Source: Kribbibacterium absianum (GTDB lineage Bacteria > Actinomycetota > Coriobacteriia > Coriobacteriales > Atopobiaceae). Taken from it: a DNA stretch of 64,000 nt. The stretch lies in the NCBI RefSeq assembly GCF_030067705.1, contig NZ_JASJEX010000003.1:62001-126000 (forward strand). The letters are read 5' to 3'. The position numbers and the translations under genes were made by a program. The notes under the pieces are model-generated. The model ran no database searches. It was not told the origin of the DNA and saw only the letters and a list, made by a program, of their open reading frames with translations. Positions 1-64,000 of this stretch are shown in pieces (positions within the stretch are counted from its first letter, which is position 1; each line of letters opens with the position of its first letter).

Positions 1-332
<332 letters not shown>

Positions 333-360
333 GCAAAAGCGGCACTCGGCGCTGGGCCGT

Positions 361-466
361 GGACGCTTCGGAGAGAGCCATTTGTCCACGGTCGCGCTTC
401 GGTGGACGCTTCGGAGAGAGCCATTTGTCCACGGTTGGACAAATGGCTTTGACCGAAGCGTCCACG
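361..466 (+). repeat. Type I intergenic repeat, three units (two direct, one inverted)
   Basis: Two identical 30-base units (361-390 and 404-433) begin GGACGCTTCGG and end AGCCATTTGTCCACG. A third unit, inverted, occupies 437-466. Units two and three face each other and form a hairpin of about 28 bp interrupted by the central GAGAGA versus TTTGAC segment. The same unit recurs at four other places in this window. There is no U-tract, so it is not a classical intrinsic terminator. Confidence 0.9.
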
Positions 467-611
467 TCGCGTTCAGAAAGCCGTAAGGCTACAATGTACT
501 GTACAAACTGAGCTGCGCCCAGAGCTGACGATGTGATGGCATCGGGGAATCCCCTTTTAGGGGAGGGTGTTCTGGGCACAGGTTCACCAACCCAAGAAGG
601 AGGGTTGTTGT
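467..611 (+). promoter_or_regulatory. clpC leader with palindrome and hairpin
   Basis: A -10-like TACAAT lies at 490-495 without a convincing -35. It overlaps the perfect palindrome TGTAC-T-GTACA at 495-505, which is placed where an operator would act. A short hairpin CCCC-TTTTA-GGGG follows around 553-565. The clpC ribosome-binding site AAGGAGGG ends about 7 bases before the ATG at 612. I do not recognise the palindrome as a known CtsR or LexA site. Confidence 0.4.
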
Positions 612-3203
612 ATGGGAATGTTCGACAAGTTCACCGAGAAGGCCCGCAAGGTCATGAGCCTCGCCCAGGAAGAGGCCCGCTCCTTGGGGCAGATGTATGT
701 GGGGACCGAGCACCTGCTGCTCGGCCTCATCAAGCAGAACGACGGCATCGCGGCGCAGGCCCTGGGCCAGCTCGAGGTCACCTACGAGGAGACCCTCGCC
801 ATCGTGCGCGAGATCACCCGCCGCGAGGCCGAGCCCGTCCCGGGCGGCCACATCCCGTTCACGCCGCGCGCGAAGCGCGTGCTGGAGGGCTCGTACCGCG
901 AGACCCTGTCGCGCGGTCAGACCTACATCTCCACCGAGCACCTGCTCCTCGGCATCGTGCGCGAGGGCAACGGCGTCGCGATGGAGGCCCTCTCCCGCAT
1001 GGGCGTCTCGGGTGACGCCGTGCGCAACGCCGTCAACGACCTCATCGCCAAGGACCCGGACTCCCGCCCGCGGCCGGCCATGGCCGAGGTGCGCATGGGC
1101 TCCGACATCGGCGGCGGCCAGTCCGGCGATGGGTCGACCCTGGAGGAGTACGGCCGCAACCTCACCAAGCTCGCCACCGAGGGCAAGCTGGACCCGGTCA
1201 TCGGGCGCGAGCGCGAGGTGGAGCGCGTGATGCAGGTGCTCGCGCGCCGCCAGAAGAACAACCCGCTCATCCTCGGCGACCCGGGGGTCGGCAAGACCGC
1301 CATCGCCGAAGGGCTCGCGCAGCTCATTGCCTCCGGCACGGTGCCCGAGGTGCTCCGCGGCAAGCAGGTCTGGACGCTCGACGTCGCCGCCCTCGTGGCC
1401 GGCTCCAAGTACCGCGGCGAGTTCGAGGAGCGCCTCAAGCGCGTGATCAACGAGGTGATGGAGTCCGACGACGCCATCCTCTTCATCGACGAGATCCACA
1501 CCCTGATCGGCGCCGGCTCCGCCGAGGGCTCCATCGACGCCGCCGCCATCCTCAAGCCGCCCCTGTCCCGCGGCGAGATCCAAGTGATCGGCGCCACCAC
1601 GGCGGAGGAGTACCGCAAGCACATCGAGAAGGACTCGGCGTTCGAGCGCCGCTTCCAGCCCATCTACATCGACGAGCCCACGATCCCCGACGCGATCTCC
1701 ATCCTCCACGGGCTCCGCGACCGCTACGAGGCGCACCACCACGTGCACTACACGGACGACGCCCTCGAGAGCGCCGTGGTGCTCGCCAACCGCTACGTCC
1801 AGGACCGCTTCCTGCCGGACAAGGCCATCGACGTGATCGACGAGGCCGGCGCCCGTACCCGTGTGCACAAGGTGGTCGTGCCCGACGCGATCGCCGAGTG
1901 CGACGCGGAGCTGGCTCGCATCCACGACGAGAAGGCCGAGGCGGCCGCCAAGCAGGAGTTCGAGGAGGCCGCGAAGCTCCGCGACCGCGAGAAGGAGCTG
2001 ACCGAGCGCCGCGAGCAGCTCGAGAGCGCGTGGCACGAGGAGCTCAACGCCGTGACGGTGGAGGTCACCTCGGCGGACATCGCCGACGTCGTGTCCTTCA
2101 TCACCGGCGTGCCCGTCTCGAACCTCACCGAGACCGAGGCCTCGAAGCTGCTCCGCGCCGAGTCGGTGCTCCACGAGCGCGTGGTCGGGCAGGACGAGGC
2201 GGTCTCCGCGGTGTCCCGTGCGATCCGCCGCAGCCGCTCGCCGCTCAAGGACCCGCGCCGTCCGGGCGGCTCCTTCATCTTCCTCGGGCCCTCGGGCGTA
2301 GGCAAGACCGAGCTGGCCAAGTCGCTCGCCGAGTTCCTCTTCGGCTCCGACGAGGCGCTCATCTCGTTCGACATGTCCGAGTACATGGAGAAGTTCAACG
2401 TGTCGAAGCTCGTCGGCGCGCCCCCGGGATACGTGGGCTACGACGAGGGCGGCGAGCTCACCAAGGCCGTGCGCCGGAAGCCCTACTCGGTGGTGCTGTT
2501 CGACGAGATCGAGAAGGCGCACCCGGACGTCTTCAACATCCTCCTGCAGATCCTCGACGAGGGGCGCCTCACCGACGGTCAGGGCCGCCACGTGGACTTC
2601 TCGAACACCGTCGTGATCATGACGAGCAACATCGGCGCGCGCGAGATCGCGACCACGTCGCCGATGGGGTTCGGCGCCACGAAGGGCCTCTCGGACAACG
2701 AGATCAAGAGCCGCGTGATGTCCGAGCTCAAGAAACAGTTCCGCCCCGAGTTCCTCAACCGCGTCGACGAGGTCGTGGTCTTCAAGTCGCTCGAGCCGGC
2801 GCAGCTGCGCCAGATCGTCGACCTCATGGTGCGCGACCTCCGCGAGCGCCTCGTGCTCGAGGGCATGTCCATCGACCTCACCGACGCCGCGCGCGACCTT
2901 GTGGCCAAGGAGGGCACGGACCAGGTCTACGGCGCGCGCCCGCTGCGTCGCGCGATCCAGACGATGATCGAGGACCCGCTCTCCGAGCAGCTGCTCGAGG
3001 GCGCGTGGGCCCCCGGCGACATCGTGGTCGTGGGCACCGAGACCGACGAGGACGGCACCGAGCGGCTCACGTTCACCAAGGGCGAGGGCGAGATCACCGA
3101 GCCGGACTACCGCAAGGCGAGCCGCGCGCTCACCGGCAACGGAGCCGCGCCGAGCCACGGCCGCAGCCTCCCCGGCGGTGGCACGGCGGAAGCCAGCTCA
3201 TAA
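612..3203 (+). CDS. clpC: ATP-dependent Clp protease ATP-binding subunit ClpC
   Basis: 863-residue AAA+ unfoldase that feeds substrates to the ClpP peptidase. In order it shows an N-terminal Clp repeat domain ([20 protein letters not shown] onward, ~1-150), a first AAA+ module with Walker A GDPGVGKT (~residue 223), a coiled UVR-type middle segment (~420-465, [20 protein letters not shown]), and a second AAA+ module with GPSGVGKT (~559) and the D2-small domain. The length is typical of ClpC. The ATG at 612 follows AAGGAGGG; an upstream in-frame start at 567 lacks a ribosome-binding site. No ctsR or mcsAB gene lies upstream, unlike in Bacillus. Confidence 0.97.
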
Positions 3204-3210
3204 AACCAAC

Positions 3211-3298
3211 AATGGGCCGTCAGCCGGAGGGTGACGGCCCATTGCCTGGCTGATACTCCAAGGAGGGGCGCGCGAGCCACGCTCGCGCACCCCTCCCG
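3211..3298. terminator. Hairpins between convergent clpC and methyltransferase genes
   Basis: AATGGGCCGTCA (3211-3222) pairs with TGACGGCCCATT (3232-3243), a 12-bp stem after clpC. A second GC-rich inverted repeat at about 3264-3298 (GGGG-GCGCGAG against CTCGCGC-CCCCTCC) lies just beyond the stop of the minus-strand gene. Neither has a long U-tract, so termination efficiency is uncertain. Confidence 0.6.
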
Positions 3299-3299
3299 G

Positions 3300-4124
3300 C
3301 TATTGCACGACCACCCAGCCTTCCGGCAACCGCACATCGGCGTCGGTCGCCACAAGGACGTTGTTGCCCGGCTTCCTCGGCTCCTCGGGTCGCTCGGGAA
3401 GGTACGCGACGTGCTCGAACTCGGCCGCAAAGGCCTCGCACGCCTCGGTCAGGGGCGCCGACCCTCGTCCCTCGATGGGGCAGCGCGCGTCGCTCAGGAA
3501 GACGCCGCCCGGCCTCAGGCAGCGCTTGATCGCCCGCGCGCCCTCGTCGGTGGCCATGGGCCCCAAGGGCTTCTTGCCGGTGAATGCCTCGTTGACGATC
3601 ACGTCGTACGGCTCGGTCACGTGGTCGAGGAACGCCCACGCGTCCTCGGTCACCACGTTGAGCGTGCCCGGCCGGAGCGCGTTCACGCGCCGCTCGGCCT
3701 CCTCGAGGAAGAAGGACTCCCGGGCGATGCGCACGATCTTCGGGTCGATCTCCACGGCGTCCACGGAGGACGCGCCCTCATGGGTCGCGAGGTACTTGGG
3801 CAGCGAGAACCCGCCCCCTCCGAGCACGCAGGCGCGCACTGGCCGCCCGAGCCCGAGCACCACGTCGGCCATGTCGCGATGGTACTGGGCCACCAGCTCG
3901 AACCGCAGGTCCGGGTCCACGTAGCTCAGCGACTGGAACGTGCCGTTGACGTTCAAGAGCCGCACCGTGGTGCCGTCCTCGTCCTCGGAGTCGAACACCA
4001 ACGTGACGCCGAACCTGGTCCTCGTCATCGCCACGCCGCGGCGCGCCAGAAGCGACGGCAGCGCCGCCACGATGGCCACCAGGGCCAGTCCGATGACCGT
4101 CGTCCAAATCCACCACGCGAGCAC
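3300..4124 (-). CDS. Spermidine synthase-like SAM-dependent methyltransferase, N-terminally membrane anchored
   Basis: 274 residues from a GTG start at 4124 (GAGAAGGG lies upstream on the minus strand). Residues 1-25 form one hydrophobic segment (LAWWIWTTVIGLALVAIVAA), a probable membrane anchor. The remainder has the spermidine-synthase/methyltransferase fold: VLGGGGFSLPKYL (SAM-binding loop 1), DAVEIDPKIVRIA (acidic residue of motif II), EDAWAFL, and YDVIVNEAFTGKKP. Family members without aminopropyltransferase activity are common, so the substrate is unknown. The gene stands alone, divergent from disA and convergent with clpC. Confidence 0.75.
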   Translation of the reverse strand: MLAWWIWTTVIGLALVAIVAALPSLLARRGVAMTRTRFGVTLVFDSEDEDGTTVRLLNVNGTFQSLSYVDPDLRFELVAQYHRDMADVVLGLGRPVRACVLGGGGFSLPKYLATHEGASSVDAVEIDPKIVRIARESFFLEEAERRVNALRPGTLNVVTEDAWAFLDHVTEPYDVIVNEAFTGKKPLGPMATDEGARAIKRCLRPGGVFLSDARCPIEGRGSAPLTEACEAFAAEFEHVAYLPERPEEPRKPGNNVLVATDADVRLPEGWVVVQ

Positions 4125-4302
4125 GGCGCCGCCCTTCTCGTCCGCGACCCGGCGTGTCCGGGTGCGCCGTTACCACTATGCCCGTCCTGCGGCCGCCTCT
4201 GGATCTTGCGACCAAACCTCCGGTCTGCCTTCGCTCGGACTCCTGAAAGGGCACAATCGAAACACTGAGCTCACGTTCACTGTCGCCGAGAGGGGAGCGC
4301 CC

Positions 4303-5373
4303 GTGCCCGAACTGTCCAAGGACCCCATCCCTCTCGACGTGCGCATGGAAGAGGCCATGCGGGCCACGGCGCCCGGCACCGCCCTCCGCCGAGCCCTCGA
4401 CATGATCATCGCCGGCCATCTCGGCGCCCTCATCTGCGTGGGCGACGTGGCGCACGTGCTCGCGAGCGGCAACGACGGCTTCCCCCTCAACATCTCGTTC
4501 ACGGCCAACCGCCTCTTCGAGCTGTCCAAGATGGACGGCGCCATCGTCATCGACAAGGACCTCACGCAGATCCTCCGCGCGAACTTCCACCTGAACCCGG
4601 ACCCGTCGCTGCCCACGTCCGAGACGGGGATGCGCCACCGCACGGCCGCCCGCGTGTCGATCCTCACGGACGCGATGGTCATCTCGGTGTCCGAGCGCCG
4701 TCAGGTGGTCAACGTGTACCTGGACGGCCGCTCCTTCGAGATTCGCACGGTCCAAGAGCTCATGGGCATGGTGAACCAGCTGCTCGTCACGCTGCAGTCC
4801 ACGCGCCAGGCGCTCGACCGCAACCTGTTGCGGCTCTCGACGCTCGAGCTGGACAACTACGTGACGCTGGCGGACGTCTCGAACATCTTCTCGTACCTCG
4901 AGGTGCTCATGACCGCGGCCGAGGAGCTGGACGACCTCATCGTCCAGCTCGGCAGCGAGGGGCGCACCATCGCGATGCAGCGCGAGCAGCTCGTGGGCGA
5001 CATGGACGAGGAGTACACCCTCATGATCCGTGACTACGCCCACGACTCCTCGGAGGAGAACGCCAAGCGCGTGCGCAAGGCGTTCCACAATGTGGACGCG
5101 AGCCTGCTGCACCAGCCCAAGCGCGTGGGGCGGATGCTTGGCTACAACGACATCACCGAGGACTCCGTGATGGCGCCGTTGGGCCTCCGCACGCTGAACC
5201 GCGTCTCCGTGGTGCGCGAGGGCATGGCCGACAAGATCGTGGACGAGTACGGCTCGCTCCAGGAGCTGATGGACGACATCGAGGACAACCCCGAGCGCTT
5301 GGACGACATCGGGGTCAAGAACCCGTCGATCCTTGCGGACAGCCTGTACCGCATGTGGGGAAGGAAGGGCTGA
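4303..5373 (+). CDS. disA: DNA integrity scanning diadenylate cyclase DisA
   Basis: 356 residues, the usual size. DisA condenses two ATP to cyclic di-AMP and scans DNA for branched structures. The N-terminal DAC domain shows MDGAIVID and the GMRHRTAAR motif that binds the nucleotide. A helical linker (~150-290) follows, then a C-terminal helix-hairpin-helix region (DITEDSVMAPLGLRTLNRV; ENPERLDDIGVKNP). The GTG at 4303 is chosen because GAGAGGGGAG lies just upstream and it matches the family N-terminus; the frame stays open further upstream but without family similarity. ispD follows after 4 bases, which suggests co-transcription. Confidence 0.95.
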   Translation: MPELSKDPIPLDVRMEEAMRATAPGTALRRALDMIIAGHLGALICVGDVAHVLASGNDGFPLNISFTANRLFELSKMDGAIVIDKDLTQILRANFHLNPDPSLPTSETGMRHRTAARVSILTDAMVISVSERRQVVNVYLDGRSFEIRTVQELMGMVNQLLVTLQSTRQALDRNLLRLSTLELDNYVTLADVSNIFSYLEVLMTAAEELDDLIVQLGSEGRTIAMQREQLVGDMDEEYTLMIRDYAHDSSEENAKRVRKAFHNVDASLLHQPKRVGRMLGYNDITEDSVMAPLGLRTLNRVSVVREGMADKIVDEYGSLQELMDDIEDNPERLDDIGVKNPSILADSLYRMWGRKG

Positions 5374-5377
5374 GACG

Positions 5378-6151
5378 GTGTCCTCCTGCATTCCCGCGCC
5401 CCAGCTTCATCGGCCCGTCACGTCCCCGCATCCGCGCGACCTGGGCGTCATCGTGGTCGCGGCCGGTTCCGGCGAACGCTTCGGGCGTCCGGAGGGCAAG
5501 GCGCTTGTGCCCGTGGCCGGTCGTCCGCTCGTGGCCTGGTCGCTCCTGGCGGCCGACAGCGCGCCCTCGGTGGCCGAGATTGTCATGGTGACCCGCGCCC
5601 GTGACCTCGAGGAGGTGGAGCGGCTCGCGAACGGCCTTCCGCTTGTCTCGCCCGTGACCGTGGTGGCCGGTGGCGCGACCCGCCAGGAGAGCGTGCGCCG
5701 CGGCCTGGCCGTGCTCGACCGGAGGCTCTCGCTCGTGGCGGTGCACGACGGCGCGCGGCCGCTCGTCACGTCCGAGGCCTTCGAGCGGCTGGCGGCCCGG
5801 CTGCGCTCGGACCTGGGGCTGGCCGGCCTTGTGGCCGGGTGTCCCTCGGTGGACACCCTCAAGGTGGTCGGGGCCGGCGGCCAGATCGTGCGGACGCCGG
5901 ACCGCTCCAAGTACTGGTGCGTGCAGACGCCGCAGGCCTTCCGGTCTGAGGACCTGCGCCGCGCCCATGGCAGTGCGGCGGCCGAGGGCTTCGAGGGCAC
6001 GGACGACGCGTCGCTCGTGGAGCGCTTCGGCCTCAAGGTGGCCGTGGCACAGGTGCTGCGGGCGAACGGCAAGTTGACGTATCCTGAGGACCTAGTGCCG
6101 ATCGAGGCACAGCTGGAGGCTCGGGAGCGCGAGGAGCGCCCTTTGGCCTGA
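5378..6151 (+). CDS. ispD: 2-C-methyl-D-erythritol 4-phosphate cytidylyltransferase
   Basis: 257 residues from GTG 5378, preceded by AAGGAAGG. IspD transfers CMP from CTP to methylerythritol phosphate in the non-mevalonate isoprenoid pathway. Visible motifs are VIVVAAGSGERFG (the G-rich nucleotide-binding loop), VHDGARP, QTPQAF and TDDASLVE. About 25 residues precede the conserved core, longer than in E. coli IspD. It lies 4 bases after disA and 28 before ispF, so the MEP pathway genes sit in one operon. Confidence 0.96.
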   Translation: MSSCIPAPQLHRPVTSPHPRDLGVIVVAAGSGERFGRPEGKALVPVAGRPLVAWSLLAADSAPSVAEIVMVTRARDLEEVERLANGLPLVSPVTVVAGGATRQESVRRGLAVLDRRLSLVAVHDGARPLVTSEAFERLAARLRSDLGLAGLVAGCPSVDTLKVVGAGGQIVRTPDRSKYWCVQTPQAFRSEDLRRAHGSAAAEGFEGTDDASLVERFGLKVAVAQVLRANGKLTYPEDLVPIEAQLEAREREERPLA

Positions 6152-6179
6152 TCGCGGGGCGCACGACGAAAGGCGGGGC

Positions 6180-6674
6180 ATGACGGACGGCCTCCACATC
6201 GGTCACGGCTACGACGTTCACGCGTTCGCGGACCCCGAGGAGGGGCGGCCGCTCATGCTCGGCGGCGTGGCGGTGCCCCACGACCGCGGGTTGGCCGGCC
6301 ACTCCGACGCCGACGTGCTGGCTCACGCGCTGGCGGACGCCCTGTGCGGCGCCTGCCGTCTCGGCGACATCGGCAAGCTGTTCCCCGACACCGACCCCGC
6401 CTACGAGGGCGCCGACTCGCTCGTGCTGCTCTCCCGGGTGGCGTCGCTCGCCCGCGAGGCCGGCTACGAGCTGCTCGACTGCGACTGTACCGTGGCCGCC
6501 CAGGCTCCCAAGCTGGCCCCGCACCGCGAGGCCATGCGGGAGAACCTTGCGGCCGCCCTGTCCGTGCCGGTGGAGTGCGTGGGCGTGAAGGCCACCACCA
6601 CCGAGGGACTCGGATTTGTGGGCCGGCGCGAGGGCATCGAGGCCTGGGCGGTCTGCCTCGTCCGTCGCAGCTAG
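6180..6674 (+). CDS. ispF: 2-C-methyl-D-erythritol 2,4-cyclodiphosphate synthase
   Basis: 164 residues, normal for this homotrimeric enzyme, which cyclises CDP-ME-2-phosphate with loss of CMP. It shows the metal-binding GHGYDVHAF start (D and H ligands), the GHSDADVLAHALADAL helix with a further His ligand, GDIGKLFPDTD, and KATTTEGLGFVG near the end. The start ATG follows GAAAGGCGGGGC. It sits directly after ispD; a type I repeat begins 6 bases after its stop. Confidence 0.97.
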   Translation: MTDGLHIGHGYDVHAFADPEEGRPLMLGGVAVPHDRGLAGHSDADVLAHALADALCGACRLGDIGKLFPDTDPAYEGADSLVLLSRVASLAREAGYELLDCDCTVAAQAPKLAPHREAMRENLAAALSVPVECVGVKATTTEGLGFVGRREGIEAWAVCLVRRS

Positions 6675-6680
6675 CGTGCC

Positions 6681-6740
6681 GGACGCTTCGGTCAGAGCCA
6701 TTTGTCCACGGTTGGACAGAGGGCTTTGACGCGAGCGTCC
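6681..6740 (+). repeat. Type I intergenic repeat, facing pair
   Basis: A forward unit (6681-6710, GGACGCTTCGGTCAGAGCC then ATTTGTCCACG) faces a diverged inverted unit (6714-6740), giving an almost uninterrupted long hairpin with a loop of a few bases. It fills the ispF-cysE gap and ends 10 bases before the cysE Shine-Dalgarno site, so it could influence both ispF termination and cysE translation. Confidence 0.9.
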
Positions 6741-6761
6741 GCGCTGATCCAAGGAGCCTCA

Positions 6762-7496
6762 GTGTTCGACTCGTTCAAGGAGGACATCGCGGCGTTCCGG
6801 GCCCATGACCCGGCGGCGACGTCCACCATCTCCATCGTCCTCAACTCGCCCGGCATGCGCGCCATCTGGGCCTACCGTCGCCAGCATTGGCTCTGGGAGC
6901 ACGGCCACCCGCTGCTCGCGCGCACGCTCTCCACCTGGAGCCGCCATCGCTTTGGCGTCGAGATTCACCCCGGCGCGCAGATCGGCCGCCGCTTCATCAT
7001 CGACCACGGCAACGGCATCGTCGTGGGCGAGACCACGGTCATCGGCGACGACTGCATGCTCTATCAGGGCGTCACGCTCGGCGGCACCGGCAAGGAGACC
7101 GGCAAGCGCCACCCCACGCTCGAGGACAACGTCACCGTGGGCGTGGGCGCCGCGGTGCTCGGCAACGTGACCTTGGGCAAGGGCTCCAAGGTGGGCGGCG
7201 GCGCGGTCGTGGTGAAGGACGTGCCGCCCGACTGCACGGTCGTGGGCATCCCGGGCCACATCACCACTCGCTGCGGCGTGCGCGTGCGCCGCGCCGCCGA
7301 GCCCTACCGCACGAGCGCGCGCCTCGACTCGATGCCGGACCCGGTGCAGCAGACCATGGACATCCTCGAGGCCCGCATCGCGCAGCTGGAGGCCGAGGTG
7401 GAGCGCCTGAGCGCCGCGGGGCCCGCGCCGGGCGAACCCGTCCTATCATCCGGAGAGACCCCGCTCGATTCCAACCCCGCGACTGCCGAGGAGTGA
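6762..7496 (+). CDS. cysE: Serine O-acetyltransferase
   Basis: 244 residues. CysE acetylates serine with acetyl-CoA, the first step of cysteine synthesis. The start is GTG 6762 with AAGGAG five bases upstream; a frame-compatible ATG at 6702 lies inside the repeat and is rejected. The protein has an N-terminal helical region with the SPGMRAIWAYRRQHWLW motif, then a left-handed beta-helix (hexapeptide repeats, HPGAQIGRRFIIDHGNGIVV to GAVVVKDVP) with catalytic His and Asp. The C-terminal ~60 residues are a predicted coiled coil plus a Pro/Ser-rich tail. cysS begins 2 bases after the stop, coupling cysteine synthesis to its tRNA charging. Confidence 0.96.
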   Translation: MFDSFKEDIAAFRAHDPAATSTISIVLNSPGMRAIWAYRRQHWLWEHGHPLLARTLSTWSRHRFGVEIHPGAQIGRRFIIDHGNGIVVGETTVIGDDCMLYQGVTLGGTGKETGKRHPTLEDNVTVGVGAAVLGNVTLGKGSKVGGGAVVVKDVPPDCTVVGIPGHITTRCGVRVRRAAEPYRTSARLDSMPDPVQQTMDILEARIAQLEAEVERLSAAGPAPGEPVLSSGETPLDSNPATAEE

Positions 7497-7498
7497 CC

Positions 7499-8980
7499 AT
7501 GCTCGTCTACAACACCAAGACCCACGCCAAAGAAGAGCTGACGCCCGTCAAACCCGGCAAGATCCGCATGTACGTGTGCGGCCCCACCGTCTACGACCAG
7601 ATCCACATCGGCAACGGCCGCACGTTTTTGGCCTTCGACGTGATCCGCCGCTACCTCATCTACAAGGGCTACCAGGTCACGTTCGCTCAGAACCTCACCG
7701 ATGTGGACGACAAGATCATCAACCGCGCCAACGAGGAGGGCCGCACGGCCGCCGAGGTGGCGGCGGAGTACAGCCAGGCGTTCATCGAGCAGATGGACCG
7801 CCTCGGCGTGCTGGCTCCGGACATCCGCCCGCGCGCCACGCAGGAGATCGGCGCCATGGTGGAGATGATCCAGGGCCTCATCGAGCAGGGCCACGCCTAC
7901 GAGGCCGGCAACGGCGACGTGTACTTCTCGGTGCGCAGCTGCCCCAGCTACGGCGACGTCTCCGGCCGCAACATCGACGATCTGCAGGTGGGCGCCCGCA
8001 TCGAGGAGAACTCCGACAAGCGCGACCCGCTCGACTTCGCCCTCTGGAAGGCCGCGAAGCCAGGGGAGCCCTCCTGGGAGAGCCCCTGGGGCGAGGGGCG
8101 CCCCGGTTGGCACACCGAGTGCTCCGCGATGGTGCACCGCTACCTCGGCACGCCGATCGACATCCACGGCGGCGGCTCGGACCTCGTCTTCCCGCACCAC
8201 GAGAACGAGGCCGCCCAGGCCTGCAGCTGCTGGCACGAGCCGCTCGCCAACGTGTGGATGCACTCCGGCATGCTGCGCGTCGACGGCGAGAAGATGAGCA
8301 AGTCGCTCGGCAACTTCTACACGCTCAAAGAGGTGCTCGACCAGTACCCGGCCGACGCCGTGCGCCTGCTGATGCTGCAGACCCATTACCGGAGCCCCTT
8401 GGACTTCTCCTACGAGCGCCTCGACGGCATGGTGGGCACGCTCGAGCGCCTCAAGAACACCGTGCGCAACCTGCGCTGGGCCGCCGACAACGCCGCCGGC
8501 GCCGGCGCCCCCGACGAGAGGGCCAAGGAGCTCGCGGCGGCGATCGACGAGACCCAGGCCACGTTCGTCTCGTCGATGGACGACGACTTCAACACGAGCT
8601 CCGCCCTGGCTGCGATCTTCTCGCTGGCCACCAAGGCCAACACGTACCTGGACGAGACCGGCACAGAGGTCTGCGCCTCGGTGGCGCTCCGTGCGGCCGA
8701 CACGCTGGTGGAGTTGCTCGACGTCCTCGGCGTGGAGTCCGTGCGGCCGAGCGAGGACCCGGGGCTGCCCCGCGAGCTCGTGGCGCTCGCGGCCGAGACC
8801 TGCGGGTACGAGGGTGACGACGTGGACGGCGCGGTGTCCGCTCTGATCGAGGCCCGCGCCGAGGCCCGCAAGAACAAGGACTGGGGCCGCGCGGACGCGA
8901 TCCGCGACGGCATCTCCGCGCTCGGCCTCGTGGTGGAGGACACCGCGGCCGGCACGCGCATCATCGCGCAGGAAGGGTAG
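7499..8980 (+). CDS. cysS: Cysteinyl-tRNA synthetase
   Basis: 493-residue class I synthetase. It shows the HIGH-like HIGN after YVCGPTVYDQI (with the zinc-binding Cys), the zinc ligands around GWHTECSAM and FPHHENE, and the KMSKS loop (GEKMSKSLGN). The C-terminal DALR-type helical region follows. The start is ATG 7499, two bases after cysE; the GAGGAG near the cysE stop serves as ribosome-binding site. In Bacillus cysS is followed by mrnC, rlmB and rae1; here mrnC is missing. Confidence 0.98.
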   Translation: MLVYNTKTHAKEELTPVKPGKIRMYVCGPTVYDQIHIGNGRTFLAFDVIRRYLIYKGYQVTFAQNLTDVDDKIINRANEEGRTAAEVAAEYSQAFIEQMDRLGVLAPDIRPRATQEIGAMVEMIQGLIEQGHAYEAGNGDVYFSVRSCPSYGDVSGRNIDDLQVGARIEENSDKRDPLDFALWKAAKPGEPSWESPWGEGRPGWHTECSAMVHRYLGTPIDIHGGGSDLVFPHHENEAAQACSCWHEPLANVWMHSGMLRVDGEKMSKSLGNFYTLKEVLDQYPADAVRLLMLQTHYRSPLDFSYERLDGMVGTLERLKNTVRNLRWAADNAAGAGAPDERAKELAAAIDETQATFVSSMDDDFNTSSALAAIFSLATKANTYLDETGTEVCASVALRAADTLVELLDVLGVESVRPSEDPGLPRELVALAAETCGYEGDDVDGAVSALIEARAEARKNKDWGRADAIRDGISALGLVVEDTAAGTRIIAQEG

Positions 8981-8990
8981 GGGCATCGGT

Positions 8991-10073
8991 ATGGCAGGGA
9001 CCGGCAAGGGGCGCTCCGGCGGGCGAGGCAACGGGAACAAGGGCGGCCGTCCCGGCGGCGTGGGCCATGGCCGCTACCGCGGCAAGGGCGCGCCGCGCGA
9101 CGCCAAGGGCCGCAAGCGAAACCTGGCCCCGGACGGCCGCAAGCAGGGGCTTGCGGGCAAGACCGGTGCGGCCGGTGTGAGCAACTCCAACCGCAAACCG
9201 CCCAAGGGTCGCGTGCACAACGACCGCCGCGCCGCCTCGCGCACGCCCAAGGGCATGCTGATCGAGGGGCGCCGTGCCGCCCACGAGGCGCTGGCGGCCG
9301 GTGTGCCGCTCCGCAGGGCCTACATCGCTGCGAACAAGGGCACGCCGGACCAGGCGCTCGTGAACCTCGGGAAAGAACTCGAGGCGGCGGGCGTCGACGT
9401 CGAGGAGGTCCCCAAGTCGCGCCTCGATTCCCTGTCCGTGCGCGGGGCGCACCAGGGCGTGGTGCTCGTCGCCGAGCCGTTCCCCTACGTCGCGCTCGAG
9501 GACGTCATCGACGCCGCCGGGGACGGCGACGCGCTCGTGATCCTGCTCGACCACGTGACCGACGAGGGCAACCTCGGCGCCATCGCGCGCACGGCGGAGG
9601 TGGTGGGCGCCGCCGGCGTCGTCATCCCCAAGGCGCGCGCGGCCGGCGTTGGCCTTGGCGCCTACAAGACGTCCGCGGGCGCCGTCGCGCACCTGCCCAT
9701 CGCGCAGGTCCCGAACCTGGCCAAGGCCGTCGACCAACTTAAGGACGCCGGGTTCTGGGCCTGCTGCTCCACCGAGCATGCGGCCGAAACGGTCTGGGGC
9801 GCGCCGATGCATGGACGTCTTGCGCTCGTGATGGGCTCCGAGGGCGACGGGGTAAGTCGTCTCGTGCAGGAGAAGTGCGACTTCGCTGCGCGGTTGCCCC
9901 AACGGGGAAGGATCGAGTCCCTCAACGTGGCCCAGGCCACGACGGTGATGGCCTACGAGTGGCTGCGCCGCACCTGGAAAGAGGCCACGCTCGCGACGGT
10001 CGAGGACGCTCCTGCAGGGACGGAGGACGGCTGGTCCTTCGACGTGCTCGAGGAGGAGTTCGGTGATGAGTGA
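8991..10073 (+). CDS. rlmB: 23S rRNA 2'-O-ribose methyltransferase, RlmB/TrmH (SpoU) family
   Basis: 360 residues. The catalytic SPOUT domain occupies the C-terminal two thirds: a substrate-binding module starting GMLIEGRRAAHEAL, then LDHVTDEGNLGAIARTAEV (motif 1, Asn/Arg), LALVMGSEGDGVS (motif 2) and LPQRGRIESLNVAQA (motif 3, SAM knot). The first ~85 residues are a Gly/Arg/Lys-rich, probably disordered extension absent from E. coli RlmB; it looks like an RNA-binding tail. The target nucleotide cannot be told from sequence. The gene overlaps the next ORF by 8 bases. Confidence 0.9.
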   Translation: MAGTGKGRSGGRGNGNKGGRPGGVGHGRYRGKGAPRDAKGRKRNLAPDGRKQGLAGKTGAAGVSNSNRKPPKGRVHNDRRAASRTPKGMLIEGRRAAHEALAAGVPLRRAYIAANKGTPDQALVNLGKELEAAGVDVEEVPKSRLDSLSVRGAHQGVVLVAEPFPYVALEDVIDAAGDGDALVILLDHVTDEGNLGAIARTAEVVGAAGVVIPKARAAGVGLGAYKTSAGAVAHLPIAQVPNLAKAVDQLKDAGFWACCSTEHAAETVWGAPMHGRLALVMGSEGDGVSRLVQEKCDFAARLPQRGRIESLNVAQATTVMAYEWLRRTWKEATLATVEDAPAGTEDGWSFDVLEEEFGDE

Positions 10074-10275
10074 GCAGCTGGAGAGCCCCGAGAGGGACGA
10101 GGAGGACGTCTTCGCCCGGATCGAGGCGGACGAGAAGAAGGCCCTGTCCGGTGCGCCGACCGACACCCTCGGCCCCGACACCGGCATCGCGAGCCCCGAG
10201 GCCGCGCGCGAGCGCATGGTCGAGGAGGGCTTCGACATGGGCCCGGTCATCACCGACGACGGCGTGCGCGGGTAG
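10066..10275 (+). CDS. Small acidic protein of unknown function
   Basis: 69 residues, strongly acidic and predicted largely disordered; I do not recognise it. The ATG at 10066 overlaps the end of rlmB and is preceded by AGGAGGAG at the right distance. The stop (TAG) abuts the ATG of the rae1-like gene at 10276, which supports it being translated as part of the rlmB-rae1 operon. The C-terminal half (RMVEEGFDMGPVITDDGVRG) looks more conserved in character than the Asp/Glu-rich first half. It could be an accessory to either neighbour, but nothing in it shows a function. Confidence 0.7.
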   Translation: MSEQLESPERDEEDVFARIEADEKKALSGAPTDTLGPDTGIASPEAARERMVEEGFDMGPVITDDGVRG

Positions 10276-10893
10276 ATGGCCAGAAGGCGCAAGCTGCCGC
10301 TCCTGGCGGTGGACGGTTACAACCTGTTGCATGCGACGCCGCGATACGCGGCGCTCGTTCGCGAAGGGGTGGGCGGCCGGTCCGGCGCGTCGCGCGCGAG
10401 CCTGCCCTCGGACCCGATGACCCGCGCCGACCGGGCCTACAACCTCTCGAGCGACCCCTACGAGGGCGCCCGCGAGGCCATGGTGGCCGACGTCGCGGCC
10501 TACGCGCAGGGCGACTACGACGCGGTGCTCGTCTTTGACGGCGCCAACAACGTGAGCGACGCGCGTCCCGACACGTCACGAGCCGGGGTGCGCGTGGTGT
10601 TCTCCCGCACCGGACAGTCGGCGGACGCCGTGATAGAGCGCCTGGTGACCCAGGCCAAGGAGGAGGGGAGGGAGGCCGTCGTCGTGACGTCGGACTCCAC
10701 GATCCGAGCCACCGTGCACGGCGATCACGTCTCGTTCCTCTCAAGCGACCTTATCGCCCGCGACCTGGGGGTCATGAACGCGGGCATCGAGCAGGAGCGC
10801 GAGGAGCGCAGCTACGCCCGGCTCCGGGTGAGCGACCGGCTCGACCCCGAGACCCGGGCCAAATTGGACGCCTTGCGCGGGTGCCGCTCCTAG
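10276..10893 (+). CDS. rae1: YacP/Rae1-type NYN-domain endoribonuclease
   Basis: 205 residues with the PIN/NYN nuclease pattern: LLAVDGYNLLHA (first catalytic Asp), DAVLVFDGANN (second Asp) and VVVTSDSTIR (third Asp). In Bacillus subtilis the homologue Rae1 cleaves mRNA in the ribosomal A site, and its gene follows cysS-mrnC-rlmB, an order kept here except for mrnC. About 25 extra residues (~35-60, Ser/Arg-rich) separate the first motif from the next helix. It is the last gene of the disA-rae1 run; a hairpin follows. Confidence 0.85.
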   Translation: MARRRKLPLLAVDGYNLLHATPRYAALVREGVGGRSGASRASLPSDPMTRADRAYNLSSDPYEGAREAMVADVAAYAQGDYDAVLVFDGANNVSDARPDTSRAGVRVVFSRTGQSADAVIERLVTQAKEEGREAVVVTSDSTIRATVHGDHVSFLSSDLIARDLGVMNAGIEQEREERSYARLRVSDRLDPETRAKLDALRGCRS

Positions 10894-10922
10894 GGCGTTG
10901 CGGGCGGAACGCAACAACAGAA

Positions 10923-10953
10923 CGGGCGCATCCCGCTTGGGGACGCGCCCGTG
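10923..10953 (-). terminator. Terminator-like hairpin between rae1 and tRNA-Thr
   Basis: ACGGGCGC pairs with GCGCCCGT across a short loop; read on the minus strand it is followed by TCTGTTGTTG. It lies 10 bases past the tRNA-Thr 3' end and probably terminates that transcript; it may also stop rae1 transcription from the other side. Confidence 0.6.
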
Positions 10954-10962
10954 CCTCTTCTC

Positions 10963-11038
10963 TGGAGCCGCGAGCCGGACTCGAACCGGCGACCGTCTGA
11001 TTACAAGTCAGATGCTCTACCAACTGAGCCATCGCGGC
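10963..11038 (-). tRNA. tRNA-Thr (anticodon TGT)
   Basis: A 76-base cloverleaf on the minus strand including an encoded CCA end. The acceptor stem GCCGCGA pairs with TCGCGGC. The D arm begins TGGCTCAGTTGG, the anticodon loop is CTTGTAA giving anticodon TGT, and the T arm contains GGTTCGAGTCC. A -10-like TAGAAT on the minus strand at 11048-11053 would start transcription just upstream of the tRNA. Confidence 0.97.
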
Positions 11039-11231
11039 GCGGGTGCCATTCTACTTGAAACCGGGGGCACGGGCCGAGCGGCGCGTCGGGCCGGTTCCCG
11101 GCGCCACCAACGCGGCTACGACGCGCCCGCAGTCGTCGCCCGAGCTGCTTCACAAGCGGCCGCCCCGGGCGTTCTCGTAAGCTCATGTGCAGGAACCGTG
11201 ATAGAAGAGACGCCCGGCTGGGAGGTATGGA

Positions 11232-11260
11232 TTGACATCGTCTGGGGTGGGTCGTACTAT
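11232..11260 (+). promoter_or_regulatory. Strong promoter for the tRNA-Tyr-Thr-Met-tuf unit
   Basis: TTGACA (11232-11237), a 17-base spacer, then TACTAT (11255-11260). This near-consensus sigma-70 promoter lies about 54 bases before tRNA-Tyr. No terminator separates the three tRNAs from tuf, so EF-Tu is probably co-transcribed with them. Confidence 0.85.
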
Positions 11261-11313
11261 CCTCTTCGCACGCGCGGCGCGAGCAGCGGCGTGCGGGCAG
11301 CTTGAAACAGCAT

Positions 11314-11397
11314 GGGGGTATGGCACAGCGGCAACTGCGGCGGACTGTAAATCCGCTCCCTCTGGGTTCCTTGGTTCGAGTCCAAGTACCCCCACCA
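11314..11397 (+). tRNA. tRNA-Tyr (anticodon GTA)
   Basis: 84 bases including an encoded CCA; class II tRNA with a long variable arm (CTCCCTCTGGGTTCC region). The acceptor stem GGGGGTA pairs with TACCCCC, the anticodon loop is CTGTAAA, and the T arm has GGTTCGAGTCC. First gene of the tRNA-tuf transcript. Confidence 0.97.
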
Positions 11398-11398
11398 T

Positions 11399-11474
11399 GC
11401 CTGTGTAGCTCAGTCGGTAGAGCACCTCGTTGGTAACGAGGAGGTCACCGGTTCAAGTCCGGTCGCAGGCTCCA
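11399..11474 (+). tRNA. tRNA-Thr (anticodon GGT)
   Basis: 76 bases with encoded CCA, one base after tRNA-Tyr. The acceptor GCCTGTG pairs with CGCAGGC (one T-G pair), the anticodon loop is TTGGTAA, and the T arm has GGTTCAAGTCC. Confidence 0.97.
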
Positions 11475-11484
11475 TTTCAAGCCC

Positions 11485-11561
11485 GGCGGTGTAGCTCAGC
11501 TGGTCAGAGCACGCGGTTCATACCCGCGGCGTCACTGGTTCGAATCCAGTCACCGCTACCA
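11485..11561 (+). tRNA. tRNA-Met (anticodon CAT), probably elongator
   Basis: 77 bases with encoded CCA. The acceptor GGCGGTG pairs with CACCGCT (first pair G-T), the anticodon loop is TTCATAC, and the T arm has GGTTCGAATCC. The anticodon stem lacks the three consecutive G-C pairs of initiator tRNA, so elongator Met is preferred. An Ile-tRNA with a modified CAT anticodon is a less likely alternative. A hairpin, CGGGACG with CGTCCCG (11571-11596), follows and could be an RNase processing site. Confidence 0.9.
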
Positions 11562-11671
11562 GACATCTTGCGGGACGTGCCCTCGGGTGCGTCCCGTTAG
11601 ACATATTAAGTAGGCGTCAGTATTGGCTGAGATGCGGCACGCCAAGGTCGCATCCAGAAGGAGGATGGCAC

Positions 11672-12862
11672 ATGGCGAAGGAGAAGTTCGAGCGCACTAA
11701 GCCGCATGTCAACATCGGCACCATTGGTCACGTTGACCATGGCAAGACCACGCTGACCGCGGCTATCACCAAGGTTCTCGCCGAGACCCCTGGCTGCAAG
11801 GCCAACTTCACCGCGTTCGAGGACATCGACAAGGCTCCCGAGGAGCGCGAGCGCGGCATCACCATCTCCGTTGCCCACGTCGAGTACGAGACCGAGACCC
11901 GCCACTACGCGCACGTGGACTGCCCCGGCCACGCTGACTACATCAAGAACATGATCTCCGGTGCCGCTCAGATGGACGGCGCCATCCTCGTCATCGCCGC
12001 CACCGACGGCCCGATGGCCCAGACCCGCGAGCACATCCTGCTCGCCCGTCAGGTCGGCGTGCCCTACATCGTCGTGTTTCTGAACAAGTGCGACATGGTC
12101 GACGACGAGGAGCTCATCGACCTCGTCGAGATGGAGACCCGCGACCTCCTCTCTGAGTACGACTTCCCCGGCGACGACCTCCCCGTCATCCGTGGCTCCG
12201 CGCTCGGCGCCCTCGAGGGCGACGAGAAGTGGGTCGACTCCGTGCGCGCCCTCATGACCGAGGTCGACAACTACATCCCGACCCCCGAGCGTGACAACGA
12301 GAAGCCGTTCCTGATGGCCGTCGAGGACGTCATGACCATCTCCGGCCGCGGCACCGTCGCCACCGGCCGTGTCGAGCGCGGCGAGCTCCGCCTCAACGAC
12401 CCGGTCGAGATCGTCGGCATCAAGCCGACCAGCTCCTCCGTGGCCACCGGCATCGAGATGTTCCGCAAGACCATGGACTTCTGCGAGGCCGGCGACAACG
12501 TGGGCGTGCTGCTCCGTGGCGTCAAGCGCGAGGAGATCGAGCGCGGCCAGGTTCTCGCCAAGCCGGGCACCTGCACCCCGCACAAGAAGTTCACCGCTGA
12601 GGTCTACGTCCTGACCAAGGACGAGGGCGGCCGTCACACCCCGTTCTTCAACGGCTACCGTCCGCAGTTCTACTTCCGCACCACCGACGTCACCGGCAAC
12701 ATCACCCTCCCCGAGGGCACCGAGATGGCCATGCCGGGCGACCACGTCACCATCACCGGCGAGCTGATCTACCCGGTCGCCATGGAGCCGGGCCTGCGCT
12801 TCGCTATCCGCGAGGGCGGCCACACCGTGGGCGACGGCCGTATCGCCACCATCCTCGACTAG
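11672..12862 (+). CDS. tuf: Elongation factor Tu
   Basis: 396 residues, normal length. The GTPase carries aminoacyl-tRNA to the ribosomal A site. It shows GHVDHGKT (P-loop), the switch I region [22 protein letters not shown] (switch II) and NKCDM (guanine specificity), followed by the two beta-barrel domains. The start ATG has AGAAGGAGG upstream. It is the fourth gene of the tRNA-Tyr promoter unit and ends at a strong terminator, separated from fusA, so the classical str operon is broken. Confidence 0.99.
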
Positions 12863-12888
12863 TTCCCGTCGAGAACCGCACCATGAGG

Positions 12889-12918
12889 GAGGGTCTGGGT
12901 TTCCAGACCCTCCTTTTT
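12889..12918 (+). terminator. Intrinsic terminator of tuf
   Basis: A 10-bp stem GAGGGTCTGG / CCAGACCCTC with loop GTTT, followed by TTTTT. The remaining bases to 13095 hold nothing I recognise. Confidence 0.93.
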
Positions 12919-13095
12919 CATGTGCCGTCGGCCGCGAAGGCGAACGGCATCGCGCGCCCAATCGCGGCGCGGAGCTGGGCGCTCGTCTTGTCGGGTCAGT
13001 GGAGGGCGATCGCCGCACGTGGCAACCCGAAGCGCTCGCCGCGACGCGCGAGCCTCGATCTTCTCGCCTAGATGTGGATCGAAGTCGTGGGGGAG

Positions 13096-13125
13096 TTGAC
13101 AGGCTCGCCGTCCCGGTGCTAGCGT
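13096..13125 (+). promoter_or_regulatory. Promoter upstream of rpmG
   Basis: TTGACA (13096-13101), an 18-base spacer and TAGCGT (13120-13125). It lies about 70 bases before rpmG and would drive rpmG and tRNA-Trp up to the terminator at 13443. Confidence 0.75.
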
Positions 13126-13192
13126 ATCTCTTCGCGTCTCTGCCGTCTTGTGAGTGTGAGCAGGGGCTGCCTGATTGGGAAGGATACGACTC

Positions 13193-13342
13193 ATGCGCAC
13201 CCTGGTTACCCTCGCCTGCACCGAGTGCAAGCGCCGCAACTACACCACCTACAAGAACAAGCAGAACACGCCCGAGCGTCTTGAGCTCAAGAAGTACTGC
13301 AAGTGGTGCCGTCACCACACCGTGCACAAAGAGACGCGCTAG
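13193..13342 (+). CDS. rpmG: 50S ribosomal protein L33
   Basis: 49 residues ([20 protein letters not shown] at the start), with two CxxC pairs (CTEC and CKWC), i.e. the zinc-binding C+ form. The ATG at 13193 has GGGAAGGA upstream. The rpmG-tRNA-Trp-secE-nusG order is the usual bacterial arrangement. Confidence 0.97.
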
Positions 13343-13357
13343 ACTGTTTCTTAGCAC

Positions 13358-13433
13358 AGCCCAGTAGCTCCAATGGTAGAGCGGCGGTCTCCAAAACCGT
13401 TTGTTGTGGGTTCGAGTCCTACCTGGGCTGCCA
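13358..13433 (+). tRNA. tRNA-Trp (anticodon CCA)
   Basis: 76 bases with encoded CCA. The acceptor AGCCCAG pairs with CTGGGCT, the anticodon loop is CTCCAAA, and the T arm has GGTTCGAGTCC. It lies 15 bases after rpmG and 9 before a terminator. Confidence 0.97.
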
Positions 13434-13442
13434 GACACTTCG

Positions 13443-13475
13443 ACCGGCCCTCCCGCTAGGGACGGGCCGGTTTTT
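13443..13475 (+). terminator. Intrinsic terminator after tRNA-Trp
   Basis: ACCGGCCC pairs with GGGCCGGT around a 13-base loop and is followed by TTTTT. It separates rpmG/tRNA-Trp from secE, although secE starts only 47 bases later, so partial read-through is likely. Confidence 0.9.
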
Positions 13476-13521
13476 CATTGCACCTGTACTGTCACTGCCA
13501 CCTCGGGGGAGAAGCTCACAG

Positions 13522-13917
13522 ATGGCGAACAAGGATCGAAACAAGCGCGCGGCGCGCAAGGCGCGGCAGGCCAAGCGCCAGCAGGCGGAGGCCACCCAGG
13601 CCGCGCAGGCCGCGGCGATTGCGAGCGACCCTCAGGCTGCCAAGGCTCAGGAGAAGGCCCTCAAGAAGGCCGAGGCCAAGAAGCAGCCGGCCAAGAAGCA
13701 GGAGCCGGGCAAGAAGCCGGGTCTCGTGCAGCGCACCAAGACCTACTTCGGCGACGTTCGCTCCGAGATGCGTCGCGTCGTGTGGCCCACGCGCACCGAG
13801 CTCAAGAACTTCACGGTGGCCGTCGTCGTCCTGCTCGTCGTCTTCGGCGTCGCGGTCTGGCTCATCGACACCGGCGTCGTCGCCGCGCTCGTCGGGTACT
13901 CGGGACTGAGGGGTTAG
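13522..13917 (+). CDS. secE: Preprotein translocase subunit SecE, with long basic N-terminal extension
   Basis: 131 residues. The SecE core is C-terminal: an amphipathic helix around residues 74-95 (KTYFGDVRSEMRRVVWPTRT, with the conserved VxWP) and one membrane helix (~100-120). The first ~70 residues are a Lys/Ala/Gln-rich, probably helical or disordered extension (AARKARQAKRQQAEA onward), about twice the usual size for single-TM SecE. SecE clamps SecY in the SecYEG channel. The start ATG 13522 has GGGGGAGAAG upstream; earlier in-frame codons belong to tRNA sequence. nusG follows after 4 bases. Confidence 0.95.
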   Translation: MANKDRNKRAARKARQAKRQQAEATQAAQAAAIASDPQAAKAQEKALKKAEAKKQPAKKQEPGKKPGLVQRTKTYFGDVRSEMRRVVWPTRTELKNFTVAVVVLLVVFGVAVWLIDTGVVAALVGYSGLRG

Positions 13918-13921
13918 TCGC

Positions 13922-14464
13922 ATGGCAAAGCGCTGGTACGTGGTCCACACCTATTCGGGCTACGAGAACAAGGTGAAGGCGGACCTCGAGCGCCGCATCG
14001 AGAGCTACGGCCTCCAGAACCGCGTGGTGGACATCCAGATCCCCACCGAGGAGGTCACCGAGGTCAAAGAGGGCGGCAAGCGCGAGACCAAGGAGAACAA
14101 GGTCTTCCCGGGCTATGTGCTCGTTCGCATGGAAGTGGACGACAACACCTGGTCCGTGGTGCGCAACACCCCCGGCGTGACCGGTTTCGTCGGCATCGAC
14201 GGCAAGCCCGCCCCGCTCACCCGCGCCGAGTTCAACAAGATGATGGGCCGCTCCGTCCGTGGCGAGAAGGGCGCGCCGCAGCGCACGATGACGAACCTGG
14301 AGCCGGGTCAGGCCATCCGCGTGACCTCCGGCCCGTTGGCGGACTTCAACGGCACCATCTCGGAGGTCAATGCGGAGTCCGGCAAGGTCAAGGTCACCCT
14401 CACGATCTTCGGCCGCGAGACGCCCGTCGAGCTCACGGTGGACCAGATCGCAACGGTGGCGTAA
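13922..14464 (+). CDS. nusG: Transcription termination/antitermination protein NusG
   Basis: 180 residues. It has the N-terminal NGN domain (WYVVHTYSGYENKVKADLER; VFPGYVLVRM, which contacts the RNA polymerase clamp) and the C-terminal KOW domain (PGQAIRVTSGPLADFNGTIS). It links RNA polymerase to Rho or to ribosomal protein S10. It overlaps no gene; secE lies 4 bases upstream, rplK 95 bases downstream. Confidence 0.98.
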   Translation: MAKRWYVVHTYSGYENKVKADLERRIESYGLQNRVVDIQIPTEEVTEVKEGGKRETKENKVFPGYVLVRMEVDDNTWSVVRNTPGVTGFVGIDGKPAPLTRAEFNKMMGRSVRGEKGAPQRTMTNLEPGQAIRVTSGPLADFNGTISEVNAESGKVKVTLTIFGRETPVELTVDQIATVA

Positions 14465-14559
14465 GCACAGGCATTCCCGCGTCCTTCGTTCTCTGCCCGA
14501 GACGCTTCTGTGGGGCGCGCTTTATAGCAAGCACAGCATCGGTTTGAAAGGCTCTCACC

Positions 14560-14991
14560 ATGGCCCCCAAGAAGAAGGTCGTCCATTTCATTAAGCTGCA
14601 GATTCCGGCCGGCGCCGCGAACCCCGCGCCTCCCGTCGGCCCTGCCCTGGGTGCCGCCCAGGTCAACATCATGCAGTTCTGCCAGGCGTTCAACGCCGCC
14701 ACGAAGGACCAGGCCGGTGACATCATCCCGGTCGAGATCTCCGTGTACGAGGACCGCACGTTTGACTTCGTCACCAAGACCCCGCCGGCGGCGCGCCTGA
14801 TCCTCAAGGAGCTCGGCCTGCAGAGCGGCTCCGCCGTGCCGCAGCGCGACAAGGTGGGTCAGCTCACGCAGGAGCAGCTCACGAAGATCGCCGAGATCAA
14901 GATGCCGGACCTCAACGCCAACGACATCGACGCCGCCAAGCGCATCGTGGCCGGCACCGCCCGCTCCATGGGCGTGACCGTCGCCGAGTAG
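14560..14991 (+). CDS. rplK: 50S ribosomal protein L11
   Basis: 143 residues with the L11 N-terminal motif [20 protein letters not shown] (proline-rich switch, thiostrepton region) and a C-terminal rRNA-binding domain ending ARSMGVTV. The first of the L11-L1 pair. The ATG follows GAAAGG. A GC hairpin GGCCGCCC-TCTA-GGGCGGCC lies at 15008-15027 between it and rplA. Confidence 0.98.
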
Positions 14992-15082
14992 CCGTTTCGG
15001 TAATCCCGGCCGCCCTCTAGGGCGGCCGTTCGTACGTTGTGGGAGGGGCGCAGGGCGCCTCGTTGACCACAGGGAGGCACCT

Positions 15083-15787
15083 ATGCCCAAGCACGGAAAG
15101 AACTACCTCAACGCCGCTGCCAAGGTGGACAACAAGCTCCACACTCCGAAGGAGGCCATGGAGACCGTCAAGGCCATCCACTTCGCCAACTTCGACGAGA
15201 CCATCGAGGCCTCGATCCTGCTCGGCGTCGACACCCGCAAGGCCGACCAGAACGTCCGCGGCTCCATCTCCCTGCCCCATGGCACCGGCAAGAGCGTCCG
15301 CGTCGCCGTGTTCGCCGAGGGCGAGAAGGCCCGCGAGGCGGAGGAGGCCGGCGCCGACGTCGTGGGCTCCGACGACCTCGTCGCCCAGATCCAGGCCGGT
15401 GAGATCAACTTCGACGCGGCCATCGCCACGCCGCCGATGATGGCCAAGGTCGGCCGCATCGGCAAGATCCTCGGCCCCCGTGGCCTCATGCCGAACCCCA
15501 AGCTCGGCACCGTGACCATGGACGTCGCGAAGATGGTCCAGGAGCTCAAGGCCGGCCGCGTCGAGTACCGCGCCGACCGTTACGGCATCGTGCACGTGCC
15601 GATGGGCCGCGTGTCCTTCTCGACCGAGGATCTCGTGGAGAACTACGGCGCGCTCATCAACGAGCTGCTGCGCGTGAAGCCGTCCACGGCCAAGGGCAAG
15701 TACGTCAAGACCGTGACCTTCTCCAGCACCATGGGCCCGGGCGTCAAGGTGGACCCGACCATGACGCGCAACCTGCTCGAGGCCTAG
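15083..15787 (+). CDS. rplA: 50S ribosomal protein L1
   Basis: 234 residues. The L1 stalk protein; it shows [35 protein letters not shown] (the family signature) and the C-terminal GPGVKVDP. In many bacteria L1 represses its own operon by binding the mRNA; the hairpin at 15008-15027 just upstream is a possible site but was not matched to a known L1 target. A terminator follows. Confidence 0.98.
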
Positions 15788-15809
15788 CCCTCAAGCATTG
15801 GCAACCATG

Positions 15810-15850
15810 AATGTGCAGCCGGGGACTGTCCCTGGCTGCACATTTCTTGT
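15810..15850 (+). terminator. Intrinsic terminator of the rplK-rplA unit
   Basis: AATGTGCAGCC (15810-15820) pairs with GGCTGCACATT (15834-15844). The inner GGGAC/GTCCC extends the stem, and TTCTTGTTT follows. It separates L11-L1 from the L10-L12 unit. Confidence 0.92.
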
Positions 15851-15871
15851 TTGACGAGGTTGTGGTCACGG

Positions 15872-15900
15872 TTGACGCGGAGGTGCCGCGACCCCATACT
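15872..15900 (+). promoter_or_regulatory. Promoter of rplJ-rplL
   Basis: TTGACG (15872-15877), a 17-base spacer, CATACT (15895-15900). It would start the transcript just before the L10 leader. Confidence 0.75.
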
Positions 15901-15904
15901 TGCC

Positions 15905-16045
15905 CTGTTGCGTCCAGACGCATGCTGCTGCCAGAGACAGCCGGCGCCGCGAGAGCGGCTTAATGGGAGCTTCCCACCAGCCGAGGTGGTTTTGAGATTC
16001 CTTGAGTCTTGAGCCCCCGTCCTCTGTCGGCCGGGGGCTTTTTCT
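15905..16045 (+). promoter_or_regulatory. Ribosomal L10 leader with transcription attenuator
   Basis: The segment carries hallmarks of the L10 leader RNA: AGACAGCCGGCG, a GCCGC-GAGA-GCGGC hairpin, TTAATGGG and the kink-turn-like CAGCCGAGGTGG. It is followed by the hairpin AGCCCCCG/CGGGGGCT (16012-16039) with TTTTTCTTT. Established knowledge: the L10(L12)4 complex binds this leader to repress its own synthesis. The U-rich hairpin after it indicates control by premature termination here. Confidence 0.85.
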
Positions 16046-16096
16046 TTGTCCTTCGCACGGCATGCCCGATTCATCAACAAGGAGGTGTATCGAACC

Positions 16097-16627
16097 ATGC
16101 CATCGAAGAAGAACGAAGTCATGCTCCAGGAGGTGCTCGAGTCCCTCGACAACTCCAACGGCCTGTTCGTGATCGACTACCGCGGCCTCACCGTGAAGGA
16201 GGCCCAGTCGCTCCGCCGCAAGCTCACCGACGCCCAGGCTCACATGAAGGTCTACAAGAACAACATCGTGAAGCTGGCGCTCGCCGAGAAGGACATGCCC
16301 AACCTGGACCACATCCTGGCGGGCACGACCGCTTGCGTGTTCTACGAGGTCGACCCCGTGGAGGCCGCCAAGGTCATCAAGCTGACGTCCAAGGAGCTCA
16401 ACAAGATCGAGTTCAAGGGCGGCATCTCTGACGGCCAGGCCATCGACGCCGACCAGGCGCTCGCCATCGCCGACCTCCCGAGCCGCGAAGAGCTCGTCGC
16501 TCGCTTCGCCGCCGCTGTGGCCGCCCCGCTCGCGCAGTTCGTCCGCGTGCTCAACGGCCCGGCCCAGGGTCTCGTCACGGCGCTCCACGCCATCGAGGAC
16601 CAGAAGAACGAGCAGAAGGCCGCGTAG
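16097..16627 (+). CDS. rplJ: 50S ribosomal protein L10
   Basis: 176 residues from ATG 16097, with AAGGAGGTG upstream; an earlier in-frame ATG (16046) lies in the attenuator tail and is not preferred. It shows the L10 core (FVIDYRGLTVKEAQSLRRKL; VYKNNIVKLAL) and the C-terminal helix that holds L12 dimers (VAAPLAQFVRVLNGPAQGLV). L10 anchors the L12 stalk to 23S rRNA. The first gene after the L10 leader. Confidence 0.98.
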   Translation: MPSKKNEVMLQEVLESLDNSNGLFVIDYRGLTVKEAQSLRRKLTDAQAHMKVYKNNIVKLALAEKDMPNLDHILAGTTACVFYEVDPVEAAKVIKLTSKELNKIEFKGGISDGQAIDADQALAIADLPSREELVARFAAAVAAPLAQFVRVLNGPAQGLVTALHAIEDQKNEQKAA

Positions 16628-16714
16628 ACGCGGTATCCCGGCGCGGGATCGCCGCGCCAGCATTTCCAGCCCGGGGGCGAATACGTCCCCCGACACGAAA
16701 GAAGGAGCACAGCA

Positions 16715-17092
16715 ATGGCTGTCACCAAGGATGAGATCATTGAGGCCATCAAGGCCATGCCCGCCCTCGAGCTCTCCGAGCTCGTGAAGGACCTCGAGGA
16801 GACCTTCGGCGTCTCCGCCGCCGCCCCCGTGATGATGGGCGCCATGCCGGGCGCTGCCCCTGCCGAGGAGGCCGAGGAGAAGACCGAGTTCGACGTCGTG
16901 CTCGACGGCTTCGGCGACAACAAGATCGCCGTCATCAAGGAGGTCCGCGCCCTCACCAAGCTCGGCCTGAAGGAGGCCAAGGAGCTCGTCGAGTCCGCTC
17001 CGAAGCCCATCCTCGAGGGTGTCAAGAAGGACGAGGCCGAGGCCGCCAAGGAGCAGCTTGAGAAGGCCGGCGCCGCCGTCACCATCAAGTAG
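16715..17092 (+). CDS. rplL: 50S ribosomal protein L7/L12
   Basis: 125 residues: an N-terminal dimerisation helix region, an Ala/Met/Pro hinge ([17 protein letters not shown]) and the C-terminal factor-binding domain ([34 protein letters not shown]). Two small GC hairpins sit in the 87-base rplJ-rplL gap, possibly RNase sites that let L12 be made in excess. The start ATG has AGAAGGAG. Confidence 0.98.
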
Positions 17093-17115
17093 CTTCCGCC
17101 TCACCAGAGGTTTCA

Positions 17116-17147
17116 GAGCCCCGCGCGCTGCGTGCGGGGCTCTTTTT
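17116..17147 (+). terminator. Intrinsic terminator of rplJ-rplL
   Basis: AGAGCCCCGC and GTGCGGGGCTCT pair around a short loop and are followed by TTTTT. It separates the L12 unit from rpoBC. Confidence 0.92.
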
Positions 17148-17184
17148 GTCGTTGGGGGGGGCTCTCGGGCGTGCCCACAGACGG

Positions 17185-17311
17185 ACCACAAAAGCCAAGA
17201 TCAGCAGTAGAAACGAAAACCGCAGCCAGAGCCGCAAATCGAGATAGTTTATCCAACGTCCTGCGAAAGTCAATACTGTTCATTGACCTCGCCTGGTGCG
17301 TTGGCTAGATT
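17185..17311 (+). promoter_or_regulatory. rpoBC promoter with A-rich upstream region
   Basis: TTGACC (17283-17288), a 17-base spacer and TAGATT (17306-17311). The ~95 bases upstream are unusually A-rich for this genome, with recurring short A-tracts (ACAAAAG, GAAACGAAAACC, GCAAATCG, GAAAGTCAA), which resembles an extended UP element. Transcription would begin ~45 bases before the rpoB GTG. Confidence 0.75.
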
Positions 17312-17363
17312 ACTAATTTGCGACAATTGCCGCCGTATGCCGTTTTGAAGGAGGAAATGCCTG

Positions 17364-20858
<3,495 letters not shown>

Positions 20859-20864
20859 CGAACC

Positions 20865-23800
20865 GTGGCAGATTTCGACACCCCGGGTTTCGACGCCATC
20901 AAGATCTCGCTGGCCTCCGCCGAGCAGATTCGCGAGTGGTCCCACGGCGAGGTCAAGAAGCCCGAGACCATCAACTACCGCACCCTCAAGCCTGAGAAGG
21001 ACGGCCTCTTCTGCGAGAAGATCTTCGGCCCCTCCAAGGACTGGGAGTGCTCCTGCGGCAAGTACAAGGGCATCCGCTTCAAGGGCATCACCTGCGAGCG
21101 CTGCGGCGTCGAGGTGACCACCTCCAAGGTGCGCCGCGACCGCATGGGCCACATCGAGCTGGCCGCGCCGGTCTCGCACATCTGGTACTTCAAGAGCCCG
21201 ACGAGCTTCCCTCTGGCCCGCCTCCTCGACATCAAGTCCAAGGACCTCGAGAAGGTGCTCTACTTCGCGAGTTACATCATCACGCACGTGGACACCGAGG
21301 CCCGCGAGGCCGACGCGGCCGACCTCAAGGAGGAGCTGGCCGCCGACCTCGAGCAGCTCGACGCCGAGCGCGACGACCAGATCGCCCGTCTCCGCGAGCA
21401 AGCCGCCGGCGGCGACGAGTTCGCCGACGAGGAGCCGATGACCGAGGAGGAGCTCCGCCTGGAGATCGCCGACCTCGAGGAGGAGTACGCCGAGGAGAAG
21501 CAGCTCCGCACCGACGCCTACGACAAGTTCATGTCCCTCGAGGAGCGCGAGCTCATCGCCGACGAGGCGCTCTTCCGCGAGATGAAGCGCTACTACTCGC
21601 TGTACTTCGACGGCGGCATGGGCGCCGAGGCCGTTCGCGACCTGCTCCGCGCCATCGACCTGGAGGCCACCTCCAAGGAGCTGCGCGAGATCATCGAGAA
21701 CGACAAGGGCCAGAAGCAGAAGCGCGAGAAGGCCGTCAAGCGCCTCGAGGTGGTTGACGCCTTCCTCGAGGGGGGCAACGACCCGGCGAACATGATCCTC
21801 GACGTGATCCCGGTGATCCCGCCCGACCTGCGCGCCATGGTGCAGCTGGACGGCGGCCGTTTCGCGGCCTCCGACCTGAACGACCTGTACCGTCGCGTGA
21901 TCAACCGCAACAACCGCCTCAAGCGCCTGCTCGACCTCGACGCCCCGGCGATCATCGTCAACAACGAGAAGCGCATGCTGCAGGAGGCCGTCGACGCCCT
22001 GTTCGACAACGGCCGTCGTGGCCGTCCCGTCACCGGCCGTGGCGGGCGCCCGCTCAAGTCCCTCGCCGAGTCCCTCAAGGGCAAGCAGGGCCGCTTCCGT
22101 CAGAACCTGCTCGGCAAGCGCGTCGACTACTCCGGCCGTTCCGTCATCGTGGTCGACCCGCAGCTCAAGCTGCACCAGTGCGGCCTGCCCAAGACCATGG
22201 CGCTCGAGCTGTTCAAGCCGTTCGTCATGCGCCGTCTGGTCGAGCTCGGCAAGGTGGAGAACATCAAGGGCGCCAAGCGAGCCATCGACCGTCTCGCCCC
22301 CGGCGTGTGGGACGTGCTCGACGAGGTCATCAACGACCGCCTCGTGCTCCTCAACCGCGCCCCGACGCTGCACCGCCTGTCCATCCAGGCCTTTGAGCCG
22401 GTCCTGGTCGAGGGCAAGGCCATCCACCTGCACCCGCTCGTCTGCAAGCCCTTCAACGCGGACTTCGACGGCGACCAGATGTCGGTGCACGTGCCCCTGT
22501 CGACGCAGGCGCAGACCGAGGCCCGCGTGCTGATGCTGTCCTCCAACAACCTGCGCTCGCCGGCCTCCGGCAAGGTGCTGACCGTGCCGTCCCAGGACAT
22601 GGTCTTCGGCGTCTACTACCTCACCACCGCGAAGGACGCCGCGGCCGGCGAGGGCCACGTCTACGCGAGCTTCGAGGACGTGGTCTCGGCCTACGACGCC
22701 CATGCCGACCTCGACCTGCAGGCCAAGGTCATCGTGCGCGTCGACGGCGATGACGCCAACGTGGTGACCGAGGACGGCCGCAAGCTGTTCCGCGTGATGA
22801 ACAAGGAGGAGCTCGACGGCAAGTCCCGCGTCGTGGCCACCGAGCTCGACGTCACCGACGGCCCCGCGCGCCTCGAGACCACTGCCGGCCGCATCATCTT
22901 CAACCGCCAGTGCCTGCCCGCGGACTATCCGTTCATCAACTACAAGATGGTCAGCTCCGACATGAGCCGGCTCGTGAACGACTGCTGCGACCGCTACCCG
23001 ATGGCGGACGTGGAGCCCATCCTCGACGCCATCAAGTACGCGGGCTTCCATTACGCCACCCGCGCGGGTCTGACCGTCTCCCTGTGGGACGCCGTCATCC
23101 CGGAGGAGAAGGAGCACCTGATCGACGAGGCCCAGGCCGCCGTCGACGCCATCAACGAGAACTACGAGATGGGCTTCCTCTCCGAGGCCGAGCGCCACAC
23201 CGAGGTCGTCGACGCCTGGACCCGCTGCACCGACGAGGTGGGCTCCAAGATGCTCGAGGGCTTCTCGGACGACAACCCCATTTGGATGATGGCCGACTCC
23301 GGCGCCCGTGGTTCCAAGACCCAGCTGCGCCAGCTAGCCGGCATGCGCGGCCTGATGGCCGACATGTCCGGTGACACGATCGACCTGCCCATTCGCGCCA
23401 ACTTCCGCGAGGGCCTGCGGCCGCTCGAGTACTTCATCTCCACCTACGGCGCCCGCAAGGGCCTCGTCGACACCTCGTCCCACACCTCGGACTCCGGCTA
23501 CCTGACCCGCCGCCTCGTCGACGTGGCCCAGGACGTCATCGTCCGCGAGGCCGACTGCGGCACCCAGGAGGGCGTGACCTACGACCTGCTGCTGCCGGGC
23601 TCCACGACCCTCAACAGCGACCTCATCGGCCGCTGCGTGATGCACCCGGTGGTGCACCCGCAGACCGGCGAGATCCTCCTCAACGAGGACGAGTACATCG
23701 ACTCCAACGAGACGATCCGGCGCCTCGTGGACGCCGGTATCCGCAAGGTGGAGCTGCGCGCGCTGCTCACCTGCCGATCCAAGTACGGCGTCTGCCAGAA

Positions 23801-25310
23801 GTGCTACGGCTGGGACCTCTCCACGAGCCGCCCGGTCAACATCGGCACCGCCGTGGGCATCATCGCCGCACAGTCCATCGGCGAGCCGGGCACGCAGCTG
23901 ACGATGCGCACCATTCACTCCGGCGGCGTCGCCGGCGCCGAGGACATCACGCAGGGCCTGCCGACCGTCGGCCGCATGTTCGACGTCGTGGGCAACGTGA
24001 ACGAGAAGATCCTCGGCCGCGAGGCCGACCTGGCCCCGTACTCCGGCGTGCTGCACATCGAGCCGGTGCAGAACGAGTACGTGCTCACCATCGTCGACCC
24101 CGAGGATCCGAGCCGCGTGCTCGACACCAAGAACGTCCCCGCGTCCGTGCGCTTCATGCCGGGCATCGAGGACGGCGTCGAGGTGCGCGCCGGCGACCAG
24201 ATCACCAAGGGCTTCGTGAACTTCCGCAACCTGCGCAAGCTCACGGACATCGAGTCCACGATGCACACCTTCGTGAAGTCCGTGAAGGACGTCTACACGA
24301 GCCAGGGCGTCGACCTGAACGACAAGCACATCGAGGTCATCGCCCGCCAGATGCTCCGCCGCGTCCAGGTGACCAACCCCGGCGACTCCCGCTACCTGCT
24401 CGGCCAGTACGTGGACCGCTACGAGTTCGCGGACACCGTGCAGAAGATTGACCTGGCCGGGGGCACCCCGCCCGAGGCGGAGCCCACCATCCTCGGCACC
24501 CTCAAGGTGGCCAGCTCCGTCGACTCCTGGCTGTCCAGCGCGTCGTTCATCCGCACTGCGGGCGTCCTCACCGAGGCCGCCATCAAGGGCGAGGTGGACC
24601 ACATGATGGACCTCAAGTCCAACGTCATCGCGGGCCGCATGATCCCGGCCGGCACCGGCCTCAAGGCCTACCGCGACGTGCAGCTCACCTACCATGGCCA
24701 GCCCATCGAGGGCCCGACCTCGCCGCTCGCGAAGTCGCTGCCCGAGTGGGCGCCCGTCGAGCTCCAGGAGCTCGAGGAGCAGCTGCCGCAGGAGATGGAC
24801 TGGATCGGCGACGAGTCCTACAGCGGCTACTCCAAGAACGGCCGCACGCTCTCGAGCGAGGACGCGAAGCTCTACCTGTTCGACGACCTCGGCGTGTCGC
24901 AGCGCTGGACCAACAAGTTCTCCGAGGTGGGCATCGAGACGGTGGGCGACCTCATCGGCAAGACCGAGGAGGACCTGCTCCGCATCGACGGCATCGGCGC
25001 CAAGGCCATCGAGGAGCTCCGCGACGGCCTGGAGGAGAAGGGCCTGCTCTACATCCTCGAGGCGGACGACGACGACGCGGCGGACGCCGACGACCTGTCG
25101 CAGCTGCTCAACATGGTGTTCTCGCCGGACGCGGACAACGTGATGCTCGGCACTGCGGCGCCGGCCACGCACCGGAGCTTCGACGACGAGCTGATCGGTG
25201 GCTCCTCATCGACGGACCATCTCGCGGCCAACGTCATCAACGAGGACTTCACCTCGCTGGACGACCTGCTGACGCAGGTGGCCCACCAGGAGGATCTGCT
25301 CGGCGAATAA
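20865..25310 (+). CDS. rpoC: DNA-directed RNA polymerase subunit beta' with C-terminal alpha-CTD-like domain
   Basis: 1481 residues, GTG start 20865. It shows the zinc site near residues 62-80 (CSCGKY, CERCGVE), the catalytic NADFDGD at 531-537, the bridge helix/trigger loop area ([35 protein letters not shown]) and the second zinc site ([13 protein letters not shown]). Unusually, after the normal end there is a ~60-residue linker and then, at 1344-1394, a domain aligning with the RpoA CTD. An ~85-residue Asp-rich tail follows, with SFDDELIGG and SLDDLLTQ. It ends with TAA 25308-25310, followed by a strong terminator. Confidence 0.99.
24894..25046 (+). other. alpha-CTD-like helix-hairpin-helix domain inside RpoC
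   Basis: RpoC residues 1344-1394 (VSQRWTNKF to LEEKGL) align without gaps to RpoA residues 259-309 from this window (LSVRSYNCL to LQSMGL), with 21 identities in 51 by hand. The positions matching E. coli alpha R265, N268, G296, K298 and E302, which contact UP-element DNA, are present as R1347, N1350, G1378, K1380 and E1384. C269 and S299 equivalents are replaced by Lys and Ala. The domain is therefore predicted to bind DNA minor grooves; this is inference. Confidence 0.8.
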
Positions 25311-25374
25311 ACATTGATAGAGGGATTTAAGAGACCGTCCTTCGATTCAAGCACTTGAAACAAGCCTTTACCAG

Positions 25375-25410
25375 CGGGAACCCGATCACTTCAGAATCGG
25401 GTTCCCGTTT
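25375..25410 (+). terminator. Intrinsic terminator of rpoBC
   Basis: A perfect 12-bp stem, CGGGAACCCGAT / ATCGGGTTCCCG (25375-25386 / 25395-25406), followed by TTTGTG. Confidence 0.93.
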
Positions 25411-25461
25411 GTGTTGGCTTCGCGTTAGGACTTCACGTATCCGGTCTGGTCGATAGCTGTC

Positions 25462-25565
25462 CCTTGAGGTCGGGTACGTAGGGGTCACGAGCGTCACGGA
25501 TGACGCGGCTCGAAAGCCTTTCCGACCTGGGGCTCCTACGCCCCCTTGAGGCTCAGCCGCTCAAG
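25462..25565 (+). ncRNA. Candidate structured RNA (possible pseudoknot) upstream of the HTH gene
   Basis: Helices found by eye: AGGTCGG (25467-25473) with CCGACCT (25522-25528); enclosed hairpin GCGTCA-CGGA-TGACGC (25491-25506); hairpin GGGG-CCCC (25529-25544) whose loop CTCCTACG complements CGTAGGGG (25477-25484), a potential pseudoknot; and hairpin CTTGAG/CTCAAG (25545-25565). The sequence CCCTTGAGG occurs twice. The element ends about 7 bases before the HTH gene's Shine-Dalgarno site. I do not recognise it as a known riboswitch; it could be a 5' UTR regulator or an independent RNA. Confidence 0.5.
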
Positions 25566-25584
25566 ATCAGTTGAGGTGGGATCA

Positions 25585-25833
25585 ATGCAGACCGGAGCTC
25601 AGAGGAACTCGTACACGTACGAGACGAAGCTCAAAGCCGTCGAGGATCACTTGGATCGTGGCATGACGGCGTCGGACGCCATGCTCTCCCACGGCGTCGC
25701 CAGCAAGAGCGCGTTCTTCCGCTGGTGCGCCGCGTATCGTGACGGCGGCGCGGCGGCGTTGCGCCCGAAGAAGCGTGGTCGTCCTCGCATGGTGCGCACG
25801 AGCGAGCACGAGCAGCATTCCGACCAGCACTGA
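25585..25833 (+). CDS. Orphan transposase OrfA-type helix-turn-helix protein
   Basis: 82 residues from ATG 25585, preceded by GAGGTGGG. The sequence YTYETKLKAVEDHLDRGM, then SHGVASKSAFFRWCAAYRDG and LRPKKRGRP, is the N-terminal HTH of IS3/IS150-type OrfA proteins, which binds transposon ends. No OrfB integrase, terminal inverted repeats or second HTH is present, and the gene has its own terminator. It is therefore either a remnant or a co-opted DNA- or RNA-binding protein. Its position between rpoC and rpsL, behind a structured leader, favours retention. A short His/Glu-rich tail ends the protein. Confidence 0.8.
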   Translation: MQTGAQRNSYTYETKLKAVEDHLDRGMTASDAMLSHGVASKSAFFRWCAAYRDGGAAALRPKKRGRPRMVRTSEHEQHSDQH

Positions 25834-25856
25834 GCGGGGGAGAGAGCTGCGAGAGG

Positions 25857-25883
25857 CGGGCGTCCTTCGGGGCGCCCGTTTTT
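25857..25883 (+). terminator. Intrinsic terminator of the HTH gene
   Basis: CGGGCG and CGCCCG pair around TCCTTCGGGG, followed by TTTTTGTG. With the rpoBC terminator upstream it isolates the HTH gene as one transcription unit. Confidence 0.9.
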
Positions 25884-25962
25884 GTGTCTCGCGCGTCGCC
25901 GAAGTCGGCAGAAATCAGCGTGGTCCCCCCGTGGATTAGGATACACCCGGATGCGTGGACTT

Positions 25963-26022
25963 TTGACAGCGAGCTATCTGCAGCGTAACTTACGACATCG
26001 CGCCCATTCGGGGCGATGTCGT
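25963..26022 (+). promoter_or_regulatory. Promoter and 5' hairpin of rpsL-rpsG-fusA-rpsJ
   Basis: TTGACA (25963-25968), 17 bases, TAACTT (25986-25991). A strong hairpin ACGACATCGC / GCGATGTCGT occupies 25992-26022, i.e. at or just after the expected transcript start. This could protect the mRNA 5' end or act as a regulatory site; there is no U-tract directly behind it. Confidence 0.75.
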
Positions 26023-26083
26023 GCTGCGTCGCCTTCTTATTGGTCAGATTTAGCGCACAGGTGAAGGTACGAAAGGAAGAAGC

Positions 26084-26452
26084 TTGCCTACCATCAACCA
26101 GCTGGTCCGCCAGGGCCGCAAGACCACCAAGGCCAAGTCCAAGAACCCGGCACTGCAGGCCAACCCCCAGAAGCGCGGCGTGTGCACCCGCGTGTTCACC
26201 ACCACCCCGAAGAAGCCGAATTCCGCCCTTCGTAAGGTCGCCCGTGTGCGCCTGGTGAACGGCATCGAGGTCACCGCCTATATCCCGGGCGAGGGCCACA
26301 ACCTGCAGGAGCACTCCATCGTCCTGATCCGCGGCGGCCGCGTCCGCGACCTCCCTGGTGTGCGTTACAAGATTATCCGCGGTGCCTACGACTGCGCTGC
26401 CGTGCAGAACCGCAAGCAGGCCCGCTCGCGCTACGGCGCCAAGCGCTCCTAA
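26084..26452 (+). CDS. rpsL: 30S ribosomal protein S12
   Basis: 122 residues. The start is TTG 26084 ([12 protein letters not shown] follows), with GAAAGGAAGA upstream; no ATG or GTG fits the conserved N-terminus. The streptomycin-determining segments [18 protein letters not shown] and [18 protein letters not shown] are intact, with the usual sensitive-type Lys residues. S12 monitors codon-anticodon geometry in the decoding centre. First gene of the str-type operon, which here lacks tuf. Confidence 0.98.
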
Positions 26453-26487
26453 CCATCTGACCTGTATCTCGAACTAGAGGAGACAAC

Positions 26488-26958
26488 ATGCCGCGTCGTG
26501 CCGCAGCTACTCGTCGTGAGGTCCAGCCGGACGCCGTCTACAACAACCGGCTCGTGACCCAGCTCATCAACAAGGTGCTCCTGGACGGCAAGAAGTCCGT
26601 CGCCGAGCGCATCGTGTACACCGCGTTCGACCAGGTCGCCGAGAAGACCGGCCAGGACCCGCTGGCCGTCTTCAAGAAGGCCATGGACAACGTGCGCCCG
26701 ACCCTCGAGGTCAAGCCCAAGCGCGTGGGCGGTGCCACCTACCAGGTGCCGATGGAGGTCAACTCCCGTCGCTCCACCACGCTCGCCATCCGCTGGATCG
26801 TGAACTTCTCCCGCGCCCGCAAGGAGAAGACGATGGCCGATCGTCTCGCCAACGAGATCATCGATGCCTCCAACGGCGTCGGCGCTTCCGTGAAGAAGCG
26901 CGAGGACGTCTTCAAGATGGCCGAGGCCAACCGCGCCTTCTCGCACTATCGCTGGTAA
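26488..26958 (+). CDS. rpsG: 30S ribosomal protein S7
   Basis: 156 residues, normal. It shows the basic N-terminus ([20 protein letters not shown]), the [17 protein letters not shown] beta-hairpin that reaches the E site, and the C-terminal [11 protein letters not shown]. It organises the 3' major domain of 16S rRNA. Preceded by AGAGGAG; the 35-base gap after rpsL is short. Confidence 0.98.
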
Positions 26959-26982
26959 GACCGCAGGTAGGAGACCCTTTCT

Positions 26983-29091
26983 ATGGCAAAGAGCAAGTAC
27001 TCGCTCAAGCACATGCGCAACATCGGCATCATGGCCCACATCGATGCCGGTAAGACCACCACGACTGAGCGCATCCTCTATTACACCGGCAAGACCCACA
27101 AGATCGGCGAGGTGCACGACGGCGCCGCTACCATGGACTGGATGGTCCAGGAGCAGGAGCGCGGCGTGACCATCACCTCCGCCGCCACCACCTGCTTCTG
27201 GAAGGTCGGCGACCAGGAGTACACGATTCAGATCATCGACACCCCGGGCCACGTGGACTTCACCTCCGAGGTGGAGCGCTCCCTGCGCGTGCTCGACGGT
27301 TCTGTGGCCGTGTTCGACGCCGTCGCCGGCGTGCAGCCGCAGTCCGAGACCGTGTGGCGTCAGGCCTCCAACTACAACGTCCCCCGCATCGCCTTCATCA
27401 ACAAGTACGACCGCGTGGGCGCCGACTTCTTCAACGCCATCGAGACCATGAAGGACCGCCTGATGGCCCCCGCCGTCGCGGCTCAGATCCCGATGGGCGC
27501 CGAGGACAACTTCTGGGGCCTCATCGACCTCGTGACCATGACCGCTTGGGACTTCAAGGAAGACGCCAAGGGCATGATCTATCCCGAGCCGCTGGACGAG
27601 ATCCCCGACGAGTTCAAGGAGCTTGCCGAGGAGAAGCGCACCGAGCTGGTCGACGCTGCGGCCGACTTCTCCGACGAGCTGATGGAGCTCGTCCTCGAGG
27701 AGGAGGAGATCCCCGTTGACGTGCTCAAGGGCGCCATCCGTGCGGCGACCCTCGCCAACGAGATGAACCCGGTGTTCGTGGGCTCCGCCTACAAGAACAA
27801 GGGCATCCAGGAGCTGCTCGACGCCGTGGTGGACTACCTCCCGAGCCCGCTCGACATCCCGCCCGTCGAGGGCGTCAACCCCAAGACCGGTGAGGTGGAG
27901 ACCCGCGACGCTTCCAATGACGCGCCGTTCTCCGCGCTGGCGTTCAAGATCATGACCGACCCGTTCGTCGGCAAGCTCACCTACATCCGCGTCTACTCCG
28001 GTACCGCGGACGCCGGCAGCTACGTCTACAACTCCGCCAAGCAGGACCGCGAGCGTTTCGGCCGCATCCTCGAGATGAACGCCAACCAGCGCATCGACCG
28101 TGAGTCCTGCTCCACCGCCGACATCGTCGCCGTCGTGGGCCTCAAGAACACGACCACCGGCGACACGCTCTGCGACCAGGCGCACCCGATCATCCTCGAG
28201 TCCATCGAATTCCCGGACCCCGTCATCGACGTCGCCGTGGAGCCCAAGACCAAGGCCGAGCAGGACAAGATGTCCGTGGCCCTCGCCAAGCTGGCCGAGG
28301 AGGACCCGACCTTCCAGGTCCACACCGACCACGAGACCGGCCAGACCATCATCGCCGGCATGGGCGAGCTGCACCTGGAGATCATCGTCGACCGCCTGCG
28401 CCGCGAGTTCAAGGTGGACTGCAACGTGGGCAAGCCGCAGGTCGCCTACCGCGAGACGGCGGGCAAGCCGGTGAGCCACGTCGAGGGCAAGTTCGTCCGC
28501 CAGTCCGGTGGTCGCGGCCAGTACGGCCACGCGGTCATCGACCTCGAGCCCAACGAGCCGGGCGCTGGCTATGAGTTCGTCAATGCCATCGTGGGCGGCG
28601 TGGTGCCCAAGGAGTACATCCCGTCCATCGACAAGGGCATCCAGGAGGCGCTGCAGTCCGGTGTCGTCGCCGGCTACCCGGTCGTGGACGTCAAGGTGAC
28701 CCTCACCGACGGCTCCTACCACGAGGTCGACTCCTCCGAGGCCGCCTTCAAGATCGCCGGCTCCATGGCCATCAAGGAGGCCCTGCGCCGCTCCAACCCG
28801 GTCCTGCTCGAGCCGATCGAGGACGTCGAGGTGGAGACCCCCGAGCAGTACATGGGCGACGTCATGGGCAACCTGTCCAGCCGTCGCGGCAAGATCGAGG
28901 GCATGGAAGACCGCCGCAACACCAAGGTCATCAAGTCCAAGGTGCCCCTGGGCGAGATGTTCGGCTACGCCACCGACCTGCGTTCGCAGACGCAGGGCCG
29001 CGCGAGCTACACGATGCAGTTCGCCGAGTACGAGCCGGTGCCCAAGAACGTCGCCGATGAGATCGTCAGCAAGGCCGGCGGCAACGCCTAA
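26983..29091 (+). CDS. fusA: Elongation factor G
   Basis: 702 residues. A translocation GTPase with [18 protein letters not shown] (P-loop), [12 protein letters not shown] (switch I), [20 protein letters not shown] (switch II) and NKYDRVG, then domains II-V ending in [13 protein letters not shown]. Preceded by GTAGGAGACC. Followed after 44 bases by rpsJ. Only one EF-G gene is in the window. Confidence 0.98.
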
Positions 29092-29135
29092 ACGAGACCG
29101 CGGTTAAGCCCCGCACACCGATGGAGGTATTCAAA

Positions 29136-29444
29136 GTGCCCAGCAACAAGATCAGGATCCGCCTGAAGGGCTTCGACCACGAGATCGTCGACCAGTCCTC
29201 GAAGCAGATCGTCGAGACCGCCCAGAAGACCGGCGCCCGCGTGTCCGGCCCGATCCCTCTGCCCACCGAGCGTCACCTGTACTGCGTGATCCGCTCGCCG
29301 CACAAGGACAAGGACTCCCGCGAGCAGTTCGAGATGAAGACGCACAAGCGCCTCATCGATATCCTCGAGCCCACCCCGACCACCGTCGACTCGCTGATGC
29401 GTCTCGACCTGCCGGCCGGCGTCGACATCGAGATCAAGCTCTAA
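29136..29444 (+). CDS. rpsJ: 30S ribosomal protein S10
   Basis: 102 residues from GTG 29136 with ATGGAGGT eight bases upstream; the ATG within that site (29121) would add five non-conserved residues and is rejected. It carries the S10 pattern [40 protein letters not shown] and VDIEIKL. S10 (NusE) also joins NusG in antitermination. It belongs to the fusA transcript and is cut off from rplC, the usual next gene, by two unrelated genes and 4 kb. Confidence 0.98.
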
Positions 29445-29490
29445 GTTCCAGCACGCGGCGATGCGCCGACAGGCTGCAACGTGTACTGAC

Positions 29491-29525
29491 AGGCGTCCCG
29501 GGCACTGGCCCGGGGCGCCTTCTTC
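29491..29525 (+). terminator. Terminator after rpsJ
   Basis: AGGCGTCCCGGG pairs with CCCGGGGCGCCT around CACTGG, followed by TCTTCG. The stem is strong but the U-tract is weak. Confidence 0.8.
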
Positions 29526-29527
29526 GT

Positions 29528-29620
29528 GGACGCTTGGGAGAGAGCCATTTGTCCACGTCTGGACGCTTGGGAGAGAGCCATTTGTCCACGGTTGGACATT
29601 GCGCCTTGACCGGGGCGCCC
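29528..29620 (+). repeat. Type I intergenic repeat, two direct units plus a degenerate inverted one
   Basis: Identical units at 29528-29557 and 29561-29590 (GGACGCTTGGG, then AGCCATTTGTCCACG); a decayed inverted unit follows to ~29620. They sit directly behind the rpsJ terminator. Confidence 0.88.
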
Positions 29621-29720
29621 GACGTTTCGGCAGTGTCCCGGCCGATGGCGCGAAGGGGAGGCGCGCCGCTCGTCGAAGTGCAGGCGAGAGCGTGCGTCGG
29701 ACGGAGATAATATGACTGCT

Positions 29721-29936
29721 GATCCCGACCTAGGCGCTTCGCGCGAGAGGCTCAACTCGGAATCAAGTATGGAATCACAGGGTCGGATTGGCCACGCTTC
29801 CCAGTGTTTTGACTCCCACAAAGTCCGGCAATCGTACACTTCGTGGTGTCTTGCGTCTCATATGGCGAAGATGATTGCTGGCGTGATCCCGAGATTGGCG
29901 CATCGCGCGGGAGCTAGTTCTCGGTATCAGTGCTCG
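29721..29936 (+). repeat. Degenerate tandem duplication in the rpsJ-peptidase gap
   Basis: About 52 bases starting GATCCCGACCTAGGCGCTTC (29721) recur in diverged form at 29885-29936 (GATCCCGAGATTGGCGCATC). Each copy has a small GCGC-wTC-GCGC hairpin. The 29,621-30,059 stretch has no convincing gene: an 83-codon ORF (29712-29963) spans the duplication but resembles nothing I know. A possible promoter CTGACA-N19-TAGTAT (29996-30026) precedes the peptidase. Confidence 0.45.
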
Positions 29937-30059
29937 AAGGAACTCGGGCGTGCTGCTGGCTGAGGTGTTGCCGGTCGGCTACCAGTCGCTCGGCACTGAC
30001 AAGGCGCTGTCCGGATCCCCTAGTATCGAAAGCCAGCGAACTTTCAGATGGGGGGCAGC

Positions 30060-31562
30060 ATGAGCAAAGTGGCGAAGGCCTTCGCTTCGGGAGCAGGGAT
30101 CGCGCTCGGCGCGCTGGCGGGTGTGTGCGCGGTCAACACGGTCAAGCTCAAGCCGTCGCGAGCCCACGGTGCACCGCTCGACGCTGGCGGCTATCACGCG
30201 GGTGATGACGTCGTCGCGCGCTTCCAAGAGCTGCTCCGCGTTCCCACCGTCTCGCGTCCCGACCCAGCCGACGTGGACCGCGCGGCCTTTGACGCCTGGG
30301 TGCCGACCCTCCAGCGCCTCTACCCGCAGGTGTTCGCGGCCTGTAAGCTTACCTACATCGACGAGCTCGGCGTCCTGCTGCGCTGGCCGGGGAAGGACGC
30401 GTCTCTCGACCCGGTTGTGATGATGGCGCACCACGACGTGGTGCCAGTGGAGGGTCAGGACTGGGAGCGCGACCCGTTCGGTGCCGAGATCGTCGACGGT
30501 GAAATCTGGTCACGCGGGTCGCTCGACACGAAGTGCATCGTTGGCGACTTCTTCGAGGCCGCCGAGCACCTGCTCGGCCAGGGCTATGTCCCGCCGCGCG
30601 ACGTCTGGTTCTTCTCGTCAAACGGCGAGGAGGTCACGGCCCCCACCTGCGCCGATGCGGTGGCGTGGCTTGCCGAGCGGGGCGTCAGGCCGTACCTGGT
30701 GCTTGACGAGGGCGGCGCGGTGGCGGGGGACTGCCCGCTCGGTGTCGAGGAGCCCGTCGCGATGGTGGGCGTCTCCGAGAAGGGTCACGTGGACGTGACC
30801 GTCACGGCCCTTGCGGATGGTGGCCACGCCAGCACACCGTCGACAAACGACGCGACGGCGTTGCTCGTCCGGGTGTGCGACCGCGTGCTGAGCAACCCTC
30901 CCGCGCCGCGCTTCATCCCGGCCGTGGACGCCACGATGACCGAGCTCGCGGCTCGCGCCGGCGGGGTCATGAAGGCCGTCTTTACGAACCTGTGGCTCAC
31001 GCGTCACTTGGTGGCTCACGTGCTGAGCAACGGGCCCGAGACGGGCGCGATGGTGCGCACCACCTATGCGCTCACCATGCTCGAGGGCTCGCCGGCCCAC
31101 AATGTGCTGCCTCCCGTGGCCAAGGCCAATTTCAACGTGCGCGTGGCGCCGTTCGAGACCATCGCGGACGCCGTGCAGCGCATTCGCGACGCAGCGGTCG
31201 CAGAGTGTGGGGCATCCGGCCTCTCGCCGGATCACGTGAGGGTCAAGATCAACGAGCAGGCTGGCTTCCACGAGCCGGCGCCGATCAGCCCCTTCGAAGA
31301 CGACCCCGCGTTCGAGTACCTGCACCGGTGCGTGTCCGGGGTCTATCCCGAGGCCGGCTTCACGGCCTACATCCAAAACTCCTGCAGCGACTCCACGGAG
31401 TTCTCGGCCATCTGCCCGCGTGTGTACCGCTTCGGCGGCTTCCTCCTCTCGGGCGAGGCGCGAGGCCTGATACATGGCGCAAACGAGCGCATCGGCGTGG
31501 ACGTCTACAAGCGCGGGCTAGAGTTCTACGTCGCGTTCCTGCGCAACCTCGACCAGCTGTGA
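30060..31562 (+). CDS. M20-family metallopeptidase (carboxypeptidase S-like), membrane-anchored
   Basis: 500 residues from ATG 30060 (AGATGGGGGG upstream; the ATG at 30048 overlaps that site). Residues ~8-28 form a hydrophobic anchor or signal segment. The di-zinc M20 signature is present: AHHDVVP (H124, D126), WSRGSLDTKC (bridging Asp), SSNGEEV (general base Glu), DEGGA (Asp/Glu ligand) and a C-terminal His in LIHGANER. The lid/dimerisation domain lies between. Likely role: release of amino acids from N-blocked dipeptides or small peptides; the substrate is not determinable. It sits between rpsJ and rplC, bounded by type I repeats on both sides. Confidence 0.88.
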   Translation: MSKVAKAFASGAGIALGALAGVCAVNTVKLKPSRAHGAPLDAGGYHAGDDVVARFQELLRVPTVSRPDPADVDRAAFDAWVPTLQRLYPQVFAACKLTYIDELGVLLRWPGKDASLDPVVMMAHHDVVPVEGQDWERDPFGAEIVDGEIWSRGSLDTKCIVGDFFEAAEHLLGQGYVPPRDVWFFSSNGEEVTAPTCADAVAWLAERGVRPYLVLDEGGAVAGDCPLGVEEPVAMVGVSEKGHVDVTVTALADGGHASTPSTNDATALLVRVCDRVLSNPPAPRFIPAVDATMTELAARAGGVMKAVFTNLWLTRHLVAHVLSNGPETGAMVRTTYALTMLEGSPAHNVLPPVAKANFNVRVAPFETIADAVQRIRDAAVAECGASGLSPDHVRVKINEQAGFHEPAPISPFEDDPAFEYLHRCVSGVYPEAGFTAYIQNSCSDSTEFSAICPRVYRFGGFLLSGEARGLIHGANERIGVDVYKRGLEFYVAFLRNLDQL

Positions 31563-31603
31563 GACGAGCCGGCGCCCGTCGAGCCCAGGCTCCTCGCTCC
31601 TCC

Positions 31604-31682
31604 GGACGCTTCGGTCAAAGCGAAACGTCCACGCTCCACCACGCGAGAGCGTGGACAAATGGCTTTGACCGAAGCGTCCACG
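31604..31682 (+). repeat. Type I intergenic repeat, facing pair
   Basis: A forward unit (31604-31635, GGACGCTTCGGTCAAAGCG then a diverged end) faces an inverted full-length unit (31651-31682), forming a long hairpin 41 bases behind the peptidase stop codon. Confidence 0.88.
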
Positions 31683-31737
31683 GTTGTTCGTTTGATATCC
31701 CACTTGTCCAGGGCCACGGGCTTCTCTTCGAGACGCA

Positions 31738-31767
31738 TTGACGGTTGCCTTTGTGAACCGTCATAGT
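31738..31767 (+). promoter_or_regulatory. MFS gene promoter overlapping an operator-like palindrome
   Basis: TTGACG (31738-31743), an 18-base spacer and CATAGT (31762-31767). The perfect 8-base inverted repeat TGACGGTT (31739-31746) / AACCGTCA (31756-31763), 9 bases apart, covers both promoter elements, as a repressor operator would. No regulator gene is adjacent. Confidence 0.55.
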
Positions 31768-31799
31768 GGCTCGTCGCAACCGCGACCAAGGAGGCTGTT

Positions 31800-33146
31800 T
31801 TGGCAACCACCCGCTCCACCGCGAGGCTCGACTACCGCGTCGTCGCTCTGGCGTCCCTGCCGTTCATGGGCATGATCAGCTTCTGGCAGGTCTACGACGG
31901 CATCGTGCCAAAGATCCTCACCAACACCTTTGGCCTCGACAACTCCGTCACCGGCGCGATCATGGCGCTCGACAACCTCTTTGGCCTGTTCCTGCTTCCG
32001 TTCTTCGGCGTTCTCTCGGATCGTTGCGCCAGCCGGCTCGGCCGCCGCACGCCGTTCATCCTGCTCGGCTCGGCGCTCGCCGTGGTGGCCGTGCCGCTCA
32101 TTGCGTTCGCTGACAAGGCCGAGAGCCTGCCCCTCCTCATCGCGATGATCCTGCTCACGCTCTTTGCCATCTGCATGTACCGCACGATGACGCTCGCCGT
32201 CGTGGCCGACATCACGCCGCGCCCGCTGCGCTCGAAGGCCGACTCCATCCAGAAGATCGTCGGCTACGCGGGCACCGGCATCATGCTCGTGGCCATTGCT
32301 GTGATGGTGCCCTCGGGCACCCACCCCGACTATGTGCCGCTCTTCCTCATGCAAGCGGCCCTCATCGCGCTCGGCACCCTCGTGTTCGCCTGGAAGGTGC
32401 GCGAGCCGGCACTCGTCGAGAAGATGCACGAGCAGAGCCTGGAGTTCGGCATCGACGAGGACGATATCGAGCGCGACGACTCCCCGGAGGCCGGCGGCAC
32501 GCGTCGCATCACCGACCGCTCCAAGCTCTGGTCCATCGTGATGATCCTCGGCGCGACGTTCTTCTACTACATGAGCTACAACGCCATGACCACCAATGTG
32601 TCCCGCTACGCCGACGCATTCTTTGGCATGGATGGCGGCTCTTTCGCGATCATCAACATGACCGTGATCCTCGGCGCGCTCTTCACGTACGTGCCGATGG
32701 CCAACCTGTCGCTCAAGGTCGGCCGCAAGAAGACCGGCCTGATCGCCGGCGCCATCATGGTGGTGTGCCCGCTCATCGTGTGGCTGACCCCGGGTTTCTC
32801 GCCCGCGCTGTATGGCGTGTTCCTGCTGATGGGCGTGGGTCTCGGCGCGTTCGACCTCTGCGTGTACCCGATGCTCCTCGAGCTGTGCGACTCCGGCTCT
32901 GTGGGCCGCTACTCCGGCTACTACTACACGGTCTCGATGGCCGCGCAGATGGTGACGCCGATTCTCTCTGGCGTCGTGATGGACGTGGCTCCGGCCGTGC
33001 TCTTTGGCTACATCACGCTGATGAGCGCGCTCATGACAGGCTCGCTGGCCCTGGCGCGCCATGGCGACGGCGTGTTGCTCGGCGACCTGGCCGACAAGCC
33101 CGACAAGGGCGACCTGCTCGAGGAGGCCACCGCAGCGTCGGCGTGA
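31800..33146 (+). CDS. Major facilitator superfamily transporter (SLC45/GPH sugar-transporter-like)
   Basis: 448 residues from TTG 31800, five bases after AAGGAGG. About twelve hydrophobic segments are visible. The loop 2-3 motif DRCASRLGRRTPFILLG matches the MFS signature, and a charged central loop (~205-245) separates the halves. The overall look (VYDGIVPKIL start, GRRTPFI, ADITP) resembles the SLC45/sucrose-type and GPH families, so a sugar or glycoside symporter is a reasonable guess only. Its nearest partner is the M20 peptidase, but a repeat and a promoter separate them. Confidence 0.8.
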   Translation: MATTRSTARLDYRVVALASLPFMGMISFWQVYDGIVPKILTNTFGLDNSVTGAIMALDNLFGLFLLPFFGVLSDRCASRLGRRTPFILLGSALAVVAVPLIAFADKAESLPLLIAMILLTLFAICMYRTMTLAVVADITPRPLRSKADSIQKIVGYAGTGIMLVAIAVMVPSGTHPDYVPLFLMQAALIALGTLVFAWKVREPALVEKMHEQSLEFGIDEDDIERDDSPEAGGTRRITDRSKLWSIVMILGATFFYYMSYNAMTTNVSRYADAFFGMDGGSFAIINMTVILGALFTYVPMANLSLKVGRKKTGLIAGAIMVVCPLIVWLTPGFSPALYGVFLLMGVGLGAFDLCVYPMLLELCDSGSVGRYSGYYYTVSMAAQMVTPILSGVVMDVAPAVLFGYITLMSALMTGSLALARHGDGVLLGDLADKPDKGDLLEEATAASA

Positions 33147-33492
33147 CCTACAGAACCAAGTGGCCCGGCTCGGTGGGATCGTCGCGAAAACCACCGAACG
33201 AGGGCTCGGCTCTGCACATCGGACGCACGATGCCGGTCAAACCTGCAGAACGACCAGCACCTCGTGCTGTCGTGCCCCAGCTCACCAGCGACTTTTGCGC
33301 TGAATCTATGAAAAGCCGGCCAACTCCCTATACTAGACGGGCTGCATGTTGGGGTGAGCTATGCCCATTGCCATACCACGGTTCCGGGCGTATCCCACTC
33401 TGGCTGCAGAATCCCAAAGGATGTGGTCCGCTGGGGTCGGTCGCGGGGTGCGGCCGGTGAGGTCCCAAGACCACCGAAGGTAAGGACAGAGC
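33147..33492 (+). promoter_or_regulatory. Gap before rplC with a -10 element and long leader
   Basis: 346 bases without a gene. A small hairpin CAGCAC-CTC-GTGCTG (33255-33269) lies after the MFS stop without a U-tract. A good -10, TATACT (33329-33334), has only a weak -35. It leaves a ~150-base GC-rich leader before rplC. In other bacteria the S10 leader upstream of rpsJ is the L4 target; here any such control must act on this leader instead. Confidence 0.5.
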
Positions 33493-34113
33493 ATGGTCAA
33501 CATGATCCTTGGCCGCAAGCTCGGGATGACCCAGGTTTGGGACGAGGACGACAACGTCGTGCCCGTCACGGTCATCCTGGCCGGCCCCTGCGTGGTGTCG
33601 CAGGTCAAGTCCGAGGCCACTGACGGCTACAACGCCGTTCAGATCGGCTTCGGCGACATCAAGGCCAAGAAGGTCAACAAGCCTATGGCTGGTCACTTCG
33701 CCAAGGCCGGCGTCGAGCCGATGCGCTACCTGCGCGAGGTGCGCGTGGACGACCCGTCCGAGCACCACACCGGCGAGGTCGTCTCCATCGCCGACTTCGA
33801 GGGCACCGAGGCCGTCGACGTCTCCGGCACCTCCAAGGGCAAGGGCTTCCAGGGCACCATCCGTCGTTGGAACTTCGCGTGCGGCCCGATGACCCACGGC
33901 TCCCGCAACCAGCGCAAGCCGGGCTCCATCGGCCAGTGCGCCTATCCCTCCCGCGTCCGCAAGGGCCTGCACATGGCCGGCCACATGGGCGACGAGCGCG
34001 TGACCGTCAAGAACCTCAAGGTGGTCCGCATTGATCCCGAGCAGAACCTCCTGCTCGTCAAGGGCGCCGTGCCGGGTGGCAAGAACGGTCTCGTCGAGGT
34101 TCGCAAGGCCTAA
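33493..34113 (+). CDS. rplC: 50S ribosomal protein L3
   Basis: 206 residues. It begins MVNMILGRKLGMTQVWDEDD, as in actinobacterial L3, and has the conserved loop region GTSKGKGFQGTIRRWNF and MTHGSRNQRKPGSIG that reaches toward the peptidyl transferase centre. First gene of the displaced S10 operon. ATG after GGTAAGGA. Confidence 0.98.
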   Translation: MVNMILGRKLGMTQVWDEDDNVVPVTVILAGPCVVSQVKSEATDGYNAVQIGFGDIKAKKVNKPMAGHFAKAGVEPMRYLREVRVDDPSEHHTGEVVSIADFEGTEAVDVSGTSKGKGFQGTIRRWNFACGPMTHGSRNQRKPGSIGQCAYPSRVRKGLHMAGHMGDERVTVKNLKVVRIDPEQNLLLVKGAVPGGKNGLVEVRKA

Positions 34114-34161
34114 CGGGGCCTCATCACCAGTCACCTCATTAGGCTTTGAAGGAGATTCCAG

Positions 34162-34788
34162 ATGTCTAACATCGACGTCAAGAACGCGGAGGGCCAGACG
34201 GTCAAGACCGTCGAGCTCGACTCCCGCGTGTTCGGCATCGAGCCGAACATCAACGTGACGCACCAGGTGGTCGTGAACTACCTGTCGTCCCTGCGCGCCG
34301 GCACCCACTCCACCAAGGGCCGCTCGGACGTGTCCGGCGGCGGCAAGAAGCCGTGGCGCCAGAAGGGCACCGGCCGTGCCCGCCAGGGCTCCATCCGCGC
34401 TGCCCAGTGGAAGGGCGGCGGCGTCGTCTTCGGCCCCACCCCCCACAAGCACATCAAGCGCTCGAACAACAAAGAGGTCAAGCTCGCCATGCGCTCCGTG
34501 CTGTCCGGCAAGCTGGCCGACGGCGAGCTCTTCGTGGTGGACAACCTCGACTTCGAGGCGCCCAAGACCAAGCAGGCCAAGGCCATCCTCGAGGCGCTCG
34601 GCCTCGAGGGCAAGCGCGTGACCGTCGTCCTTCCCGAGGACGCCGTGAACGCCTACCTGTCGTTCCGCAACCTGCCGAACGTCCGCATCGTCGACACCTT
34701 CGGCGCGAACGCCCACAACCTCATCGACAACAGCGCCCTGCTGCTGACCGAGGAGACCGCGAAGTATCTTGAGGGGGTGCTCGCATAA
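34162..34788 (+). CDS. rplD: 50S ribosomal protein L4
   Basis: 208 residues. It contains the exit-tunnel extension ([30 protein letters not shown]) and the globular Rossmann-like domain. L4 is the autogenous repressor of the S10 operon in many bacteria. Preceded by GAAGGAG; its TAA directly abuts the rplW ATG, indicating translational coupling. Confidence 0.98.
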
Positions 34789-35085
34789 ATGAACTCCGTC
34801 TACAACGTGATCATCCGCCCGGTCGTCTCCGAGCGCTCGTTCGACCAGATGGGCCTCAACAAGTACACCTTCGAGGTGGCGCCCACGGCCAACAAGATCG
34901 AGATCGCCGACGCCGTCGAGAAGCTCTTCGACGTCCACGTCGTCAAGGTCAACACCCTCTGGGTCAAGCCCAAGACGAAGCGCGTCCGCTACGTCGCCGG
35001 TAAGACCAAGAAGTGGAAGAAGGCCATCGTCACCCTCGCCGAGGGCGACACCATCGAGATCTTCGGGTCTCAGGTGGCCGAGTAG
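34789..35085 (+). CDS. rplW: 50S ribosomal protein L23
   Basis: 98 residues, starting in the base after the rplD stop. It shows the L23 pattern IIRPVVSERSF, NKYTFEVAPTANKIEIADAV and VNTLWVKPKTKRVRYVAG. It docks trigger factor and SRP at the tunnel exit. Confidence 0.98.
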   Translation: MNSVYNVIIRPVVSERSFDQMGLNKYTFEVAPTANKIEIADAVEKLFDVHVVKVNTLWVKPKTKRVRYVAGKTKKWKKAIVTLAEGDTIEIFGSQVAE

Positions 35086-35089
35086 CCTG

Positions 35090-35233
35090 TCCAATGCGGC
35101 ACGTCCGGAGGATTCCGGGCGTGCCCGGTGCCGTGCGAGTGAGGGATACGCGCGGTACCGTGGTAGTCCGGTGTTTGGGTGCCCACCCCTTTGGGCGCCC
35201 AGGCCAACGGAATGATTGAAAGGGAACACCGCA
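35090..35233 (+). promoter_or_regulatory. Structured rplW-rplB intergenic segment
   Basis: 148 bases hold two hairpins: GGCACG/CGTGCC (~35098-35122), and TGGGTGCCCA facing TGGGCGCCCA (~35177-35202). The gap is much longer than in typical S10 operons, where rplW and rplB nearly touch. No promoter is obvious; RNA processing or attenuation is possible. Confidence 0.4.
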
Positions 35234-36067
<834 letters not shown>

Positions 36068-36094
36068 CGACCACGAGAAGTAGGAGCATCACTA

Positions 36095-36352
36095 ATGAGC
36101 CGTAGCCTCAAAAAGGGCCCGTTCGTGGAGACACGCCTCCTTCAGCGCGTGATCGCTCAGAACGAGGCCGGCACCAAGGAAGTCATCAAGACCTGGAGCC
36201 GCGCGTCCACCATCTTCCCGGACATGGTGGGTCACACCATCGCCGTTCACGACGGCCGCAAGCACGTCCCCGTGTACATCACTGAATCCATGGTGGGTCA
36301 CAAGCTGGGCGAGTTTGCCCCGACGCGCACCTTCCGCGGTCACAAGGCTTAA
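36095..36352 (+). CDS. rpsS: 30S ribosomal protein S19
   Basis: 85 residues. [19 protein letters not shown], then [20 protein letters not shown] and [15 protein letters not shown], the S19 signature. It forms the head heterodimer with S13. Preceded by AAGTAGGAG. Confidence 0.98.
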
Positions 36353-36373
36353 CCGGAAGGAGCGTAACCACTA

Positions 36374-36739
36374 ATGGCTAAGACCCTGACCAACCCCAAC
36401 CACGTCCGCGCGACGGCGAAGTACGTCCGCGTCGCGCCCCGCAAGGCGCGCCTCGTGGTTGACCAGATCCGCAACAAGACCGTGCAGCAGGCCTTCGAGA
36501 TCCTGCAGTTCTCCAGCCGCGCCGTGGCCGTGGACGTGGAGAAGGTCCTCAAGTCCGCGGTGTCCAACGCGTACCAGAACAAGGGCTTCCGCCCGGACGA
36601 CCTGGTCGTTGTGGAGACCTACGTCGACGAGGGCCCCACGATGAAGCGCATCCGCCCGCGCGCCAAGGGCAGCGCCTCTCGCATCAACAAGCGCACGAGC
36701 CACATCACGATCACCGTCGCTCCCCGAAAGGAGGCGTAA
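36374..36739 (+). CDS. rplV: 50S ribosomal protein L22
   Basis: 121 residues. [20 protein letters not shown] at the start, and the extended tunnel hairpin near [20 protein letters not shown] (macrolide-relevant loop). Preceded by GGAAGGAG. rpsC starts 4 bases later. Confidence 0.98.
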
Positions 36740-36743
36740 GCGA

Positions 36744-37451
36744 ATGGGCCACAAAGTCTCTCCGACCGGCTTCCGCCTCGGCACCACCGAGAACTGGCGC
36801 TCCCGCTGGTACGCCGACAAGGACTACGCCGCCAACGTCGGCAACGACATTGAGATCCGCCGCTTCCTCGAGAAGAAGCTGGCCCGCGCTGCGCTCTCCC
36901 GCGTCGAGATCGAGCGTGCCGGCAACAAGGTGAAGGTCATCATCTACACCGCGCGCCCCGGCATCGTCATCGGCAAGAAGGGCTCCGAGATCGACGCCCT
37001 CCGCAAGCAGCTCGAGAAGATCGCCGGCGTCGGCAAGGGCGAGGTCTCCGTGGACGTGGTGGAGATCAAGCGCCCCGAGCTGGACGCGTCGCTCGTCTCC
37101 CAGTCCATCGCGGAGCAGCTCGAGCAGCGCATCGCCTTCCGCCGCGCCATGCGCAAGGCCGTGCAGTCCGCCTCCAAGTCCGGCGCCAAGGGCATCCGTA
37201 TCCAGTGCTCCGGCCGTCTGGGCGGTGCTGAGATGGGCCGTCGCGAGTGGTACCGCGAGGGTCGCGTGCCCCTGCAGACCCTCCGCGCGAAGATCGACTT
37301 CGCCGAGGCCACCGCGCGCACCATCATGGGCGCCTGCGGCGTGAAGACCTGGATCTACCTGGGCGAGAAGCTCCCCGGCCAGCCCGCCCCCAACCCCGCG
37401 CTCGAGGGCACCAGCCGCCCCCGTCGCCGCAATGAGAGGAGGGGCAACTAA
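36744..37451 (+). CDS. rpsC: 30S ribosomal protein S3
   Basis: 235 residues. [13 protein letters not shown] start, a KH domain with [20 protein letters not shown], and a C-terminal domain ([34 protein letters not shown]). S3 helps unwind mRNA at the entry channel. Its TAA overlaps the rplP ATG by one base. Confidence 0.98.
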
Positions 37452-37876
37452 TGCTCGCACCTAAGCGCGTCCTGCACCGCAAGGTCCAGCGCGGTTCCAT
37501 GAAGGGCCAGGCCAAGGGCGGCACCAAGCTCAGCTTCGGCTCCTATGGCATCCGCGCCGAGGAGGCCCACTGGATCACCAACCGCCAGATCGAGGCCGCC
37601 CGTATCGCCATGACCCGTTACATGAAGCGTGGCGGCAAGGTCTGGATCACCATCTTCCCGGACAAGCCGATCACCAAGAAGCCGGCCGAGACCCGCATGG
37701 GCTCCGGTAAGGGCAACCCCGAGGAGTGGGTGGCCGTCGTCAAGCCGGGCCGCATCATGTTCGAGATCGACGGCGTGAGCGAAGAGGTCGCCAAGGAGGC
37801 CCTGCGCCTCGCGCAGCACAAGCTGCCCATCCGGACCAAGATCGTTTCCCGCGCCGACCAGGACGGGGAGGAATAG
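37451..37876 (+). CDS. rplP: 50S ribosomal protein L16
   Basis: 141 residues, overlapping rpsC by one base. [20 protein letters not shown] and [40 protein letters not shown] are the L16 signatures. It stabilises A-site tRNA. Confidence 0.98.
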
Positions 37877-37881
37877 ACCCT

Positions 37882-38088
37882 ATGAAGCCCAAAGAGATTC
37901 GCGAGTTGAGCGACGCCGAGCTCGCCAAGAAGCTCGAGGAGAACCGCGCCGAGCTGTTCAACCTCCGCTTCCAGATGGCGACCAGCCAGCTCGACAACAC
38001 GGCCCGCGTGAAGACCGTGAAGAAGGACATCGCCCGCATTCAGACCGAGATCCGCGCTCGCGAGATCGCGGCCGCCAAGGCGAACTAG
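37882..38088 (+). CDS. rpmC: 50S ribosomal protein L29
   Basis: 68 residues. A two-helix protein: [20 protein letters not shown], then [20 protein letters not shown] and IRAREIAAA. The ATG at 37882 follows GGGGAGGAA in the end of rplP. Confidence 0.97.
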
Positions 38089-38107
38089 TCGCGAGGGAGA
38101 GAAGAAA

Positions 38108-38368
38108 ATGAGCGATTCCCGCAACTCGCGCAAGGTGCGCACCGGCGTTGTGACGTCCATTTCGGGCGACAAGACGATCGTGGTCAGCATCACCGAGCGC
38201 AAGGCGCACCCCAAGTACGGCAAGATGATGAACGTCACGAAGAAGCTCCACGCTCATGACGAGAACAACGAGTGCGGCCTCGGCGACCTGGTGAAGGTCA
38301 TGGAGACTCGTCCTCTGTCCGCCACCAAGCGTTGGCGCCTCGTCGAGATCGTCGAGAAGGCCAAGTAG
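38108..38368 (+). CDS. rpsQ: 30S ribosomal protein S17
   Basis: 86 residues, OB-fold: [39 protein letters not shown] and [16 protein letters not shown] are typical. Preceded by GGGAGAG. An 88-base gap follows before rplN, where I see no promoter or terminator. Confidence 0.98.
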
Positions 38369-38456
38369 GGCGCTTCTCGCGCCTCGGGCTCCGATGTGCG
38401 CAAGGCTCGTCCGGTCGCACCTCTCGGAACCCTAGATCCAACACTCGGAGGAATCC

Positions 38457-38825
38457 ATGATCCAGCAAGAGACCATGCTCACCGTCGCCGACAACTCCGG
38501 CGCCAAAAAGGTGAAGTGCATCAAGGTCCTCGGTGGCTCCAAGCGCCGCTATGCCGGCATCGGCGACGTGTTCATCGCCGCCGTGCAGGAGGCGACCCCT
38601 GGCGGAAACGTCAAGAAGGGCGACGTCGTGCGCTGCGTGGTGGTTCGCACCGCCAAGGAGATCCGCCGCAAGGACGGCAGCTACATCCGCTTCGACCAGA
38701 ACGCGGCCGTGCTGATCGACAACGACGGCAACCCTCGCGGGACCCGTATCTTCGGGCCCGTGGCGCGTGAGCTGCGCGACAAGAAGTACATGAAGATCGT
38801 CTCGCTCGCGCCCGAGACGCTGTAA
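38457..38825 (+). CDS. rplN: 50S ribosomal protein L14
   Basis: 122 residues. [20 protein letters not shown], the L14 signature [20 protein letters not shown] and [14 protein letters not shown]. It forms bridge B8 and is the docking site of RsfS. Preceded by CGGAGGAA. First gene of the spc-type group. Confidence 0.98.
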
Positions 38826-38840
38826 GGAGGACGCCTCATC

Positions 38841-39161
38841 ATGGCTAACAAGATGACCATCAAGAAGGGCGACCTCGTCGAGGTGCTCTCCGGCAAGTCC
38901 AAGGGGGTGCGCGGTCACGTGCTGCGCTCCATCCCCAAGGAGATGAAGGTCGTTGTGGAGGGCGTCGCCGTGGCCAAGAAGGCCGTGCGCCCCTCGCAGC
39001 AGAACCCGCAGGGCGGCTTCGAGCAGAAGGAGATGCCGGTTCCGGTGTCCACCGTCATGCTCGTGTGCCCGGCGTGCGACAAGGCGACCCGCGTGGGCCA
39101 CGCCACCAACGACGAGGGCAAGAAGGTCCGCGTCTGCAAGAAGTGCGGCAACCAGTTCTAA
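38841..39161 (+). CDS. rplX: 50S ribosomal protein L24 with zinc ribbon
   Basis: 106 residues. A KOW motif ([20 protein letters not shown]) and a C-terminal zinc ribbon (CPAC then CKKCG), the C+ form. It starts folding of 23S rRNA. Unusually for the spc operon, a terminator and a palindromic repeat follow instead of rplE. Confidence 0.97.
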
Positions 39162-39186
39162 GCCGCAGGCACAGGCTCTAGCGCGA

Positions 39187-39219
39187 AGGGGCTCCGGGAG
39201 ACCGGGGCCCTTCCTTTTG
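39187..39219 (+). terminator. Intrinsic terminator between rplX and rplE
   Basis: An 11-bp stem (AAGGGGCTCCGG with CCGGGGCCCTT, one G-T pair) is followed by CCTTTTG. It divides the spc operon; rplE onward needs another promoter or read-through. Confidence 0.8.
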
Positions 39220-39221
39220 CG

Positions 39222-39288
39222 AAACCTCCCGAGGTGCCACGCATCCCAGGAGGTTTCCTCCCCGGGTGCGTGGCACCTCGGGAGGAAA
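39222..39288 (+). repeat. Type II palindromic repeat pair inside the spc operon
   Basis: A self-complementary unit (39222-39256: AAACCTCC, AGGTGC, CAC, GCA, CCCAGGAGGTTT) is followed directly by an inverted copy (39258-39288). Each unit folds by itself and the pair forms a longer hairpin. Related units lie at 60,511-60,795. Downstream, 39,289-39,461 holds a -10-like TATAGT (39348-39353) that could start the rplE transcript. Confidence 0.85.
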
Positions 39289-39461
39289 CGCGCTATGGAG
39301 TGGATCCACAGCGCGAAATTCTCGCAGCTCATGGGCCTCAGAGCGCCTATAGTTCTAGGTTGCTATGTGTAGGCTCCTAGGGATATGCCGTCTCTAGGGG
39401 GCGCGCGGGAGGCTCGAGCAGCCTCGGGTCCGCGCGCTGAACACCTCCAAAGGAGTGACCA

Positions 39462-40028
39462 ATGGCAGAAGAGAAGTACGTCCCGCGCCTTAAGACCAAG
39501 TACGAGAACGAGGTCCGTCCGGCCCTGGTGGAGCAGTTCGGCTACACCAACCCGATGACCATCCCGCAGATCGAGAAGATCGTGGTGAACATGGGCGTCG
39601 GCGAGGCCGCCACCGACGGCAAGGCCATCGACGCCGCCGTGGCCGACCTGGCCCAGATCACCGGCCAGAAGCCCCTCGTGACCCGTGCCCGCAAGTCCAT
39701 CGCCACCTTCCACCTGCGCGCCGGCATGCCCATTGGCGCCAAGGTGACCCTGCGCCAGGACCGCATGTGGGACTTCCTGGACCGTCTCGTGGCCATCGCG
39801 ATCCCCCGCATCCGCGACTTCCGCGGCCTCTCCGTGAAGTCCTTCGACGGCCGTGGCAACTACTCCCTCGGCGTCGCCGAGCAGACCATCTTCCCGGAGA
39901 TCGACTTCGACAAGGTGGACCGCACGCGCGGCCTCGACATCACCATCGTCACCACTGCCGCCACCGACGAGGAGGCCAAGGCGCTCCTCGACGGCTTCAA
40001 CTTCCCGTTCAAGAAGAACGGCAAGTAG
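39462..40028 (+). CDS. rplE: 50S ribosomal protein L5
   Basis: 188 residues. [20 protein letters not shown], then [31 protein letters not shown], and [17 protein letters not shown]. It binds 5S rRNA and contacts P-site tRNA. Preceded by CAAAGGAG. It follows the repeat-containing gap. Confidence 0.98.
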
Positions 40029-40098
40029 GGCTTTTGACCGATGCTCCCGCTGGCGCCACAGCCGGCGGGGGCCTGGTTTGTTCTGTGAGGAGGAATCT

Positions 40099-40284
40099 GT
40101 GGCTAAGACTTCAAAGATCGTTGCTGCCAACCGTGAGCCCAAGTACTCCACGCGCGTCCAGCGTCGCTGCCAGCGCTGCGGGCGCCCGCACTCGGTGTAC
40201 CGCAAGTTCGGGCTGTGCCGCGTCTGCCTGCGCGAGCTCGCCAACGAGGGCAAGCTCCCCGGCGTCAAGAAGGCCAGCTGGTAG
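40099..40284 (+). CDS. rpsN: 30S ribosomal protein S14, zinc-binding type Z
   Basis: 61 residues from GTG 40099, which has GTGAGGAGGAA upstream. [20 protein letters not shown] and the four-Cys zinc site CQRCG and CRVC. The ORF frame is open upstream but unrelated to S14. It sits between rplE and rpsH as usual. Confidence 0.97.
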
Positions 40285-40384
40285 GCCAGTCAACGCTTGA
40301 AGGCCTCGAGCGCGAGGCGGCCACGCCATGGGTGTGGGCGAACCGGCGCAAGGGGTTGAACCTACGAATCAGAGGAGCATCTAG

Positions 40385-40783
40385 ATGCACATCTCCGATC
40401 CCGTGAGCGACATGCTCACACGTATCCGCAACGCGAACACCGTCGGCAAGCCCGACGTCTCCATGCCCTCCACTAAGGTGCTCGTGGAGATCGCTCGCGT
40501 CCTGCAGGAGGAGGGCTATGTCGAGGGCTACACCGTGCAGGACACCACCCCTGCCAAGACCCTCGTGATCACCCTCAAGTACGGCAAGAAGCGCGCCCGC
40601 ACCATCAAGGGCATCAAGCGCATCTCCAAGCCGGGTCTCCGCAAGTACTGCAAGGCCCAGGACCTGCCCCGCGTTCTCGGCGGCCTGGGCACGGCCGTGG
40701 TGTCCACCTCCAAGGGCATGATGTGCGACCGCGACGCCCGCAAGGCCGGCGTCGGCGGCGAGATCATCGCCTACATCTGGTAA
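40385..40783 (+). CDS. rpsH: 30S ribosomal protein S8
   Basis: 132 residues. SDPVSDMLTRIRNANTVGKP, and the C-terminal GGLGTAVVSTSKGMMCDRDA with KAGVGGEIIAYIW. S8 is the translational repressor of spc genes in E. coli. Preceded by AGAGGAG, 100 bases after rpsN. Confidence 0.98.
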   Translation: MHISDPVSDMLTRIRNANTVGKPDVSMPSTKVLVEIARVLQEEGYVEGYTVQDTTPAKTLVITLKYGKKRARTIKGIKRISKPGLRKYCKAQDLPRVLGGLGTAVVSTSKGMMCDRDARKAGVGGEIIAYIW

Positions 40784-40810
40784 CCCAGCCCAGACAAGAA
40801 AGGAGACACC

Positions 40811-41347
40811 GTGTCCCGTATTGGCAAGAAGCCCGTCGCGATCCCTTCCGGCGTCACCGTGACCATCGACGGCTCCACCGTGAGCGTCAAGGGCCCCAAG
40901 GGCGACCTCACCCGCACTTTCTCTCCGCTCGTCACCTTCACTCAGGAGGGTGACGACGTCATCGTCAGCCCGGCGGACGACACCCGCGACGCGAACGCGC
41001 AGTGGGGCCTCTCCCGCACCCTCGTCCACAACATGGTGGAGGGCGTTTCCAAGGGCTTCGAGAAGAAGCTCCAGCTCGTGGGCGTCGGCTACCGTGCCGC
41101 GCTCAAGGGCAAGAACCTCGACCTCTCCCTCGGTTACTCCCACCCGGTGATCATGGAGGCCGAGGAGGGCATCAGCTTCGAGGTGCCCGACAACACGCAC
41201 ATCACCGTCAAGGGCATCTCCAAGGAGCGCGTCGGCCAGGTGGCCGCCGAGATCCGCGCCAAGCGTCCGCCCGAGCCCTACAAGGGCAAGGGCATCCGCT
41301 ATGAGGGCGAGCACGTGCGCCGCAAGCTCGGCAAGGCCGCCAAGTAG
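40811..41347 (+). CDS. rplF: 50S ribosomal protein L6
   Basis: 178 residues, GTG start 40811 with GAAAGGAG upstream. [20 protein letters not shown] and the C-terminal [20 protein letters not shown], the L6 signature. It lies near the sarcin-ricin loop. Confidence 0.98.
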
Positions 41348-41412
41348 CCTCCCTTTCGGCATCGCTAAGACCGGCACCCCGTCAGGTGTCGGCACAGAAC
41401 AAGGAGTGTTCC

Positions 41413-41781
41413 ATGAACAAGATGAAGGCCAAGAGGGAAGGCCTCAAGCGTCGCCAGCGTCGCGTCCGCGGCAAGATCTATGGCACGCCCGAGCGCCCGC
41501 GCCTCGCGTGCCGTCGCACCAACGCGAACATCTACGCGATGATCATCGACGACACCACCCACAACACCATCTGCTCCGCGTCCACCATCGATCCCGAGTT
41601 CCGCAACAGCGGCAAGCTGGGCTCCAACAAGGAGGCTGCGGAGATCGTCGGCAAAATGATCGCCGAGCGCGCGCTGGCCAAGGGTGTCGACACGGTCTGC
41701 TTCGACCGTGGCGGCCGCATCTACCACGGCCGCGTCGCGGCCCTCGCCGACGGTGCCCGCGAAGCGGGCCTGAAGTTCTAG
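41413..41781 (+). CDS. rplR: 50S ribosomal protein L18
   Basis: 122 residues from ATG 41413 (CAAGGAGTG upstream; earlier in-frame starts are not conserved). [40 protein letters not shown] and [20 protein letters not shown]. It binds 5S rRNA together with L5. Confidence 0.98.
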
Positions 41782-41794
41782 GAGGTATTCACAC

Positions 41795-42316
41795 ATGGCT
41801 CGTAACCAGAAGCAGCGCGAGGCCTCCGATCTTCAGGAGCGCGTCGTCTTCATCCACCGCGTGTCGAAGGTCGTCAAGGGCGGTCGTCGCTTCAGCCTGG
41901 TGGCCCTCGTGGTCGTCGGCGACGGCAAGGGCAACGTGGGCCTCGGCATGGGCAAGTCCGCCGAGGTGCCCCTGGCCATCCAGAAGGCTGTCGACGACGC
42001 CAAGAAGAACATGTTCCACGTGCCCGTCACCGAGGAGGGCTCGATCCCTCACCAGGTCGTGGGCCACTTCGGCGCCGGCTCGATCCTGATCCAGCCTGCC
42101 ATCGAGGGTACCGGCGTCATCGCCGGCGGCCCGGTGCGTCCGCTCTACGAGCTCGCGGGCATCAAGAACATCATGTCCAAGTCCCTCGGCAGCTCCAACG
42201 CCATGAACGTCATCAAGGCGGCGGCCGACGGCCTCAAGCAGCTCGAGAGCCCTGAGGAGACGGCTGCCCGCCGTGGCATCTCCGTCGACTACATGTTCGG
42301 TCGGAAGGAGAACTAA
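41795..42316 (+). CDS. rpsE: 30S ribosomal protein S5
   Basis: 173 residues. [20 protein letters not shown] (the double-stranded RNA-binding part), [20 protein letters not shown] and [20 protein letters not shown]. Preceded by AGGAGGT in the end of rplR. rpmD begins 3 bases later. Confidence 0.98.
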
Positions 42317-42319
42317 GCC

Positions 42320-42514
42320 ATGGCCGACAAGCTCAAGATCAAGCTCGTGCGCAGCGCTGTCACGCAGGTCAAGAAGGACCAGACCGCGACCGCCCGCGCC
42401 CTCGGCCTCCGTCGCATCAACGACGAGGTCGTCCAGCCCGACAATCCCGGCATCCGCGGCATGATCTTCAAGATCAAGCACCTCGTGGAGGTCGAGGAGA
42501 TCGAAGAGAACTAG
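42320..42514 (+). CDS. rpmD: 50S ribosomal protein L30
   Basis: 64 residues. [20 protein letters not shown] and [20 protein letters not shown], with a short C-terminal extension VEVEEIEEN. Placed between rpsE and rplO as in most bacteria. Confidence 0.97.
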
Positions 42515-42523
42515 GAGAGGCTC

Positions 42524-42964
42524 ATGCAGCTTCACGACTTGAAGCCCAACAAGGGCGCCAAGAAGGCCCGCAAGCGCGTGGGCCGTGGCAACTCCGCCGG
42601 CGGCGGCACCACCGCCGGCCGCGGCACCAAGGGTCAGCTCTCCCGCTCCGGCGGCGGCAAGGGCGCCGGCTTCGAGGGCGGCCAGAACCCGCTCGCGATG
42701 CGGCTGCCGAAGCTCCCGGGCTTCCGTAACCCGAGCCGCGTCGAGTACGCGCCGGTCAACGTCAGCCGCCTCAACGAGAAGTTCAACGACGGCGACGTCG
42801 TCGACGGCGAGTCCCTCACGGCTGCCGGCATCATCAAGAAGCCGACGGTCCTCGTGAAGGTCCTCGGTGACGGCGACCTGGAGAAGGCGCTCACCGTGAA
42901 GGTGGCCAAGGTCTCCAAGACCGCTCAGCAGAAGATCGAGGCCGCCGGAGGAAAGGTCGAGTAG
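42524..42964 (+). CDS. rplO: 50S ribosomal protein L15
   Basis: 146 residues. MQLHDLKPNKGAKKARKRVG, the Gly-rich loop GNSAGGGTTAGRGTKGQLSR and a C-terminal globular part. The secY GTG starts 2 bases after its stop. ATG after CTAGGAGAGG. Confidence 0.98.
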   Translation: MQLHDLKPNKGAKKARKRVGRGNSAGGGTTAGRGTKGQLSRSGGGKGAGFEGGQNPLAMRLPKLPGFRNPSRVEYAPVNVSRLNEKFNDGDVVDGESLTAAGIIKKPTVLVKVLGDGDLEKALTVKVAKVSKTAQQKIEAAGGKVE

Positions 42965-42966
42965 TC

Positions 42967-44256
42967 GTGCTTAAAGGGCTTGCCAACGCGTTCCGTGTCA
43001 AGGAACTCCGTGACAAAATCCTGCTGACGGTCGGCATTCTCGTCCTTTACCGCATCGGCGCCTATGTGCCGCTGCCCGGCATTCCCTTCGAGGGCATGCT
43101 CAACCAGTTCCAAACCGCCCTCAGCGACCAGAGCGCGCTCGCGCTGCTGAACCTCTTCAGCGGCGGCGCTCTGGCCCGCGTGTCGGTCTTCAGCCTGGGC
43201 ATCATGCCCTACATCACGGCTCAGATCATCATGCAGATGCTCCAGGCCGTGATTCCCTCCTTGGGCGAGATGGCCAAGGAGGGTGACGCCGGTCAGCGCA
43301 AGATCACCCAGTACACCCGTTACATCACGGTGGGTCTCGCCCTGCTCAACGCCGTCGGCTACCTCTTCCTGTTCAAGAGCGACTCCTACGGCATCGACTT
43401 CAGCGGCATCGGCGCTCCCGAGTGGCTGATGGACGTCATGGTGGTCGTGACGATGCTCGCGGGCGCCATGATCATCATGTGGCTCGGCGAGGTGATCACC
43501 CAGCGCGGCGTCGGCAACGGCATGTCGCTGATCATCTTCGCCAACATCATGAGCGGCCTGCCGACGTCGATCTTTAGCTCGGTCAACACCGGCAGCAACG
43601 GCTGGCTCATGACGATCCTCGTGATCCTGGTGATCCTCGCGGTCATCCCGTTCATCATCTACATCGAGCGCGGCCAGCGCCGCATCCCGATCCAGTACGC
43701 CAAGCGCGTGCAGGGTCGGCGCGTGATGGGCGGCCAGGCAACATACCTGCCCGTCAAGGTGAACACGGCCGGCGTCATCCCCATCATCTTCGCGTCCGCG
43801 ATCCTGTACTTCCCGGCCCAGATCGCCGTGTTCTTCCCGACGGTCGGGTGGATCAACGCCTTCGCGAACGCGGTGTCCGCCGGTTGGCTCAACTGGATCC
43901 TGTCAGTGGTCCTGATCGTCGCCTTCGCCTACTTCTACACCTCGATGGTGTTCAACCCGGAGGAGACGGCCGATCAGCTGCGCAAGCAGGGCGGCTTCAT
44001 CCCGGGCGTCCGTCCCGGAAAGGCCACGGCCATCTACATCAAGAACGTCCTGAACCGCATCACGCTGCCGGGGTCGCTCTTCTTGGCCCTGATCGCGGTG
44101 GTCCCGTCCATCCTGTTCACGTTCACGAGCAACACGCTGATCCAGGCCTTCGGCGGCACGTCGATCCTGATCATGGTGGGCGTCGCGCTCGACACGATGA
44201 CGCAGGTGGAGAGCCAGCTGAAGACGCACGACTACGAGGGGTTGTTCATTCGCTAG
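42967..44256 (+). CDS. secY: Preprotein translocase subunit SecY
   Basis: 429 residues, GTG start two bases after rplO; the ribosome-binding site GGAGGAAAGG is inside rplO. Ten hydrophobic helices: the plug/TM2 region begins GIPFEGMLNQFQ, TM2b has FSLGIMPYITAQIIMQMLQ, and the cytoplasmic loops C4-C5 carry RRIPIQYAKR and the ribosome/SecA-binding QGGFIPGVRPGKAT. Together with the secE product it forms the export channel. Confidence 0.98.
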   Translation: MLKGLANAFRVKELRDKILLTVGILVLYRIGAYVPLPGIPFEGMLNQFQTALSDQSALALLNLFSGGALARVSVFSLGIMPYITAQIIMQMLQAVIPSLGEMAKEGDAGQRKITQYTRYITVGLALLNAVGYLFLFKSDSYGIDFSGIGAPEWLMDVMVVVTMLAGAMIIMWLGEVITQRGVGNGMSLIIFANIMSGLPTSIFSSVNTGSNGWLMTILVILVILAVIPFIIYIERGQRRIPIQYAKRVQGRRVMGGQATYLPVKVNTAGVIPIIFASAILYFPAQIAVFFPTVGWINAFANAVSAGWLNWILSVVLIVAFAYFYTSMVFNPEETADQLRKQGGFIPGVRPGKATAIYIKNVLNRITLPGSLFLALIAVVPSILFTFTSNTLIQAFGGTSILIMVGVALDTMTQVESQLKTHDYEGLFIR

Positions 44257-44290
44257 TCGGGCGCGGGCGACATATCCGCTACATTGAGAG

Positions 44291-44329
44291 GACGGGCCTC
44301 GGGTGAACAGACCCCGAGGCCCGTCTTGT
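44291..44329 (+). terminator. Terminator-like hairpin between secY and adk
   Basis: GACGGGCCTCGGG pairs with CCCGAGGCCCGTC (13 bp) around a ~9-base loop; the following TTGTGTG is only mildly U-rich, so partial termination is likely. Confidence 0.65.
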
Positions 44330-44364
44330 GTGAGGGCACATAGGTTCAAGAGGAGAGGGAACTC

Positions 44365-44991
44365 ATGAACATCGTTCTGCTGGGCGCCCCCGGCGCCGGG
44401 AAGGGCACCCAGGCCCAGAAGCTCGTCGAGGAGTTCGGGTTCGACCACGTGTCCACCGGCGACCTGCTCCGCGCCGCCGTCAAGGAGGGCACCGACCTGG
44501 GCAAGGAGGCGAAGACCTACATGGACGCCGGCCAGCTGGTGCCGGACGAGGTGGTCGTCGGCCTCGTGAAGGAGCGCTTGGGCCAGGAGGGCGACGGCGC
44601 GGGCATCCTGCTCGACGGCTTCCCTCGCAACACCGCGCAGGCCAAGGCGCTCGACGAGGCGCTCGCCGAGATGGGCGCCACCATCGACGCCGCGCTGCTC
44701 GTCTCGGTGGAGCCGGCCGTGATCGTGAACCGCCTGAGCTCCCGCCGCGTGTGCAGAACCTGCGGCTACACCGGCACGGCCGACGACGCGAGCTGCCCCA
44801 AGTGCTCGGGCGAGATGTACCAGCGGGACGACGACAAGCCCGAGACCGTGCAGAACCGCCTCGACGTGTACGCCGAGCAGACGGCGCCGCTCGTGGGGTA
44901 CTACCAGGAGAAGGGGCTGCTGCGCGAGGTGGACGGCGACCGCCCCGTCGATGATGTCTACGTTGATGTGAAGGACCTGCTCTCCCTATGA
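44365..44991 (+). CDS. adk: Adenylate kinase
   Basis: 208 residues. P-loop GAPGAGKGTQA, DGFPRNTAQA (AMP-site region), and a LID domain with a four-Cys zinc site (CRTCGYTG, then CPKCSG), the form found in Gram-positives. It interconverts ATP+AMP and 2 ADP. Its stop overlaps the map ATG (ATGA). Confidence 0.98.
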   Translation: MNIVLLGAPGAGKGTQAQKLVEEFGFDHVSTGDLLRAAVKEGTDLGKEAKTYMDAGQLVPDEVVVGLVKERLGQEGDGAGILLDGFPRNTAQAKALDEALAEMGATIDAALLVSVEPAVIVNRLSSRRVCRTCGYTGTADDASCPKCSGEMYQRDDDKPETVQNRLDVYAEQTAPLVGYYQEKGLLREVDGDRPVDDVYVDVKDLLSL

Positions 44992-45776
44992 TCAAGATCA
45001 AAACCCCCTCAGAGATCGAGTCGATGAAGCCGGCCGGCGCGCTGTCGAAGATGGCGCTCCGGCGCGTCGGTGCCCAGATCCGCCCCGGCGTTTCCACGTT
45101 GGAGCTGGACCGTGTGGCCGAGGGCATCATCCGCATGCACGGCGCGGTGCCGGCGTTCAAGGGCTACGGCGGATTCCCGGCGTCCATCTGCTGCTCGATC
45201 AACGAGGAGATCGTGCACGGGATCCCGTCCGCCGATATCCGCCTGAAGGACGGCGACATCGTGTCCATCGACACCGGCGCCGTGCTCAACGGCTGGGTGG
45301 GGGACAACGCGTGGACCTTCTATTGCGGCACCCCGAGCCGCGAGGACAAGGAGCTCTGCGAGGTCACGCGCGACTGCCTGAAGCTGGCCATCAAGCAGGC
45401 GATTCCGGGCAACCACCTGGGCGACATCGGACATGCGGTGCAGGAGCACGCCGAGCGCCACGGCTTTGGCGTGATCCGTGAGTACGTGGGCCACGGCGTG
45501 GGCCACGAGATGCACGAGGAGCCCAACGTGCCCAACTACGGGCGCCATGGGCGCGGCGTCCGCCTGCAGCCCGGCATGGTCATCGCCATCGAACCGATGA
45601 TCGTGCGCGGCGACTATGCGACGCGCACGATGCCGAACCGCTGGACCGTGGTGACGCGGGACGGCAGCACAGCGGCCCATTACGAGAACACCATCGCGAT
45701 CACCAAGGACGGCCCGGTCATCCTCACCGAGGACGACCAGGGGCCGTGGTGCGCGATGGAGGGCGGCTCGCTCTAG
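44988..45776 (+). CDS. map: Methionine aminopeptidase, type I
   Basis: 262 residues, overlapping adk by 4 bases. Metal ligands are visible in order: SIDTGAVLNGWVGDNAW (two Asp), GHGVGHEMHEEP (His), AIEPM (Glu) and YENTIAI (Glu). It removes initiator Met from nascent proteins. The standard secY-adk-map-infA order. A terminator follows. Confidence 0.98.
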   Translation: MIKIKTPSEIESMKPAGALSKMALRRVGAQIRPGVSTLELDRVAEGIIRMHGAVPAFKGYGGFPASICCSINEEIVHGIPSADIRLKDGDIVSIDTGAVLNGWVGDNAWTFYCGTPSREDKELCEVTRDCLKLAIKQAIPGNHLGDIGHAVQEHAERHGFGVIREYVGHGVGHEMHEEPNVPNYGRHGRGVRLQPGMVIAIEPMIVRGDYATRTMPNRWTVVTRDGSTAAHYENTIAITKDGPVILTEDDQGPWCAMEGGSL

Positions 45777-45787
45777 GACGGCTCTCC

Positions 45788-45833
45788 GGGGCGGCCCTCT
45801 CGGAGACGGGACGGCCGCCCCTTTGTGTTTTCC
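45788..45833 (+). terminator. Intrinsic terminator of adk-map
   Basis: GGGGCGGCC pairs with GGCCGCCCC, and TTTGTGTTTT follows. Beyond it a -10-like TACACT (45903-45908) could serve infA, with a poor -35. Confidence 0.85.
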
Positions 45834-45947
45834 GCATCATCGCCGCCACAGGCGCGGTGATCGAAAATCCTGCGATGGCTCGCATCCTGGCGGTCACGTT
45901 GCTACACTGGACAACTGGCGCATTCGTGTCCAAAGAGAGGTAGCTGC

Positions 45948-46166
45948 GTGAGTAAACAGGACGCCATCGAGCTGGAGGGCAAGGTCATCGAGCCGCTGCC
46001 CAACGCCATGTTCAACGTCGAGCTGGAGAACGGTCACACCATCCTCTGCACCATCTCGGGCAAGATTCGGATGAACTACATCCGCATCCTCCCGGGCGAC
46101 CGCGTGGTGGTGGAGATCTCCCCGTACGACCTCACGCGCGGTCGCATCACGTACCGCTACAAGTAG
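45948..46166 (+). CDS. infA: Translation initiation factor IF-1
   Basis: 72 residues, GTG start 45948 with AGAGAGGTAG upstream. OB-fold with [40 protein letters not shown] and [13 protein letters not shown]. It occupies the A site during initiation. Followed at 128 bases by rpmJ. Confidence 0.98.
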
Positions 46167-46294
46167 GGAGGCGCCGAGGGAACCCTGGCCTGTGTGTGTC
46201 TCGGACACGCGGGCCCGCCCTCGCACTCCATCAGCCGGCAACAACCGCCAGCGGCTGGGCGATGATATAGGAAGTTCAACCGAGAGGAACGGTC

Positions 46295-46408
46295 ATGAAG
46301 GTTCGGCCTTCTGTCAAGAAGATGTGCGACAAGTGCAAGATCATCCGTCGCCACGGCAAGGTCCTCGTGATCTGCGAGAACCCTCGTCACAAGCAGCGTC
46401 AAGGCTAA
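46295..46408 (+). CDS. rpmJ: 50S ribosomal protein L36
   Basis: 37 residues: [20 protein letters not shown], then [11 protein letters not shown]; zinc site CxxC...C...H, the C+ form. ATG 46295 after CGAGAGGAA. Confidence 0.97.
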
Positions 46409-46429
46409 CCCAGCGAGAGGAGTCACAAG

Positions 46430-46801
46430 GTGGCCCGTATTAACGGCGTCGACCTTCCCGCGAACAAGCGCGTGGAGATCGGCCTCACCTATATCTACGG
46501 CATCGGTCGCACGACCGCCAGCAAGATCTGCGCAGCCGCTGACATCAACCCGGACACGCGCGTCAAGGACCTCACCGAGGACGAGATCGCGAAGATCCGC
46601 GACTACATCGACCACAACCTCACCGTCGAGGGCGACCTCCGTCGTGAGACCCGGCAGAACATCGCTCGCCTGATGGAGATCGGCTGCTACCGCGGCCTCC
46701 GTCACCGCAAGGGCCTGCCCGTCCGTGGCCAGCGCACCCACACCAACGCTCGCACCCGCAAGGGCAAGAAGCGTCAAATCGGCGCGCGTAAGAGGGGCTA
46801 A
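46430..46801 (+). CDS. rpsM: 30S ribosomal protein S13
   Basis: 123 residues, GTG start 46430 with [28 protein letters not shown], an H2TH-type RNA-binding fold, and the tRNA-contacting tail [20 protein letters not shown]. First S-protein of the alpha operon. Confidence 0.98.
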
Positions 46802-46810
46802 GGGAGAGAC

Positions 46811-47215
46811 ATGGCTGCACAGAAGAAGAACGTCAAGAACACGCGCATTCGTCGCTCCGAGCGCAAGAACATCGCGACCGGCCAGGCGCACATCAAGAGC
46901 ACCTTCAACAACACCATCGTGACCATCACGGATCCGCAGGGCAACGTCGTGGCCTGGCAGTCCGCCGGCACCGTGGGCTTCAAGGGCTCCCGCAAGTCCA
47001 CCCCGTTCGCCGCTCAGATGGCTGCCGAGGCCTGCGCCAAGACCGCCATGGAGCACGGCATGCACAAGGTGGCCGTCTTTGTGAAGGGCCCCGGCTCCGG
47101 CCGCGAGACCGCCATCCGCTCCCTCCAGGCCGCCGGCCTCGAGGTCTCGAGCATCCAGGACAAGACCCCCATCGCGCACAACGGTTGCCGTCCGTGCAAG
47201 CGTCGTCGCAACTAA
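46811..47215 (+). CDS. rpsK: 30S ribosomal protein S11
   Basis: 134 residues. [40 protein letters not shown], and the C-terminal [15 protein letters not shown]. It lines the mRNA exit platform. Preceded by AAGGGAGAG. Confidence 0.98.
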
Positions 47216-47239
47216 TTCGGAACCAGGAAGGTAACCAGC

Positions 47240-47833
47240 ATGGCAGTTGATAGGACTCCTGTCCTCAAGAAGTGCAGGGCTCTTGACATCGACCCCATCG
47301 TGATGGGCTACAACAAGAAGTCGAACCGTCAGCCTAAGCGCCAGCGCCGCCAGGAGAGCGAGTACGGCCGTCAGCTCCGCGAGAAGCAGAAGGCCAAGTT
47401 CATCTACGGCGTCCTCGAGAACCAGTTCCACCACTACTACGACCTCGCCATCAAGGAAGAGGGCATCACCGGTGACAACCTGATGACCATCCTTGAGAGC
47501 CGCCTCGACAACGTCGTGTTCCGTCTCGGCTTCGCCCGCACCCGCAAGGAGGCCCGCCAGACCGTGCGTCACGGGCACATCCAGGTGAACGGCAAGCGCG
47601 TGGACATCCCCTCGTACCGCGTCAAGGCCGGCGACGTCGTGTCCGTCGCCCCGAAGTACTCGGACCTCCTCCCCATCAAGGAGGCCGTGATGTCCACCGA
47701 GCACATGGCCGTCCCGGCGTGGCTCGAGGTCAACGTCGAGAAGCTCACGGGCAACGTGCTCCAGCTCCCGTCCCGCGACCAGATCGACCTGGAAATCGAC
47801 GCGCAGCTTATCGTCGAGCTCTACTCCAAGTAG
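47240..47833 (+). CDS. rpsD: 30S ribosomal protein S4
   Basis: 197 residues. Helical N-terminal half (RQRRQESEYGRQLREKQKAK) and an S4 RNA-binding domain (SRLDNVVFRLGFARTRKEAR; VRHGHIQVNGKRVDIPSYRV). S4 nucleates 16S assembly and represses the alpha operon in E. coli. The N-terminus has Cys only at residue 11, so no zinc finger. Confidence 0.98.
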   Translation: MAVDRTPVLKKCRALDIDPIVMGYNKKSNRQPKRQRRQESEYGRQLREKQKAKFIYGVLENQFHHYYDLAIKEEGITGDNLMTILESRLDNVVFRLGFARTRKEARQTVRHGHIQVNGKRVDIPSYRVKAGDVVSVAPKYSDLLPIKEAVMSTEHMAVPAWLEVNVEKLTGNVLQLPSRDQIDLEIDAQLIVELYSK

Positions 47834-47857
47834 CGACCGGCCCGGTTGGAGGTATAC

Positions 47858-48799
47858 ATGTCTGAATTCATCCGACCCACCGTGTCCGTCGAGGAGGTCA
47901 AGGACAACGTCGCCCGCGTGGTCGTGGAGCCGCTCGAGCGCGGCTACGGCGACACGCTCGGCAACTCGCTCCGCCGCGTGCTGCTCTCCTCGCTCGAGGG
48001 CGCCGCGGTCGAGGCGATTCGCATCGACGGCGTGCAGCACGAGTTCTCGACCATCCCGGGCGTCTACGAGGACGTCACCGACGTCGTCCTGAACGTCAAG
48101 CAGCTCGTCTTCCAGCGCACCGGCTCGCTCGAGGAGACCACGGTCTCCATCAACGTGGACGGCCCGATGACCGTGACCGGTGGCGACTTCAACGTGCCGA
48201 GCGGCTTCGAGCTGGTGAACCCTGACCTCGTGGTGTGCCACCTCGGCGAGGGCGCGCACCTCACGATGGAGATGCACGTGGGCTGCGGGCGCGGCTACGT
48301 GCCGGGCGACGAGAACAAGCGCGAGGACGACCCCATCGGGATCATCCACGTGGACAGCCTGTTCTCGCCCGTCAAGCGTTGCGCCAAGAGCGTCGAGGCC
48401 TGCCGCGTCGGCCAGCACACCGACTTCGACAAGCTCGTGCTCGAGGTGGAGACCAACGGCGCCATCACCCCGCGTGAGGCCGTCGTCGAGTCCGCGAACA
48501 TCATCAACCAGCACATGAGCGCCTTCATGACGCTCGACGAGGAGGGCGAGCAGGAGGAGGAGGTCTCGATCTTCGCCGCCGGCGTGGAGGACGACAACTC
48601 CGAGCTGGACAAGGCCATCGAGGGCCTCGACCTCTCGGTCCGCTCCTACAACTGCCTGAAGCGCGCGGGCATCCACTCCGTGCGCCAGCTGGTGGAGTTC
48701 TCCGAGAACGACCTGCTCAACATCCGCAACTTCGGCGTGAAGTCCATCGAGGAGGTCAAGGACAAGCTGCAGTCCATGGGCCTCGGGCTCAAGTCCTAA
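47858..48799 (+). CDS. rpoA: DNA-directed RNA polymerase subunit alpha
   Basis: 313 residues from ATG 47858 (GGTTGGAGGT upstream; a frame-open TTG at 47846 is rejected). The N-terminal dimerisation domain has ERGYGDTLGNSLRRVLLSSL. The C-terminal domain (~250-313) has SVRSYNCLKRAGIHSV and NFGVKSIEEVKDKLQSMGL, with R262, N265, G293, K295 and E299 matching E. coli R265, N268, G296, K298 and E302. It is the sequence to which the RpoC C-terminal domain aligns. Confidence 0.99.
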   Translation: MSEFIRPTVSVEEVKDNVARVVVEPLERGYGDTLGNSLRRVLLSSLEGAAVEAIRIDGVQHEFSTIPGVYEDVTDVVLNVKQLVFQRTGSLEETTVSINVDGPMTVTGGDFNVPSGFELVNPDLVVCHLGEGAHLTMEMHVGCGRGYVPGDENKREDDPIGIIHVDSLFSPVKRCAKSVEACRVGQHTDFDKLVLEVETNGAITPREAVVESANIINQHMSAFMTLDEEGEQEEEVSIFAAGVEDDNSELDKAIEGLDLSVRSYNCLKRAGIHSVRQLVEFSENDLLNIRNFGVKSIEEVKDKLQSMGLGLKS

Positions 48800-48840
48800 C
48801 CGCACGCCGCCGGACCGTATTCGCATTGGAGTTTTGAACC

Positions 48841-49293
48841 ATGAGGCATCAGAAGAAGCACGGTATGAAGCTCGGGACCAGCCCGGCCCATACCAAGGCG
48901 ATGAAGCGGAGCCTGGTGTGCGCCCTCCTCGAGAACGAGCGCATCAAGACCACGCTGCCGCGCGCCAAGGCCATCCGCACGGACGCTGACCGCGTGATCA
49001 CCTGGGCCAAGAAGGGCGACCTGCACAGCCGCCGTCTGGCCATCGCGCTGACCAACGACAAGGAGCTCGTCCGCGAGACCTTCGAGAAGGCCGCCCAGGG
49101 CATGTGGCAGGACCGCGCCGGTGGCTACACCCGCATCGTGAAGCTCGGCCCCCGCAAGGGTGACAACGCCGAGATGGCCATCATCGAGCTCGTGACCGAG
49201 CCCTGCACCCCCAAGGCCAAGAAGGAGGCCCCGGCCCCGGTCAAGGTGGACGAGCAGGACGCGGCCGACAAGAGCGCCGAGGACGCTGAGTAG
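48841..49293 (+). CDS. rplQ: 50S ribosomal protein L17 with acidic tail
   Basis: 150 residues. The core (MRHQKKHGMKLGTSPAHTKA; ERIKTTLPRAKAIRTDADRV; GGYTRIVKLGPRKGDNAEMA) spans ~118 residues as usual. The last ~30 form a Lys/Glu/Ala/Asp extension, common in actinobacterial L17. Last gene of the alpha operon; a terminator follows. Confidence 0.98.
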   Translation: MRHQKKHGMKLGTSPAHTKAMKRSLVCALLENERIKTTLPRAKAIRTDADRVITWAKKGDLHSRRLAIALTNDKELVRETFEKAAQGMWQDRAGGYTRIVKLGPRKGDNAEMAIIELVTEPCTPKAKKEAPAPVKVDEQDAADKSAEDAE

Positions 49294-49320
49294 CGCACCT
49301 ACCGCTTTTGGATAGCATGG

Positions 49321-49352
49321 AAGGGCCCGCAGGGAGACCTGTGGGCCCTTTT
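49321..49352 (+). terminator. Intrinsic terminator of the alpha operon
   Basis: AAGGGCCCGCAGG pairs with CCTGTGGGCCCTT around GAGA, followed by TTGCG. Confidence 0.88.
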
Positions 49353-49414
49353 GCGTGCGGGGGCGCCTTGAGGGTTCCGCACGCTTCAGGTGTCGCACAC
49401 ACAGGGGAGCGCGC

Positions 49415-50980
49415 GTGATCGAGGCTCGGGACATCGTTGCAGGACCGCTCCGCGGGGCGGGCTTCTCCGTTGCGGACGGCGAGACCCTGGCTCTGGTCGG
49501 CCCGAACGGCGCCGGCAAGTCGACGCTCCTACGGTTGCTCAACGGTCTTGACACGATGGCCAGTGGTTCCATCGTGGTCGACGGCGTGCGGGCCGACGGC
49601 TCCCGAGACGCTCGACGCGCCCTGCGGAGGCTCGTGGGGCTCGTGCGACAGGACCCGCGGTGCCAGCTGGTGAGCGGCCGCGTCCTTGACGAGGCCATGT
49701 TCGGTCCGCGCAACCTGGGATTCACCGTCGCGCTGGCGCGCGAGAGGGCTCAACACGCGCTGGGGCAGGTGGGGCTGGCCGACATGGGCGCCCGCGCCGC
49801 CGAGACGCTCTCGGGCGGCGAGCTGCAGCGGCTCGCGGTGGCCGGGGTGCTCGCGATGGAGCCGGCGTGGCTCGCGGTGGACGAGCCCTGCGCGATGCTC
49901 GACGAGGCGGCGCGCGCGACGGTTCGCCGGGCGCTCGGTCACGGCCGCGGCGCTGCCGGCGTGGTGTGTGCCACCCACTACGTCCGGGAGGTGGCCGCAG
50001 CAGACTCGGTTTTGGTACTCGCCCGTGGCGGCCGACAGGTGTCCCCGGAGGAGCTGTTCGGAGATTCCGCGCTCCTGGCGGACTCCTCGTTGGCTGGCTC
50101 GCTCGCCGCCGAGGCGGCGTCGTTCCTTGTGGAGAAGGATGCCGGGCTGGATGCCCTGGCAGAGCCACGGGACGCGGTGCGCGCTCTCAAGGCGTCCGGG
50201 TTCCGGTTCGAGGCCCCGGAGCTCCACGGTGAGCCGACCGCAGACGGTGCACTCGTGCTCCAGGGCGCGACGGTGCGCGCCGGGCGCGCGAAGCTCCTCG
50301 ATGACGTGTGCCTGAGCGTTCCCCGGGGCGCCGTGACCGTGCTCGCCGGAAGGTCGGGGTCCGGAAAGACCACGGCCGCCCGGGCGCTGGCGGGGCTGCT
50401 CCGCTTGGACGGCGGCCGAGCTCTGCTCGACGGGCGCCCGGTGCGGGCGGGCGACGTGGGCCTGTGCTTGCAGCGAGCCTCTGACCAGCTGTTCTGTGAC
50501 ACGGTGCTGGAAGACGTGGCCTTCGGGCCACGACAGCTCGGGATGGCTCGTGACACTGCCATGACGGCTGCGCGGGAGGCGCTCGGGAGTGTCGGGCTGA
50601 GTCCGGACGTGTGGGGCCTATCGCCGTTCGCGTTGTCGGGCGGGGAGGCGCGCAAGGCCGCGATGGCCGGCGTGGTCGCGTGCCGTCCGCGCGCGTACGT
50701 GCTCGACGAGCCCACGGCGGGCCTGGACGGGCCGTCTCGGGAGGAGGTGCGGCGCCTGGTGGACACGCTGGCTCAGGAGGGCGCCGCCGTGCTCGTCGTG
50801 AGCCACGACCTGGACGAATGGCTGGCCGTCGCCGACTCGGTGGCGCTGATCGACCATGGGCGCCTGGTATGGAGCGGGGCACCGCGCGACGTGCTCGCGC
50901 CCGGCGTGGTCGAGCGTGCGGGGATGCGGCCGTCCCTCGGCCTGCTGATGCTGCGCGAGGCGACGGGGTGGTCGCAATGA
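49415..50980 (+). CDS. ecfA: ECF transporter ATPase, two ATPase domains fused (EcfA1-EcfA2)
   Basis: 521 residues from GTG 49415 (ACAGGGGAG upstream). Two ABC ATPase domains in one chain. Domain 1: Walker A GPNGAGKS (29-36), Q-loop RQDPRCQLV, signature LSGGE, Walker B AWLAVDEP. Domain 2: GRSGSGKT (312-319), QRASDQLFCDTV, LSGGEARK, YVLDEPTAGLDG, switch His in VVSHDLDE. Energises vitamin/cofactor uptake with EcfT and a substrate-binding S component; no S component is in the window, so it probably serves several encoded elsewhere (group II). Usually A1 and A2 are separate genes here after rplQ. Overlaps ecfT by 4 bases. Confidence 0.92.
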   Translation: MIEARDIVAGPLRGAGFSVADGETLALVGPNGAGKSTLLRLLNGLDTMASGSIVVDGVRADGSRDARRALRRLVGLVRQDPRCQLVSGRVLDEAMFGPRNLGFTVALARERAQHALGQVGLADMGARAAETLSGGELQRLAVAGVLAMEPAWLAVDEPCAMLDEAARATVRRALGHGRGAAGVVCATHYVREVAAADSVLVLARGGRQVSPEELFGDSALLADSSLAGSLAAEAASFLVEKDAGLDALAEPRDAVRALKASGFRFEAPELHGEPTADGALVLQGATVRAGRAKLLDDVCLSVPRGAVTVLAGRSGSGKTTAARALAGLLRLDGGRALLDGRPVRAGDVGLCLQRASDQLFCDTVLEDVAFGPRQLGMARDTAMTAAREALGSVGLSPDVWGLSPFALSGGEARKAAMAGVVACRPRAYVLDEPTAGLDGPSREEVRRLVDTLAQEGAAVLVVSHDLDEWLAVADSVALIDHGRLVWSGAPRDVLAPGVVERAGMRPSLGLLMLREATGWSQ

Positions 50981-51762
50981 GCCCGGTCTTTGGCGCCTAC
51001 GTGGCGGGGGACGGCTTCGCGCACCGGCTGGACGCGCGCGTGAAGGTACTGCTCTTGCTGCTTGCGACCGTGGCCGCCTTTGGCGCGGCGAACCTTGGGG
51101 CGGCGCTCGCGCTGCTCGGTGGCGCCGTGGCCTGCGCGGTGCTCGTGGGAGTGGCGCCGCGCTCTCTTGCGGCGGCCGCTGTGCCGGCGGCGGTGGTCCT
51201 CGTGTTCGCGTTCCTGGCCAACGCGCTCGTGGCCGACGGCACCGGCGACGTCACGCTCTTCGGCTCCTTCGGGGTGTCGTGGGACGGCCTCGCCCGCGGC
51301 GTGCTCGTGGTGGCGCGGATCCTGTCGCTCGTGGCCTGGTGCGCGGTCTTCTCGGCCACGACGTCCTCGGCCGACCTGTGCGAGGCGGTCGCGACGTTCG
51401 CGGCGCCGCTGCGGGGGGCTGGGGTCCCGGTGGACGCCTGGGCGATGACGCTGTCGTTGGCGGTGCGCTTCGTGCCGGACACGCTCGGGGAGCTCGCCAA
51501 CCTGCGGGACGCCCAGGCAGCGCGGGGCGTGGACCTGGCGGCCGGCGGGCCGGTGCGTCGCGTGCGGCGCATGGCGGCGCTGCTCGTCCCGCTGACGGTG
51601 GCCGAGTTCCGCCGGTCGCTGCAGGTGGCGGAGGCCATGGAGGACCGCTGTTGGGGCGAGGAGCCCTGGGCGCACGAGAGGCGGCCGCTCGGGGTGGGCG
51701 GCTGGCTGGCCTTGGGCTGCGGTATCGTGCTGTGCGTCGCATGCTGCGGCGTCGGGAGGTGA
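50977..51762 (+). CDS. ecfT: ECF transporter transmembrane component EcfT
   Basis: 261 residues from ATG 50977 (ATGA overlap with ecfA). Hydrophobic helices: LLLLLATVAAFGAANLGAAL, then AVVLVFAFLANALV and others. The coupling region has the ARG motif (AQAARGVDL); the second motif, normally xRG, appears as AMEDRCWGEE, i.e. slightly degenerate. The conserved N-terminal HRLDARVKV is present. Position between the ATPases and truA is the standard arrangement. Confidence 0.92.
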   Translation: MSPVFGAYVAGDGFAHRLDARVKVLLLLLATVAAFGAANLGAALALLGGAVACAVLVGVAPRSLAAAAVPAAVVLVFAFLANALVADGTGDVTLFGSFGVSWDGLARGVLVVARILSLVAWCAVFSATTSSADLCEAVATFAAPLRGAGVPVDAWAMTLSLAVRFVPDTLGELANLRDAQAARGVDLAAGGPVRRVRRMAALLVPLTVAEFRRSLQVAEAMEDRCWGEEPWAHERRPLGVGGWLALGCGIVLCVACCGVGR

Positions 51763-51765
51763 CGC

Positions 51766-52587
51766 ATGACCGAGAGGCTCGAAGGAACGGCGGCGGACCC
51801 CACGTTGGTGATCAAGCTGGGATACCGCGGCGGCGGGTTCTCGGGCTTTGCGGCCCAAGAGAACCAGCCGCAGCTGCGCACCGTGGCGGGCGAGCTCGAG
51901 CGGGCGCTCGAGACGTTCCTGCGGCGCCCGGTCGAGCTCACCTGTGCGGGGCGCACCGATGCCGGGGTGCACGCGCTGTCGCAGCACGTGAGCCTGCCCG
52001 TGACGCCCGAGGAGGCGGAGACGTTGACGGGGCGCCGGCTGATGGGCGCGCTGACGGCGCTGACCCCCGAGGACATCTCCATTCGGGGGCTCTACCGGGC
52101 CGCGCCGGGCTTCTCGGCACGGTTCGACGCGCTGAGCCGCACCTATCGCTACCGGATCGCGTGCGGGCCGCAGCCGGTGCTGGCCTGGGGCCACGCCTGG
52201 TGGCTGCGCTCGGAGCTCGACGTGGACGCCATGGACGCGGCGGCCCAGGCGTTGCTCGGCGAGCGGGACTTCAAGAGCTTTTGCAAGACGGCGTCCGCCC
52301 AGGACAAGCCCACCTGCCGCAACGTGACGCGCTGCCACGTGAGCCGCGCCAACGAGGCGGGCGAGGACCTCGTGGCGGTCGACATCCAGGCCAACGCGTT
52401 CTTGCACAACATGGTGCGCGCGATCGTGGGCACGCTCGTCGAGGTGGGCCGCGGGCTGCGGCCGGTGGACGGCATGGCGCAGATTCTCGCGGCTCGCGAC
52501 CGCCGCGCCGCAGGCCCGACGGCGCCTGCCAAGGGCCTGACCTTTGTGGACGTGGCCTATCCGGACGGCGCGCTCTCGCCCTGGTGA
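51766..52587 (+). CDS. truA: tRNA pseudouridine(38-40) synthase
   Basis: 273 residues. Catalytic CAGRTDAGVHALSQHVSL (nucleophilic Asp), RTYRYRI, FCKTA and NAFLHNMVRAIVGTLVEVG. It modifies U38-40 in tRNA anticodon stems. Starts 3 bases after ecfT, so part of the same operon. Confidence 0.96.
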   Translation: MTERLEGTAADPTLVIKLGYRGGGFSGFAAQENQPQLRTVAGELERALETFLRRPVELTCAGRTDAGVHALSQHVSLPVTPEEAETLTGRRLMGALTALTPEDISIRGLYRAAPGFSARFDALSRTYRYRIACGPQPVLAWGHAWWLRSELDVDAMDAAAQALLGERDFKSFCKTASAQDKPTCRNVTRCHVSRANEAGEDLVAVDIQANAFLHNMVRAIVGTLVEVGRGLRPVDGMAQILAARDRRAAGPTAPAKGLTFVDVAYPDGALSPW

Positions 52588-52746
52588 GGCGCGCCCGGCC
52601 CGTAAGGGGACGCCGAAGGCCCAAAGTACGGTAGACTGCATGTCTGTCAGCAACCTGGTAGGGGAGTGGCGCGGGTCTTCCGCGTGCGCAGCACCTGGGT
52701 CCGCATTCCAATCGGCCCCGAGGGGCCGCACGGTTAGGAGGCCGCC
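52588..52746 (+). promoter_or_regulatory. Leader region before the HD-domain gene
   Basis: 159 bases without a gene. A -10-like TAGACT (52632-52637) is followed by a GC-rich, fold-prone segment with hairpin GCGCGG/CCGCGTGC, the box-like AGGGGAGTGGC and, before the start codon, GGCCCC-GA-GGGGCC. It looks like a structured 5' leader, but I could not match it to a riboswitch class. Confidence 0.35.
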
Positions 52747-53340
52747 ATGGCAACGCTTCAGTCTGGCATCACCGACGAGCAGGCGCACGACCTGCTCACC
52801 ACCTACAACAAGGACCCGTTCCACGTGAGCCACGGCGAGACCGTCGGCGGCCTCATGCGCTACTTCGCGGCCGAGTACGACCCGGAGAACGAGGACTTCT
52901 GGTACCAGGTGGGGCTGTTGCACGACCTCGACTGGGAGATGTTCGACCCGGAGCTCCACACCCTCAAGACCGCCGAGCTGCTCGCCGAGGCCGGCGCTTC
53001 CCCCGAGCTGGCCAAGTCGATTCAGACGCACCAGAGCGACCTCAATCCGGACCTGCCGGCTCCCGAGCTCAAGATGGAGAAGATGCTCTACGCCTCGGAC
53101 GAGCTTTCGGGCCTCATCACTGCCTGTGTGGCGATGCGCCCGAGCAAGTCCGTGATGGACTTCAACGTGAAGTCGCTCAAGAAGAAGTTCAAGACCAAGT
53201 CCTTCGCCGCCGGCTGCAACCGCGACGACATCCGCCGCGGGGCCGAGCTCAACGGGCTCGAGCTGGACGAGCTGTTCGCCATGGTCATCGAGGGTATGAA
53301 GTCCTTCGCACCGGACAAGGACACCTTCGGGGCTGAGTAG
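52747..53340 (+). CDS. HD-domain metal-dependent phosphohydrolase
   Basis: 197 residues. The HD pattern: H26/H29, then GLLHDLDWE (H59-D60), then HTLKTAELL (H71) and THQSDL (H95), which are metal ligands in this superfamily. Substrate unknown; small HD proteins of this kind act on nucleotides or related phosphoesters. The ATG follows TTAGGAGG. It lies 25 bases upstream of a membrane transporter gene and probably shares its transcript. Confidence 0.8.
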   Translation: MATLQSGITDEQAHDLLTTYNKDPFHVSHGETVGGLMRYFAAEYDPENEDFWYQVGLLHDLDWEMFDPELHTLKTAELLAEAGASPELAKSIQTHQSDLNPDLPAPELKMEKMLYASDELSGLITACVAMRPSKSVMDFNVKSLKKKFKTKSFAAGCNRDDIRRGAELNGLELDELFAMVIEGMKSFAPDKDTFGAE

Positions 53341-53365
53341 CGCGAGGGTCTGAAGAAGGAGGCCC

Positions 53366-54400
53366 ATGCACGGCTTTGAAGGCGACGTCCTGGAGCTGCT
53401 CCGCGACGTGCTGACGGAGAGCGTGGAGGACACGCTCGTCCTGATCCCGTTCCTCTACCTCACGTACCTGGCAATGGAGGCCCTCGAGCACGGGGCCGCC
53501 GGTTGGTCGGAGCGCATCATCGTGCGCGCCGGCAAGGCGGGCCCCGTGCTTGGCGCCCTGCTGGGCGCGTTGCCGCAGTGCGGTTTCTCGGCCATGGGCG
53601 CGACGCTCTACGCGGGGCGCGTGGTGACGCTCGGCACGCTGATCGCCGTCGTCCTCTCCACGAGCGACGAGATGCTGCCGGTCTTTATCGCCAACGGCGC
53701 CCCGGTCGCGCAGATCGTCGCCATCGTGGGCTTCAAGGTGGCCATCGGCATGGTGGCCGGCCTGCTCGTCGACCTCAGCCTGCGGGTGTTCCGGATCCCG
53801 GTGGACAGGCGGCTCCGCATCTCCGAGCTGTGCGAGAAGGACGGCTGCGACTGCGGGTTCGAGGAGCTGACCGCAGGCCAGGACGAGGCGTTGGCCGAGA
53901 AGGTCTACGAGGACGACGGGGACCTGCGCGAGGCCGAGGGGTGCGCGGCGTGCGGGCACCACGAGCACCACGGCCATCATGAGCACGGGGCGCACCACCA
54001 TCACGGCTCGATATGGCGCAGCGCCCTCGTGCACACGGTGCAGGTCACGGTGTTCATCTTCCTGGTGACGCTCGTGCTGGAGCTCGTCATCGAGTCCGTG
54101 GGCACGGACGTCTTCGCCCAGTTCATGCTCGACCACCCCGAGCAGTCGGTGTTCGTGAGCGGCCTCGTGGGCCTGGTCCCCAACTGCGCGGCGAGCGTCG
54201 TGATCTCCGAGCTGTACCTGGAGGGCGCGCTCGGCTCCGGCGCCATGATCGCCGGCCTGCTGACCGGCGCGGGCGTGGGGCTGCTCGTGCTGTTCCGCGC
54301 GAACCGGCCCCTCAAACAGAACGTGGGCATCGTCGCTGTGCTCTACGGCATCGGCGTGCTGTGCGGGCTCATCGTCACCGCCAGCGGGTTCACGTTCTGA
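53366..54400 (+). CDS. Putative 10-TM metal/arsenic efflux protein (ArsP_2-like)
   Basis: 344 residues with two homologous membrane halves. Each half carries a GxxPxC-type motif: GALPQCGFSAMGATLYAGR (~65-83) and GLVPNCAASVVISELYLEGA. The central hydrophilic loop has CDCGFEE, CAACGHH and a run of His (HHEHHGHHEH, AHHHH), a likely metal sensor or ligand reservoir. The family has been annotated both as arsenic efflux and as putative manganese transporter; neither can be chosen here. Start ATG after AGAAGGAGG. Confidence 0.75.
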   Translation: MHGFEGDVLELLRDVLTESVEDTLVLIPFLYLTYLAMEALEHGAAGWSERIIVRAGKAGPVLGALLGALPQCGFSAMGATLYAGRVVTLGTLIAVVLSTSDEMLPVFIANGAPVAQIVAIVGFKVAIGMVAGLLVDLSLRVFRIPVDRRLRISELCEKDGCDCGFEELTAGQDEALAEKVYEDDGDLREAEGCAACGHHEHHGHHEHGAHHHHGSIWRSALVHTVQVTVFIFLVTLVLELVIESVGTDVFAQFMLDHPEQSVFVSGLVGLVPNCAASVVISELYLEGALGSGAMIAGLLTGAGVGLLVLFRANRPLKQNVGIVAVLYGIGVLCGLIVTASGFTF

Positions 54401-54604
54401 GCCCGTGGCCGTCGGTGCTCCCGCATTCGTGCGCGCCGGGCGCGCCCCCAATGTGACGAACGAAAGCAACGTGTTTGTTTGCTGAAGCCTCGGTGTGCCC
54501 TCTGTGATGCTCCGGACGGGCCTTGGGCACCTCGCTTTGCGCGCTGATACATTGGACACGCGGGCGCTGGAGCCCGAACAGCCACGTCAGCGGAGGGAGG
54601 TTCG

Positions 54605-55672
54605 ATGGTCGCGAAACCGCCCACAGTCTCGGTGATCATGCCGGTGTACAACGTCGAGCGGTACGTCGCGCGGGCCGTCGAGTCCATCCAGAACCAGACC
54701 TTCCGCGACTGGGAGCTCATCTGTGTGGACGATGGGTCCTCTGACGGCTCGGGCGCTGTGCTCGACCGTCTGGCCTCTCGCGACTGGCGCATCGAGGTCA
54801 TCCACACCGAGAACCAGGGCGCCGCCGCCGCGCGCAACGTCGCGCTCGACCGCGCCCGCGGCATCTACGTGCACTTCATCGACGCCGACGACTGGGTCGA
54901 GAAGGACATGCTCGAGCAGGAGGTGGCCTTCGCGCGGGTGCACGCCCTCGAGCTCGTGGTGGCCGGCTTCACGATCGAGACCTACTACACCGACGACGAG
55001 CACCTCACTGAGGAGAAGCGCGTCCCCACGCAGGTCTTCGACACGCGGGCGCAGTTCCGCTCGGAGGCCTGGCGCCTGTTCGACCAGAACCTCCTCTACA
55101 CGCCCTGGAACAAGCTGTTCCTGCGCGAGCGCATCGAGCGCCTGGGGCTGCGCTTCCGGCCGACGTTCTGGGACGACTTCCCCTTTGTGCTCGACTACAT
55201 CCGCGACGTGGAGCGCGTGGGCGTGATCGACCGCTGCTTCTATCACTTCGGTCGCAGCCGGGAGGAGTCCGAGACGGCCCGCTGGCGCCCCAACATGTAC
55301 GACAAGCGCGAGGAGGAGCACACCTGGATGCTCGACCTCTACGACCACTGGGGTCTCTCGGCGGACCCGGTGAGCGTGGAGATGATCCAGCGGCGCTACA
55401 TCGAGCGGCTCGTGGGATGCATCGAGAACGCCTGCAACCCGGCCAGCGAGCTCGCGGGCGCGGACCTCAAGGCGGCCGTGTCCCAGATGATCGAGTCGCC
55501 GCGCGCCCAGCAGGCCGTGGAGCTGGCCGTGCCGCGCACGTGGATGATGCGCGCGATGCTGCTGCCGATCCGCCAGAAGAACGTCTCGATGGCCATCGCC
55601 GAGGGCCGGGTTATCTCCGCAGTGAAGCGGGGCAACGTTAAGCTGTTCGCGACCTTGAAGGGACGGCGCTAG
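54605..55672 (+). CDS. Family 2 glycosyltransferase
   Basis: 355 residues. A GT-A fold: VSVIMPVYNVERYVARAVES, CVDDGSSDGS (nucleotide-sugar binding), NQGAAAARNVAL and the DxD-type FIDADDW (metal/UDP). A ~200-residue helical C-terminal part follows. No membrane segment. Likely adds sugars to a cell-envelope glycan; acceptor and donor unknown. The start ATG has GGAGGGAGG. It stands alone after a 204-base gap in which I see only a weak -10 (TACATT). Confidence 0.88.
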   Translation: MVAKPPTVSVIMPVYNVERYVARAVESIQNQTFRDWELICVDDGSSDGSGAVLDRLASRDWRIEVIHTENQGAAAARNVALDRARGIYVHFIDADDWVEKDMLEQEVAFARVHALELVVAGFTIETYYTDDEHLTEEKRVPTQVFDTRAQFRSEAWRLFDQNLLYTPWNKLFLRERIERLGLRFRPTFWDDFPFVLDYIRDVERVGVIDRCFYHFGRSREESETARWRPNMYDKREEEHTWMLDLYDHWGLSADPVSVEMIQRRYIERLVGCIENACNPASELAGADLKAAVSQMIESPRAQQAVELAVPRTWMMRAMLLPIRQKNVSMAIAEGRVISAVKRGNVKLFATLKGRR

Positions 55673-55789
55673 CGTTCGTCCCGCGTGGAAAACACACAGG
55701 TGCCCTGCTCCGGACACAGCGACCGAGCCCGTTGGGTAGGCACCCATGAGCGCGTCGCGCGGAAGCGGCGCTGATGAGAAAGGGAACCC

Positions 55790-56221
55790 ATGGGCAAGAA
55801 CGACGGCAAGAAGGTCAAGGTCCACTACACCGGCACGCTGGACGACGGCACCAAGTTCGACAGCTCCCATGACCGCAACGAGCCGCTGGAGTTCACGGTG
55901 GGCGCGGGCATGATGATCCCGGGCTTCGACATCGCCGTGCGCGACATGGAGCTGGGCGAGAAGAAGACCGTGCACCTGGAGCCGGACATGGCCTACGGCG
56001 AGCCGCGCGAGGACCTGGTGGTCACGTTCCCACGGGACCAGGTGCCGAACGTCGAGGAGCTCGAGGTGGGCCAGCGCATCTTCCTTCGCAGCCCCATGGG
56101 CAACCCGGTGCCGGCCAAGGTGACCAAGGTCGACGACAAGGAGGTCGTCGTGGACGCCAACCACGACCTGGCGGGCAAGCCGCTCAACTTCGAGATCGAG
56201 CTGGTGGAGGTCGAGGACTAG
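55790..56221 (+). CDS. SlyD-like FKBP peptidyl-prolyl isomerase
   Basis: 143 residues. The FKBP half-domains ([57 protein letters not shown]) surround an inserted IF chaperone domain (~70-125), closing with [20 protein letters not shown]. The His-rich SlyD tail is absent. It is a cytoplasmic folding helper. ATG after GAAAGGGAA; a terminator follows. Confidence 0.92.
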
Positions 56222-56246
56222 TCCTCGGACGCATGCAGCCCTTGAG

Positions 56247-56281
56247 GGCCCCTCTCGGCAGAGCCGGGAGGGGCCTTTTGC
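56247..56281 (+). terminator. Intrinsic terminator of the SlyD-like gene
   Basis: GGCCCCTCTCGGC pairs with GCCGGGAGGGGCC around AGA, followed by TTTTGCG. Confidence 0.92.
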
Positions 56282-56354
56282 GTCCCCAGTAACGTCGCCG
56301 CAACCCGCAAGCCCTAGGGTGGATAGCCCTGTCCCTCCCATTCGAGGGGGTTCC

Positions 56355-57974
56355 ATGGCCCAACCTCAGGCCCGTGCGGCCGCTCGCGCCCCGGAGCTGT
56401 TTCCCGTCGACGACGGGTACACCGGCAACCTGCGCGACGAGTCGCGCACCACCGGCTTTGCTGTGACCATCTCGTTCCCGACCAGCGAGGACGATGTCCG
56501 CGCGGTGCTCGCACAGCTGCGCGAGCAGGGGTGCACGGCCGTGACCGTGCAAGGGGCGCGCACGGGCCTCGCCGCGGGCGCGGTGCCCTTTGGCGGCTCG
56601 GTGATGGACCTCTCGCGCATGAAGCGCGTGACGGGCCTTCGCCAGGAGGGGGAGCGGTTCTTTGTGACCGTGCAGCCGGGCGTCGTGCTGCAGGACCTGC
56701 GCAACGCGCTGCGGCAGAAGCGCTTCGCCACGACGGGTTGGAGCGACGAGTCGCTGGCCGCCCTTGCGGCCTTCCGGGAGGCCGGGCCCTGGTTCTTCCC
56801 GACGGACCCCACCGAGACCTCGGCCACGATCGGCGGCATGGTGGCCTGCAACGCCTCGGGCGCGCGCAGCTTCCGCTACGGCCCCGTGCGACCGCACGTG
56901 CAGGCGCTGCGCGTGGTGCTGGCCGACGGCGAGACTCTGGCGCTCAGCCGCGGAGACGTGGCGGCGGAGGGCCGGGTGCTCACGCTCGTCACCGAGCAGG
57001 GCACCACGCGCACGGTGCCGGTGCCCACCTACACCATGCCGCACGCCAAGAACGCGAGCGGCTATCACGCGGCGCCGGACATGGATGCCGTGGACCTGTT
57101 CGTGGGATCGGACGGCACGTTGGGCGTCGTGACCGAGGTGGAGCTTGAGCTGCTGCCGTCCCCGGCGGTGACGTGGGGCGTCAACTGCTTCTTCGGCACC
57201 GAGGCCGAGGCGCTGGCCTTTGTCGAGGACGTGCGGCCGTCGGTGCCCGAGGCCGTTGCGGTGGAGTACTTCGACGCGGACGCCCTCGACGTGCTCCGCG
57301 CCCAGCGCGCGACCGGCGGCGCGTTCGCCACGCTGCCGGTGATTCCGGAGGACTGGCGCTTCTGCGTGTACGTGGAGCTGGCGGGGCCCGGCGAGGAGGC
57401 CGTCGCCGACGCGCTCGGGCGCGTGGCCGACGCGATGGTCGCGGCCGGGTCCACGCCTGCCAGGACCTGGGTGGGCCGCACGGACGTGGATCGCGAGTGC
57501 CAGCGGCTCTTCCGCCATGCGGTGCCGGAGTCCGTGAACATGCTCGTCGACGAGCGCCGCCGCACGGATCGGGCCATCACCAAGCTGGGCAGCGACATGT
57601 CGGTGCCCAACGGGCGCCTCTTGGACGTCATGGGCCTGTACCGCCGCACGCTCGCCGAGGAGGGCCTGCAGTCGGCCGTCTGGGGCCATATCGGCGACAA
57701 CCACCTGCACGTCAACGTCCTGCCCCGCACCATCGAGGACTACCGGCGGGGCAAGGCGCTCTTCGAGCGGTGGGCCGAGGAGGTCTCGGCCATGGGCGGA
57801 GCGGTCTCGGCCGAGCATGGCGTGGGCAAGCTCAAGCGGGCGTTCCTGATCCCGATGTACGGCCAGGAGGGCGTGGCGTCGATGGCCGCCACCAAGCGGG
57901 CGCTGGACCCGGACGGCCTGCTCGGTCGCGGCAATCTGTTCGACGAGGCGCTGCTGGGAAGCGAGGAGGTCTGA
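56355..57974 (+). CDS. FAD-linked oxidoreductase, D-lactate dehydrogenase/GlcD type
   Basis: 539 residues from ATG 56355 (GAGGGGGTTCC upstream; a GGATAGCCC-preceded ATG at 56319 is less likely). It has an FAD-binding PCMH domain (FPTSEDDVRAVLAQLREQGC; VQGARTGLAAGAVP; TDPTETSATIGGMVACNASG; GSDGTLGVVTEVELELL) and a C-terminal FAD-oxidase domain (GHIGDNHLHVNVLP; SAEHGVGKLK). In Acetobacterium the homologous LctD works with EtfAB to oxidise lactate by electron confurcation. With etfB starting in the next base, that role is inferred here; the substrate (lactate, glycolate or another 2-hydroxyacid) is open. Confidence 0.85.
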   Translation: MAQPQARAAARAPELFPVDDGYTGNLRDESRTTGFAVTISFPTSEDDVRAVLAQLREQGCTAVTVQGARTGLAAGAVPFGGSVMDLSRMKRVTGLRQEGERFFVTVQPGVVLQDLRNALRQKRFATTGWSDESLAALAAFREAGPWFFPTDPTETSATIGGMVACNASGARSFRYGPVRPHVQALRVVLADGETLALSRGDVAAEGRVLTLVTEQGTTRTVPVPTYTMPHAKNASGYHAAPDMDAVDLFVGSDGTLGVVTEVELELLPSPAVTWGVNCFFGTEAEALAFVEDVRPSVPEAVAVEYFDADALDVLRAQRATGGAFATLPVIPEDWRFCVYVELAGPGEEAVADALGRVADAMVAAGSTPARTWVGRTDVDRECQRLFRHAVPESVNMLVDERRRTDRAITKLGSDMSVPNGRLLDVMGLYRRTLAEEGLQSAVWGHIGDNHLHVNVLPRTIEDYRRGKALFERWAEEVSAMGGAVSAEHGVGKLKRAFLIPMYGQEGVASMAATKRALDPDGLLGRGNLFDEALLGSEEV

Positions 57975-57975
57975 G

Positions 57976-58773
57976 GTGCGACTGGTCGTCTGCCTGAAGG
58001 CGGTGCCGGCCTCGACAGAAGTGGCGATGGACCCGGTGACCCATACGATCGTCCGCGACGGCGGCGACGCCGTCTGGAACCCCTACGACACCGCCGCGCT
58101 CGAGGTGGCGCTCCGGCTCAAGGACGAGGCGCGAGCGGCCGGCCAGGAGGGGTGGGTCGGCGTGGTCTCGATGGGCATCCCGGCCACGGCGTCTCTTCTG
58201 GAGGACGCGCTCTCGCGCGGCGCCGACGAGGCGCTGCTCCTCTCGGACCGGGCCTTTGCCGGCAGCGACACCATCGCCACGTGTTACGCGCTGACGCTTG
58301 GCATCGGGCGCCTCTGCGCCGAGCCGGACCTCATCCTTTGCGGCAAGATGGCCGTGGACGGCGACACCGCACAGATCGGCCCCATGCTGGCTGCCGCGCT
58401 TCGGCTGCCGGTGGTGACGGGCGCCACGACGGTGGAGCGCCACGGGGCGGCCGTGGACGTGGAGCAGGTCTTCGACGGCGCGCGCCGGCGCCTCTGTATG
58501 CACGGGCCCGGCGTTGTGACCGTGGACAAGGACGCCGCGACGCTGCGCATGCCGTCCATCGAGGGCGTGCTGGCGGCCCGTCGGACTTCGGTCCCCGTGG
58601 CGACGGCTGCCGACCTGGGCGCCGACCTGGACCGGTGCGGCCTCGCCGGTTCGCCCACCCAGGTGGTCTCGTGCTTCGTGCCGGAGCGCGCGAGCGATGC
58701 CGTCGCCATCGAGGGCACGCCCGCGGAGCAGGCCGCGACCCTTGCGTACCTGATGGGGGAGGTGCTCGCATGA
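57976..58773 (+). CDS. etfB: Electron transfer flavoprotein beta subunit
   Basis: 265 residues, GTG 57976, one base after the dehydrogenase stop. RLVVCLKAVPASTEVAMDP, NPYDTAALEVALRL, GADEALLLSDRAFAGSDT and GKMAVDGDTAQIGPMLAAAL are EtfB hallmarks. It would carry the bifurcating FAD or AMP site and pair with EtfA. Overlaps the ferredoxin start by 4 bases. Confidence 0.93.
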   Translation: MRLVVCLKAVPASTEVAMDPVTHTIVRDGGDAVWNPYDTAALEVALRLKDEARAAGQEGWVGVVSMGIPATASLLEDALSRGADEALLLSDRAFAGSDTIATCYALTLGIGRLCAEPDLILCGKMAVDGDTAQIGPMLAAALRLPVVTGATTVERHGAAVDVEQVFDGARRRLCMHGPGVVTVDKDAATLRMPSIEGVLAARRTSVPVATAADLGADLDRCGLAGSPTQVVSCFVPERASDAVAIEGTPAEQAATLAYLMGEVLA

Positions 58774-58967
58774 GCGGGCTCTACGTGGACGCCGACCGCT
58801 GCGTTGGCTGCGGGATATGCGTGCGCACCTGCGCCAACGACGGCATCGAGCTGTTCTCCTACACGAGCGGTGCCGGCCGTGCGCGCCGTCTGGCGCGCCA
58901 GACGGACGGCTGCATCTACTGCGGCCTCTGCAAGGACGCGTGCCCGGTGGGCGCCATCACCATCTAG
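58770..58967 (+). CDS. 2[4Fe-4S] ferredoxin, likely N-terminal domain of EtfA cut off by an amber codon
   Basis: 65 residues. Two cluster motifs: CVGCGICVRTC (followed by Ala instead of the usual Pro) and CIYCGLCKDACPVGA. It ends at TAG 58965-58967 directly after VGAITI. The reading frame continues open beyond the TAG into EtfA with no frameshift, and LctC-type EtfA proteins carry just such an N-terminal ferredoxin domain. So this is either a free-standing ferredoxin after gene fission or the head of a fused gene broken by one substitution (for example GAG to TAG). Confidence 0.8.
   Translation: MSGLYVDADRCVGCGICVRTCANDGIELFSYTSGAGRARRLARQTDGCIYCGLCKDACPVGAITI
58965..58967 (+). other. In-frame amber codon between ferredoxin and EtfA
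   Basis: TAG, followed by C, in the same frame as both flanking coding segments. The 14 codons between it and the first possible start (GTG 59010) encode RDDRAADEGEGFLV, which includes EtfA's expected first beta-strand. Confidence 0.85.
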
Positions 58968-59009
58968 CGCGACGACCGGGCCGCCGATGAGGGCGAGGGC
59001 TTTCTCGTC

Positions 59010-59984
59010 GTGTGCGAGACAGACGCCGCGGGCGACCTTGTCGATGTGGGCCGCGAGCTGCTGTGGAAGGCCAACGAGCTGGCCGCGCAGGTGGACGCCG
59101 GCGTGCAGGCGCTCGTGCTGGGCTGCGGCGAGCGGGACCCGCAGGGCGCGGCCGACCAGGCCTATGCCGCCGGCGCGGACGAGGTGACCGTGGGCTGGAA
59201 CGCAGGGGCCAACGCCCTCGATTCCGAGCTGGCCGCGGCGCAGACCGTCGCGGTGGCCCGAGAGCTGCGACCGGCCGTGGTGCTCTTCGGCGCCACGGAC
59301 TTTGGCCGCGAGCTGGCGCCGCAGGTGGCCGAGCAGCTCCAGACGGGCCTCACGGCGGACTGCACGCGCTTGGAGATGGACCCGGAGAGCGGCCTTCTGC
59401 TCCAAACGCGCCCCGCCTTTGGCGGCAACCTGATGGCCACCATCGCCTGCCCTGCGCGGCGCCCGCAGATGGCCACCGTGCGCCCGGGCATCTTCCCGGT
59501 GCCCGAGATGGCGATTGAGGTGCCGTCGGTGCCCTGCTCGGAGGTGTGGCGCCCCGAGACCTGCGGCCTCGTGGAGGTGCTGAGCTGCGAGGACGCGTCG
59601 AGCGGCGAGACCGTCGCCGACGCCGAGGTGCTGGTTGTGGCGGGCCGCGGCGTCCGGGACAAGACGGGCCTTGCGCTGTGCGAGCGGCTGGCGGGCCTGC
59701 TCGGCGGCAAGCTGGGTTGCACGCGCCCTTTGGTGGAGCAGGGCTGGCTCGACCGTTCGCAGCAGGTGGGGCAGACGGGTTGCTCGGTGGCCCCGAGGTT
59801 GTTGGTGTCGGTGGGCGTGTCCGGCGCCGTGCAGCACCTGGCCGGCATGGGCGGCGCCGAGTGCGTGGTGGCCGTCAACGAGGATGCCGACGCGCCGATC
59901 TTCTCGGCGGCGCAGTACCGTGTGGTGGGGGACTGCCGCGAGGTGCTGCCGGAGCTGATCGCCCGGCTCGAGGGGGTTCGGTGA
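59010..59984 (+). CDS. etfA: Electron transfer flavoprotein alpha subunit (5' boundary uncertain)
   Basis: 324 residues if started at GTG 59010; open frame continues back to the TAG at 58965. GAGGGCGAGGG lies 10-20 bases upstream and could serve as a ribosome-binding site. However, starting there removes the first strand (GFLVV) of the Rossmann-like domain, so the natural product probably begins earlier or as a ferredoxin fusion. The C-terminal FAD domain is intact: VGQTGCSVAPRLLVSVGVSG, AVQHLAGM and AVNEDADAPIFSAAQYRVVG. Last gene of the dehydrogenase-etf cluster; no clear terminator follows. Confidence 0.88.
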   Translation: MCETDAAGDLVDVGRELLWKANELAAQVDAGVQALVLGCGERDPQGAADQAYAAGADEVTVGWNAGANALDSELAAAQTVAVARELRPAVVLFGATDFGRELAPQVAEQLQTGLTADCTRLEMDPESGLLLQTRPAFGGNLMATIACPARRPQMATVRPGIFPVPEMAIEVPSVPCSEVWRPETCGLVEVLSCEDASSGETVADAEVLVVAGRGVRDKTGLALCERLAGLLGGKLGCTRPLVEQGWLDRSQQVGQTGCSVAPRLLVSVGVSGAVQHLAGMGGAECVVAVNEDADAPIFSAAQYRVVGDCREVLPELIARLEGVR

Positions 59985-60009
59985 ACGGTCGTCTTTGAGT
60001 TAGCTTTAG

Positions 60010-60038
60010 TTTACATCTGTGGGGAACTCCGATAGTGT
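60010..60038 (+). promoter_or_regulatory. Promoter upstream of the DUF454 gene
   Basis: TTTACA (60010-60015), 17 bases, TAGTGT (60033-60038). The surrounding ~50 bases are AT-rich for this genome. Confidence 0.7.
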
Positions 60039-60094
60039 TAGCCGAGTAAAACTTGTCTAGCACTCGGGCCTGGCCTGGGTGAGGGGAGATGCCC

Positions 60095-60466
60095 ATGACC
60101 ATGCCCGCTCGTCGCCGTTCCCGCATTGCCCAGGGCCTCTGGTGCGCCGGGGGTCTCGTTGCCTTTGGCTGCGCGGTGCTCGGCGCGATTCTGCCGTTGA
60201 TTCCGACGGTGCCGTTCCTGCTGCTGGCGGCCCTGTGCTTCGCGCGCAGCTCCGAGCGGTGGGAGCGATGGTTCCACGGCACGCGCCTCTATCGCGAGGT
60301 GCTGCAGGACTACGTGTCCAAGCGCGAGATGACCGTGCGCGCGAAGCTGCGCCTGATGGTGCCGGTGAGCGCGATGATCTTCGTCGCGATGGCGTTCGTG
60401 CCCCTCCTGTGGGTGCGCGGCGTGATGTTCTGCGTGTGGCTCGGCCACGTGTGGTATTCGCGGTGA
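60095..60466 (+). CDS. DUF454 (YbaN-like) inner-membrane protein
   Basis: 123 residues from ATG 60095 (GAGGGGAG ends six bases upstream; ATG 60089 is too close to it). It has hydrophobic hairpins (LWCAGGLVAFGCAVLGAILP, then PTVPFLLLAALCFARSSERW) and a C-terminal pair (MVPVSAMIFVAMAFVPLLW). The PLIPTVPFLLLAALCFARSS stretch is the family signature. Function unknown. It has its own promoter and is followed by a repeat-rich gap. Confidence 0.85.
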   Translation: MTMPARRRSRIAQGLWCAGGLVAFGCAVLGAILPLIPTVPFLLLAALCFARSSERWERWFHGTRLYREVLQDYVSKREMTVRAKLRLMVPVSAMIFVAMAFVPLLWVRGVMFCVWLGHVWYSR

Positions 60467-60510
60467 AGGTCCCGACGATCCCGCAGGGCGCATCTCCGCA
60501 GGAAGCCTAA

Positions 60511-60795
60511 ACCTCCTCAGGTGCCACGCACCCCAGGAGGTTTCCGCCTCAGGTGCCACGCACTACGGGAGGTTTGGGCGGTTCCCCGCAACGGGCGCCC
60601 CGTCTTTGTGGGGAACCGTTTCCCCGCAAAGGGTTTATCTCGGGATATACACAGATGGGCGGTCTGCGGGCGCCGTTTCCCCGCAAAGGGCGGGTCGGTT
60701 TTGCGCGGAACCGTTTCCCCGCAACCAGTCCTCCTGTAGTGCCACGCACCCCAGGAGGTTTCCGCCCCAGGTGCCACGCACCCCAGGAGGTTTTT
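60511..60795 (+). repeat. Cluster of type II and type III palindromic repeats
   Basis: Type II units at 60511-60543, 60548-60574, 60731-60762 and 60765-60795 (core AGGTGCCACGCACCCCAGG plus AGGTTT; AAACCTCC and GGAGGTTT arms, inner GGTGC/GCACC). Between them are type III units built on CCGTTTCCCCGCAAAGGG: 60616-60633, 60673-60690, 60711-60725 and a shorter one at 60582-60594, each facing an inverted GGGGAA or GCGGG arm. The whole 60,467-60,917 gap contains repeats and no gene. Confidence 0.85.
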
Positions 60796-60855
60796 GCCGC
60801 GAGCTGTGGAACAGGAACGACCCCGGCTGCCGGTTGGCGGTCGGGGCCGTCGCGC

Positions 60856-60917
60856 GTGGACAAATGGCTCTCTCCGAAGCGTCCAGGCGTGGACAAATGG
60901 CTCTCTCGCAAGCGTCC
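60856..60917 (-). repeat. Type I intergenic repeat, two direct units
   Basis: Two units (60856-60884 and 60889-60917) lie on the minus strand, immediately behind the stop codon of the minus-strand gene. Read on that strand they have the same orientation relative to their upstream gene as all other type I loci. Confidence 0.9.
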
Positions 60918-61307
60918 TTACGCGCGGGAGGACCGGTGCTTTGCCCGCATCGTCGCGGCCACGTGGCGCAGCGCCGCGAGCGGTCGGTACCGCAGCATGC
61001 GCGGCCCCGCGTAGCGCATCACGGCGCGCATGCGCTCCTGCATGGCGCGGCGGTAGCAGGGGCGCGGGCACACGGAGCAGAAGGTCTTCTCGGCCATGCG
61101 CGGGCAGCGACGGATGCGCGCCTCGGCGTATTCGACCAGCTCGCGGCACTCGTCGCAGAGGTGCGGGTCGTGTGGGCACGGCTTTCCCGGCGTGCCGTGG
61201 TTCCCGTGGCAGTACACGCTCGTCATGAGCGACACCATCTCCAGCTCCTGCGCGCGCTTGGCCGCCAGGCCCTGGTCCGCCCCGCGGTTCTCGGTCGAAG
61301 CCGCCAC
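60918..61307 (-). CDS. YgbA_NO (nitrous oxide-stimulated promoter) family protein
   Basis: 129 residues from GTG 61307, which touches the TAA of the upstream ABC gene (TAAGTG), so translation is coupled. Cys-rich: MVSLMTSVYCHGNHG, then CPHDPHLCDEC and CRRMAE-like segments ending KTFCSVCPRPCYR, then RAMQERMRAVMRYAGPRM. The family is expressed under nitric/nitrous oxide stress in other bacteria and is thought to bind metal through these Cys. Function otherwise unknown. Confidence 0.8.
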   Translation of the reverse strand: MAASTENRGADQGLAAKRAQELEMVSLMTSVYCHGNHGTPGKPCPHDPHLCDECRELVEYAEARIRRCPRMAEKTFCSVCPRPCYRRAMQERMRAVMRYAGPRMLRYRPLAALRHVAATMRAKHRSSRA

Positions 61308-64000
61308 TTAGCTCACCCGCCCGTCCTGCACGGAATAGAACGCGTCCGCAAAACCGGTGGTCGAGGTGCGATGGCTCACCAGCACCACGGTGCGCCTGCC
61401 CTTGGAGCGGGCGATGGCCTCCATGACCGACGCCTCGGAGAGCGCGTCCAGGTTGCTCGTCGGCTCGTCGAGCAGCACGAGCGAGGCGTCGTGCAGGAAC
61501 ACGCGGGCAAGACCCAGGCGCTGCCGCTCCCCGCCGGAGAGCGACGAGCCCAGCTCTGCCACGGGCGTGTCGAGGCAGTGCGGCAGCCGTGCGAGCAGCC
61601 CGTCGAGCGCCGCGTCGTGCAGGGCGGCGAGAAGCTCGTCGTCCGTGGCGTCGGCCTTCGCGATGGCGAGGTTGTCGCGGAGCGTGCCGCAAAAGAGCTG
61701 TGCCGTCTGCGTGAGGTAGCCCTCGGTCGCGCGCAGCGACACGGTCTCGACGGTGCGCAGGTCCTGGCCGTTGATCCGCACGGAACCGTCCGTCGGGTCC
61801 CAGAACCGCATCATCAACTTGAGGAGCGTCGACTTACCGGAGCCGCTCGCTCCGGACACGCAGGTGATGGAGCCAGGCTTGACGGCGATGCTCACGTCGT
61901 CGAGCACCGCGGGGCCGTCGCACGCGGCCCCGTCGTAGGAGAAGCTCACGCCATCGGCGGTGACGCGGGGATGCTCGGTTCCCAGGCTCTCGCCCTCCGT
62001 GACGTCCTCGGTCTCGGGTTGCTCGTCCAGAAGGGCCAGCACGCGCCCTCCCGCGGCGATGGTGCGTTGCAGCGAGGTTCCGAGACGGCACACGGCGAGC
62101 ACCGGCCCAAAGCTCGAGAGGTACGCGAAGGCGGCCACGAAGGCCGGCGCCAGGCTCAGCGTGCCCGTCTGCACCTCATGCCAGGCAAGGCCGAGCATCG
62201 CGAGGGACACCACCCAGGTCACGGTGTCGGCGACCGACTCGTTGAGGGCGTTCCTCTGCTGCAGCGCGCGCTCGGGCACGGCTGCGGCGCGCGTGCGGTC
62301 GGCCAGCTCGCGGGCGCGGTCGTCGGCCACCCCGTACTGGAGGGTTTCGGCGAGGCCGCGCAGGCCGTCGAGCACGTAGGCGCTGATGGCTCCGGCCTGC
62401 CGGCGCGCCTCGTGGCCCGCGTCGCCGCAGAGGCGGTTGCCGACCCACGGGAGCACGACGCCGAGCACGACATAGCCCACAAACGCGACGGGAAGCAGGC
62501 TCGGCGCGAGCACTCCGACAAAGGCGAGCATCACGACGCAGCTCACGACGGCGATGGCCACGGGCGACAGCGTGTGGGCGTAGAAGACCTCGAGCAGCTC
62601 GATGTCCGTGGTGGCAAGGCTCACGAGGTCGCCGGCGCGGCGCCCTTCGAGACGGGCCGGCGCCAGGCGCCGCAGCGCTGAGAAGACCACGTCGCGCACC
62701 CGCGCCAACAGCTTGAAGGCGATGTAGTGGTTGAGCAGCTGCTCGGCGTAGTGCAGGGGGCCGCGGAGCAGGCCGCAGAGGCCGACGAGGACGAGCGCCG
62801 TGACCATCGGGACGCCGGTGCTCTGGCCTGCGGCATCCATGAGGCCGAACGCGCCGAAGGCCATAAGGAGCGTGGCGGCCAGCGAGCCGAGCGAGCCCAT
62901 GATGACGGCCAGTGCCAGCCAGCCGGCCATCGGCCTCACGAGGCCGGAGAGGCGCCACAGGGTGCGAAGGACGCCGGGGCGCCCGGCCAGGGCGGGCCTG
63001 TCGGGGGCGGCCGCCGTCGGAGCAGGGGCGGCTACGGGCTGCTCCGGCTGCCGGGTCGCGACGGGCTCGCCGCTCGGCGCGGCCCACGCGCCCAAGCGCT
63101 CCTGAGTGTCCCAAAGCCGCGCGTAGGCTCCGTCTGCGGCGAGCAGCTCCTCGTGGGTGCCCTGCTCGGCGAGCCGGCCATGCTCGAGGAGGACGATCCG
63201 GTGGGCGCCGGTCACCGACGCGAGGCGGTGGGCCACGACGATCACGGTCTTGCCGGCGCTCGCCAGCGACGCGACCAGGTCGTCGATGGCCGCCTCGGAC
63301 TCCGCGTCCACGTTGCTCGTGGCCTCGTCGAAGAGGTAGACCGGCGCGTCCGCCACGAGGGCGCGGGCAACGGCGAGGCGTTGGCGCTGGCCGCCGGACA
63401 GGTTGGACGCGTTCTCCTCCACGGCCATGTCAAGACCGCCGGAGGCGCGCACGAAGTCGGCGACCCGCGCGGCCTCGAGGGCCTTCCAGAGCTGCTCGTC
63501 GGTGGCGGTCGCGTCCGCTGCCAGCAGGTTCTCGCGCACGGTGCCGCAGAAGAGGTGCGCGTCCGTGCCCACGAGCACCACCTGGCCCATGAGGGAGGCG
63601 GGGTCGGCGTCACGGAGCTCCACATTGCCGATGCGGACGTCGCCCTCATAGGCGCGCTTGCGGCCGGCGATGATGCTCGCCAGCGTGGACTTGCCGGACC
63701 CGCTCTCGCCGACGAGCGCGGTGAGCGTCCCGGGCTCGATGGCGAGGGTCACGCCCGCCAGCACGGTGCGCTCGCCGTAGCGGTAGCCGACGTCCCGCAG
63801 CGCGATGGCGGAGCCGCCGGAGACCTGCTGAGTGCCCGGCTCGGGGCTCTCGGCGTCGAGCAGCGCCCAGAGGGAGCGCGCGGCGGACATGCCGTTCATG
63901 GCCGTGTGGAAGAGCGAGCCGAGCCGACGCATCGGCAGGAAGAACTCCTGCGAAAGGAAGACGACCATGAAGGCGGCCGCGAGCGTCACGACGCCGGTCG
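61308..64000 (-). CDS. cydDC: Fused CydDC-like ABC exporter (5' end beyond window)
   Basis: At least 893 residues, open to the window edge. Read from the N-terminal side: the end of a first transmembrane domain, ATPase 1 (Walker A GESGSGKS, signature LSGGQRQR, Walker B PVYLFDEAT), a linker with Pro/Ala repeats, a complete second transmembrane domain of CydC type (LLNHYIAFKLLARVRDVVFS), and ATPase 2 (GASGSGKS, LSGGERQR, LVLLDEPTSNLD). CydDC exports cysteine/glutathione-type thiols and supports cytochrome bd assembly; in most bacteria CydD and CydC are separate genes. Whether cydAB lies upstream cannot be seen here. Confidence 0.85.
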   Translation of the reverse strand, partial: TGVVTLAAAFMVVFLSQEFFLPMRRLGSLFHTAMNGMSAARSLWALLDAESPEPGTQQVSGGSAIALRDVGYRYGERTVLAGVTLAIEPGTLTALVGESGSGKSTLASIIAGRKRAYEGDVRIGNVELRDADPASLMGQVVLVGTDAHLFCGTVRENLLAADATATDEQLWKALEAARVADFVRASGGLDMAVEENASNLSGGQRQRLAVARALVADAPVYLFDEATSNVDAESEAAIDDLVASLASAGKTVIVVAHRLASVTGAHRIVLLEHGRLAEQGTHEELLAADGAYARLWDTQERLGAWAAPSGEPVATRQPEQPVAAPAPTAAAPDRPALAGRPGVLRTLWRLSGLVRPMAGWLALAVIMGSLGSLAATLLMAFGAFGLMDAAGQSTGVPMVTALVLVGLCGLLRGPLHYAEQLLNHYIAFKLLARVRDVVFSALRRLAPARLEGRRAGDLVSLATTDIELLEVFYAHTLSPVAIAVVSCVVMLAFVGVLAPSLLPVAFVGYVVLGVVLPWVGNRLCGDAGHEARRQAGAISAYVLDGLRGLAETLQYGVADDRARELADRTRAAAVPERALQQRNALNESVADTVTWVVSLAMLGLAWHEVQTGTLSLAPAFVAAFAYLSSFGPVLAVCRLGTSLQRTIAAGGRVLALLDEQPETEDVTEGESLGTEHPRVTADGVSFSYDGAACDGPAVLDDVSIAVKPGSITCVSGASGSGKSTLLKLMMRFWDPTDGSVRINGQDLRTVETVSLRATEGYLTQTAQLFCGTLRDNLAIAKADATDDELLAALHDAALDGLLARLPHCLDTPVAELGSSLSGGERQRLGLARVFLHDASLVLLDEPTSNLDALSEASVMEAIARSKGRRTVVLVSHRTSTTGFADAFYSVQDGRVS

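Follow-up and report, generated by a model that had tools for sequence, protein, structure and literature searches.

Does the in-frame TAG that lies between a ferredoxin domain and EtfA in this strain mark the boundary of two working genes, a stop that some ribosomes pass, a base that was misread, or a lesion in what was once a single gene? The codon sits in a window of 64,000 nucleotides, by which we mean the whole stretch of DNA that was analysed, on contig 3 of a 2.18 Mb genome. The original prediction offered nonsense mutation, gene fission with re-initiation, read-through and sequencing error as four unranked explanations of a split ferredoxin-EtfA fusion. The parts of the locus on which the answer depends are as follows.

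56319..57974, + strand: intact gene for an Ldh/LctD-like FAD-linked oxidase (D-lactate dehydrogenase subunit; Pfam FAD_binding_4 and FAD-oxidase_C)
57976..58773, + strand: intact EtfB gene (Pfam ETF, 2.4e-30), with a homologue in 67 of the 67 genomes compared and no in-frame stops
58770..58967, + strand: 2[4Fe-4S] ferredoxin domain of 65 aa with two complete CxxCxxCxxxC motifs, N-terminal part of the Fd-EtfA gene
58965..58967, + strand: in-frame TAG, seen in the translation; each of 40 further distinct homologues has a sense codon here, which is GAG in 28 of them
58968..59984, + strand: linker and EtfA body, an open frame of 338 codons with full ETF and FAD-binding domains, ending in TGA
58995..58999, + strand: GAGGG, a weak Shine-Dalgarno-like sequence 5' of GTG 59010 (duplex -7.6 kcal/mol)
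59010..59012, + strand: GTG, the first possible in-frame start past the TAG, inside the modelled EtfA beta-strand 1

One reading frame and a genuine stop

Translated from 58770, the frame opens with MSGLYVDADRCVGCGICVRTC, reaches the TAG after CIYCGLCKDACPVGAITI, resumes with RDDRAADEGEGFLVVCETD and continues as an open EtfA frame to the TGA at 59982-59984. Pfam places Fer4 families 5' of the TAG, and ETF (6.6e-37) and ETF_alpha (3.3e-29) 3' of it, so that translation and domain search agree with the prediction that ferredoxin and EtfA share a frame with only this codon between them. The base that follows the stop is C (TAG CGC). The predicted 14 open codons before any possible EtfA start are also as described: the first in-frame ATG, GTG or TTG is GTG 59010, and there is no ATG within 60 codons.

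The genes of the operon adjoin directly in the order Ldh-EtfB-Fd-EtfA, an arrangement common to relatives. The real start of the Ldh gene may lie somewhat 3' of the called GTG, and its product finds its best match among solved structures in LctD of A. woodii (7qh2_C, 1.1e-33). The EtfB TGA and the ferredoxin ATG overlap as ATGA, and the ferredoxin start has a strong Shine-Dalgarno sequence (-14.5 kcal/mol). Elsewhere the genome encodes a lactate permease homologue; the only EtfA found in it is the copy at 58968..59984. Short repeated units (CAGGTGCCACGCAC..GGAGGTTT, GTTTCCCCGCAAAGGG and GTGGACAAATGGCTCTCTC) were noticed by eye in the intergenic stretch at 60500-60930, which separates the operon from the genes that follow.

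A codon-signature scan of 464 kb of the genome, including a 400-kb sample drawn in stretches, returned 16 junctions at which coding sequence, a stop and further coding sequence stand in one frame. The TAG at 58965 is the only one of them with coding signal straight through and no start within 10 codons; the others have a start within 9 codons, save one whose downstream side at first looks non-coding. The junction is not a chance gene boundary. The remaining in-frame pairs in the window (10273, 34786, 42314, 46799, 47213 and others) were considered as further splits; those inspected, L4/L23 and S13/S11 among them, proved to be tandem genes of the ordinary kind, in which the second gene starts 0-9 codons past the stop. 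At 34786-34791, where L4 and L23 share one frame, only a TAA precedes the next ATG, an ordinary tandem that could nevertheless be a source of false calls of split fusions. A TAG at position 251218 of contig C3 was likewise set aside as an ordinary boundary, its neighbours appearing by eye to be amylomaltase-like and glycogen-phosphorylase-like.

TAG is a genuine stop in this genome. The RF1 gene is present, no tRNA with a CTA anticodon occurs among the 47 tRNAs of an Rfam tRNA search, and the 63 called genes of the window end in TAG (28), TAA (22) or TGA (13). Codon reassignment or a dedicated suppressor tRNA is not supported: no sign was seen of the suppressor tRNA or altered release factor, or of the departure of TAG from ordinary stop use, that mark recoding, and the stop is conserved in 0 of 40 distinct homologues.

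The fused gene in related systems

The same three-gene module is known from A. woodii Ldh-EtfAB (LctBCD, PDB 7qh2), in which an FAD-linked lactate dehydrogenase is joined by EtfB and by an EtfA with an N-terminal ferredoxin domain. As in that system, the gene for an FAD-linked lactate dehydrogenase here stands beside etfB and etfA; an N-terminal ferredoxin domain is encoded as well, but the TAG separates it from the EtfA that bears it covalently in the homologues read. The Fd-EtfA of the window matches LctC (7qh2), and its best PDB match when the stop is read through is CarE of the caffeyl-CoA reductase CarCDE (PDB 6fah, 2.5e-72, with an alignment that spans residues 6 to 402). The prediction had taken an N-terminal 2[4Fe-4S] domain to be natural to LctC-type EtfA. 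The domain itself is there, but in A. woodii LctC it holds one [4Fe-4S] cluster (PMC9232219), whereas that of the window has two, in addition to the cut by the TAG, and so belongs with the two-cluster domain of CarE. CarCDE differs in turn in its partner enzyme, an acyl-CoA reductase rather than an Ldh-type oxidase. Closer at hand are the Fd-EtfAs of Collinsella and other Coriobacteriales (e.g. L031, Collinsella bouchesdurhonensis), which are the same gene in the same Ldh-EtfB-Fd-EtfA order and 47-57% identical over the fused length, but which keep one frame throughout, the codon at the junction being a sense codon.

We aligned 41 distinct Fd-EtfA genes, the window gene and 40 from comparison genomes that all lie outside the source genus. 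At the column of the TAG the 40 others have 28 GAG, 1 GAA, 1 CAG (Gln), 6 Val, 2 Ala, 1 Thr and 1 His; GAG, the commonest of these codons, differs from TAG by one base. The expectation that relatives would carry a sense codon such as GAG is thus borne out, and the contrary case, in which all relatives share the TAG, is excluded by the same 40 codons. Because every aligned homologue has a sense codon here, the fused gene is, as judged from the alignment, the ancestral state. Wider searches give a similar picture. In an order-wide search of 397 genomes, about 64 others have matches that span the ferredoxin as well as EtfA, none of them with a stop reported at the junction; the only stops flagged in that search besides the one in the window, a terminal TAA in G043 and a TGA at codon 3 in G193, lie away from the junction. 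Across 396 sampled genomes of the phylum, the fused-type matches outside the source genome likewise had no stop flagged. A contig search for relatives returned one fused homologue from Collinsella and four Arthrobacter EtfAs, a search of viral contigs for homologues returned nothing, and the literature on Etf operons in Olsenella held nothing specific to this locus. The Collinsella homologue and the matches across the order put the source genome in the Coriobacteriales, with Atopobiaceae as its probable family.

The EtfA part shows no accelerated decay, as expected for a young lesion. Its GC3 is 0.92, 3 of the 99 columns that are invariant in other homologues have changed, and its EtfA/EtfB distance ratio is 1.20 against 1.06 +/- 0.08 in 20 other representatives; none of the eight cluster cysteines has been lost, and the core of EtfA is intact. 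The lesion would therefore be recent, or a sequencing error, or tolerated with both parts still working. Past the TAG, the Y-x-D-I-W motif that is usual in the linker has been lost, and a GAGGGCGAGGGC stretch that could be a ribosome-binding site has been gained.

Explanations for the stop

We favour, with a probability of about 0.6, a recent single-base nonsense (null) allele that breaks the fused Fd-EtfA of the Ldh-EtfAB operon, one of the electron-bifurcating, lactate-oxidising kind, a reading in which the homologues, coming from outside the genus, establish neither the ancestral codon nor fixation of the allele in the species. The simplest route would be a single-base change in the linker that joins EtfA to the ferredoxin domain, turning GAG (Glu) into TAG. 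Ribosomes would then stop at the TAG and release a 65-residue ferredoxin, and little or no EtfA would be made, since no start is close by except a GTG that has a weak ribosome-binding site and falls within beta-strand 1. Since the genome's only EtfA hit is this one, the complex would be lost or, at best, would lack its tethered ferredoxin. The TAG looks like an ordinary recent loss-of-function mutation or a one-base sequencing error rather than a new coding mechanism, and we propose no new kind of system. With regard to the four explanations originally listed, nonsense mutation and sequencing error are favoured because relatives have a sense codon at the junction, re-initiation is weakly possible, and read-through by a suppressor tRNA is unsupported given RF1 and the lack of a CTA anticodon among the tRNAs found.

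Alternatively, ferredoxin and EtfA may have become separate working subunits, with EtfA made by re-initiation at GTG 59010 and the ferredoxin untethered. We regard such a fission as unlikely, although several features are in keeping with it. Both products retain their motifs, and intact cysteines and an intact EtfA core are what a functional split also predicts; the GAGGGCGAGGGC gained by the linker is a possible ribosome-binding site; and some 10 bases 5' of the GTG there is a GAGG-type Shine-Dalgarno match. This GAGGG, however, is weaker (-7.6 kcal/mol) than the sites of most genes in the window (median -9.0), and 7% of internal GTG or ATG codons have a Shine-Dalgarno sequence as good or better. 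The 14-codon gap without an ATG is unlike the window's other in-frame gene pairs, and neither the order search nor the phylum sample contains another genome split at this junction.

The position of the GTG also tells against fission. Beta-strand 1 is modelled at residues 77-84 and GTG 59010 is residue 81, in a structure model built from a 5-row alignment whose mean pLDDT is low (60.6) and which is usable only over EtfA residues of roughly 80-200, a range that takes in most of the strand (block means around the strand of about 63-88). A start at this codon would, according to the model, strip the first half of the strand, so that the prediction went too far in having all of it deleted. A normal EtfA from GTG 59010 is thus unlikely, and low-level re-initiation there is weakly possible.

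Whether an untethered ferredoxin would be of use can be considered from known complexes. Some EtfAs have no ferredoxin domain (5ol2 and 4kpu, among the structure matches), and CarCDE still bifurcates after removal of its ferredoxin domain (PMC9232219). In A. woodii Ldh-EtfAB, the closer functional analogue, loss of the domain abolishes both bifurcation and confurcation and does not destabilise the complex (PMC9232219).

A sequencing or assembly error, with a sense codon in the true sequence, is similarly improbable. Such an error would need only one base, from GAG to TAG, and would account for a gene that is otherwise perfectly coding-like, but the assembly (7 contigs, 99.78% complete, 0.3% contamination) argues against it, as does the codon-signature scan, in which no other through-coding stop was seen in 464 kb.

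A more elaborate proposal, that the lineage has split its tethered ferredoxin into a free subunit through the stop and re-initiation (or low-level read-through), so that a mix of tethered, free and absent ferredoxin tunes bifurcation against simple lactate oxidation, strikes us as decidedly doubtful. Read-through proper, with some ribosomes decoding UAG-C as an amino acid to give a regulated amount of the fused protein, is very unlikely: the frame is intact past the stop and E. coli offers examples of stop codon read-through (PMC11126739), but in that organism UAG allows less of it than UGA (PMC11126739), RF1 is present with no suppressor tRNA found among 47 tRNAs, and the stop is conserved in no relative among the 40 aligned homologues or in the order and phylum searches.

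Consequences and breaks in other Coriobacteriales operons

If the lesion is real, the strain is probably without a working Ldh-EtfAB and lactate would be unusable by that route; predictions made from the presence of the operon in the genome would therefore be wrong for this strain. A natural split, if that were the true state, would offer a test of whether tethering of the ferredoxin is needed for bifurcation.

Breaks also occur in this operon in other Coriobacteriales. In G193, which belongs to the same genus as many of the Collinsella-like relatives, the Fd-EtfA gene (L142, G193:C7, 1754-2953) has a TGA at codon 3 where its sisters have Gly; the rest is intact and 95% identical to the sisters, and against one sister 58 codon differences are synonymous and 14 non-synonymous. 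In G198 a change of frame falls between residues 103 and 133 of the Fd-EtfA gene (L143, G198:C11, on the minus strand at about 2120-2240), accompanied by some 90 bases that look unrelated. In G187 the frame changes in the LctD-like Ldh gene (L147, G187:C32, on the minus strand near 1424-1430), close to the position of residue 121 in the window's protein. A TAA in the Ldh match of G181 proved to be the terminal stop. These three breaks could be assembly errors. As controls, EtfB and RF1 have in-frame stops in 0 of 67 and 0 of 63 genomes, respectively. Breaks of Fd-EtfA in 3 of 67 genomes (the window, G193 and G198) do not differ significantly from EtfB alone (Fisher p 0.24) and give p 0.04 against EtfB and RF1 together, in a comparison of genes that differ in essentiality; with counts so small, the other breaks are a parallel to the lesion in the window, not proof of it. 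That a break in EtfA or Ldh is found in 4 of 67 Coriobacteriales operons suggests occasional loss of the operon.
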